From Clostridia bacterium (GTDB lineage Bacteria; Bacillota; Clostridia; Christensenellales; DUVY01): DNA of 40,055 nt. A program made the translations under genes and the position numbers. Shown here one piece after another: positions 1-40,055 of this stretch. The stretch covers positions 1-40,055 of the forward strand of contig DATCJR010000013.1 of NCBI GenBank assembly GCA_036562685.1, read 5' to 3'. Positions within the stretch are counted from its first letter, which is position 1, and each line of letters starts with the position of its first letter. The notes beneath the pieces were generated by a model. The model was not told the DNA's origin. It did no database searches and worked only from the letters and a program-made list of their open reading frames with translations.

Positions 1-3000
1 TCAGATGCATTTAATCAAGGCTTATTTTGCGGTAAAGGTATTATAGACGTTGAAAGATTTAATCAAAAGCTAAAGGGAAAATTGCCCAAAAATCGAATTC
101 TTAGTCATGATCTTATTGAGGGAGCATGGCTTAATACAATAGACAGTGACGCAGTGTTATATGAAAATACACCAGCAGATATCAAAACACATCTAAACCG
201 TTCTATGAGATGGACTAGAGGGGATTGGCAAAATATCGGGTATTTGAAAAATAAAGTAAAAGATGAATTTAATAGGACGATAAAAAATCCCATTAATCTT
301 TTGTCAAAATGGCGTATTTTTTCTAATGTTAACTACAGCCTTGTTTATATATGTGCGCTTTTTTTATTGCTTATTTCAGCATTTATAGGAAATGTTTCAT
401 TAATTACTTTTGGGTTGTTTTTGAGCTTTGATTTTATTTTGATATTGTATTCTTTATTGTTTAATTCATTCAAATCGCGATTTACTTATGCTTTTTTGAG
501 AGAAGCCAAAGAAGCATTTTTACGGGCAGTAATTTTTGCAGTATGCCTGCCGTATATCGCGATTAATCTTTTAGTTGCTATTTTGCAATCATTGTATCGA
601 ATGATAATCTCAAAAAGAAATCTATTGAAATGGAATACCTATGCACATTCATCTTTGGATAAAAAGGATACAATGTCTTTTTGGGCTAAAGAACTTATTT
701 TACCTTGCCTAATAACTTTTTGGATATATGCGGCTTTTTCATTTCTGATGTCGGGTATAAACGGAATTTTAAATAGCCTGTGGGCATTGATATTTTTATT
801 TTCAATTCCTGTTGCATATTTTTCGTCTTATAGAGTCAATAAACCTACTTTGATACAAGATGATGATAAAGCACTTTTGTTTGATATCGCAAAAAGAACA
901 TATGAGTATTTTGTAGACTTTGGTTTAAAATCAGATAATCAGCTTATATGCGACAATTATCAGGAAAATTATATACAAAGTTCTGCAAAACGCACTTCAC
1001 CAACTAATATAGGGTATCAGATTTTGAGTGCAATCTGTGCCTATGACCTCAAAATTATTGATTATTTTGAGATGTATAATACTTTGTCTAATATTATAGG
1101 CGTAGTATCTAAATTAAAAAAATGGAGAGGAAATCTATATAACTGGTACGATACTCAAGATCTAAAGGTTATAAGAAATTATATTTCTACTGTCGATAAT
1201 GGCAATTTACTTGCTGCCTTGATTGTGGCAAAACAAACGCTGAAGAAAAAAGATGTGTTATATATCAAAATAAAAAGATTAATAGATAAAATGGATTTGT
1301 CCAAGCTTTATGACTATAACAAAAAATTATTTTATTTGGGAACTGATACTAGGACTTACGACAAAATCCATTATGATCTTATGGCAAGCGAAGCAATGCT
1401 TACCAGCTTTTTGGCTGTTTGCCTTAACAAAGTACCAAAAGAACATTGGCATCATCTTTCGCGTACATCAGTAAGATATGACGGCAACACTTTGTTTTCA
1501 TGGAGTGGTGGCATGTTTGAGTATTTGATGCCTTTTTTGTTTTTAAAAGCTAGAGAAGGCTCTATGCTGTATCAATCATCAATAAACTGCGTCAATTCTC
1601 AAATAAGATATACAAAACAATTAGGTTACAATATATGGGGAATATCCGAATCTCAATATTTTGCAACAGATAATCTAAAAAATTATCAATATAAAGCGTT
1701 TGGAGTGCCGTATATTGCCCTGAAAAACTCAGACGATAATTTAGTCATCTCGCCATACTCAACAGGTCTTGCCCTTGAAATCAACCCAAAACAGGCAATA
1801 AAAAATATCCATAAATTAATTTCGTACGGGCTTATGGGTAAATATGGATTATATGAAGCAATGGATTTGACTGAAGATGAGCATATAAACAAAACCTATA
1901 TGGCACATCATCAGGGAATGATTTTATGTGCGATTGACAATCTTCTTAATAATGATATTATCAGGCAAAGATTTATGTCCGTTCCCGAAATTCAGGCATT
2001 TGAAATAATGCTTTTTGAACCTGAAATTGACTATGCTAGAAGAAAAAAAATATATAAGCCTATGCCTGTATTTGGACTTGATCCTATTACAGAAACAATA
2101 ACTCATCAGCCTACACTTCCTGCCTATAATTTACTTAATAATGGAAGATATTATCTTGCGTTGGATTCGCAAGGAAATGGCTGTGCAGTCTTAAATGGAA
2201 TTACTTTAAATAAAGAGAATAATTATAATCAGGGCGTCAATGTCTATATTAACGGTAAAGTAATTAGGCTTATGTCACAAGCACAAACAATAATTCAAAA
2301 TAGCTCGTATTGTTTGTATAAGTATGAATATAATGACTTAGTTTTTGAGCTAAAGATTGCTCTAATGCAGGATTATGACGGCGAAATAAGATGCTTAAAA
2401 ATAACTAATGACAGTGAAAATGAGATTTCTTTGCGTGCTGCGTTTTTTGTTGAGCCTGTTTTGACCTTTGCGCAAAATTATTATGCTCATCCTGTATTTA
2501 ACAACATGGTTGTGGTAACCAAGAAGTTAGGTGATAATATCATTTATGCATATCGCAATAATGATAAGCATCCTGTTTATTTTGCCGCATCTTTGGCAGA
2601 AGGCAAAACATTGTATGAATCAAATAGATTTAATTTTCATACAAGAAACGGTTTGGGCTGGATATATCTTAACCAAGAAAAAGCAGATAGCTTTGGAGAA
2701 ATTTTGGAACCTGTTTTGGGCGCAATACAGAATATAAAGATACCGCCTATGAAAAAGGCGACAATTAATTATATTTTGGTTGCAGGTTCGAATTTGGACA
2801 TAATTAAAGATGCGATATGCGCGTATAGTACAGAAGAAGGTATAGAAAAGGCTATAGATACTTCGACTATATATCTAAAGCAGATGTGGAAGACTTTTTC
2901 TCCAGAAAAAAATCTTATGTGCACTGTTAAGACAATGTTTGCGCGTTTGAAGACATGTGCAATTAATTATGAATATGATTATTCAGATCTGCATGATGAC

Positions 3001-5694
3001 ATAAGGACTTTATTAAAAAACGGAATAAATGCAGTTAATCCAATAATATCGTTCTTTTATAGGTCAGAAAATACCAATGATTTGTTAAAGACTGTTGAGA
3101 TTTTCAAATATTTGTCAGCATTTGGGTTGAAAATAACTTTGGTGTTGCTGTATTCAGAACCTGAGATGTATATAAATCCAATGCTTAGTGAAATAAATCG
3201 TGCAATTGATAGATTGTCATTAAGACAGATGGTTTCAGAAGGCAGAATCAATATTATCAATATAACAAGGATCGACGAAAATATTGTCAATATTTTAAAA
3301 AGAGTATCTCAATATTATTTTGATGGTGTATTCAAAAGCGATACTAATGCTTCTGTATATCCTTCAAAACTCAAAAAGAAAGATAAACTTTATCCAACAA
3401 AACCTATAAAAAACAAAAATTTGAATTTTGAATTGGGAATGGGTGGATTTATTGACCAAACCGCATACTATGTTAATCTTACCAAAGACAATACACCGTT
3501 GCCTTGGAGTAATATTATTGCTGTTAATGGCTTTGGAACACTTATCACAGAAAAGGGCGGCGGATATACATGGTCAGATAATTCTAGAGAAAGTAAGCTT
3601 ACAGTCTGGCAAAATGATGTTATTTTTGATAGAAATTCTGAAGAAATTATCATAAGGGATGAAAACACTAAAATATCATGGAAAGCGACCAAAGATAATT
3701 TGGAACAGGCACATTATACCGTAATTCATGATTTGGGAGAAACTGTTTTTGAAACATCATATAACGGAATTTATTCAAAAACGTCAGAGTTTATAGATAT
3801 TGATGCTAAAGCCAAGATTTTTAATATAAGTCTATCTAATACCTCTCAAGCAGATAGAAAGATAAGTATTGCCTTAAATCTTGAACTTGCTCTTGGCGTC
3901 AATTCTTATGAAAACGGTGATAAGCTATTTTTTAAAAAAGAAAATGCAAAGATACTTGCATATAATGCGATTAATAATCTCAAGGCATATCTTGGAACAG
4001 ATCAAAAAGAATTTGATTACCTGTTCTCTTCAATGGATTTTGATTACTGGTGTTCTGGAGGAGAATGGATAAATTTAAGTTGTTCAAGACCGTGCCTAGC
4101 ATTAAAAGTAGAAACTGAGCTTAAGTCTGACCAAACTAAAGAAATCAATTTTTGGTTATCTGATAAAAATTATGAACTAAAAGATGTAAAGTCAATTAGA
4201 AAAAAATGCTTAGATTATTTTAAGAATCTGACATGTATAAAAGTATCTACGCCGTCTGAAGAAATTAATAGACTGTTAAGCCGTTTGCCTTATCAGGTGC
4301 TTTGTTCTAGGTTCTTCGGAAGATGCGGTTATTATCAGGCTGGCGGAGCTTATGGTTTTAGAGATCAATTGCAGGATTGTCTGACTGTTCTTTATATCAA
4401 TTCAGATCTAGTTAGAGAGCATATTATCCGATGTGCGTCTCATCAGTATGAAGAGGGTGATGTACAGCATTGGTGGCATCCACAAAGAAAAGGTACACGA
4501 ACTTTTATGACTGACGACTTGTTGTTTTTGCCTTTGCTTGTGGCAGAATATATTAAATATACAGGCGATTTTGATATTTTGGATGAAAAAGTGCCATATT
4601 TGCGTTCGCCGGCATTAAAACCAGGAGAACACAGCAGATATGAAGAACCTGAAATATCTCATATTTCGGACACTGTCTATATGCATTGTATTAGGGCTTT
4701 TGAAACTGCAATATTAAGAAGAAGCCATAGGGGCTTATCTTTAATAGGTAGCGGAGACTGGAACGATGCTATGGATAAAGTCGGACCAAAAGGCGAAGGT
4801 GAGAGTATTTGGCTTAGCATGTTTTTGTGCTATTGTCTAAATGAGTTTTTACCACTTGTGCGGTCAGCTGCTTTGATCTCAGAATATAAAAATGAAATCA
4901 TAGAACTTAAAAAAGCTGTTAGAGAATACGGTTGGGATGGAGAATGGTACAGACGAGCATATTTTGATAACGGATATCCTTTGGGCAGTATTGACAGTAA
5001 AGAATGCAAAATAGATATCTTAAGTCAAGCGTGGGCAGTCATATCAAACATAGGAGATGATATAAGGGCAAAAAAAGCCTTAAGTTCAGCAGAAGAACGC
5101 CTTGTCGATTATGAATATAAAATAGTAAAATTAATGGATCCGCCTATAAAAGAACTTGATGCTGGTTATATAAGCAATTATCCAAAAGGCGTTCGTGAAA
5201 ATGGAGGACAATATACGCATGCTGCTGTTTGGTTTGCGCAAGCGCTTATATTGAACGGACAAAAAGATAAAGGATATAAGATATTAGATCTAATAAACCC
5301 TATGACTCATACCATGACATTTGATGATGTTCAAAGGTACAAAGGAGAGCCTTATGTAATGGCTGCTGATGTTTATTCTAATCCTTTGTTTTTGGGACGT
5401 GCAGGATGGACTTATTATACCGGAACAGCTTCTTGGATGTATAAAGTATTGATTGAAAATGTTTTGGGTATAAAAAGAAGAGGCAGGAAACTATTAATAG
5501 AACCGTCATTGCCTTCTTCATGGAAAGAATGCGAAGTGATATATAACTATGACGGCAGTGAAATAAAGATTAAAATAGTCAATAAGGGAAATAATCAGCC
5601 AACTTTATATATTGATGATAGAATTTATTACAATATTAATTATTTAACGCTTAATCATTCTTTAAGCCGGAGTAAGATTGTTGTTGAAATATAA
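1..5694 (+). CDS. Cyclic beta-1,2-glucan synthase-like protein (GT84/GH94), 5' end missing
   Basis: The frame is open from base 1 (1897 codons visible), so the true start lies left of the window and the TTG at 82 is internal. In order I see the end of a family-2-like glycosyltransferase domain (SHDLIEG, and an RSMRWTRGDW motif like the Q/RxxRW signature, codons ~36-77), about five membrane helices (codons ~105-280), a glycoamylase-like region (TSPTNIG, NWYDT, STVDNGN, SWSGGMFEYLMP, codons ~310-650), two beta-sandwich modules, and a C-terminal GH94 (alpha/alpha)6 barrel with FRDQLQD (~1452) and GDWND (1585-1589). The last Asp of GDWND is the expected general acid of GH94 phosphorylases. The family (NdvB/ChvB, usually near 2800 residues) polymerises UDP-glucose into beta-1,2-glucan at the inner membrane and trims it by phosphorolysis. 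Product and cyclisation are inferred. The order of modules matches the proteobacterial enzymes. Confidence 0.86.
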   Translation, partial: SDAFNQGLFCGKGIIDVERFNQKLKGKLPKNRILSHDLIEGAWLNTIDSDAVLYENTPADIKTHLNRSMRWTRGDWQNIGYLKNKVKDEFNRTIKNPINLLSKWRIFSNVNYSLVYICALFLLLISAFIGNVSLITFGLFLSFDFILILYSLLFNSFKSRFTYAFLREAKEAFLRAVIFAVCLPYIAINLLVAILQSLYRMIISKRNLLKWNTYAHSSLDKKDTMSFWAKELILPCLITFWIYAAFSFLMSGINGILNSLWALIFLFSIPVAYFSSYRVNKPTLIQDDDKALLFDIAKRTYEYFVDFGLKSDNQLICDNYQENYIQSSAKRTSPTNIGYQILSAICAYDLKIIDYFEMYNTLSNIIGVVSKLKKWRGNLYNWYDTQDLKVIRNYISTVDNGNLLAALIVAKQTLKKKDVLYIKIKRLIDKMDLSKLYDYNKKLFYLGTDTRTYDKIHYDLMASEAMLTSFLAVCLNKVPKEHWHHLSRTSVRYDGNTLFSWSGGMFEYLMPFLFLKAREGSMLYQSSINCVNSQIRYTKQLGYNIWGISESQYFATDNLKNYQYKAFGVPYIALKNSDDNLVISPYSTGLALEINPKQAIKNIHKLISYGLMGKYGLYEAMDLTEDEHINKTYMAHHQGMILCAIDNLLNNDIIRQRFMSVPEIQAFEIMLFEPEIDYARRKKIYKPMPVFGLDPITETITHQPTLPAYNLLNNGRYYLALDSQGNGCAVLNGITLNKENNYNQGVNVYINGKVIRLMSQAQTIIQNSSYCLYKYEYNDLVFELKIALMQDYDGEIRCLKITNDSENEISLRAAFFVEPVLTFAQNYYAHPVFNNMVVVTKKLGDNIIYAYRNNDKHPVYFAASLAEGKTLYESNRFNFHTRNGLGWIYLNQEKADSFGEILEPVLGAIQNIKIPPMKKATINYILVAGSNLDIIKDAICAYSTEEGIEKAIDTSTIYLKQMWKTFSPEKNLMCTVKTMFARLKTCAINYEYDYSDLHDDIRTLLKNGINAVNPIISFFYRSENTNDLLKTVEIFKYLSAFGLKITLVLLYSEPEMYINPMLSEINRAIDRLSLRQMVSEGRINIINITRIDENIVNILKRVSQYYFDGVFKSDTNASVYPSKLKKKDKLYPTKPIKNKNLNFELGMGGFIDQTAYYVNLTKDNTPLPWSNIIAVNGFGTLITEKGGGYTWSDNSRESKLTVWQNDVIFDRNSEEIIIRDENTKISWKATKDNLEQAHYTVIHDLGETVFETSYNGIYSKTSEFIDIDAKAKIFNISLSNTSQADRKISIALNLELALGVNSYENGDKLFFKKENAKILAYNAINNLKAYLGTDQKEFDYLFSSMDFDYWCSGGEWINLSCSRPCLALKVETELKSDQTKEINFWLSDKNYELKDVKSIRKKCLDYFKNLTCIKVSTPSEEINRLLSRLPYQVLCSRFFGRCGYYQAGGAYGFRDQLQDCLTVLYINSDLVREHIIRCASHQYEEGDVQHWWHPQRKGTRTFMTDDLLFLPLLVAEYIKYTGDFDILDEKVPYLRSPALKPGEHSRYEEPEISHISDTVYMHCIRAFETAILRRSHRGLSLIGSGDWNDAMDKVGPKGEGESIWLSMFLCYCLNEFLPLVRSAALISEYKNEIIELKKAVREYGWDGEWYRRAYFDNGYPLGSIDSKECKIDILSQAWAVISNIGDDIRAKKALSSAEERLVDYEYKIVKLMDPPIKELDAGYISNYPKGVRENGGQYTHAAVWFAQALILNGQKDKGYKILDLINPMTHTMTFDDVQRYKGEPYVMAADVYSNPLFLGRAGWTYYTGTASWMYKVLIENVLGIKRRGRKLLIEPSLPSSWKECEVIYNYDGSEIKIKIVNKGNNQPTLYIDDRIYYNINYLTLNHSLSRSKIVVEI

Positions 5695-5713
5695 ACATAT
5701 GTTATGTTATAAT
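5684..5713 (+). promoter_or_regulatory. Probable sigma-A promoter of rarA
   Basis: TTGAAA (5684-5689), an 18-base spacer and an extended -10 TGTTATAAT ending at 5713. The -35 lies inside the last codons of the upstream gene. The expected start of transcription, about seven bases past the -10, coincides with the ATG at 5720. Confidence 0.6.
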
Positions 5714-5719
5714 AACTTC

Positions 5720-7024
5720 ATGGATTTATTTAGTATGGCTGCTAAATCAATGGCACCTTTATCCGAAAGGGTAAGACCCAAAACTTTGGATGAATTTGTA
5801 GGCCAAAAGCATATTGTAGGTAAAAATTCACTTTTACGTCGTGCCATTGCGGCGGACAAGCTTGGCAGCTGTATTTTTTACGGCCCGCCTGGAACGGGTA
5901 AGACGACTTTGGCTAATATTATCGCCAATACATCTAATGCCTATTTTGAGAAGCTAAATGCAGTTTCCAGCGGGGTTGCCGATGCAAAAAGAGTAATTGA
6001 AGAAGCAGAAAATCGTCTCAAACTTTATTCCCAAAGAACTTATCTTTTGCTTGATGAATGTCATCGTTGGAACAAAGCACAGTCAGACAGCGTGTTAGCA
6101 GCAATAGAAAAGGGCATTATAATTTTTATAGGCAGTACGACAGAAAATCCTTATGTGTCTATGACTCGCGCTATTGTATCAAGATGCCGTATTTTTGAGT
6201 TTTTGCCAATAGACCAAAATGATATTATCGATTTTTTAAAACGTGCTGTAAAAAATCCAGAAGGTTTGGGCAACCTAAAACTTGAAATAGATGAAGACGC
6301 TTACAAACATTGGGCTTGGGCATGTTCGGGAGATTTGAGAACAGCTTTAAATGCACTTGAATTAGCTGTAATGACTACTCAGCCATCAAAAGACGGAGTT
6401 ATAAGGATTGACAAGACGATTGCAGAACAGTCCATTCAGGCAAAGGCATTATCAATTGATCAATCTATTTATTATGATATGTTAAGTGCTTTTTGTAAGT
6501 CGTTAAGAGGTTCAGACCCTAATGCAGCATTATATTGGGCTAATAGATTGATTATGGCTGGATGCGACCCTTTGATAATAGCAAGACGGCTTATAGTTCA
6601 CGCAAGCGAAGATGTAGGGCTTGCTGATTCTAATGCTTCATTAATAGCTGTTAATGCCTATACAGCAATAGAAAAACTTGGAATGCCCGAAGGTAATATT
6701 CCGCTTACTCATGCAATAATATATGTATGTCTTGCGCCCAAGTCTAATTCTGTTGTAGTTGCTATGGGCGCTGTAATGGACGCTATAAAAAATACAAAAG
6801 ATGATAATGTGCCGCATTATTTGAGAGATAAAACCTATCCGCATGTTATCGATGATAAAAGTACATACAAATATCCGCATGATTTTGGCGGTTATGTAGA
6901 ACAGCAATATTTGCCTGACAGTTTAAAAGGTGCAAAATTTTATTATCCATTAAAAAATGGCGATGAACCAAAACTTATTGAAAGATTGAGAAATGAAAAA
7001 AATAAGAACAAAAATAAAAAGTAA
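5720..7024 (+). CDS. rarA: Replication-associated recombination protein A (RarA/MgsA), AAA+ ATPase
   Basis: A 434-residue protein of normal family length. Walker A GPPGTGKTT is at ~55-63 and Walker B LLLDECHRW follows, then the sensor-1 stretch FIGSTTENP and the C-terminal clamp-loader-like tetramerisation region (ASEDVGLADS, HAIIYVCLAPKSN, DFGGYVEQQYLPD). RarA acts at stalled or gapped replication forks with SSB and recombination proteins. I chose the ATG at 5720 because MDLFSMAAKSMAPLSERVRP is the conserved N-terminus. A TTG 42 bases upstream would overlap the previous gene and add unconserved residues. No Shine-Dalgarno sequence lies before 5720; instead a good promoter sits there, so the message may be leaderless. 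The tail is a short Lys/Asn-rich stretch. Confidence 0.95.
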   Translation: MDLFSMAAKSMAPLSERVRPKTLDEFVGQKHIVGKNSLLRRAIAADKLGSCIFYGPPGTGKTTLANIIANTSNAYFEKLNAVSSGVADAKRVIEEAENRLKLYSQRTYLLLDECHRWNKAQSDSVLAAIEKGIIIFIGSTTENPYVSMTRAIVSRCRIFEFLPIDQNDIIDFLKRAVKNPEGLGNLKLEIDEDAYKHWAWACSGDLRTALNALELAVMTTQPSKDGVIRIDKTIAEQSIQAKALSIDQSIYYDMLSAFCKSLRGSDPNAALYWANRLIMAGCDPLIIARRLIVHASEDVGLADSNASLIAVNAYTAIEKLGMPEGNIPLTHAIIYVCLAPKSNSVVVAMGAVMDAIKNTKDDNVPHYLRDKTYPHVIDDKSTYKYPHDFGGYVEQQYLPDSLKGAKFYYPLKNGDEPKLIERLRNEKNKNKNKK

Positions 7025-7136
7025 GAAATGCCTAACTCTTTTATGTTTTTTATAAATTTATCTTTACTTAATGATAACTTTGTAGTAACAATATAATCAG
7101 AGTTTGGCTCATATTATCTAATTAAAGGAGATTATT

Positions 7137-7673
7137 ATGAAAGAATTAAAAGGAACTCAAACTGAAAAAAATCTAAAAGAAGCATTTGCCGGCGAATCTA
7201 TGGCAAGAACTAAGTACACTTTCTTTGCTTCTGTAGCAAAAAAAGAGGGTTATGAACAGATTGCTGAAATTTTCTTAAATACTGCAGATAACGAAAAAGA
7301 ACACGCAAAACTTTGGTACAAAGCTTTGGGTTTGATAGGTGATACAGCAGAAAATCTTGTTTCAGCTGCAGCAGGTGAGAACTATGAATGGACAACGATG
7401 TATGCTGAATTTGCAAAGACAGCTAGAGAAGAAGGCTTCCCTGAAATAGCAGCAAGAATGGAATTAGTTGCTAAGATTGAAAAAGAACATGAAGAACGCT
7501 ACAAAAAGCTTCTCGACAATATCCAGAACAACAAAGTATTCGAAAGAGACGAAGAACAAGTATGGATTTGCCGCAACTGCGGACATATCTTCAAGGGTAA
7601 GAAAGTTCCTAAGGAATGCCCTGTATGCAATCATCCTAGTGCATACTTTGAATTAAGAGCAGAAAACTATTAA
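7137..7673 (+). CDS. rbr: Rubrerythrin
   Basis: This 178-residue cytoplasmic protein reduces hydrogen peroxide in anaerobes. The N-terminal four-helix ferritin-like domain carries diiron ligands, including Glu20 (AGESMAR), Glu53 and His56 (DNEKEH) and the second ExxH motif in [10 protein letters not shown]. The C-terminal rubredoxin-like knuckles hold one iron through Cys145, Cys148, Cys161 and Cys164 (CRNCG...CPVC). The start follows a strong AAAGGAG at 7123-7129. A TATAAT at 7092-7097 is a plausible -10, but no good -35 is visible, so peroxide-responsive control cannot be shown. It is apparently monocistronic, bounded by a terminator. It supports an anaerobic or microaerophilic lifestyle. 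Confidence 0.97.
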
Positions 7674-7685
7674 TTTTTAGTTTAA

Positions 7686-7731
7686 TTAATAACAAAAAAG
7701 TCCCATATTCTTGGGACTTTTTTGTTATTAA
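7686..7731. terminator. Bidirectional intrinsic terminator between rbr and the PH-domain genes
   Basis: A perfect 20-base-pair inverted repeat with a six-base loop (7706-7711). The core is GTCCCA/TGGGAC flanked by A6 and T6 runs, so it can stop transcription arriving from either side of this convergent junction. Confidence 0.93.
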
Positions 7732-7746
7732 AAAACATTAAAGAAT

Positions 7747-9246
7747 TTAATCACTGCATAAATCATTTTCTAATTTTTTTGCCAAATCAAGGTCATAATG
7801 TTTGGCTGAAACAAAGCTAAGTGCTTCTCTATATCTAATAATTAATCCGCAAAGATTTTGCTTTCTTCTAATAGGTCCAGCAATAGTCTCAATATGTTGA
7901 ATTGCAGATTTTTTGATTATATAAGTATTTTTTATATAAGATCCATTGCTTACCAATATCAAATCATTGTTATAACCTAAACCTGCATTAAACATCATAA
8001 GCAATTGACCTATTAAAACCAAAACAAAAATTGCTATCGATATTGCAGGTGCCACCATTACTGGAACATCCAGTTCAACAAAGATGATATTAATAAAAAT
8101 TTCTGGGATTAAAATTAACAGCATGGGTATCCAAATAAAGTGAAGCATACGATGTCTTTTGGGCTTTATGACTTCAATTTCTTTAAAAAATTCATCTAAA
8201 TAATTTTGCATAAATGGTTTCAAACGAGCAATTTTTATCATTGGAATCAATTCTTTTGTAGGTATACTTTCTTTGTTGCTATTATCACCCATAAAATTAC
8301 CAACAAAGGACAAATTCAATTCTGCATATTTAAAGATTCTTTGAAGAATTGATTGTTTAATTATCACGGCATTGATTTTGATTATATTTATAGTGTAATT
8401 TTTTTGATTAATCAAGCCATGTTTTAGATGTATTTGATCTTTATTTCTTACTATTGAAAAATTATAATATTTTAAGATAAGAGCAACTACTCGAATTATA
8501 TAAACAAATAATTCTAAAGCTATTATTCCTAAAATTTTCCACCCTAAATACGAACTATTGAATCTTGTAAAATCTAGTTCAAAAGAAGTTTCTTCAGGGC
8601 TTATTTCTTGAAACTTTCCAAAGAAAAGCAATATAAATAACACCGTTACAATAGATAATATAATTAATAAACTACCTGAGGATAGTAAGGGCATTAGTAT
8701 TTTTTGTTTTAAACTAAATTCTTTACACTCAGCTTTACCTATTTGAACCAAAGAATATTTTTGAGGGCGAGGAAAGCTTTCAACTTTATGTTCTTGAGGA
8801 TTTTTTAGAATATAATCAAAATAATTTTTTAGAACATCAGCATAAGAACGATCTAAAACCAGTTTGATTTCAGAACCAGCTGAAACGACGCTTCCGCTAT
8901 TAAAATTTAATTTTGAAATTCCAAAAATCAAATCAATTAAATTTCTTTGAATTTTTATATTACTGATTTTATCAAATCTTACACTTACCTTATTTTTAAA
9001 TATTATTCCATAAGAGTAAATAATTTCTGAATCAGTTACATAAAAAGATTTTGTTTTCCATGATAAAAAGGGAATAGCAATTGATAAAAGAATTAAAGCT
9101 ACAATAACCAAAATGGTTATTGTTTTATGCTCTTTAAAAAAAACAAAATTTGATACAAATGGACCACTAAAAATTAGAAGTATTGCAAGCCAGTTCAGCA
9201 GGCTTATAATAATATATTTTTTTGAAAATTTAAATTTTTCAGACAC
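7747..9246 (-). CDS. ydbT: Bacterial PH-domain membrane protein, YdbT-like
   Basis: A roughly 499-residue integral membrane protein with about six hydrophobic segments in pairs, alternating with three bacterial PH (bPH2) domains. The DSEIIYSYG, NKDQIHLKHGLI and NDLILVSNGSYIKN stretches each open such a domain. The third ends with an IQHIETIAGPIRRKQNLCGL segment that parallels the partner protein. In B. subtilis the ydbST pair belongs to the sigma-W cell-envelope stress regulon and contributes to resistance to an antimicrobial peptide from another Bacillus; the biochemical activity is unknown. Start choice: a GTG at 9246 overlaps the upstream stop by eight bases and has AAGGCGG before it. A TTG at 9279 is possible but would overlap the neighbour by 41 bases. 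Confidence 0.8.
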   Translation of the reverse strand: MSEKFKFSKKYIIISLLNWLAILLIFSGPFVSNFVFFKEHKTITILVIVALILLSIAIPFLSWKTKSFYVTDSEIIYSYGIIFKNKVSVRFDKISNIKIQRNLIDLIFGISKLNFNSGSVVSAGSEIKLVLDRSYADVLKNYFDYILKNPQEHKVESFPRPQKYSLVQIGKAECKEFSLKQKILMPLLSSGSLLIILSIVTVLFILLFFGKFQEISPEETSFELDFTRFNSSYLGWKILGIIALELFVYIIRVVALILKYYNFSIVRNKDQIHLKHGLINQKNYTINIIKINAVIIKQSILQRIFKYAELNLSFVGNFMGDNSNKESIPTKELIPMIKIARLKPFMQNYLDEFFKEIEVIKPKRHRMLHFIWIPMLLILIPEIFINIIFVELDVPVMVAPAISIAIFVLVLIGQLLMMFNAGLGYNNDLILVSNGSYIKNTYIIKKSAIQHIETIAGPIRRKQNLCGLIIRYREALSFVSAKHYDLDLAKKLENDLCSD

Positions 9247-9730
9247 TGGTATTTTCCGCCTTTTCCAATTTTTTGTCAAGACATGATTTTACTTGATCAG
9301 CTAATAGCTCTGCGGTTTGCTTTTTTACTCCTACAATTCTTTGAACTGAACCTGCTGAATAAATATTAAGACTTCCCAATCCAAAAATACGTACAATAGG
9401 GCCTTGCATTATTTCAATATGCTGAACTCTTTTTATGGGAATAATATCAGTGTTTAGAAAAATCACGCCGTTTCTTACGACAATTTTATTTTCGCTTATA
9501 TAATATCCATAAATTTTATAAATCCAAAATGGAAAAGCAAAGGTCAATAAAGCAAAAAACAAAGTCAGCAATCCTGCCAATACAGTTACAAAAACAAATA
9601 ATGTGAAATTCACATATAAATAAAGATTTCCAAGTCCAATTCCTATACCTATCAGATAAATCAAAAAGAAAAAACTTCTAGTTATCAGTCTTACATAAAT
9701 CATCTTTTTTTCAATTTTTTGAAAATCCAT
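9239..9730 (-). CDS. ydbS: Bacterial PH-domain membrane protein, YdbS-like
   Basis: A 163-residue protein with two adjoining membrane helices (~18-38 and ~42-70), then a single bPH2 domain (~75-150) with the typical IPIKRVQHIEIMQGPIVRIFGLGSLNIYSAG signature spread over ~98-128. The start is preceded by AGGGCGGG. It is the first gene of a two-gene minus-strand operon with the YdbT-like protein, and the two are translationally coupled. The pair probably forms one membrane complex; its role in envelope defence is inferred from the Bacillus pair. No sigma-W-type promoter (AAC near -35, CGTA near -10) was recognised upstream. Confidence 0.8.
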   Translation of the reverse strand: MDFQKIEKKMIYVRLITRSFFFLIYLIGIGIGLGNLYLYVNFTLFVFVTVLAGLLTLFFALLTFAFPFWIYKIYGYYISENKIVVRNGVIFLNTDIIPIKRVQHIEIMQGPIVRIFGLGSLNIYSAGSVQRIVGVKKQTAELLADQVKSCLDKKLEKAENTSV

Positions 9731-9823
9731 AAAACCCGCCCTATTTTTATTTTTTATACAAATTCATATTAACAAATTTATTGTATTAGGTCAATATTTA
9801 AAATTTGATAAACTTTTGATTAA

Positions 9824-9875
9824 ATTTTCAACAAAATAGTTTAAAAAAAACAAAAATGCTCAATAATTCTATAAT
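9824..9875 (+). promoter_or_regulatory. Possible Spo0A box and -10 element upstream of spoIIA
   Basis: Positions 9825-9835 read, on the minus strand, TTTGTTGAAAA. This differs at one base from the Bacillus 0A-box form TTTGTCGAAAA. A TATAAT lies downstream at 9870-9875 without a recognisable -35, as happens at Spo0A-activated sigma-A promoters. No convincing sigma-H promoter was found. In so AT-rich a spacer a chance match is possible. Confidence 0.35.
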
Positions 9876-9909
9876 TAAAAGTCTTTAAACTTTATAAGGG
9901 AGTTTAAGT

Positions 9910-10218
9910 ATGAGAATAGAAAATAAGTTATTTAACAACACATTGTATATCGCTATTTATGGCGAATTGGACGAATACACAGCAGTCTATACGCGCAATG
10001 AATTAGACAAACTTATTGATCAAAATGACATGAAAAGAGTAGTTGTTGATTTGTCCGAACTCACTTTTATGGATAGTACGGGGGTGGGCATAATGATAGG
10101 GCGTTTTAAAAAGCTAAGAGCTAAAAACATACCGATATTTATAGCCAATCCCAGCAAAACGGTCGACAAAATATTTTCTATGACCGGGCTATATGAAATT
10201 ATGCCCAAAATCGGATGA
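9910..10218 (+). CDS. spoIIAA: Anti-sigma F factor antagonist SpoIIAA
   Basis: A 102-residue STAS-domain protein. The phosphorylatable serine is Ser56 in LTFMDSTGVG. Dephosphorylated SpoIIAA binds SpoIIAB and frees sigma-F in the forespore, while SpoIIAB phosphorylates this serine to switch it off. AAGGGAG (9896-9902) precedes the ATG with normal spacing. It is the first gene of the three-gene spoIIA operon, with 15 bases to spoIIAB. An RsbV/RsbW stress module would look similar, but the third gene is a sigma-F/G type factor, which settles the assignment. Confidence 0.95.
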   Translation: MRIENKLFNNTLYIAIYGELDEYTAVYTRNELDKLIDQNDMKRVVVDLSELTFMDSTGVGIMIGRFKKLRAKNIPIFIANPSKTVDKIFSMTGLYEIMPKIG

Positions 10219-10233
10219 CAAGGAGCAAAAGTT

Positions 10234-10662
10234 ATGAAAGTTGATAATGAAATGACACTTATTATTCCTGCTCTTTCAAAAAATGAATCCTTTGCGCGAA
10301 GCACAGTTGCTGCTTTTGCGGTTGATATGGATCCAAGTTTGGAAGAAATCAATGACATAAAAACTGCTGTTTGTGAGGCGGTTACTAACAGCATAGTGCA
10401 TGGTTATCAAAAACAAGGTGATGGTTTGATAACTATCAATGCCAAAATCATAGGCAAAGTCTTACATATCACTATAAGTGATAATGGAGTCGGTATAGAA
10501 GATATAGATAAGGCAAGGCAGCCATATTTTACAACCAAACCTGAAGAAGAACGTGCAGGAATGGGCTTTACAGTAATGGAAACATTTATGGACACGTTAG
10601 AAGTGCTGCCAAATGAAAATGGCGGTCTTAAAGTCATAATGACCAAAACTATAAAAGGATAA
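10234..10662 (+). CDS. spoIIAB: Anti-sigma F factor / serine kinase SpoIIAB
   Basis: A 142-residue GHKL-fold kinase. The N box holds Glu48 and Asn52 (CEAVTNSIVHGY), the G1 box is ISDNGVGIED (Asp83, Gly85, Gly87) and the G2 box is ERAGMGFTVME. These bind ATP-Mg. Arg22 in ARSTVAAF sits where the Bacillus protein contacts sigma-F and SpoIIAA. It holds sigma-F inactive before septation and phosphorylates SpoIIAA. AAGGAG lies just before the start. Length and gene order match the family. Confidence 0.96.
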   Translation: MKVDNEMTLIIPALSKNESFARSTVAAFAVDMDPSLEEINDIKTAVCEAVTNSIVHGYQKQGDGLITINAKIIGKVLHITISDNGVGIEDIDKARQPYFTTKPEEERAGMGFTVMETFMDTLEVLPNENGGLKVIMTKTIKG

Positions 10663-10690
10663 TTTTTCCGTCTTAATAAATATTGGAGAT

Positions 10691-11437
10691 ATGCCGGTGC
10701 TTGAACACGATGAGACAATTGAATTAATTGCTAAGGCTCAAAAAGGGGATGAAGAAGCCAAAACCAAATTATTGGTTCATAATTCGCCTCTTATTAAAAG
10801 TATAATTAGACGTTATATGAATAAAGGGGTTGATTATGACGACTTATATCAATTGGGCTCAATGGGTTTTTTAAAAGCTATCAAAAATTTTGATACTTCA
10901 TACAATGTTAAGTTTTCGACTTATGCCGTACCTATGATAGCAGGCGAAGTCAAGAGATTTTTAAGAGATGACGGTTATATAAAGGTTTCTAGGTCATTAA
11001 AACTTATATCAACAAAAATCAATCAATTTATTGATAATTATAAAAAGCACAATGCAACTGATCCAAGCATAGAAATGCTGTCCAAAGAATTTAATCTTGA
11101 GCCCCAAGAAATTGTATTTGCTATGGATTCGGCAAAAGTTCCTATTTCACTATATGAAAAAAATGATGATTCGGATTCGTCACCAGGGCTTATAGATAAA
11201 ATATCAAGTGAAAATGATAATTCAGAGGATGTTTTGGATAAATTGATTTTATCAGATATAATTAATGATTTGACTGAGCGCGAAAAAAAGATAATTATGC
11301 TAAGATATTATCGTGATAAAACTCAAAGCGAAATAGCTGCACAGCTAGGAGTAAGTCAAGTTCAGGTTTCAAGGTTAGAGAGTAAGATAATTGAAAAAAT
11401 TAAAGCACGTTTTTTACCTCAAAAGCCTAAAACTTAA
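10691..11437 (+). CDS. sigF: RNA polymerase sporulation sigma factor SigF
   Basis: A 248-residue sigma-70 family factor, the first forespore-specific one. Region 2 contains YDDLYQLGSMGFLKAIKNFD followed by FSTYAVPMIAGEVKRFLRDDG and IKVSRSLK, the sigma-F/sigma-G hallmark. Region 3 follows, then region 4 with LTEREKKIIMLRYYRDKTQ and the helix-turn-helix AAQLGVSQVQVSRLE. Its position straight after spoIIAB identifies it as sigma-F rather than sigma-G. TTGGAG precedes the ATG. No terminator hairpin is visible after the stop, so some transcripts may run into the serS leader. Its regulon likely includes spoVA-type genes nearby, through sigma-F or sigma-G. Confidence 0.94.
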   Translation: MPVLEHDETIELIAKAQKGDEEAKTKLLVHNSPLIKSIIRRYMNKGVDYDDLYQLGSMGFLKAIKNFDTSYNVKFSTYAVPMIAGEVKRFLRDDGYIKVSRSLKLISTKINQFIDNYKKHNATDPSIEMLSKEFNLEPQEIVFAMDSAKVPISLYEKNDDSDSSPGLIDKISSENDNSEDVLDKLILSDIINDLTEREKKIIMLRYYRDKTQSEIAAQLGVSQVQVSRLESKIIEKIKARFLPQKPKT

Positions 11438-11447
11438 GTATATTCGC

Positions 11448-11476
11448 TTGTAAAGTATTTTTGAAATGTATATAAT
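11448..11476 (+). promoter_or_regulatory. Promoter of the serS T-box transcript
   Basis: TTGTAA (11448-11453), a 17-base spacer and TATAAT (11471-11476), only eleven bases beyond the sigF stop codon. Transcription should begin near 11483, just ahead of the T-box leader. Confidence 0.75.
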
Positions 11477-11499
11477 AAAAGCAATAGTTAAAAACTTAA

Positions 11500-11729
11500 T
11501 AAAAAAGCGATGAAAAGCTGTGATCAAAAATGTTCTTTCAGAGAGCTGATGGTTGGTGAAAATCAGTAAGAAGTTTTGGTCTTATCCACTTTAGAGCTGC
11601 AAGGTAAAAGAACCTTGAAGGGTATGCCCTATATAGCATGTTGAGATGGTCGCAAAATAATTTTTTGCGGCAATTTGGGTGGCAACGCGGATCCTTCCGT
11701 CCCATGTTTTGGGATTGGAAGGTTTTTTT
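11500..11729 (+). promoter_or_regulatory. T-box riboswitch (serine) with attenuator, serS leader
   Basis: Stem I shows the AGAGAGCTGATGGTTGGTGA type AG-bulge and distal loop (11540-11560). The specifier is probably TCC at 11585-11587, a serine codon, followed by ACTTTAGAGC. The T-box sequence GGGTGGCAACGCGG is at 11677-11690; its TGGC pairs with the NCCA end of uncharged tRNA-Ser to form the antiterminator. The competing terminator is CCTTCC (11693-11698) with GGAAGG (11717-11722), then a run of seven T. Uncharged tRNA-Ser therefore turns serS on. Confidence 0.95.
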
Positions 11730-11757
11730 ATTTTATATAAACATTAGGAGAGAAAAA

Positions 11758-13038
11758 ATGATTGACATCAAATTTTTGCGAAATAATCCTGAGATTGTAA
11801 AAGAGAACATCAAAAAGAAGTTTCAGGATCAAAAATTGCCTTTGGTTGATGAGGTAATTAAACTTGATCAAGAATTTAGAGATGTTAAGGTCAAGTGCGA
11901 TACATTGCGAAGCCGCAGAAATACTATCAGCAAAGAAATCGGCGCTTTAATGGCTAAGGGCAAAAAGGAAGAAGCAATAGAAGCAAAAAAAGAAGTTGAA
12001 TTAATGGCTAATGAGCTAACAGAACTTGAAAAACAGGAAGAGATATTAGCCAAAAAAATTAACGATATTATGTTGGTTATACCAAACATAATTGACGATT
12101 CTGTTCCTATCGGAAAAGACGACAGCGAAAATGTTGAAGTGGAAAGGTTTGGAGAACCAGTTGTTCCTGATTTTGAAATACCGTATCATGTTGATATTAT
12201 GGAAAGGTTAAACGGTATTGATATTGACAGTGCAAGAAAAACTAGTGGTAACGGATTTTATTATCTAAAAGGTGATATAGCAAGATTGCATTCGGCAATT
12301 TTGTCTTATGCTAGAGATTTTATGATTGACAGGGGATTCACTTATTATATACCGCCTTTTATGATTCGTTCTAATGTCGTAACAGGTGTAATGAGTTTTG
12401 CCGAAATGGAAAATATGATGTATAAAATCGAAGGCGAAGATTTGTATCTTATCGGTACTAGCGAGCATTCAATGATAGGAAAATTTATTGATACCATATT
12501 GCCCGAAGATCAATTACCTCAAACTTTGACCAGCTATTCGCCTTGTTTTAGAAAGGAAGTAGGTGCTCATGGTATAGAAGAACGAGGCGTTTATCGTATT
12601 CATCAATTTGAAAAACAAGAAATGGTAGTTGTTTGCAAGCCTGAAGACAGTATGAAATGGTTTAAACAACTTTATCAAAATACTATTGATTTCTTTAGAT
12701 CTCTTGATATTCCTGTAAGATTATTAGAATGCTGCTCGGGAGATTTGGCAGATCTAAAAGTTAAAAGCGTGGATGTTGAGGCATGGTCACCTCGTCAAAA
12801 GAAATATTTTGAAGTAGGAAGTTGTTCAAACTTAGGCGATGCTCAAGCAAGACGACTTGGAATACGTATTAAGAGCAAAGAAAAGGGTAATTATTTTGCT
12901 CATACTCTTAACAATACTGTTGTTGCACCGCCTAGAATGCTCATAGCTTTCTTGGAAAACAATCTTAATGCTGACGGTTCGGTTAATATACCACAGCCTT
13001 TACAAATGTATATGGGCGGAAAATCAAAAATTCGATAA
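11758..13038 (+). CDS. serS: Seryl-tRNA synthetase, archaeal-like sequence subtype
   Basis: A 426-residue class II synthetase that charges tRNA-Ser. An N-terminal coiled-coil tRNA-binding arm (~25-105, rich in Lys/Glu) precedes the catalytic core. The core has motif 2 SPCFRKEVGAHG, then RIHQFEKQEM, the serine-binding region GTSEHS, and a motif 3 region HTLNNTVVAPPR. Most bacterial SerRS have PTAEV and LNGSGLAVGR at the last two places; TSEHS and LN-x-T-x-x-A-x-x-R resemble archaeal enzymes. The ATG at 11758 follows AGGAGAG. Reading upstream through the leader gives an open frame to 11638, but that is T-box RNA. It lies alone between a T-box and a strong terminator. Confidence 0.95.
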   Translation: MIDIKFLRNNPEIVKENIKKKFQDQKLPLVDEVIKLDQEFRDVKVKCDTLRSRRNTISKEIGALMAKGKKEEAIEAKKEVELMANELTELEKQEEILAKKINDIMLVIPNIIDDSVPIGKDDSENVEVERFGEPVVPDFEIPYHVDIMERLNGIDIDSARKTSGNGFYYLKGDIARLHSAILSYARDFMIDRGFTYYIPPFMIRSNVVTGVMSFAEMENMMYKIEGEDLYLIGTSEHSMIGKFIDTILPEDQLPQTLTSYSPCFRKEVGAHGIEERGVYRIHQFEKQEMVVVCKPEDSMKWFKQLYQNTIDFFRSLDIPVRLLECCSGDLADLKVKSVDVEAWSPRQKKYFEVGSCSNLGDAQARRLGIRIKSKEKGNYFAHTLNNTVVAPPRMLIAFLENNLNADGSVNIPQPLQMYMGGKSKIR

Positions 13039-13049
13039 AATCAAATGTT

Positions 13050-13083
13050 ATAAAAAAACGGCTTTTAAAAGCCGTTTTTTTAT
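13050..13083. terminator. Bidirectional terminator after serS
   Basis: A perfect palindrome centred at 13066/13067, with a CGGCTTTT/AAAAGCCG core between A7 and T7. It serves both serS and the convergent secreted-protein gene. Confidence 0.93.
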
Positions 13084-13087
13084 GTGT

Positions 13088-13516
13088 TTACATGTAATAG
13101 ACATTAAATACATCAGTATCGATAATGGGCATAATTGGTCTAGGCTTTTTTCTGTTTGTTCTTGGATCTCTATGTTCAGGTTTATTTATAGGATGAATTT
13201 TATAATCATTATTGTTGTTTTGATAATTTGATTTTTCTAAATCATCATTCTGATCAAGATATGCATTGTCTTCATTGGGTTCTTGAGGTAGTGTAGTGTC
13301 ACTATCAGAAACTACATATTGTCCATGTTTTAGACTTTTTACAATATTACCATTATCGTTTTGAATTGAGTACTCAATATAAACAATATTTAGCTTAGGC
13401 TTATTTTCTACAACTTCTTCTTGCATGCCGTCAGCAAAAACATTTTTGGAGCTGATATTTATTATAGTTCCAGTCAATAATCCTAAAGATAATAATAGAA
13501 CTAATAATTTTTTCAT
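13088..13516 (-). CDS. Small secreted protein of unknown function
   Basis: A 142-residue protein I cannot assign to a family. It has a clear signal peptide: MKK, a leucine-rich core (~4-18) and a likely signal peptidase I site after the NVFA near residue 32. The mature part is about 110 residues. A short beta-prone stretch (LNIVYIEYSIQND, ~46-58) is followed by an acidic, Asn-rich linker (~72-105) and a basic, proline-rich end (HRDPRTNRKKPRPIMPII). There are no cysteines and no membrane anchor after the signal. AAGGAGG precedes the ATG with good spacing, so it is a real gene. It is divergent from the spoVA operon, with 150 bases between the two starts, and converges on serS. A role at the spore or cell surface is only suggested by position. 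Confidence 0.75.
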   Translation of the reverse strand: MKKLLVLLLSLGLLTGTIINISSKNVFADGMQEEVVENKPKLNIVYIEYSIQNDNGNIVKSLKHGQYVVSDSDTTLPQEPNEDNAYLDQNDDLEKSNYQNNNNDYKIHPINKPEHRDPRTNRKKPRPIMPIIDTDVFNVYYM

Positions 13517-13611
13517 TAGTTTTTTCCTCCTTGTTTGCCTTTATTTTTTGCAAAAATTTGGAAATTATTTATTTTTAATTCAAAAGTTATATTTAACGAT
13601 AAGTTAATAAT

Positions 13612-13641
13612 GAATATTAGCTTCTAGATTTTGGGATATTA
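13612..13641 (+). promoter_or_regulatory. Sigma-G (or sigma-F) like promoter of the spoVA operon
   Basis: GAATA (13612-13616), 18 bases, then GATATTA (13635-13641) preceded by GG. The Bacillus sigma-G pattern is GHATR, about 18 bases, then CATnHTA; only the first base of the -10 differs. It lies 26 bases before the first start codon of the operon, as expected for a forespore-specific transcript. Confidence 0.5.
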
Positions 13642-13666
13642 ATATCAAAAAGAAAAGGAGCTAAAT

Positions 13667-13786
13667 ATGAAAGTTTATAAAGATAAACAGAATCCGTTTT
13701 CCAATATAGAAGACACAGAATCAGTAATAAAAAGCACGTTTGTAGAGGAGAAAAATCATGGAGATACCCAGCGGAGAAAAGTTTAA
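13667..13786 (+). CDS. Putative 39-residue small protein leading the spoVA operon
   Basis: An ATG at 13667 preceded by AAAAGGAG (13653-13660) opens a 39-codon frame beginning MKVYKDKQNPFSNIEDTES and ending at TAA 13784-13786. It overlaps the first 29 bases of spoVAC in a different frame. It is charged and hydrophilic, with no membrane helix and no cysteine, and I recognise no family. The ribosome-binding site is as good as those of true genes here, and the spoVAC ribosome-binding site lies inside it. It may encode a small forespore protein, or act as a leader peptide that couples translation to spoVAC. Its reality depends on conservation that cannot be checked here. Confidence 0.45.
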   Translation: MKVYKDKQNPFSNIEDTESVIKSTFVEEKNHGDTQRRKV

Positions 13787-14240
13787 GGAAAAGCATAAAG
13801 AACGAAATAAAAAATATACCGATTATGTAGAACTTGTCTCACCTAAGCAAACTACATGGAAATCTTTATTTAATGCCTATTGGATAGGCGGTTTGATTTG
13901 CTTGCTTGGGCAAGTGCTTTTTGATTTGGCAAGATTGATATTTAAGGTGTCAGAAGATAAGGCATCGACTATTGCCCTTATTGTTTTGATATTTTTAACT
14001 GCACTTTTAACAGGCATAGGTATATTTGATAAGATAGCGTATTATGCAGGTGGTGGTACATTTTTGCCCATAACAGGGTTTGCTAATGCTATTTCTAGTG
14101 CTGCAATAGAATTTAAGGCGGAAGGGCTAATTTTTGGTCTTAGCAGCAAATTTTATACAGTAGCTGGACCAGTAATAGTTAATGGAATTTTGTCTTCATT
14201 TATAGTGGGATTGATATATTACATAATAGGCTTATTTTAG
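13758..14240 (+). CDS. spoVAC: Stage V sporulation protein AC
   Basis: A 160-residue integral membrane protein with a charged N-terminus (~1-38) followed by four to five hydrophobic helices. The family motif GGGTFLPITGFANAISSAA is at ~97-115 and GLIFGLSSKFYTVAGPVI follows. SpoVAC forms part of the inner-membrane channel that moves Ca-dipicolinate into the developing spore and releases it at germination; the Bacillus protein behaves as a mechanosensitive channel. GAGGAG precedes the start. It is the first recognised gene of spoVAC-AD-AE, eight bases ahead of spoVAD. It shares fold and motif with SpoVAE downstream. Confidence 0.95.
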   Translation: MEIPSGEKFKEKHKERNKKYTDYVELVSPKQTTWKSLFNAYWIGGLICLLGQVLFDLARLIFKVSEDKASTIALIVLIFLTALLTGIGIFDKIAYYAGGGTFLPITGFANAISSAAIEFKAEGLIFGLSSKFYTVAGPVIVNGILSSFIVGLIYYIIGLF

Positions 14241-14248
14241 GTGAAAAG

Positions 14249-15334
14249 ATGAGATTGTTTGATTTTGGAATAGAATTAGATATTAATTTAACAAAAGATA
14301 ATAAGACATTAAAAAGAACAAAAGCTAAAAACAGTAAGCAGATTGGTGAACAGACTATTGTTTTTCCCAATGAGCCCAAAATTTTTAGCAGTCATTCTAT
14401 AGTATCTCAAAAAGAAAAAGATGGTCCGTTTGCAGGATATTTTAAAGATGTTCTAAAAGATCCAAATTTTGACGAGAAGACATTTGAAAAAGCCGAGACC
14501 AAGATGTTTGTATATGCATTATATAATGCAATTAAGAATGCCGGTATAACCCAAAAGGATGTAGATGTCTTATTCTCGGGCGATTTATTGGCGCAAATTA
14601 TCTCGGCAAGCTATTGCGCTAGATTATTTGATATTTCTTATTTGGGAATTTATGGCGCTTGTTCTACTATGGCAGAAGGTTTGATTCTTTCGGCAATGAT
14701 GATCGATGGGGGCTTTGCAGAAATTGCGGCATGTGTTACAGGCAGTCATTACGCTACTGCCGAAAGACAATATAGAGGGCCTCTTGAATTGGGTGCTCAA
14801 AAACAAAAATACTCTCAACATACAGTTACAGCAGCTGCGGCAGCTGTAGTAGGACTTGTAAAAGAAGGAATAAAAATAACAAAAGCAACAATAGGCAAGG
14901 TAGAGGATTATGGAATTACAGACCCTGCCAATATGGGCGCAGCAATGGCACCCTCGGCCATGAGTACGCTAGTTCAATTCTTTGTTGACACAAATACAAA
15001 ACCGGATGATTATGATCTGATAGCAACGGGTGATTTAGGTAAGCTAGGAAGCGACTTGTTAAGACAGTTAATGGATGAAAAAGGTTATCATCTAGGACAA
15101 AATTATATGGACTGTGGTGCGGCCATTTATAGTCATGACCAGCATACTGCTGAAGGCGGAAGCGGTTGTGGATGCGGTGCGAGTGTATTGGATGCTTATA
15201 TCCTGCATAAGATGAAAAAAGGCGAGTATAAAAAAGTGATTTTTGCGGCGACAGGCGCGCTTTTGAGCACAATAATAACCCAGCAAGGAGAAAGCATGCC
15301 GTCGGTAACACATTTGGTTTTATTGGAGAGTTAA
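14249..15334 (+). CDS. spoVAD: Stage V sporulation protein AD
   Basis: A 361-residue thiolase-fold protein, somewhat longer than the ~338-residue Bacillus protein because of an N-terminal extension (~1-33, MRLFDFGIEL onward) before IVFPNEPKIFSSHSI. GIYGACSTMAEGL (~135-147) corresponds to the thiolase nucleophile loop, and MDCGAAIYSHDQHTAEGGSGCGCGA (split over ~288-312) is the conserved C-terminal signature. SpoVAD binds dipicolinic acid at the outer face of the spore inner membrane and is needed for its uptake; it is not thought to be an active thiolase. AGGTG lies before the ATG. It is cotranscribed with spoVAC and spoVAE. Confidence 0.96.
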   Translation: MRLFDFGIELDINLTKDNKTLKRTKAKNSKQIGEQTIVFPNEPKIFSSHSIVSQKEKDGPFAGYFKDVLKDPNFDEKTFEKAETKMFVYALYNAIKNAGITQKDVDVLFSGDLLAQIISASYCARLFDISYLGIYGACSTMAEGLILSAMMIDGGFAEIAACVTGSHYATAERQYRGPLELGAQKQKYSQHTVTAAAAAVVGLVKEGIKITKATIGKVEDYGITDPANMGAAMAPSAMSTLVQFFVDTNTKPDDYDLIATGDLGKLGSDLLRQLMDEKGYHLGQNYMDCGAAIYSHDQHTAEGGSGCGCGASVLDAYILHKMKKGEYKKVIFAATGALLSTIITQQGESMPSVTHLVLLES

Positions 15335-15335
15335 T

Positions 15336-15701
15336 ATGGAAACGCTGTTTATGTATCTTAAGGTTTTTTTAGTAGGCGGATTATTATGTTTGATAGCCGA
15401 AATTCTTATAATAAAAACTAAAATCTCATCTGCTAGAATTTTGGTTATCTTTTTGGTGGCTGGTGTTGTTTTGGAAGCGGTTGGTGTTTTTCAGTATCTA
15501 AAAGAATTTGCAGGAGCAGGAGTTAGTGTACCCATCATGGGCTTTGGCAGTTCACTTGCAAAAGGTGCAATAGAAGGGGTAAAAACAGACGGACTAATTG
15601 GAGCATTTAGCGGAGGTATTATAAAAACTGCAGCAGGAATAGGTGCAGTTACGGTGTTTTCATACATAGTAGCACTTATATTTAATCCAAAAAGCAAATA
15701 G
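15336..15701 (+). CDS. spoVAE: Stage V sporulation protein AE (SpoVAEb type)
   Basis: A 121-residue membrane protein with three to four hydrophobic helices. GAGVSVPIMGFGSSLAKGA (~52-70) and GLIGAFSGGIIKTAAGIG (~77-94) align with the same region of SpoVAC, consistent with the shared Pfam family of the two channel subunits. It starts one base after the spoVAD stop, with GGAGAG inside the end of spoVAD, so the three genes are tightly coupled. Role: dipicolinate channel of the spore inner membrane. Confidence 0.95.
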   Translation: METLFMYLKVFLVGGLLCLIAEILIIKTKISSARILVIFLVAGVVLEAVGVFQYLKEFAGAGVSVPIMGFGSSLAKGAIEGVKTDGLIGAFSGGIIKTAAGIGAVTVFSYIVALIFNPKSK

Positions 15702-15746
15702 AATTTTTTAACAGAAGGGTGTTTTTTGTCATATATAATATAGATA

Positions 15747-16421
15747 ATGGAAGTTTATATTTCGCCACCCAAAAAACGCATAAAAAAGAAAAGGATTGTT
15801 ATAATTGTTATAATTTTATCAATTATAGTATATTGTTTTGTCTTTTTTAAAAGAAATATTGACCCTATTATTGTTTCTGTTTCTGAAAAAAAAGTTGAAG
15901 CGCTGGCTAATTTGGCAGTTGCTAAGGCTGTTGATGAGATAAATTCTCAAAACTTAACTTATGCTGAATTGGTAAACATAATATATGACAATGACGGAAA
16001 TATAAAATTGATTTCAGCAAATCCAGTGAAAATCAACCAAATAACTCAAAATATATCGATAAAAACTTATGATTACATATCCAAGCTAGGAATAGACGGA
16101 ATAAAAATATCATTAGGTACTTTGACTGGAATGCCTATATTCACAGAAAGAGGACCAAATATGACATTTGAATTATTGCCAGTAGGTTCTGTCAAATGTG
16201 AATTGAAATCAGATTTTATATCAGCAGGAATCAATCAAACTAATCATAAGATATATGTTATGGTAAGTTCGGATGTAACAGTTGTTATTCCAGGTCTTAA
16301 AGACAAGAAGATAACAGCAAAATCAATAGTTTTGTTAGCAGAGAGTATTATAATAGGCAAAGTACCCGAAACATACTTAAATTTTAATAAAATGGATGAA
16401 ATGCTTAATCTTGTGCCTTAA
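15747..16421 (+). CDS. yunB: Sporulation protein YunB
   Basis: A 224-residue protein with a basic N-terminus (PPKKRIKKKR), one membrane anchor (~18-36) and an extracytoplasmic domain. The highly conserved YunB block is present: LGTLTGMPIFTERGPNM, LPVGSVKCELKSDFISAGINQT, HKIYVMVSSDV and ESIIIGKVPETYLNF. In Bacillus yunB is a sigma-E (mother-cell) gene needed for efficient sporulation; its biochemistry is unknown. It follows spoVAE by 45 bases but has no Shine-Dalgarno sequence. A TATAAT at 15734-15739, within CATATATAAT, is seven bases upstream of the ATG, suggesting a separate promoter and a leaderless message. Confidence 0.9.
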   Translation: MEVYISPPKKRIKKKRIVIIVIILSIIVYCFVFFKRNIDPIIVSVSEKKVEALANLAVAKAVDEINSQNLTYAELVNIIYDNDGNIKLISANPVKINQITQNISIKTYDYISKLGIDGIKISLGTLTGMPIFTERGPNMTFELLPVGSVKCELKSDFISAGINQTNHKIYVMVSSDVTVVIPGLKDKKITAKSIVLLAESIIIGKVPETYLNFNKMDEMLNLVP

Positions 16422-16464
16422 GACATTATTATTCTTTAGATAACTTAAGTTTTGAATTATTTCG

Positions 16465-16494
16465 TTGACTTTATTTGATTTTTTATGTTATCAT
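16465..16494 (+). promoter_or_regulatory. Promoter of the pheST T-box transcript
   Basis: TTGACT (16465-16470), an 18-base spacer and an extended -10 TGTTATCAT (TATCAT 16489-16494). The expected start is near 16501, directly before the T-box leader. Confidence 0.75.
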
Positions 16495-16502
16495 AAGATA
16501 AA

Positions 16503-16742
16503 AATTAAAGACTATGACCGCTTATTAAGTAGTTGTCTGAAAAATATGTCTTTTAGAGATAACAGTCCATAGGCTGAAAGACTGTTAGGCATACAGCGAC
16601 GAATTTCATAAGCGAGAGTTTCCGAAAAAATCGGACGCAATAGACAGCGTTAAAATTATAATGAGTCTGTTAATATTTTTGACAGAAAATTAAGGTGGTA
16701 CCACGGTATATCCGTCCTTTTTGAATTTAAGGACGGATTTTT
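16503..16742 (+). promoter_or_regulatory. T-box riboswitch (phenylalanine) with attenuator, pheST leader
   Basis: Stem I carries AGAGATAACAGTCC...GGCTGAAAGACTGT (16555-16585), and the probable specifier TTC, a phenylalanine codon, is at 16605-16607. The T-box AAGGTGGTACCACGG is at 16692-16706, with TGGT to pair with the tRNA acceptor end. The terminator is a nine-base-pair stem, TCCGTCCTT (16711-16719) with AAGGACGGA (16729-16737), followed by T5. Uncharged tRNA-Phe should induce pheS-pheT and perhaps the genes after them. Confidence 0.95.
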
Positions 16743-16759
16743 GATTTTAGGAGGACATA

Positions 16760-17794
16760 ATGCAACAAACTTTAAACGCTATTATTGAAAATTGCTTCAA
16801 AGAATTAGATATTTGTAATGATTTGAATACTTTGAATGCAATAAGAGTTAAAGTTCTTGGAAAGAATGGCGAATTGACACAAGTCTTGCGTAAGATGAAA
16901 GATATTGCGCCTGAAGAACGCCCCAAAGTCGGTAAGCAAATTAATGACGCAAGAGAACAGATTGAGCAAAAGATAGCCCAAAAAGAAATTGTTCTTAATG
17001 AAATCGAACTTCAAAGAAAACTTGAAAATGAACGAGTTGATATTACATTGCCGTCACAAAAGGTTTTAAAAGGAGGATTGCATCCTCAAACTATTGTGAG
17101 AAACCGAATTATAGATATCTTTACTTCAATGGGATATTCTGTAGAAGACGGACCAGAAATAGAAACAGAATATTATAATTTTGAAGCGCTTAATATTCCT
17201 GATGACCATCCTTCGAAGGATATGCAGGATACTTTCTTTATCACTGATTCTTTGAGATATAATATAATATTGCGTTCTCAAACTTCTAATACACAAATTC
17301 GTGTTATGGAAAAGACAAAACCTCCTATCAAAATGATTAATCCTGGCAGGGTGTATCGTTGCGATGATATCGATGCTACACATTCACCTATGTTCCATCA
17401 GATAGAAGGGCTTGTTGTTGATAAGGGTATTAATATGAGCGATTTAAATGGAACTTTGAGTGCGTTTGTAAAAGAGTTATTTGGTTCAAAAACACGCACG
17501 CGTTTGCGTCCTTCGTTCTTCCCGTTTACTGAACCCAGCGTTGAAGCTGATGCTACATGTCCTTTTTGCGACAATAAAGGCTGCAGGGTATGTAAAGGAA
17601 CTGGCTGGATAGAGATTCTGGGAGCGGGAATGGTTAATCCCAAGGTGTTAAGAAACTGCAATATTGATCCTGATGTTTATACTGGTTTTGCTTTTGGAAT
17701 GGGAGTTGACCGCATAACAAATATTTTATATGGAATAACTGATTGCAGAATACCTTTTGAAAACGACATACGTTTTTTGAAGCAATTTAGATAA
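16760..17794 (+). CDS. pheS: Phenylalanyl-tRNA synthetase alpha subunit
   Basis: A 344-residue class II catalytic subunit of the alpha2beta2 enzyme. An N-terminal coiled coil (~1-85) is followed by motif 1, motif 2 (PGRVYRCDDIDATHSPMFHQIEG) and motif 3 (GFAFGMGVDRITNILYG). A cysteine-rich insertion CPFCDNKGCRVCKGTGW (~271-287) is usual for clostridial PheS. GAGGAC precedes the ATG. It is the first gene after the Phe T-box, eleven bases before pheT. Confidence 0.97.
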   Translation: MQQTLNAIIENCFKELDICNDLNTLNAIRVKVLGKNGELTQVLRKMKDIAPEERPKVGKQINDAREQIEQKIAQKEIVLNEIELQRKLENERVDITLPSQKVLKGGLHPQTIVRNRIIDIFTSMGYSVEDGPEIETEYYNFEALNIPDDHPSKDMQDTFFITDSLRYNIILRSQTSNTQIRVMEKTKPPIKMINPGRVYRCDDIDATHSPMFHQIEGLVVDKGINMSDLNGTLSAFVKELFGSKTRTRLRPSFFPFTEPSVEADATCPFCDNKGCRVCKGTGWIEILGAGMVNPKVLRNCNIDPDVYTGFAFGMGVDRITNILYGITDCRIPFENDIRFLKQFR

Positions 17795-17805
17795 GGAGTA
17801 ATACA

Positions 17806-20196
17806 ATGAAAGTACCATTGAGTTGGTTAAAAGATTTTGTAGATGTAAATGTAACACCTGAAGTTTTGGCTCAAAAATTAACCAATATCGGTTTTGAAAT
17901 AGAAGAGTTGCAATATCTAGGCAAAGATATAGAAAAAGTCATAACAGGCAGAATAATTGATATTGAAAAGCATCCCGATGCTGATAAATTGGTTGTTTGC
18001 AAGCTTGATATGAGTAATAATGAGTTTTTGACAATTGTAACAGGTGCAAAAAATGTTAAAGTAGGCGATATTGTACCGGTAGCAATTGACGGTGCTATAT
18101 TACCTTGCGGAAAAAAGATAAAAAGCAGTCCTTTAAGAGGCGTTATGTCGCAAGGTATGCTTTGCTCTGGTGAAGAATTATGCATTGATGACAGCGTAAT
18201 TGAGGGTGCTGAAGTTGATGGCATTTTAATTTTGCCGTCAGATACCAAACTTGGAGTTGATATAAAAACTGTTCTTGGACTGGATGATTATGTTTTTGAT
18301 ATATCTGTAACGCCCAATAGACCTGATTGCAACAGTATATGGGGAATAGCTCGAGAAGTAGGCGCCGTACTAGGTTTGAAGGTAAAGACACCTTCTTTGG
18401 ACTATAAGGTTGAACGCGGCGGAGATATTGGCATTAATATCAATATTTATGATTTTGACCTCTGTCCAAGATATAGCGCTAGCCGTGTGGTTGAGGCAAA
18501 GATTGAGCCTTCTCCAAAATGGATGCGGGACAGATTGAGAAAGGTTGGAATCAGAGCAATTAATAATTTTGCAGATATTACCAACTATGTTCTTACAGAA
18601 ATAGGTCAGCCTATGCATGCTTTTGATGCAAAATGTATTGAAGGCGGAGTGATTAATGTAAGACCTGCCAAAGATGGAGAAAAGATAACAGCCTTAGACG
18701 GCAAAGTTTATACTTTAAACAATAAAAATCTTGTAATTGCTGATGAGAAAAAACCTTTGGCGATAGCAGGTGTTATGGGCGGTGAATATACTTCAATTGC
18801 GCATGATACTAAAGATGTGGTTTTCGAATCAGCTATATTCGCACGTGGAAACGTAAGAACTACATCAAGAGCTTTGGGCTTGTCTTCCGCATCTAGCAGC
18901 AGGTTTTCAAAAGGAGTTGACATGCTTTCATGCGAGCTTGGACAAAAACGTGCATTGGCTTTGGTTTATGAACTTGGCTGCGGAAAAATTATAGGCGATA
19001 TAAAAGATATTAAAAAAGCTGAAGTTAAGGAAAGGAATATCAAAGTATCTGTCAGCAAGATAAACGAGCTTCTTGGCTTAAATTTGTCAGGTCAAAAAAT
19101 GGTTGAGATTTTGACACCGTTGGAAATAAAATGCTCTCTAAAGGGCGATGAATTATCATGCATTGTGCCTGTGTTTAGAGAAGATATTGAATGCCATGTA
19201 GATATAGCTGAAGAAGTTATTAGATATTATGGATATGATAAAATAGGCTCCAGTTTGCCTGAAACATCTCATTCAATAAAAATCGGTGTTAATAATTTTT
19301 ATAAGGCTGTTAATAAAACAAAACAGACATTAATAGGCTTAGGTTTGTTTGAATCCTTGACTTATTCATTTATCAATAGGAAATCTTTGCAGATGTTAAA
19401 TTTAAAAGAGGATGATTACAGACTTAATGTAATAGAACTTATCAATCCATTAAGTGAAGAATATGCGGTAATGCGTACAACACTTGTTCCAAATATGCTC
19501 ACTGTTGCTAATTATAATCTCAACCATAAAAATAATGAGTTTAGGATTTTTGAGATTTCAAGAGTTTATTTGCCAATAAATTTGCCGCTAAATGAACTGC
19601 CTCATGAAGCTAATATGCTCGGAGCTGTAATTTGCGGAGAAAAAGATGATTTCTTCTCCGTTAAAGCAATAGTTGAAAAGGTTTTGGAAGACTATGGTGT
19701 AACTGCAAAGTACGTATCATCCACAGAACCATTTTTGCATCCTGGAATAAGCGCAGATTTATTGGTTGATAATAAGAAGATAGGATATTTTGGATCTGTT
19801 CATCCTAACGTTTTGAAAAACTTTGATATTGACAAAACATTATATGTTATTGAAATTGAGTTTGATAAATTAATTGAATATGAAAAATCAATCAAATTCA
19901 AACCTTTGCCCAAATATCAAGCGATTGAAAGAGATCTTGCCTTTTTGGTTAAACAAGAAATTCCCGCTCTAGAACTGATTGAATATATTTCTCATACAGG
20001 CGGAAGCAATCTTGAATCTGTAGAATTGTTTGATGTTTATACCGGTTCTCAGATAGAAAAAGGATACAAGAGTATGGCTTTTTCTCTTGTTTTCCGTTCT
20101 GAAGAAACGACATTAAAAGATGAAGATGTCACAAAAGCTATTAACAAAATAGTAAGAGGTTTGACATATAAATACAATGCATCATTACGATCCTAA
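17806..20196 (+). CDS. pheT: Phenylalanyl-tRNA synthetase beta subunit
   Basis: A 796-residue subunit with the full domain set. The EMAP/Myf-type tRNA-binding fold is at ~40-150 (GRIIDIEKHPDADKLVVCKLD and VMSQGMLCSGEEL). The B3/B4 editing domain (~210-380) includes GQPMHAFDA and GVMGGEYT. The B5 domain (~405-470) and the inactive synthetase-like core follow, then the C-terminal anticodon-binding FDX-ACB domain (~705-796, PKYQAIERDLAFLV, LFDVYTG, and SMAFSLVFRSEETTL). AAGGAG lies before the start. The end overlaps the next gene by 20 bases, so the T-box may influence downstream genes too. Confidence 0.97.
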   Translation: MKVPLSWLKDFVDVNVTPEVLAQKLTNIGFEIEELQYLGKDIEKVITGRIIDIEKHPDADKLVVCKLDMSNNEFLTIVTGAKNVKVGDIVPVAIDGAILPCGKKIKSSPLRGVMSQGMLCSGEELCIDDSVIEGAEVDGILILPSDTKLGVDIKTVLGLDDYVFDISVTPNRPDCNSIWGIAREVGAVLGLKVKTPSLDYKVERGGDIGININIYDFDLCPRYSASRVVEAKIEPSPKWMRDRLRKVGIRAINNFADITNYVLTEIGQPMHAFDAKCIEGGVINVRPAKDGEKITALDGKVYTLNNKNLVIADEKKPLAIAGVMGGEYTSIAHDTKDVVFESAIFARGNVRTTSRALGLSSASSSRFSKGVDMLSCELGQKRALALVYELGCGKIIGDIKDIKKAEVKERNIKVSVSKINELLGLNLSGQKMVEILTPLEIKCSLKGDELSCIVPVFREDIECHVDIAEEVIRYYGYDKIGSSLPETSHSIKIGVNNFYKAVNKTKQTLIGLGLFESLTYSFINRKSLQMLNLKEDDYRLNVIELINPLSEEYAVMRTTLVPNMLTVANYNLNHKNNEFRIFEISRVYLPINLPLNELPHEANMLGAVICGEKDDFFSVKAIVEKVLEDYGVTAKYVSSTEPFLHPGISADLLVDNKKIGYFGSVHPNVLKNFDIDKTLYVIEIEFDKLIEYEKSIKFKPLPKYQAIERDLAFLVKQEIPALELIEYISHTGGSNLESVELFDVYTGSQIEKGYKSMAFSLVFRSEETTLKDEDVTKAINKIVRGLTYKYNASLRS

Positions 20197-22411
20197 TATA
20201 GAGATATTAGCGCCGGCAGGCAATGAAGACAGCCTAAAAGCTGCCATTGATTATGGCGCTAATGCTGTATATTTGGGAGTAGGTCAATATAATGCTCGAT
20301 CTAATGCACAAAATTTTAGTTTAGATAATTTGAGCAAATGGATTGATTATGCTCATTTGTTTGGTGTTAAGGTCTATCTTACGCTGAATATTTTATTAAA
20401 TGACCATGAACTTAAACAATGCTTTGATACCGCAATCAGCGCCCATAATATGGGCGTTGATGCTGTAATTGTTCAGGATATAGGGTTGTTTTCTGTTTTA
20501 CATCAATGTGCGCCCGAAATAAAAATTCATTGCAGTACCCAAATGGGTATTCATAACAGCTTGGCGGCAAAATGGGCGAAAGAGCACGGTGCAGCTCGTG
20601 TTGTATTGTCAAGAGAGAGTTCGTTAGAAGATATAAAATCTATTTCTAAAGTTGGTATAGAAATAGAGCATTTTGTTCTTGGTGCGTTATGCGTATGCTT
20701 TTCGGGTAATTGCTATTATTCTTCGCGAGTTAGCGGACTTAGCGGAAATCGCGGAAAGTGTTTGCAGTTATGCCGAAAGTATTATTCGTTGGCTGATAAT
20801 AATCGTATTCTATCACAGGGACATCTTTTGAGTCCAAAAGATCAAGATCTTACAAATTATCTTCATGATTTGATTAATGCAGGTGTAACTTCATTTAAGA
20901 TTGAGGGACGAATGAAACGTCCTGAATATGTAGCACAAGCAGTTAAAACTGTAAAAAGAGCTTTGGAACAAGGAATACCTGAGGAAAATGAAATAGATAA
21001 TTTGAAAATGATGTTTAATCGAGGCGGATATTCTGAAGGTTATTTGAAAGAAAAGCCTAATTATGGAAGCTTGATTTTTCCTTCTCATCCTGCGCATCTT
21101 GGCAAAAAAATAGGTACTATTGCCAATATGGTAAAAGATACTGCTATGATTAATTCTGGATATCAGATAAAAAATAATGATGGTTTTAAAATTTTTCGAA
21201 GCGGTATAGAAACAGGCAATGCCTATGGGTATAATGGTATTTTAAAATTTAAAGGAGATGTTAAAAAAGGGGATGAAGTTCATATTACATCGTCCGCATC
21301 TCTAATACAACAATTAAATGAATTTAAAAGAAAATTACCCATAGATATTAATGTAACAATAAGTTCTCATAACCCAATTAAAATTATTGCAAAAAGTCAA
21401 GAACAAAAAATAGAATATAATTCAGATTATATAGTTCAACCGGCAAATAATGCAGCGATAAGTATACATGATATAAAAGAAAGCATTTCAAAACTAAATG
21501 ACACAGAATTTGCTTTAAATGAACTTAATATTGAACTAAATGAAAAAGTTTTTGTCCCAAAATCTATTCTCAATAATTGCAGAAGGGAGGCTGTTGAGAC
21601 GTTAAGAAGGGCAATAATAGGAATCAATAAGCCAAATCATAATACTATTTCTAATAGAGTACTATGTCAAAACAACAATTCTAGTTATACTGATGATAAA
21701 AAACCTCAAAAATTGCTTCAATTCTCTACTCTTAGATATTTAAACGATAAATTTTTGCATTATGGAGATATTTTTATATATAATCCAGATAACTATTCTA
21801 GCTTATCATGTAAGCCAGAATTTTTAAAACCGATATATCTAAACTTTCCTGTTATATGCAATAATAGAGATTTGGAACTTTTGAAATCTAAAATAGATAT
21901 TATTAAGACCTATGACGGAATAGTAGCTAATAATATTTTTTGTCTGCAATTTGCAAAAGAATGGGGCTTAAAATGTATTGCAGGAACAGGATTAAATATC
22001 TTTAATCATTATAGCAAGCAAAATATCAATGCTGATTATTATATAGCTTCGCCTGAAAACTCTAATGAATTAAAAGATATGTTCTTATATTCATACGGCA
22101 AATTTGCTTTGATGACTGTCAAGTTTTGTCCGTTTTCAGTATCTAATCAAACTGATTGCAAAAAATGTTTATATAAGACTGATGTTAAATATATAGATGA
22201 TCATAACAAAAAACTCAAAATAAGACGCATCAAGCTGTCTAGATGCTATTTTCAGCTATTGGACGATGAGGGTTTATATTTGCCATCAGCTGAAAGAGGA
22301 AACCTTGTTTTTTTTGATTTTACAGATTATAATGAAAAAGATATAGTTAATTTTCTAGAAACTTATCAAAAAACTGAGTTTAAGAAAAATTATTTTTCCA
22401 AGGTCAAATAA
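20177..22411 (+). CDS. U32 family peptidase-like protein (RlhA/TrhP-type, with C-terminal extension)
   Basis: A 744-residue protein. The N-terminal U32 barrel (~8-330) starts ILAPAGNEDSLKAAIDYGANAVYLG and contains the signature EHFVLGALCVCFSGNCYYSS...SGNRGKCLQLCR, whose cysteines probably hold an iron-sulfur cluster as in related U32 proteins. FKIEGRMKRPEYV then occurs near ~240. A C-terminal collagenase-like domain extends to the end (KLLQFSTLRYLND, and a CKKCLYKTD pair near ~660). Despite the peptidase name, E. coli relatives RlhA and TrhP carry out prephenate-dependent hydroxylation of 23S rRNA or tRNA. An RNA-hydroxylation role fits the tRNA-rich neighbourhood but is inferred. The start overlaps the end of pheT by 20 bases and no good Shine-Dalgarno sequence is close, suggesting translational coupling. 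Confidence 0.88.
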   Translation: MHHYDPNIEILAPAGNEDSLKAAIDYGANAVYLGVGQYNARSNAQNFSLDNLSKWIDYAHLFGVKVYLTLNILLNDHELKQCFDTAISAHNMGVDAVIVQDIGLFSVLHQCAPEIKIHCSTQMGIHNSLAAKWAKEHGAARVVLSRESSLEDIKSISKVGIEIEHFVLGALCVCFSGNCYYSSRVSGLSGNRGKCLQLCRKYYSLADNNRILSQGHLLSPKDQDLTNYLHDLINAGVTSFKIEGRMKRPEYVAQAVKTVKRALEQGIPEENEIDNLKMMFNRGGYSEGYLKEKPNYGSLIFPSHPAHLGKKIGTIANMVKDTAMINSGYQIKNNDGFKIFRSGIETGNAYGYNGILKFKGDVKKGDEVHITSSASLIQQLNEFKRKLPIDINVTISSHNPIKIIAKSQEQKIEYNSDYIVQPANNAAISIHDIKESISKLNDTEFALNELNIELNEKVFVPKSILNNCRREAVETLRRAIIGINKPNHNTISNRVLCQNNNSSYTDDKKPQKLLQFSTLRYLNDKFLHYGDIFIYNPDNYSSLSCKPEFLKPIYLNFPVICNNRDLELLKSKIDIIKTYDGIVANNIFCLQFAKEWGLKCIAGTGLNIFNHYSKQNINADYYIASPENSNELKDMFLYSYGKFALMTVKFCPFSVSNQTDCKKCLYKTDVKYIDDHNKKLKIRRIKLSRCYFQLLDDEGLYLPSAERGNLVFFDFTDYNEKDIVNFLETYQKTEFKKNYFSKVK

Positions 22412-22423
22412 TTTGGAGTACAA

Positions 22424-24823
22424 ATGACTTCTCAAAAAGTTCTTAATGTAATTGAATTTGACAAGATATTAAACATAGCTTCTTCTTATGCCGTATCAGA
22501 TATTGGCAAAGAGTTTTTATTATCAACTTTACCTGTCGATGATTTTGAACAAGCCAATCAATATCTAGATCAAACTTATGAAGCATATCGAATTTTATAT
22601 GAAAAATCTATTGATCCTATTGGTTCTTTTGACGATATAGAAGAATTAATTTCTAAAGCCAAAATTAATGCTATATTAAGTTGTGCTGATCTATTAAAAA
22701 TCGGAAGAAGTTTAAAGAGTGTTCAAAGAATTATCGCAAAAATCAAACCTTTGGGAGAAGAATTTAGACTTATTCAAAATATCGTTGCTGATATGACTAA
22801 TATTAAGTCGCTTTCAGAAGATATTGAAGTTTCAATTTTAGATGAAAATGAGGTCAGTGACGGAGCATCAGAAAAACTTGCGTCAATAAGACGAAAAATT
22901 GCCGCAAGCAAAGCAAATATCAAAGAAAAGCTCAACAGTATAATAAGATCTTCAACATATTCAAAATACCTTCAAGACAACATTATTACTGTGCGTAATG
23001 ATCGTTTTGTTATTCCAGTAAAAAACGAGTATCGGGGAGAAATTAACGGATTATTGCATGATCAGTCTGCAAGCGGTGCTACTGCGTTTATAGAACCTAT
23101 GCAGGTTGTTGAATTAAACAATCAGTTGAAATCTCTATTAATAGATGAACAGATAGAAATTGAAAGAATATTGACTGCGCTTACTTTGCAGGTAAATAAT
23201 AACGCTGATGTTTTATTGAAAAATCAAAAAGCATTAATTTTGCTGGATGCAATATTTGCAAAAGCACGATATGCAGAACATATAAAAGCAATAAGACCGA
23301 TATTAAAAACAGATTATGATATCAAAATTGTTCAAGGAAGACATCCATTAATTGCAGCCGAAAAGGTGGTGCCTATTGATATTGAATTAGGCGGAAAACA
23401 CAAAATTTTGATAATTTCAGGTCCCAATACAGGCGGAAAAACTGTAACTTTAAAAACTGTCGGACTTTTTTCAGTAATGGCAGCAAGCGGCTTTATGTTG
23501 CCTGCAAAAGAAGTTTCAATGCCTGTATTTGAAAGCCTTTACTGTGATATAGGCGATTTTCAAAGCATAGAAAATTCTTTGAGTACTTATTCGTCGCATA
23601 TTCAAAATCTTGTTAATATTACTGACAATATGTCGGCAGGATCTTTGGTTTTGATAGATGAAATTGGAGCAGGAACAGATCCTTCAGAAGGGGCTGCTCT
23701 TGCCATAGGAATTATCAAATATATGTTGAAAATAGGCGTTTTGGGCATTGTAACTACGCATTACTCAGAATTAAAAGAATTTTGTTTGACAAACCCTAAC
23801 ATCAGAAACGCATCAATGGAATTTGACTTTAAAACTCTGTTGCCGACATATAAGATTATGATGGATTTACCTGGCACAAGCAATGCACTTGCAATTGCTA
23901 GACATCTAGGATTAAATTCTGAAATTTTAAATGATGCTAAAAATGCGATTGATGAAGAGAAGCATAATTTTGAAAATGTTTTGAGACTTGCGCGTTCTTT
24001 AAAATCTCAAGCGGAAAAAGAGTATGAAGAGGCGAAAAAAGAGCGCGAAAAGTTACAAGAAGAAATTCAAGAAATTGCTAAAGAAAAAGAAAGGATAACT
24101 CAATTAAGAGAAAAAATAAATAATCAAGCTGATCGCGAAGTTAAAGAGATCATAATGAAAAAAACAGCCCAAGCCAATGATTATTTAGAGCGGTTAAAAG
24201 AAATTGTCAATAAAGCTGAGCTGGATGAAAGCGAAATTTTAAAAGCCAAGCAGTTAAGAACGGCTATAGAAAATCAGCTTTATGATAATTCTTCAGAAAA
24301 TGTTGACTATAACGAAGTAAGACCGATTAATGAAAAAGAAATACAAGTCGGCATTAATGCCTATATAAAAACACTTCAAAAAGAATGCGTGATTTTGTCT
24401 TTACCTGACCGTAAAAATTGTGTTGATGTAAGTGTAGGCAATATGCGGCTAAATATAAAATTGGAAGATTTAGGAGTTTTGAAACATCCTACTATTAAGT
24501 CTGAAAAAAAAGAGTCAATAATCTTAAAAAGAGCTGCATCCAAAAATAATGTAACTGTTTCCGATAGTCCAGTCACTTATGTTTCAAGCGAAATTAATCT
24601 TTTGGGTAACACAGTTGATGAAGCTGTCGCTAAGCTTGATGTTTTTTTAGATAATGCTGTTAGAAATGGACTTAATGAAGTAAAAATTGTTCATGGCAAG
24701 GGAACAGGTGCTTTGAGACGAGGTGTGCATGACTACTTGAAAATCAATAGATTAGTGTCAGGATTCCGTCTTGGTATGAATAACGAAGGTGGAAGCGGTG
24801 TTACAATTGTAACGCTTAGTTGA
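22424..24823 (+). CDS. mutS2: Endonuclease MutS2 / ribosome-collision factor
   Basis: A 799-residue protein of normal length. The MutS-like lever and clamp region (~1-320) lacks the mismatch-binding domain. The ATPase has Walker A GPNTGGKT (~333-340) and Walker B with LVLIDEIGAGTDPSEGAALA, then the THYSELK motif. A long Lys/Glu coiled coil follows (~515-620), then a KOW-like segment (~640-690) and a C-terminal Smr nuclease domain (~725-799) with VHGKGTGALRRGVHDYL. MutS2 was first described as an inhibitor of recombination; in Bacillus it also detects collided ribosomes and feeds quality control. TTGGAG precedes the ATG. It lies twelve bases after the U32 gene. Confidence 0.95.
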   Translation: MTSQKVLNVIEFDKILNIASSYAVSDIGKEFLLSTLPVDDFEQANQYLDQTYEAYRILYEKSIDPIGSFDDIEELISKAKINAILSCADLLKIGRSLKSVQRIIAKIKPLGEEFRLIQNIVADMTNIKSLSEDIEVSILDENEVSDGASEKLASIRRKIAASKANIKEKLNSIIRSSTYSKYLQDNIITVRNDRFVIPVKNEYRGEINGLLHDQSASGATAFIEPMQVVELNNQLKSLLIDEQIEIERILTALTLQVNNNADVLLKNQKALILLDAIFAKARYAEHIKAIRPILKTDYDIKIVQGRHPLIAAEKVVPIDIELGGKHKILIISGPNTGGKTVTLKTVGLFSVMAASGFMLPAKEVSMPVFESLYCDIGDFQSIENSLSTYSSHIQNLVNITDNMSAGSLVLIDEIGAGTDPSEGAALAIGIIKYMLKIGVLGIVTTHYSELKEFCLTNPNIRNASMEFDFKTLLPTYKIMMDLPGTSNALAIARHLGLNSEILNDAKNAIDEEKHNFENVLRLARSLKSQAEKEYEEAKKEREKLQEEIQEIAKEKERITQLREKINNQADREVKEIIMKKTAQANDYLERLKEIVNKAELDESEILKAKQLRTAIENQLYDNSSENVDYNEVRPINEKEIQVGINAYIKTLQKECVILSLPDRKNCVDVSVGNMRLNIKLEDLGVLKHPTIKSEKKESIILKRAASKNNVTVSDSPVTYVSSEINLLGNTVDEAVAKLDVFLDNAVRNGLNEVKIVHGKGTGALRRGVHDYLKINRLVSGFRLGMNNEGGSGVTIVTLS

Positions 24824-24872
24824 TGACTTTTTTATCAATTTGTATTATGATATTAGTTAATGGTGATTATTT

Positions 24873-25457
24873 ATGGTAGAAACTTATTTTGAACAATATA
24901 ATTCGCTAGAAAATCCTAATATTAATAAGGGTAAGAAAATCTTTTTTACGATTTTGTACTATACCTTTATTGTGTTAGGTGTTATTTTAATCTTTTTACT
25001 TTTTAGCCTTCCTTTGTTTCCCGAAGAAATGCCTGTATATCAAATGTTATTAGGTGTTTTGATTTGGATGATTATGCCTATATCATTGTTTATAGGGGCA
25101 TTTTTTGTAAAAAAGATATTAAATAATATAAATCCAGTTTTTGATTATGTTCTCAACGGAAGAGATTTTTATATAATGCGAATATTTAACAATAATAAAA
25201 GAAAGAAGTTTTTAGAGATAAATGTGTCTTCAATGACAGCAATCGGCAAGATATCTTTAGAAAGTTATGAGAGATATGCAGCAGACCCAAATATAAAAAA
25301 GATGTATGCACTTACCAATCCTCAAAATGAAGATAATATTTATTATCTGTTTTATAATGATACTGACAAGAAAATATTATTACATTTTGAACCCAATGAG
25401 GAATGTTTATTAAATATTAGAAGAACAATCGGCAGAGATATAATATCCAGAAAATAA
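24873..25457 (+). CDS. Uncharacterised two-helix membrane protein
   Basis: A 194-residue protein with a 20-residue polar N-terminus and two strong membrane helices (~25-50, with ILYYTFIVLGVILIFLLFSL, and ~60-85). A soluble cytoplasmic-looking domain of ~105 residues follows, with alternating beta-like strands (FYIMRIFNNNKRKKFLEINVSS, IYYLFYNDTDKKILLHFEPNEECL). This layout, and the ending in which a computed value replaces a PH-like strand order, recalls clostridial unknown-function families such as DUF6106, but that is only a resemblance. GGTGA precedes the ATG. It sits between mutS2 and the nifZ-thiI pair in the same orientation, with 49 and 15 bases on either side. Confidence 0.7.
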   Translation: MVETYFEQYNSLENPNINKGKKIFFTILYYTFIVLGVILIFLLFSLPLFPEEMPVYQMLLGVLIWMIMPISLFIGAFFVKKILNNINPVFDYVLNGRDFYIMRIFNNNKRKKFLEINVSSMTAIGKISLESYERYAADPNIKKMYALTNPQNEDNIYYLFYNDTDKKILLHFEPNEECLLNIRRTIGRDIISRK

Positions 25458-25472
25458 AGGCACAATATTAAC

Positions 25473-26603
25473 ATGATTTACTTAGACAATGCGGCAACAA
25501 CCAAAATGTATTCTGAAGTTCTAGATATTTATAAAGAATTTGGTTGCGATAATTTTTTTAACCCCTCAGCACTATACAAGCAATCACTTGATGTCGCTAT
25601 AAAAATCAGACAGGCAAAAGCTACTTTGGCTCAATTTTTTGGCGGAAACTCTGATGAAATAATCTTTACAGCCAGTGCTACTGAGGCCAATAATATGGCG
25701 CTCAGAGGTGCTATTAAAACTAATGCTGGAATTGTAATTTCAGCAGGAGAGCATCCTTCAATATATAATACCGCTATGTCATTAAAAAACAGCGGTATTT
25801 CTTGTGAAGTAATACCTCTTTTAAAAAACGGTCAAATTGATCAGGAAAAATTATATAATTATTTGACTCAAAATAAAGTTTCGGTGGTTTCGGTAATTCA
25901 TGCCAGCAACGAAACAGGTGCAATTAACGATATCAAGCAAATTGCTAAAAATGTAAAAAAGATCAGTCCTACTACGCTTTTTCATAGTGATGGAGTGCAA
26001 GCTTTTGGAAAAATTTCTGTAAAAAATTTGGGAGTGGACTTATATAGTTTTTCTGCACATAAGATCAAAGGACCCAAAGGAATAGGCAGTTTATACATTA
26101 AAAAAGGTGTTAAGCTGAATCCCATAATAACTGGAGGAGGACAGGAAAACAATCTGCGAAGCGGTACTGAAAATGTGGCTAATATATTGGCATTTGCAAA
26201 ATCAGCAACACTATTTTCAGAACAATACAACTTAGACCAGATGCTTGAATTCAAAAAAGCATTTATAGACATAATAACATCAAAAATAGATGATATAATC
26301 TTTACTTTAGCAAATGATTATAGTACTATGCCACACATTATATCTATGATTATACCTAATGTAAAGGGCGAAACACTGCTTCATATGCTAGAAAGCAAAG
26401 ATATCTTGATTGGTTTGGGTTCTGCATGTTCTTCTAACAGCAGAGGTAATCGTGTATTGCAGGCTTTGGGTTATTCTCCAAAAATGACAGAAAGTTCGGT
26501 AAGAATAAGTTTTTCTCCTGACAACACGATAGACGAAGTAAAATATGCTGCAAATACTTTTGTAGAATGTGTAACACAATATAGAAAATCAAACAACAGA
26601 TAG
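25473..26603 (+). CDS. nifZ: Cysteine desulfurase (NifS/IscS superfamily), partner of ThiI
   Basis: A 376-residue PLP enzyme that turns cysteine into alanine and an enzyme-bound persulfide. It starts MIYLDNAATTK; the PLP lysine is Lys197 in FSAHKIKGPKG, His and Asp residues of the cofactor pocket are in VIHASNETGAIND and FHSDGVQAFGK, and the catalytic Cys319 is in GLGSACSSNSRG. Being eight bases ahead of thiI matches the Bacillus arrangement, in which the dedicated desulfurase NifZ passes sulfur to ThiI for 4-thiouridine in tRNA. That specific role is inferred from the pairing; the enzyme could also serve other sulfur acceptors. Only a weak AAAGG lies upstream of the ATG. Confidence 0.93.
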   Translation: MIYLDNAATTKMYSEVLDIYKEFGCDNFFNPSALYKQSLDVAIKIRQAKATLAQFFGGNSDEIIFTASATEANNMALRGAIKTNAGIVISAGEHPSIYNTAMSLKNSGISCEVIPLLKNGQIDQEKLYNYLTQNKVSVVSVIHASNETGAINDIKQIAKNVKKISPTTLFHSDGVQAFGKISVKNLGVDLYSFSAHKIKGPKGIGSLYIKKGVKLNPIITGGGQENNLRSGTENVANILAFAKSATLFSEQYNLDQMLEFKKAFIDIITSKIDDIIFTLANDYSTMPHIISMIIPNVKGETLLHMLESKDILIGLGSACSSNSRGNRVLQALGYSPKMTESSVRISFSPDNTIDEVKYAANTFVECVTQYRKSNNR

Positions 26604-26610
26604 GACGATT

Positions 26611-27765
26611 ATGAAAAAAGTAATTATTGTTAGATACGGTGAAATTTATCTAAAAGGAGACAACAGAAATTATTTTGAAAGTCTGTTGATTCAAAATATA
26701 GATTATGTTTTAAAAGGCTGCGATTACAGTCTAATAAAAATTCGTGGAAGAATTGTAATTACAGATTTTAAAGATGAAGATGAAATCATATCACGTCTTT
26801 CTTATGTCTTTGGGATATATTCTTATAGTTTGGGTTATGAAGTAAAAAGTGATTTGAATATTATAAAAGAAACCGCATTAAAGACAATTGAAAACAGCGA
26901 TACAGTTGAGACTTTTAAGGTTTCAACAAATCGTGCTGATAAAAAATTCTCGCTTAATTCTCAAGAAATAAGCGCAGAAGTAGGCGGTTTTATTTTGCAA
27001 AATTTGCCAAAAATAAAAGTTGATATACATAATCCTGATTTTATAGTCTATATTGACCTAAGAGAAGATGGAAATACTTTTGTTTATTCGACCATTATTC
27101 AAGGTATCGGCGGATTGCCGGTTGGATGCAGCGGCAGAGGCTTATTGATGCTTTCGGGCGGAATAGATAGTCCAGTTGCTGGTTATATGATGGCAAAAAG
27201 AGGATTAAAGCTAGGCGGTGTGCATTTCTTTAGCTTTCCTTATACTAGCGAACTGGCAAAAGATAAGGTTATTCAGCTTTCGCAAATTTTGAGCAAATAC
27301 AATAACGGAATGGACTTGTATATTGTACCTTTTACTAAAATTCAAGAAAAAATCAATAGTCTTAATACGACATATACCGTAATTTTGATGCGCAGATACA
27401 TGATGCGTATAGCAAATGCGCTTGCAGATAAATTTGGATATAAGGCTATAGTAACAGGTGAAAGTTTGGCTCAGGTTGCAAGTCAGACATTAGATAGTAT
27501 GACAGTAACCAATCAAGTGTCTAATTTTCCTGTTTTTAGACCTGTAATAGGTATGGACAAAGAAGAAATAATCAAAATAAGCCGCAAAATTCAAACATAC
27601 GATGTTTCGATTTTGCCTTATGATGATTGCTGCACAGTATTTGTTCCTAAGCATCCTGTTACCAAACCTAATTTGGCATCAATAGAAAAGCTTGAAAAGC
27701 TGTTGGATTTGGACAGTTTAGTAAAAGAAGCAATCGATAATACGGAATCAATTAAAATAGAATAG
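26611..27765 (+). CDS. thiI: tRNA 4-thiouridine synthase ThiI
   Basis: A 384-residue protein with an N-terminal ferredoxin-like domain and THUMP domain (~1-165) that bind tRNA, then the PP-loop adenylation domain with SGGIDSPVAGYMM from ~185. Near the end is YDDCCTVFVPKHPVTKP, whose cysteine matches the conserved catalytic cysteine of the family. It activates U8 of tRNA with ATP and adds sulfur, giving a near-UV sensor. As in Bacillus it lacks the C-terminal rhodanese domain of the E. coli protein, so sulfur should come directly from the adjacent desulfurase. It ends 15 bases before a convergent gene, and I see no hairpin in that gap. Confidence 0.96.
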   Translation: MKKVIIVRYGEIYLKGDNRNYFESLLIQNIDYVLKGCDYSLIKIRGRIVITDFKDEDEIISRLSYVFGIYSYSLGYEVKSDLNIIKETALKTIENSDTVETFKVSTNRADKKFSLNSQEISAEVGGFILQNLPKIKVDIHNPDFIVYIDLREDGNTFVYSTIIQGIGGLPVGCSGRGLLMLSGGIDSPVAGYMMAKRGLKLGGVHFFSFPYTSELAKDKVIQLSQILSKYNNGMDLYIVPFTKIQEKINSLNTTYTVILMRRYMMRIANALADKFGYKAIVTGESLAQVASQTLDSMTVTNQVSNFPVFRPVIGMDKEEIIKISRKIQTYDVSILPYDDCCTVFVPKHPVTKPNLASIEKLEKLLDLDSLVKEAIDNTESIKIE

Positions 27766-27780
27766 TAAGGAAAAAAGCAT

Positions 27781-29844
27781 TTAGTTTGTTTTTATTCCTC
27801 TTTGTCTAAAAATTTCTTTCATTTTATCCAAAAAAGATTCTTTTCTTTTTTGGATTTCTTTTGTTTTTTGAATTATTTCCCATTTGATATTAATGGCTTT
27901 TTGAGGCATATTTCTTATTGAAAAAATCTCTCGCTTTTTATAACGAGGAGCTAGTTGGGCGTTTGCTAAGGTCAAAGTTTGATTGCTGTTATATACTATT
28001 AAATCAATATCAGCATAAACTACGGTGTTAGGTTTTATAAAATCTGCAGGTTTGATTTTTTGGTACAGCTTATCGTATACTTGTTTTGTGATCATAGTGG
28101 GGTATGTAGCACCTGTAACATTATTTGATAATGCGCTTTTTTCTTCATTGGATAAATTGCCAAGCCAAATACCCATAGTATGTTGTGTGGTATATGATAG
28201 ACAATACGCATCATTATTTTTGCTGGTCTTTTGATAACTGTTTGTGCCTGTTTTGGCAGCGACAGCATAATCGCAATCTTTGAGTCTTTTTGCTGTTCCG
28301 CTTTTTGCAGCAGTTTTTAGCATATCTGTCATAATATAAGCTGTGTCTTCATTAATAATTCGTTTTGGATTAAATGTGTTTTCAAAAATTACTCGTCCGT
28401 CTTTTGATGTTATTTTTTTAATAAATGAACTTTTTTGGTGCAAACCATAATTTGGAAATAATGTATATGCTTGTGTTAATTCATACAAAGATACGCCTTT
28501 ATACAATCCGCCTAATGCTAAACTAAGACCGTTATCATTTTCATCTAAATCAATCCCAAGATTATCTAAAAATTCTATTGAAGTATCTATGCCTACTGAT
28601 TTTAACACTTTTACAGCTGCAATGTTATTTGATGTGCTTACGGCGTCTCTTACGCTTATCCAACCCATATGTTTTCCGTTATAGTTTTTGGGAGTATAAC
28701 CATCATAATTAATTGGTTCATCCAAAACCGCGGTAGCTGTTGTAATTAGATTGTTTTGCAGGGCTGGGGCGTAAACAGCCAATGGTTTGATTGCAGAAGC
28801 TGGCTGCCTTTTGGTATCCAAAATATCATCATAAGATGAGATAAAACCGATTACGCCTAGAGTCTTGTTTTCAATTATAATTCCTGCATAATCTGGCATG
28901 ATTCCATTGCTGTTAGCAGCTTGCGGAACATATTTTTCAAAACTTTTTGATAAAGCTTGTTGAACATCATGATCGTAATAGGTATGAATAATACAATCCA
29001 AAAGATTGTGCTTAGTAGCCTTTAATATTTTCATGCTTTCTAAAACTGCGCATTTGGTATAAAAGCTTTCATAGTTTTTATACTTTTGGAAAGAAAAAGT
29101 TAAATTTTCATCTAAAGCATTTTGATATTGTTGCTGATTAATAAATTTGTTATCAAACATTGCTTTTAGAACAGTGCGCTGCCGTTTTATCAGGTTCTCT
29201 TGGTTTTTATATGGATTGTATTTGGCAGGGGAATTAATAATAGCTGATAATGCCGCAGCCTCTGCTATGGTAAGATTTTTTGCCGGTTTAGAAAAATAGA
29301 CATTAGAAGCTGATTCGATTCCGTGTAATCCGTTGCCAAAATATATGATATTGATATATTTTTCCAAGATTTCATCTTTAGTATAATTTTTTTCTAATTG
29401 CCTAGTTATATGTGCTTCTTTTAGTTTTCTTTCAATTGTTCGTTCGTTAGATAAATGTGTGTTTTTTACTAATTGCTGGCTTATAGTAGATGCGCCTTCC
29501 TTAAACGAAAATGTTTTCAAATCTTTCAATAAAGCTCCTACCAACCTTATGTAATCTATGCCATTATGCTTGTAAAATCTTTTATCTTCAATAGCAATAA
29601 ATGCTTTTGGAACATAATCCGGAAGTTCTGTCAATTTTACTGTATTTCCGTATTGGCCATTGTATTCTAAAGGTGTCATGTCATCTGCCAAAACCTCGAT
29701 TGTTTGACCTATACTGTCAATTAATTCTTTATCTAGATCAATATAATCAATGCTTAAAAAAATAAAAAATATACTTAGTAAGCCTACTAAAGCTACACTA
29801 CTTAAAGCTAATAATGAAATTTTAAGAGCTTTTTTTAATCTCAT
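27781..29844 (-). CDS. Class A penicillin-binding protein (transglycosylase/transpeptidase)
   Basis: A 687-residue bifunctional peptidoglycan synthase anchored by one N-terminal helix (MRLKKALKISLLALSS, ~1-32). The GT51 transglycosylase domain (~65-245) has EDKRFYKHNGID with the catalytic Glu, EGASTISQQLVKN and RKLKEAHITRQLE. The transpeptidase domain has SAIK (SxxK serine, in QPASAIKPLAVYAP), STSNN (SxN) and AAKTGT (KTG). It polymerises and cross-links lipid II outside the membrane. I preferred the ATG at 29844 to a GTG at 29886: the longer form adds an unconserved 14-residue stretch, and a TATAAT on this strand (29876-29881) falls inside that extension. The Shine-Dalgarno sequence is weak in both cases. 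It is a single gene, divergent from miaB. Confidence 0.93.
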   Translation of the reverse strand: MRLKKALKISLLALSSVALVGLLSIFFIFLSIDYIDLDKELIDSIGQTIEVLADDMTPLEYNGQYGNTVKLTELPDYVPKAFIAIEDKRFYKHNGIDYIRLVGALLKDLKTFSFKEGASTISQQLVKNTHLSNERTIERKLKEAHITRQLEKNYTKDEILEKYINIIYFGNGLHGIESASNVYFSKPAKNLTIAEAAALSAIINSPAKYNPYKNQENLIKRQRTVLKAMFDNKFINQQQYQNALDENLTFSFQKYKNYESFYTKCAVLESMKILKATKHNLLDCIIHTYYDHDVQQALSKSFEKYVPQAANSNGIMPDYAGIIIENKTLGVIGFISSYDDILDTKRQPASAIKPLAVYAPALQNNLITTATAVLDEPINYDGYTPKNYNGKHMGWISVRDAVSTSNNIAAVKVLKSVGIDTSIEFLDNLGIDLDENDNGLSLALGGLYKGVSLYELTQAYTLFPNYGLHQKSSFIKKITSKDGRVIFENTFNPKRIINEDTAYIMTDMLKTAAKSGTAKRLKDCDYAVAAKTGTNSYQKTSKNNDAYCLSYTTQHTMGIWLGNLSNEEKSALSNNVTGATYPTMITKQVYDKLYQKIKPADFIKPNTVVYADIDLIVYNSNQTLTLANAQLAPRYKKREIFSIRNMPQKAINIKWEIIQKTKEIQKRKESFLDKMKEIFRQRGIKTN

Positions 29845-29901
29845 AGTAATAGTATTGATTATCCCTAAGGTATTTATTATAGACACGATAAAAGAATTAA
29901 C

Positions 29902-29930
29902 TTGTCTAAAACTGTTAATTAAGATATAAT
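29902..29930 (+). promoter_or_regulatory. Promoter of the miaB-mutS-mutL-miaA operon
   Basis: TTGTCT (29902-29907), exactly 17 bases, then TATAAT (29925-29930), giving a start near 29937 and a 30-base leader before miaB. It lies in the short divergent region shared with the penicillin-binding protein gene. Confidence 0.72.
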
Positions 29931-29966
29931 TAGAAAATAAAATTTCTATTAAAAAAAGGATGATTA

Positions 29967-31277
29967 ATGTACTATCATATAATAACTTACGGTTGCCAGA
30001 TGAATGTTCACGAATCAGAAAAACTGGCAGGAATGCTTGAAAATTTGGGATTTGTTAATACATCTGATAAAGAAGAAGCTGATGTCATTGTTTTTAATAC
30101 ATGTTGTATAAGAGATACAGCAGAAAAAAGAGCTTTGGGAAATATTGCAGCATTAAAAAAACTTAAAATCCAAAAGCCTAATTTGATAATAGGTGTTTGC
30201 GGTTGCATGCCTCAGCAGGATTCTGTAAAAAAATACATAGAAACCAAAATGCCTTATGTCGATATTGTTTTTGGAACTTATAATTTGCATAAATTCTCTG
30301 AACTTTTGCAAAATTGCTTAAAAGAGAAGAAAAGAATAGTTGATATATGGGGAGAGGGTGAATTGCAGCCTGCCAATACCCCTATGAAAAGGACAAGCGG
30401 CATCAATGCATGGGTTAATATTACTTATGGCTGTAATAATTTTTGCACATATTGTATAGTGCCTTATGTTAGAGGAAGAGAAATAAGCCGTCCCATGAAT
30501 GAAATAATAGACGAAGTAAAACAGCTTTTAAGTACTGGACAATATTCAGAAATTACGCTTTTGGGTCAAAATGTTAATTCATACGGCAACGATTTAAATG
30601 ACGGAACGACATTTGCTAAGCTACTAAAGACTATTGCAGAGCTTGACGGAGACTTTAGGATTAAGTTTATGACATCTCATCCTAAGGATATCAAGAATGA
30701 GGTAATAGATACAATAGCCCAATACAAAAAGATTTCCAAGCTTATTCATCTTCCTGTTCAGAGCGGAAGCAATGCGATTTTGAAGGCAATGAATAGAAAG
30801 TATACTAGAGAATATTATCTTGACAGAATTAATTATATAAGACAGCAAATACCTGATGTTGGTCTTTCAAGCGATATTATTGTCGGTTTTCCTGGTGAAA
30901 CAGAGCAGGATTTTATGGATACTTTGAGCCTTGTAAAAGAAGTGGGCTATAATAATTTGTATATGTTTATGTATTCGCCCAGAAAGAATACGCCTGCTGC
31001 AAGCATGCCCAATCAAATTGATGAAGCTGTAAAAAAAGAGAGAGTAAAAAAGCTTATCGAGTTGCAAAGAGGGCTTATGCGAGAAATAGCCAAGGAATGC
31101 ATAGGAAAAAGATTCAGAGCTTTATTTGAAGAATATAAAGACGGAATTTTGTCCGCAGTAACTGATTGCGGAAAATTAGTATTTATTGAAAACGCATCAG
31201 AGAATTTGGTCGGAAAATTTGGAGAAGTATTGATTACTGGTGCAAAAAGCGGAAGATTGGTAGGGGAATTGGTTTAA
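29967..31277 (+). CDS. miaB: tRNA-2-methylthio-N6-dimethylallyladenosine synthase MiaB
   Basis: A 436-residue radical-SAM methylthiotransferase acting on A37 of tRNAs that read UNN codons, after MiaA. The N-terminal UPF0004 domain holds one 4Fe-4S cluster through cysteines in YGCQMNVHES, NTCCIRDTA and VCGCMPQ. The radical-SAM cluster motif CxxxCxxC is in YGCNNFCTYCIVPYVRGRE (~153-171). A TRAM RNA-binding domain (~375-436) ends the protein. AAAGGATG lies before the ATG. It is the first gene of an operon that also carries miaA, so the two steps of the same tRNA modification flank the mismatch-repair genes. Confidence 0.97.
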   Translation: MYYHIITYGCQMNVHESEKLAGMLENLGFVNTSDKEEADVIVFNTCCIRDTAEKRALGNIAALKKLKIQKPNLIIGVCGCMPQQDSVKKYIETKMPYVDIVFGTYNLHKFSELLQNCLKEKKRIVDIWGEGELQPANTPMKRTSGINAWVNITYGCNNFCTYCIVPYVRGREISRPMNEIIDEVKQLLSTGQYSEITLLGQNVNSYGNDLNDGTTFAKLLKTIAELDGDFRIKFMTSHPKDIKNEVIDTIAQYKKISKLIHLPVQSGSNAILKAMNRKYTREYYLDRINYIRQQIPDVGLSSDIIVGFPGETEQDFMDTLSLVKEVGYNNLYMFMYSPRKNTPAASMPNQIDEAVKKERVKKLIELQRGLMREIAKECIGKRFRALFEEYKDGILSAVTDCGKLVFIENASENLVGKFGEVLITGAKSGRLVGELV

Positions 31278-31278
31278 T

Positions 31279-33885
31279 ATGGCATTATCACCCATGATGA
31301 AGCAATATATGGCAATAAAAGAAATGTATAAAGATTGCCTGTTGTTTTACAGATTAGGCGATTTTTATGAAATGTTCTTTGATGACGCTATTACTGCTAG
31401 TCGTGAATTGGAATTGACTTTGACTGGTAGAGATTGCGGTTTGGAAGAACGCGCACCTATGTGCGGTGTTCCTTTTCATTCTGTAGATTCTTATATTGCA
31501 AAACTCATAGAAAAAGGGTATAAGGTAGCCATTTGCGAACAAACAACTTTGCCTGAAGAAAGCAAAGGAATTGTTGAAAGAGAAGTTACAAGAATTATCA
31601 CGCCAGGCACAGTTATAGATAATAATATGCTTGATGAAGGCAGAAATAACTATATTGCCTGCGTCTTTTTGAATAATTCTTCGACCAAATACGAAATTGG
31701 ACTTAGCTGGGCTGATATAAGCACTGGCGAATTTAATTTTCTTGAAATAAATGAAGATCCTATCAATAAGCTTAATGAAACATTAATTCGTATAAATCCT
31801 TCTGAAATTATTTGCAATGAAGAAATGCTTGCAGAAAGCTATAGTTTAAATGCTGTAAAATTCAATCATATACCACGATTTAATGTTTATTACGAATGGG
31901 CTTTTAATTACGAAAACGCCTTAAAAAAGATATCAGACAACGGTAAGAGTTTGTTAATAAATAAATCCAAGGTCTTGGCAGTTAGATCTTTGGGTGCTTT
32001 GCTGGAATATCTGACTGATACTCAAAAAAGACCTATTACATATTTGAATGGCGTCAATGATTATCAGGAAATTGAATTTTTAGTTATTGATAATACTGAA
32101 CGCCGAAATCTTGAACTTTTTGAAACCATAATTGACCGTAAAAAACGTGGTTCTTTACTGGGTGTAATTGATAAAACAAAAACAAGCATGGGCGCCAGAA
32201 TGTTAAGACGCTGGCTTGAACAACCCAGTATTAATAGTAATGTTATCAATCAAAGATTGGACGGAGTTGAGGAATTAATAAATAATCCTATCTTAAAAGA
32301 AAATTTGACTCAACTGTTATCCAAAATCAATGATATTGAAAGACTTAGCAGCAAAATTGCATATGGAACAGTTAATCCAAGAGAATGCGTTGCAATCAGC
32401 AATTCGCTTAAAAATGCAGAACAGGTGATTTTTGCTCTAAAAGATGTAAAATCAGAAATTTTACATAGTATTTATGATAATTATGACGGGGCAAAAGATA
32501 TAATTGACCTAATCGACTGCGCAATTGAAGAAAACCCGCCTGCAATAATACGTGACGGCGGAATCATTAAGGCAGGATATAATAAAGAATTAGATACGTT
32601 GAGGAATGCCGGCAACAACGCAAAACAGCTTATTGCGGCATTGGAGGCTCAAGAAAAAGAAAGTACAGGCATCAAAAATCTAAAGATAGGCTTTAACAAG
32701 GTTTTTGGCTTTTATATTGAAGTTACAAAATCTCAACTTGATCAGGTGCCTTACCGCTATCAAAGAAAGCAGACCATTGTAAACGGTGAAAGATATATTA
32801 CTCCGGAACTAAAAGACCTTGAGTCGAAAATTCTTGGCAGTGAAGAAAAGGCAATAAAACTTGAACAAAGTTTATACAATGAAATAATCGCTAATTTGAA
32901 ATCATATGTTTCTAAAATTCATAAAATTGCTCAAGATATTTCACTTGTAGATTGCATCCTCTCATTTGCCGTAGTGTCGGCAGAAAATAATTATGTAAAG
33001 CCGATAATTAATGATAATGTTGATTGTCTAAAGATTATAGAGGGAAGACATCCTGTTGTAGAAAAATTTATAAAAGATGGCGAATTTGTTCCTAACGATA
33101 CATATTTGGACAATAAAGATAATCGCACGTTAATAATCACAGGTCCAAATATGGCAGGAAAAAGTACTTATATGCGTCAGGTTGCGTTAATAACAATACT
33201 TGGACATATGGGTTGTTTTGTACCAGCAAAAGAAGCTTATATTCCAATAACAGACCGCATTTTTACACGTATCGGTGCAAGCGATGATCTTACATACGGA
33301 CATAGCACCTTTATGGTAGAAATGATGGAAATGTCGCAGATCCTAAAAAATGCAACTTCAAAAAGTCTTTTGATTTTGGATGAAATAGGAAGAGGAACAT
33401 CTACTTTTGACGGACTTAGTATTGCTTGGGCTGTAATGGAATATGTTTCGTCTGTTTTAAAAGCCAAGACCTTATTTGCAACGCATTATCATGAGTTGAC
33501 AGAACTAGAAGGAGTTTTTGAAGGGGTAAAAAATTATAGGGTTTTGGTAAAAGAAGTTAACAAATCTATTTTATTTTTACATAAAATCGTAAGAGGCGGG
33601 GCTAATAAAAGCTTTGGTATAGAAGTTGCGTCGCTGGCAGGCTTGCCCAAAGAAGTAATCGAAAAAGCACGAAAGATTTTAAAAATTTTGGAAGAAAACG
33701 ATATTAATTATAATGAACGAGTTAATGCGCTTACAGGTCGTCAATTATCGATGTTTGACCAGATAAATGTTTCTGGATTTGAGCAAATAAAAAATATTTT
33801 AGAAGAAGTTGATATCAATACAATAACGCCTGTTCAAGCTTTTGAAATATTGGCTGATTTGAAAGAAAAGGTTAAAAAATTATGA
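31279..33885 (+). CDS. mutS: DNA mismatch repair protein MutS
   Basis: An 868-residue mismatch sensor with the full domain set. The mismatch-binding domain contains YRLGDFYEMFFDDA, with the intercalating Phe and the Glu of the F-x-E motif near residues 30-32. Connector, lever and clamp follow (~125-560), then the ABC-type ATPase with Walker A GPNMAGKST (~622-630), Walker B LLILDEIGRGTSTFDG and ATHYHELTEL. A helix-turn-helix dimer region follows (GIEVASLAGLPKEVIEKA). The C-terminal tail (~800-868) may contact the sliding clamp. It starts two bases after miaB and overlaps mutL by four bases (ATGA). Confidence 0.97.
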   Translation: MALSPMMKQYMAIKEMYKDCLLFYRLGDFYEMFFDDAITASRELELTLTGRDCGLEERAPMCGVPFHSVDSYIAKLIEKGYKVAICEQTTLPEESKGIVEREVTRIITPGTVIDNNMLDEGRNNYIACVFLNNSSTKYEIGLSWADISTGEFNFLEINEDPINKLNETLIRINPSEIICNEEMLAESYSLNAVKFNHIPRFNVYYEWAFNYENALKKISDNGKSLLINKSKVLAVRSLGALLEYLTDTQKRPITYLNGVNDYQEIEFLVIDNTERRNLELFETIIDRKKRGSLLGVIDKTKTSMGARMLRRWLEQPSINSNVINQRLDGVEELINNPILKENLTQLLSKINDIERLSSKIAYGTVNPRECVAISNSLKNAEQVIFALKDVKSEILHSIYDNYDGAKDIIDLIDCAIEENPPAIIRDGGIIKAGYNKELDTLRNAGNNAKQLIAALEAQEKESTGIKNLKIGFNKVFGFYIEVTKSQLDQVPYRYQRKQTIVNGERYITPELKDLESKILGSEEKAIKLEQSLYNEIIANLKSYVSKIHKIAQDISLVDCILSFAVVSAENNYVKPIINDNVDCLKIIEGRHPVVEKFIKDGEFVPNDTYLDNKDNRTLIITGPNMAGKSTYMRQVALITILGHMGCFVPAKEAYIPITDRIFTRIGASDDLTYGHSTFMVEMMEMSQILKNATSKSLLILDEIGRGTSTFDGLSIAWAVMEYVSSVLKAKTLFATHYHELTELEGVFEGVKNYRVLVKEVNKSILFLHKIVRGGANKSFGIEVASLAGLPKEVIEKARKILKILEENDINYNERVNALTGRQLSMFDQINVSGFEQIKNILEEVDINTITPVQAFEILADLKEKVKKL

Positions 33886-35771
33886 GTAAAATCAATGTAC
33901 TAAGCAGTGATATATATAATCTTATAGCGGCAGGTGAAGTTGTTGAAAGACCGTCTTCCATAATAAAAGAACTTGTTGAAAACAGCATAGACGCTGGGGC
34001 AGATTCTATAACAGTAGAAATCAAAGAAGGCGGTATAAAATATATTAAGGTTTCGGACAACGGTTCAGGTATTGAAAAAGATGATTTAAAAAATGCACTG
34101 TTGTCCCATGCAACCAGCAAAATTACTAAAAAAGATGATTTGAACGCTATAAGCACATTAGGTTTTAGGGGAGAAGCGTTAGCAAGCATTTCTGCGGTAA
34201 GCAAACTAAAAATTTTATCACGCACAAGTTCAAGCGATTTAGGATATGAAATATCTTCTACAGGAGGCAAAATTTCTGAAATAACAGAAAAAGGTTCGCC
34301 ATTAGGCACTATTATCACAGTAGAAGATTTGTTTTTTAATGTGCCTGCAAGAGCAAAATTTTTAGGCAAACCTAGTTCAGAGGAAAATCATGTTACTAAT
34401 TACATATCCAGACTAATACTTGCCAACCCTAATATTTCTATAAAATATATAGTTAACGATAAAATAATTTATCAGTTTAGCGGAAAAGGCATAGAAGCCG
34501 CAATTTATACCATATATGGAAAAGAAGCGCTTGATAATTGTCTTTATGTTTCAAGCGATAATCCTAATCTTAAGGTAGTAGGTTATTTAGGTAATCCGAA
34601 TTATACAAAAGCTAATAGGACATATCAAACTGTTATTATTAACGGTCGTTATGTCAATAATGAAACAGTATCTATTGCTGTTCATAATGCCTATCAGGAC
34701 AAATTAATGAAAAGGCAGTATCCTTTTTATGTTTTGTATCTGACCATTCCTTTTGATAAAGTTGATGTCAACGTTCATCCTAACAAACTTGATGTGCGTT
34801 TTTGGGATAAGAGTTATATATTTAAAGCTATTTTTTCTGCAATAAGAAATACTCTAAACAAAAATGAGTTTATAAAAGAAATTAAAGAAGAACCTTTGGC
34901 ATTATCTGAAGAAATAAAACAGGAAGAAACGTTAAAGCCAAAAGTAAATGAAAGTCTTAGCAATAGTAGTATTGATTTAAAATACAATGAAAGACTATTC
35001 GATAACACAATAAAATCATCTAATTTTGTAAGAGATGATGGCGGCAGAATGAGTATGATTTTAAACAAACTTGCAGAAATGAAAAAGTCACCGCAAGTTC
35101 AAGAAAAATCATACCAGACAGATATCTTTAATCGAAATGAAAAGGCAGAATCTAATACACTTGAAACCAAATCTGTTCAGCCTGAAATATTTGAAACTGC
35201 TAAAAAGCCGATAATCTTGGGCGTGCTTTTTGATACATACATAATGATCGAAATGACAGATAACCTATATATCATGGATCAACACGCAGCGCATGAGCGG
35301 CTTTTGTTTGATAGATTTATAAAAGATATTGAAAATAATATTAATGATATTCAAGATTTGCTTGTTCCATATATTTTTAAGGTCAATCATTTAGAAAATA
35401 ACAAAATTACTGAAATGCTAGACGAGCTAAATGCTATGGGATTTGGTATAACTGAATTTGGCAATCTTACTTACAAAATATCGACAGTTCCTTTCTTGCT
35501 GTCAGATATTAATATAAAAGATTTTATTAATGAGATTTTAAATGAAAACACCAAGAATATAAATACATCTGATCTTTTGAGAGATAAGATTGCAAGCGCT
35601 GCTTGTAAAGCTGCAATTAAGGCAGGAGATACTCTAAAAGATGATGAGATTATGTCGTTAATTAATCAGCTTAATGAAAACAAAACAGAACTTTTATGTC
35701 CTCACGGACGACCGATTATAACAAAAATCAATAAAAAAGAAATTGAAAAATGGTTCAAAAGGGTAATTTAA
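33882..35771 (+). CDS. mutL: DNA mismatch repair protein MutL (endonuclease type)
   Basis: A 629-residue protein. The N-terminal GHKL ATPase has IAAGEVVERPSSIIKELVENSIDAGA in two adjacent motifs, DNGSGI, and TLGFRGEALASIS. A poorly conserved linker (~330-440) follows, then the C-terminal endonuclease/dimerisation domain with MDQHAAHERLLFDRF, ACKAAIKAGD, CPHGRP and a terminal WFKR. These are the metal-site motifs found in MutL of bacteria without MutH. The DQHA(x)2E(x)4E motif ends in Asp instead of Glu, a conservative change, so nicking activity is likely but not certain. Translation is coupled to mutS by an ATGA overlap, and the end overlaps miaA by 22 bases. Confidence 0.96.
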   Translation: MSKINVLSSDIYNLIAAGEVVERPSSIIKELVENSIDAGADSITVEIKEGGIKYIKVSDNGSGIEKDDLKNALLSHATSKITKKDDLNAISTLGFRGEALASISAVSKLKILSRTSSSDLGYEISSTGGKISEITEKGSPLGTIITVEDLFFNVPARAKFLGKPSSEENHVTNYISRLILANPNISIKYIVNDKIIYQFSGKGIEAAIYTIYGKEALDNCLYVSSDNPNLKVVGYLGNPNYTKANRTYQTVIINGRYVNNETVSIAVHNAYQDKLMKRQYPFYVLYLTIPFDKVDVNVHPNKLDVRFWDKSYIFKAIFSAIRNTLNKNEFIKEIKEEPLALSEEIKQEETLKPKVNESLSNSSIDLKYNERLFDNTIKSSNFVRDDGGRMSMILNKLAEMKKSPQVQEKSYQTDIFNRNEKAESNTLETKSVQPEIFETAKKPIILGVLFDTYIMIEMTDNLYIMDQHAAHERLLFDRFIKDIENNINDIQDLLVPYIFKVNHLENNKITEMLDELNAMGFGITEFGNLTYKISTVPFLLSDINIKDFINEILNENTKNINTSDLLRDKIASAACKAAIKAGDTLKDDEIMSLINQLNENKTELLCPHGRPIITKINKKEIEKWFKRVI

Positions 35772-36649
35772 TAGTTATTTGCGGACCTACTGCTGTAGGA
35801 AAAAGTGCTTTAGGATTATCTTTAGCAAAAAAATATAACGGCGAAATTGTTTCGGCTGATTCTATGCAGATTTATCGCGGAATGGATATTGGTACAGCCA
35901 AACCTAGCAAACAAGAACAAAAAGAAGTAAAACATCACCTTATAGATATTATTGATGTAAACGATGAATACTCTGCAGAGCAATTTAAAGATGATGCTGA
36001 TGCTGCTATATCTGATATAATTTCGCGAGGCAAAATTCCTATTGTTGTTGGTGGAACGGGATTTTATATTAAGGCATTACTGTATGAACATAATTTTGGC
36101 AATGCCCCTAAAGATGAGAAAATTAGAGAGAAATATAAAAAAATATTAGAGCAATATGGCAAGGAATATTTGCACGATATTTTAAAAGAAAAAGATTTTG
36201 TTTCGTCAAAAAAAATTCATCCCAATGATACAAAAAAAGTCATAAGAGCATTGGAAATTTATGAAGTAAGCGGAACCAAAAAATCCGATTTGGTTCAAAG
36301 CCAGCAGGTTAACAGATATGAATTTAAAATGTATTGTCTTAATATGGAACGCCAATCATTATATGACAAGATTAATAAAAGAGTTGATATAATGATTGAT
36401 AACGGTCTTATTGACGAAGTTAGACAACTTCTACAAAATGGCGCTGATATTAATTCGCAAGCGATGCAGGGTATAGGCTACAAAGAAACGGCTGCTTTTC
36501 TAAACGGCAAAATATCTAAGGATGAAATGATAGAGTTATTAAAACAAAACACCAGGAATTACGCAAAACGTCAAATAACCTTTTTTAAGGGTATGAAAGA
36601 TGCAGAATGGATAGATATTCATAGTACTGTACCTGATATAGTACTTTGA
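35750..36649 (+). CDS. miaA: tRNA dimethylallyltransferase MiaA
   Basis: A 299-residue enzyme that transfers dimethylallyl from its diphosphate to N6 of A37 in tRNAs reading UNN codons, the substrate step for MiaB. The P-loop GPTAVGKSAL is at residues ~12-21, followed by SADSMQIYRGMDIGTAKPS, HHLIDIIDVNDEYSAEQF and VGGTGFYIKALL. Later come the tRNA-contacting segments LVQSQQVNRYEF, QAMQGIGYKE and NTRNYAKRQITFFK. The start lies inside the end of mutL with only a weak ribosome-binding site, implying reinitiation after mutL. Confidence 0.97.
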   Translation: MVQKGNLIVICGPTAVGKSALGLSLAKKYNGEIVSADSMQIYRGMDIGTAKPSKQEQKEVKHHLIDIIDVNDEYSAEQFKDDADAAISDIISRGKIPIVVGGTGFYIKALLYEHNFGNAPKDEKIREKYKKILEQYGKEYLHDILKEKDFVSSKKIHPNDTKKVIRALEIYEVSGTKKSDLVQSQQVNRYEFKMYCLNMERQSLYDKINKRVDIMIDNGLIDEVRQLLQNGADINSQAMQGIGYKETAAFLNGKISKDEMIELLKQNTRNYAKRQITFFKGMKDAEWIDIHSTVPDIVL

Positions 36650-36665
36650 AATTAAAGGATAGATG

Positions 36666-37892
36666 ATGAAAATTAAGCAATTTATTGATGATTGTGAGCA
36701 AAGATGCAGTGAAGAATATAAAAAAATTGATGAAACTGCCTTATTTAATCAAAAAAAAGTTTTAGATGCTTTTAGAGAATGCAAAATTGGATTGCAACAT
36801 TTCAATGGTTCAACAGGATACGGTTATGGAGATTCTGGCAGAGAAAAACTAAATGAAATATATTCAAAAGTGTTTAATTCTCAAAAAGCCTTGGTTTCGC
36901 CTCTAATAAGCAGCGGTACGCATGCCATTTCGTTATGTCTATATGGAATTTTACGTCCAGGAGACATTATGTTAAGTATCAGCGGAAATCCTTATGATAC
37001 TTTACATGAGATAATATTAGAAAAAGGAAATGGTTCGTTGACTGACTTTGGCATCAAATATCATCAAATAGAACTAAAAGATGGTAACTTTGATTTTGAA
37101 AGCATAAAAGATTATCTAAGCCAGAATAAAGTCAAAATGGTCTTTATTCAAAGATCAAGAGGATACTCCTGGTTAAGAGCGCGTTCAATAGAGCAAATAA
37201 AAGAAGTCTGCGGTTTGGTAAAGAGCATAAGCCCAGAATCAATTATTATGGTTGATAATTGCTATGGCGAATTTGTTGACAAAATTGAACCAACAGAAGC
37301 TGGTGCTGATATTTTTGCAGGCTCATTAATAAAAAATCCGGGCGGTGGACTTGCGCCGACAGGCGGATATATTTGCGGCCGTACTGATCTTGTAGATTTG
37401 GTAGCCGGAAGACTTACTACACCTAATTTAAAAGACGAAGTAGGATCTTATTCAGCAGGTTACAGATTGTTCTTTCAAGGACTGTTTATGGCACCGCATA
37501 CGGTTGCACAAACATTAAAAGGCTCTTTGCTTATAAGAGAAGCTTTCAGTTCTCTTGGCTATAAAGTTTTGCCTTCACCAAAAGAACATAATAATGATGT
37601 TATAACCTCAATAGAATTTGAAAATGAAGAGCAGTTAGTTGAATTTCATCGTGCTATTCAATATTGCTCTCCTGTGGATAGCTATGTAACACTTTATCCT
37701 TGGGATATGCCTGGATATAATGAACAAGTTATAATGGCAGCAGGAACTTTTGTGCAGGGCGCGTCAATAGAACTAAGCAGCGATTCACCTATAAAAAAGC
37801 CGTATATAGCTTACATACAAGGTGGGTTGACTTATGAGCATGTAAAATTAGCTGTAATGATGTGTCTAGAAAAACTTGATCTGATTAAATAA
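36666..37892 (+). CDS. ynbB: Methionine gamma-lyase family protein, YnbB-like (fold-type I PLP enzyme)
   Basis: A 408-residue PLP-dependent protein of the YnbB family, once called aluminium resistance protein (PF06838). The N-terminal LQHFNGSTGYGYGDSGREKL and the middle VDNCYGEF are family hallmarks. The PLP lysine is in AGSLIKNPGGGLAPTGGY (~219-236), and a C-terminal SPVDSYVTLYPWDMPGY is also present. The actual reaction is unproven; a C-S or related lyase activity is inferred from the fold. AAAGG lies four bases before the first ATG and seven before the second (36666), so I prefer the second. It ends the miaB-mutS-mutL-miaA operon, as in other Bacillota, and is followed by a terminator. Confidence 0.92.
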   Translation: MKIKQFIDDCEQRCSEEYKKIDETALFNQKKVLDAFRECKIGLQHFNGSTGYGYGDSGREKLNEIYSKVFNSQKALVSPLISSGTHAISLCLYGILRPGDIMLSISGNPYDTLHEIILEKGNGSLTDFGIKYHQIELKDGNFDFESIKDYLSQNKVKMVFIQRSRGYSWLRARSIEQIKEVCGLVKSISPESIIMVDNCYGEFVDKIEPTEAGADIFAGSLIKNPGGGLAPTGGYICGRTDLVDLVAGRLTTPNLKDEVGSYSAGYRLFFQGLFMAPHTVAQTLKGSLLIREAFSSLGYKVLPSPKEHNNDVITSIEFENEEQLVEFHRAIQYCSPVDSYVTLYPWDMPGYNEQVIMAAGTFVQGASIELSSDSPIKKPYIAYIQGGLTYEHVKLAVMMCLEKLDLIK

Positions 37893-37900
37893 AAAAATAA

Positions 37901-37940
37901 ATGGCTTTATAAATAAAATATAAAGCCATTATTTAATTAT
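37901..37940. terminator. Bidirectional terminator between ynbB and lexA
   Basis: An eleven-base-pair stem, ATGGCTTTATA (37901-37911) with TATAAAGCCAT (37919-37929), a seven-base loop and A-rich and T-rich flanks, placed between two convergent genes. Confidence 0.85.
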
Positions 37941-37943
37941 ATA

Positions 37944-38561
37944 TTATTTGTATCTTCTAATGAGACCAACTACAAGTCCTAAAATCTCTACGTCTTCAAC
38001 AATTATAGGATCATATTTATCGTTTTCTGGCTGAAGTCTTATATGATTTTGTTCCATATAAAATCTTTTTACGGTTGCTTCACCGTCAATCATCGCTGCA
38101 ACGATTTCACCATTATTGACAACTGATTGCTTTCTAACAACAATTTTATCGCCGTCTAATATACCAGCATTAATCATACTGTCTCCGCTTACGGTAAGCA
38201 AAAATAATTCGCCATCAGAAAACAAATCATTGGGCAGGGGAAAAACGTCTTCTACATTTTCTACCGCAGTAATTGGTGTACCTGCCGTAATTTTACCAAC
38301 CAAAGGAATATCTACTGTTTCTTTTTTTGGAAAATCTGAAAATTCATTGAGAATTTCAATTGCGCGCTTATGGTTATCAACTTTTTTTATGTAACCGTAA
38401 TATTGAAGTCTATTTAAAGAATAATAAGCTGTTGCTGTTGAAGTGATATTCAAAGCTTTACAAATTTCTCTTACAGTAGGAGGGTAGCCGTATTTGGTGC
38501 TATATCTTTTTAAAAAATCTAACACCTTTTCATCTTTTGGATCTAATTCTCTTCTATCCAT
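37944..38561 (-). CDS. lexA: SOS-response repressor LexA
   Basis: A 205-residue repressor. The N-terminal winged helix-turn-helix (~5-70) has GYPPTVREICKALNITSTATAYYSLNRLQYYGYI; the usual recognition segment SSTVHxHL is here STATAYYSL. The cleavage site is the Ala-Gly in GKITAGTP. The serine protease site is in GDSMINAGILDGD and the lysine in DGEATVKRF. On DNA damage, RecA filaments trigger self-cleavage and release SOS genes. AAGGAG lies eight bases before the ATG at 38561; a GTG nine bases upstream would sit directly on it and is rejected. A LexA-box-like palindrome overlaps its promoter, so it is autoregulated. Confidence 0.96.
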   Translation of the reverse strand: MDRRELDPKDEKVLDFLKRYSTKYGYPPTVREICKALNITSTATAYYSLNRLQYYGYIKKVDNHKRAIEILNEFSDFPKKETVDIPLVGKITAGTPITAVENVEDVFPLPNDLFSDGELFLLTVSGDSMINAGILDGDKIVVRKQSVVNNGEIVAAMIDGEATVKRFYMEQNHIRLQPENDKYDPIIVEDVEILGLVVGLIRRYK

Positions 38562-38591
38562 GATCAACACTCCTTATGAGTTTATTATATA

Positions 38592-38620
38592 TTATAACAC
38601 AAAAAAAGCGACATGGCAAA
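38592..38620 (-). promoter_or_regulatory. lexA promoter
   Basis: Read on the minus strand: TTGCCA (38620 down to 38615), a 17-base spacer, and an extended -10 TGTTATAAT ending at 38592. The SOS box overlaps the -35. Confidence 0.72.
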
Positions 38621-38630
38621 CATTCGTTTG
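38617..38630. promoter_or_regulatory. LexA (SOS) box at lexA
   Basis: A perfect palindrome CAAAC-ATTC-GTTTG. It matches the Bacillus-type operator CGAAC-N4-GTTCG except for a symmetric G-to-A / C-to-T change in each half, and it overlaps the lexA -35 element. It starts two bases beyond the stop of the recombinase gene. Confidence 0.75.
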
Positions 38631-38631
38631 A

Positions 38632-39675
38632 TTAATCATCATCCCGTAATTTGACTTTTCTTGCGGCGTTTTTTCGGATTTCTACATCAAGTGCCGCATA
38701 ATGTTTTTTTGTTGTGTTTACATCTCTATGTCCTAAAACATCTGCCACTACATAAATATCGCCAGTGGCTCTATATAATTCTGTTCCAAAGGTGCTTCTT
38801 AATTTGTGAGGAGTTATTTTTTTCAAAGGCGAAACAATACGAGCGTATTTTGTAACAAGATTTTCAACGGCCTTGGTAGATATTCTGCGATTTTGCATAG
38901 ATAAAAACAAAGCCTTTTCTTCTTTAGGAACATCAGGATAGGTCAGACGCTCATCTAGATATCTTCTTAATGCGTTAGCAACCTCATCTGAAAAATATAA
39001 TATAGTCGAATTGCCGCCTTTTCTTACCACAGTAAAGGCATTTGAATTAAAGTCAACATCTTCTATATTAAGTCCTACCAGCTCGCTTATACGAATACCA
39101 GTGCCCAAAAATAATGTCAAAATAGCATTATCTCTAACTTTAGTTTTAGAATGATAAAATTTTTGATGGTCGCTAAGACCAGCGCCTGTTTCGCTTTGAT
39201 CTAAGATATCCGCAACTTCATTAACATCCAATCTAATAATTTCTTTTTCATGTATTTTAGGAAAATCAACTTTTGCCGCAGTGTTGGATTCTAGCTTGCC
39301 TTTATTGAAAAAATATTTAAACATTGTTCTGATGCTGGCAAGACGGCGTGCCCTTGAATATTCTTTATTGGTATGAGTTTTTCCGTTTTCGTCTTTATAA
39401 AATGTCAAAAATGCTAGGTATTTTTCTAAATCTGTTTGGGTAATTTTTTTCAAATCTTCAAGATCAATTGATTTTACGTCTTTATATAATAAGTTTTTTG
39501 AAAGATAATCCAAAAAAACCTTCAAATCGTAAGCATAATTTAATCTCGTCAAAACTGAAGTGCGTGGCTCAATTCCCAAAAAAAACTCTGAACAAAATGC
39601 AGGCAGTTCTTTTTCAAGATTTTGAAGCTTCAAAATGTTGTTATAATTTCTTTCATTATAATAATTTTTACCCAT
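38632..39675 (-). CDS. Tyrosine recombinase (XerC/XerD-like)
   Basis: A 347-residue site-specific recombinase. The N-terminal SAM-like core-binding domain is at ~20-140. The catalytic domain carries the full set: Arg in LGTGIRISELVGL, Lys in VRKGGNSTILY, HKLR (His-x-x-Arg), the GHRDVNTTKKHY segment with the second His, and the nucleophile Tyr. The family resolves chromosome dimers or integrates mobile DNA. Full length, core-like base composition and a lexA neighbour favour a housekeeping role, but it lies 185 bases from the 3' end of tRNA-Trp, a place favoured by integrases. No Shine-Dalgarno sequence precedes the ATG; a promoter six bases upstream suggests a leaderless message. Confidence 0.9.
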   Translation of the reverse strand: MGKNYYNERNYNNILKLQNLEKELPAFCSEFFLGIEPRTSVLTRLNYAYDLKVFLDYLSKNLLYKDVKSIDLEDLKKITQTDLEKYLAFLTFYKDENGKTHTNKEYSRARRLASIRTMFKYFFNKGKLESNTAAKVDFPKIHEKEIIRLDVNEVADILDQSETGAGLSDHQKFYHSKTKVRDNAILTLFLGTGIRISELVGLNIEDVDFNSNAFTVVRKGGNSTILYFSDEVANALRRYLDERLTYPDVPKEEKALFLSMQNRRISTKAVENLVTKYARIVSPLKKITPHKLRSTFGTELYRATGDIYVVADVLGHRDVNTTKKHYAALDVEIRKNAARKVKLRDDD

Positions 39676-39681
39676 AATTAT

Positions 39682-39710
39682 ATTATAAAGTTTTTACGCA
39701 CAGTTGTACA
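39682..39710 (-). promoter_or_regulatory. Promoter of the tyrosine recombinase gene
   Basis: Minus strand: TGTACA (39710-39705), a 17-base spacer, and TATAAT (39687-39682). The predicted transcription start falls on the A of the ATG at 39675. Confidence 0.55.
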
Positions 39711-39775
39711 GTAGTTATAAATAATGAAATTAGATTTTAAGTTTCTAAACTGATATTAATTAATTTTTAGTATAT

Positions 39776-39805
39776 AAAAATAAACCACCTAATGATAGGC
39801 GGTTT
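39776..39805 (-). terminator. Terminator after tRNA-Trp
   Basis: On the minus strand, AAACCGCCT (39805-39797), a six-base loop and AGGTGGTTT (39790-39782), followed by TATTTTTA. One G-U pair occurs in a nine-base-pair stem. It separates the tRNA from the recombinase gene. Confidence 0.8.
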
Positions 39806-39860
39806 GCTTTTTCTTTTTAAAAAAAATATGCTATAATTATGGTTCGAGACTTGCATATCT

Positions 39861-39935
39861 TGGCAGGGGAAGAGGGACTCGAACCCCCAACCGACGGTTT
39901 TGGAGACCGCTACTCTACCATTGAGCCATTCCCCT
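39861..39935 (-). tRNA. trnW: tRNA-Trp (anticodon CCA)
   Basis: A 75-base tRNA with the CCA end encoded. The acceptor stem is AGGGGAA with TTCCCCT, discriminator G. The D arm is GCTCAATGGTAGAGT. The anticodon stem GCGGT/ACCGT encloses the loop CTCCAAA with anticodon CCA. The T arm is GGGGGTTCGAGTCCCTC. It is a lone tRNA transcribed from its own strong promoter, with a terminator just downstream. Confidence 0.97.
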
Positions 39936-39950
39936 AAGAGATACTTCAAT

Positions 39951-39979
39951 ATTATATAATAATGTAATTTTTTAGTCAA
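39951..39979 (-). promoter_or_regulatory. tRNA-Trp promoter
   Basis: Minus strand: TTGACT (39979-39974), exactly 17 bases, then TATAAT (39956-39951). The expected start is near 39944, nine bases before the mature 5' end. Confidence 0.85.
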
Positions 39980-39997
39980 TAATTAAGGTGTAAAAAA

Positions 39998-40055
39998 ATG
40001 AAATATAAGTTAGGAATTATTGGATTAGGCAACATGGGTGGCGCAATCTTAAAAG
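39998..40055 (+). CDS. proC: Pyrroline-5-carboxylate reductase, N-terminal fragment
   Basis: Only the first 19 codons are in the window. MKYKLGIIGLGNMGGAILK is the typical first strand and glycine-rich NAD(P)-binding loop (GxGNMG) of ProC, which makes proline from pyrroline-5-carboxylate. AAGGTG lies seven bases before the ATG. The gene diverges from tRNA-Trp. Another NAD(P)-dependent enzyme with the same opening is possible, since the rest is not visible. Confidence 0.7.
   Translation, partial: MKYKLGIIGLGNMGGAILK

Follow-up and report, generated by a model that had tools for sequence, protein, structure and literature searches.

A conserved short frame preceding spoVAC in Clostridia, a candidate partner of the SpoVA channel

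Dipicolinic acid, which the SpoVA channel takes up into and lets out of the spore by loading and release, is a basis of spore heat resistance and of germination. At the head of the spoVA genes in the clostridial DNA analysed here (the window, 40,055 nucleotides) lies an unlisted frame of 39 codons, which raises the question whether it is a gene and, if so, whether its product serves the channel or its translation sets the dose of SpoVAC. A preliminary description of the locus, made from the sequence alone, had proposed an undescribed forespore micropeptide or a coupling leader. The product of the frame is referred to as peptide A.

Position and conservation of the frame in the genus

The peptide A frame (MKVYKDKQNPFSNIEDTESVIKSTFVEEKNHGDTQRRKV, 39 codons, plus strand) extends over 13667–13786, from an ATG at 13667 to a stop codon at 13784–13786 as read from the sequence, and is also supported by profiles, constraint and census. 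The core motif of the peptide is N-x-[ED]-[DE]-x-E...K. The ribosome-binding site, AAAAGGAG (13653–13660, plus strand), lies 6 nt before the ATG; frame, site and start codon are found exactly where the preliminary description had put them. Its statement that the frame holds the spoVAC ribosome-binding site and overlaps the beginning of that gene was likewise confirmed: GAGGAG (13745–13750, plus strand) lies within peptide A codons, and the last 29 nt of the frame (13758–13786, plus strand) are shared with spoVAC, which starts at the ATG at 13758.

Downstream on the same strand are spoVAC (13758–14240; PF03862, 8.5e-36; TIGR02838, 4.8e-49), spoVAD (14249–15334; PF07451, 5.1e-130) and spoVAE of the SpoVAEb type (15336–15701; PF03862, 3.2e-27; TIGR02839, 1.6e-34, under its cut-off), and yunB is also among the downstream genes by Pfam and NCBIfam. 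Upstream of spoVAC the window has neither spoVAA nor spoVAB, and peptide A is the first gene. A search of its own genome gave no second copy, the one place found being the gene itself. Divergent from the spoVA operon, a 142-aa frame with a signal-like N-terminus is present on the minus strand (13088–13516); it matched no Pfam or NCBIfam family above cut-off. Since 58 frames of at least 25 aa overlap the surrounding 5.5 kb of the window, the length of the peptide A frame is by itself no evidence for a gene.

Upstream of the frame on the plus strand, TGAATA (13611–13616) and GATATTA (13635–13641), separated by an 18-nt spacer, form a forespore-type promoter-like site, which by its consensus we take to be sigma-F/G-like. 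A sigma-70 scan, the scope of which does not include promoters of this type, gave no site at 13611–13641. Of the sigma-G-like promoter of the preliminary description, the hexamers are present and kept in three species, and the sigma class is an assumption from consensus.

When SpoVAC was used as the query against 40 relatives, two sister species (L002 and L003) were obtained. Neither has lost the frame, its start or its ribosome-binding site, the events that would have spoken against a gene, and neither carries a frame-breaking indel. In both, a colinear 39-codon frame in the same register and with the same start is present with zero indels inside; the 29-nt overlap with spoVAC is identical, the promoter hexamers and their spacing are kept, and a purine-rich site occupies the position of the ribosome-binding site. 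The GAGGA of spoVAC is retained in 3/3 species of the genus. In this genus peptide A is the first cistron and has a conserved promoter-like site ahead of it.

Synonymous and non-synonymous changes were compared in the 90 bases not shared with spoVAC. In the peptide A frame, the three pairwise species comparisons, of 90 nt each, gave pN/pS 0.20, 0.55 and 0.39, every value being rough owing to the few sites; the other two frames over the same bases gave 0.76–1.27 and contain stops. The comparison reveals amino-acid constraint in the frame, which the other two do not show and which is laxer than that on spoVAC (pN/pS 0.10–0.16). These values are supportive, not decisive.

Distribution of peptide A within and beyond the order

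Small frames upstream of spoVAC in other families share the core N-x-[ED]-[DE]-x-E with K or P after it. A 16-seed profile was scanned against every frame, on both strands, around spoVAC. The top-scoring frame occupied the slot before spoVAC in 66/87 non-seed loci of the order, part of which come from the same families as the seeds, against 13.1 expected. Outside the order, the top frame was in the slot at 20/70 loci (8.6 expected). In the named set, a 33-member profile placed it there at 30/75 loci (8.2 expected) and the 16 seeds at 26/75; many SpoVAC relatives thus lack a recognised peptide A copy.

The 33-member profile (A3) was also run against 297 whole genomes from the order, free of any positional prior. 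With the limit set at E 0.1, it found 88 places in 86/297 genomes, 33 of these places being the training members. Of the 55 held-out places, in genomes that often share a genus or family with training members, 48 lie just before spoVAC. Nineteen of the 55 were judged by spoVAC coordinates and 36 by fetched DNA; the 48 comprise the 19 coordinate-judged places, 26 that passed a strict rule and three others in which the match continues beyond a stop, its end lying -1 to 52 nt from the start of spoVAC. Among the rest, one (G429) is on the same strand, 576 nt upstream, one (in G478) is truncated by a contig end, and five are elsewhere (G589, G499 twice, G547 and G601), none of them with E below 0.0295. 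With the limit tightened to E 0.01, 38/40 held-out places are in the slot.

In a census calibrated on decoys, peptide A was recognised at the 95th-percentile cut in 90/117 loci of the order (52/79 held out; decoys 6/117) and in 27/30 families. At the 99th percentile the values were 82/117 loci, 44/79 held out and 25/30 families, with decoys at 2/117. Together with the held-out places in the slot, the census bears out the expectation of a conserved peptide upstream of spoVAC. At the 5% decoy cut, peptide A was unrecognised in 27/117 order loci, and families f28 (3 loci), f30 and f26 (1 locus each) gave no recognised copy at the same cut. The peptide is short and fast-diverging: its length is 25–53 aa in 66 listed members, and a single residue is invariant among the 33 A3 members.

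Several other features were seen around these loci. The gene end directly upstream of peptide A in L008, L015, L021, L023 and L027, with a C-terminus like VSQVQISRIE, resembles that of a sigma-factor gene, presumably sigF or sigG. In L072, a frame at 1338–1926 encodes SpoVAC with a long N-terminal extension containing NLEES, which might represent a peptide A-like sequence fused to SpoVAC; the score is very weak. A second small family, 'B', grouped by eye with no profile, is often about 45–70 aa long with one hydrophobic segment and lies upstream of spoVAC or spoVAA; many of its members have a KIPSRGVFV- or GAxFV-like motif at their end. It was noted upstream of spoVAC in L163, L170, L173, L174, L182, L183, L184 and L186, and, within the order, in L071, L073, L074, L078, L083, L086, L087, L092, L096, L103, L116 and L123, preceding peptide A in L071, L073, L074, L087 and L103. 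Before spoVAA it occurs in L317 (269–427) and L323 (2655–2846), and these two, when tested, matched no Pfam family over cut-off.

In two families outside the order of the window, f36 and f81, a longer version, M-x-x-Y-x-x-I-P-...-N-x-E-E-K-E-x-R-x-D-L, is found, and the gene order there is spoVAB, peptide A, spoVAC. An alignment (A5) was made from five rows of this type and five rows from the order of the window. Compared with A3, with zero common rows, it gave E 3.3e-5 and a probability of 72%, which is not a pure cross-order test as A5 includes five members of the window's order. A class-wide A5 search of 391 genomes returned 18 places. The nine strongest are all before spoVAC (five of these nine are training members), and two lie directly after spoVAB in family f73. 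The other seven (E 0.014–0.08) have no spoVAC within the DNA fetched around them and lie away from the spoVAB site of f73; we regard them as chance matches.

Room for peptide A between spoVAB and spoVAC varies. In L041, L159, L166, L175 and L255 spoVAB is only 18–85 nt before spoVAC, leaving little or no room; in L168, L189 and L244 a gap of 154–374 nt follows spoVAB, and peptide A was unrecognised in it. In L317 and L323, the two loci of f73, the gene of a small membrane protein is followed by spoVAA, spoVAB and then peptide A. The next gene is spoVAEa in L323 and a dodecin gene in L317. The genomes concerned (G136 for L317 and G249 for L323, both 96% complete) gave zero matches to SpoVAC/SpoVAEb or SpoVAD. 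As these two genomes carry peptide A in the absence of such matches, the peptide is not tied to SpoVAC alone. On the simplest reading, peptide A would be an old operon member next to spoVAB.

Translation, transcription and competing explanations

Among 66 loci examined, 58 have a called spoVAC start, and in 49/58 the frame overlaps spoVAC; a gap of 0–30 nt is present in 3/58 and one of 39–180 nt in 6/58. Start codons were chosen by a simple Shine-Dalgarno rule, so that single overlap values may be wrong. Given the overlap at 49/58 loci, translational coupling of peptide A and spoVAC is plausible.

In 13/66 loci (L014, L021, L104, L110, L118, L122, L124, L125, L126, L133, L137, L145 and L149), a forespore-type promoter pattern, G[CT]AT[AT]-N14-19-CA[ATC][ATC][AT][ATC], ends 6–8 bases before the peptide A ATG. 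Base shuffles gave 0.21 expected, an optimistic figure as the pattern was picked after these upstream sequences had been inspected. The spacing predicts a leaderless forespore mRNA at these loci, and twelve of the 13 have no Shine-Dalgarno-like site. Such a site is present in another 34/66 loci, and 19/66 have neither feature. In the genus of the window itself, a leader with a Shine-Dalgarno site precedes the frame.

Family and fold searches were carried out on the peptide. No Pfam or NCBIfam family was found for the window peptide, and PHROGs gave zero matches for four members. Over the 33 A3 members there was one match each to RemA-like (Pfam, E 0.036), RemA (NCBIfam, E 0.015) and PRK04323.1 (E 0.031); these were rejected as chance, given 33 queries. 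A PDB sequence search gave a single match at E 0.22. Profile comparison of peptide A with SpoVAC showed no similarity, and PF12164 and PF13782 were unmatched by the window peptide, by the 33 A3 members (E 0.05) and by the two f73 copies. Charged residues make up about 41% over 66 members, and no hydrophobic stretch was seen on inspection. Confidence in the AlphaFold model is low (mean pLDDT 58); it shows a single helix, at 14–30, likewise of low confidence.

The peptide A frame is very likely a real gene, as conservation of frame, place and motif exceeds chance. It is very likely also a member of the spoVA operon: in the window it shares the strand of spoVAC and overlaps it, and in several loci the order is spoVAB, peptide A, spoVAC. 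That a frame of this size should be open by accident would not be surprising in itself where 58 frames of at least 25 aa overlap 5.5 kb, but an accidental frame devoid of function is highly improbable here, with frame, place and motif all conserved and the whole-genome A3 search arguing strongly against it. Still less probable is a decayed remnant of a spoVAB or spoVAA lost from the lineage. Peptide A does occupy the place that spoVAB has in other clostridia, but an intact-looking spoVAB precedes it in L024, L047, L053, L061, L090, L093, L154, L157 and L224, it comes after spoVAB in weaker or unscored form in L012, L107 and L153, and in both f73 genomes it follows spoVAB; origin as a SpoVAB remnant was rejected on this co-occurrence. 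Its location at the transcript's 5' end could also point to a regulatory leader peptide or an RNA element of the operon, such as an attenuator or a riboswitch-like structure. This is very unlikely, as the peptide has no run of a single amino acid and its gene is internal, after spoVAB, in f81, f36 and f73. A structured RNA element or attenuator was rejected since Rfam has no family for the window element, the RNA folding z of -1.15 is not unusual, and the two terminator-like sites (1.6 expected) are both inside spoVAC.

Two further explanations grant that the frame is translated. Translation could serve to open or feed the spoVAC start and thereby set the dose of SpoVAC, the peptide sequence being inert; the overlap, identical in three species of the genus and frequent elsewhere by the start heuristic, and the location of the spoVAC ribosome-binding site within the frame would agree with such a coupling leader. 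Coupling by itself would not, however, preserve N-x-E-D-x-E, and the amino-acid motif is recognised in 27/30 sampled families; moreover, the peptide ends 39–180 nt before spoVAC in 6/58 loci and follows spoVAB in two genomes that gave no spoVAC match. Thus the coupling part of the preliminary proposal is plausible, and a pure leader, which we regard as rather unlikely, is insufficient given the conserved peptide and the loci with a gap. Alternatively, a conserved forespore small protein may merely share the operon and have a job unrelated to the channel, for example as a core or protease-regulating peptide. We hold this to be unlikely: clear copies adjoin spoVA genes, with 48/55 held-out places of the order and the nine strongest class-wide places at spoVAC and two more directly after spoVAB, although the promoter common to peptide A and spoVA would suit such a protein equally, the sequence gives no pointer to membrane or channel, and the two f73 genomes have the peptide without SpoVAC or SpoVAD.

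The frame is conserved and under purifying selection, and its location, ahead of spoVAC or between spoVAB and that gene, is conserved as well. Of the forespore micropeptide proposed in the preliminary description, the gene and its conservation are strongly supported, and forespore expression is suggested by the promoter-like sites.

Possible role and comparison with known systems

From its genomic association, the most likely single explanation is that peptide A works with the SpoVA channel. On balance, we think it probable that peptide A represents an undescribed small-protein family, long established in the clostridial spoVA operon, which is made in the forespore as a partner of the SpoVA channel and coupled to SpoVAC. 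According to this model, RNA polymerase with sigma-F/G would transcribe the spoVA operon in the forespore, and the ribosome would take peptide A first and then re-initiate at the overlapping spoVAC start. The peptide, which is highly charged, would remain at the forespore membrane on its core side and may bind SpoVA proteins there, as a partner in assembling or gating the dipicolinic acid channel. A bolder form, for which we see the case as evenly balanced, is that of an ancestral, overlooked subunit or regulator of the SpoVA channel in Clostridia of more than one order, first on the mRNA, often leaderless, and kept where spoVAA and spoVAB are missing upstream and where spoVAC and spoVAD are missing. 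If true, peptide A would be a missing part of the reduced clostridial SpoVA, which has SpoVAC, SpoVAD and SpoVAE only and no SpoVAA or SpoVAB. It occurs in a large bacterial group known mostly from uncultured genomes and belongs to a class of genes easily overlooked by annotation, being short, overlapping and partly without a Shine-Dalgarno site.

Tiny, easily missed sporulation proteins are represented by SpoVM, CmpA and MciZ. Peptide A resembles them in its very small size, but has no Pfam or NCBIfam match to such families, and their genes presumably lie in a genomic neighbourhood different from its own. SpoVAA and SpoVAB of Bacillus and some Clostridia are like peptide A in being encoded in the same operon and on the same side of spoVAC. 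In f73, however, SpoVAA is about 200 aa and SpoVAB about 140 aa (PF12164 and PF13782), whereas peptide A, at 25–53 aa, matches neither, and where spoVAA and spoVAB both occur it stands after both. In the accessible part of one paper, spoVAA and spoVAB are outside the universal set of spore formers (PMC3533761).

The main text of a gut small-protein study (PMC13376575) makes no mention of spoVA. Among the literature matches listed, which leave small-protein catalogues and most subscription papers outside their scope, the accessible text holds no description of such a gene. The family looks undescribed, and entries in small-protein catalogues may exist.

Leaderless clostridial transcripts have the start codon at or near the 5' end and no Shine-Dalgarno site, and the available parts of the reports describe them as rare in the species measured: 15 candidate genes in C. 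difficile (PMC7438776) and about 2–3% in solventogenic clostridia (PMC9045289). In comparison with these measured sets, the matching promoter spacing at 13/66 copies of one gene is a prediction only.

A close known counterpart is the operon of C. difficile, which according to the accessible text has only spoVAC, spoVAD and spoVAE, with spoVAC first (PMC5156672, PMC4959285), and belongs to the forespore gene set with a SigF-like promoter (PMC7438776). Like the operon of the window, it is without spoVAA and spoVAB; directly upstream it has a forespore promoter (PMC4959285, PMC5156672, PMC7438776), the site in the window being forespore-type by its consensus. In the available parts of these descriptions spoVAC is the first gene and no preceding small gene is mentioned, whereas in the window peptide A comes first.
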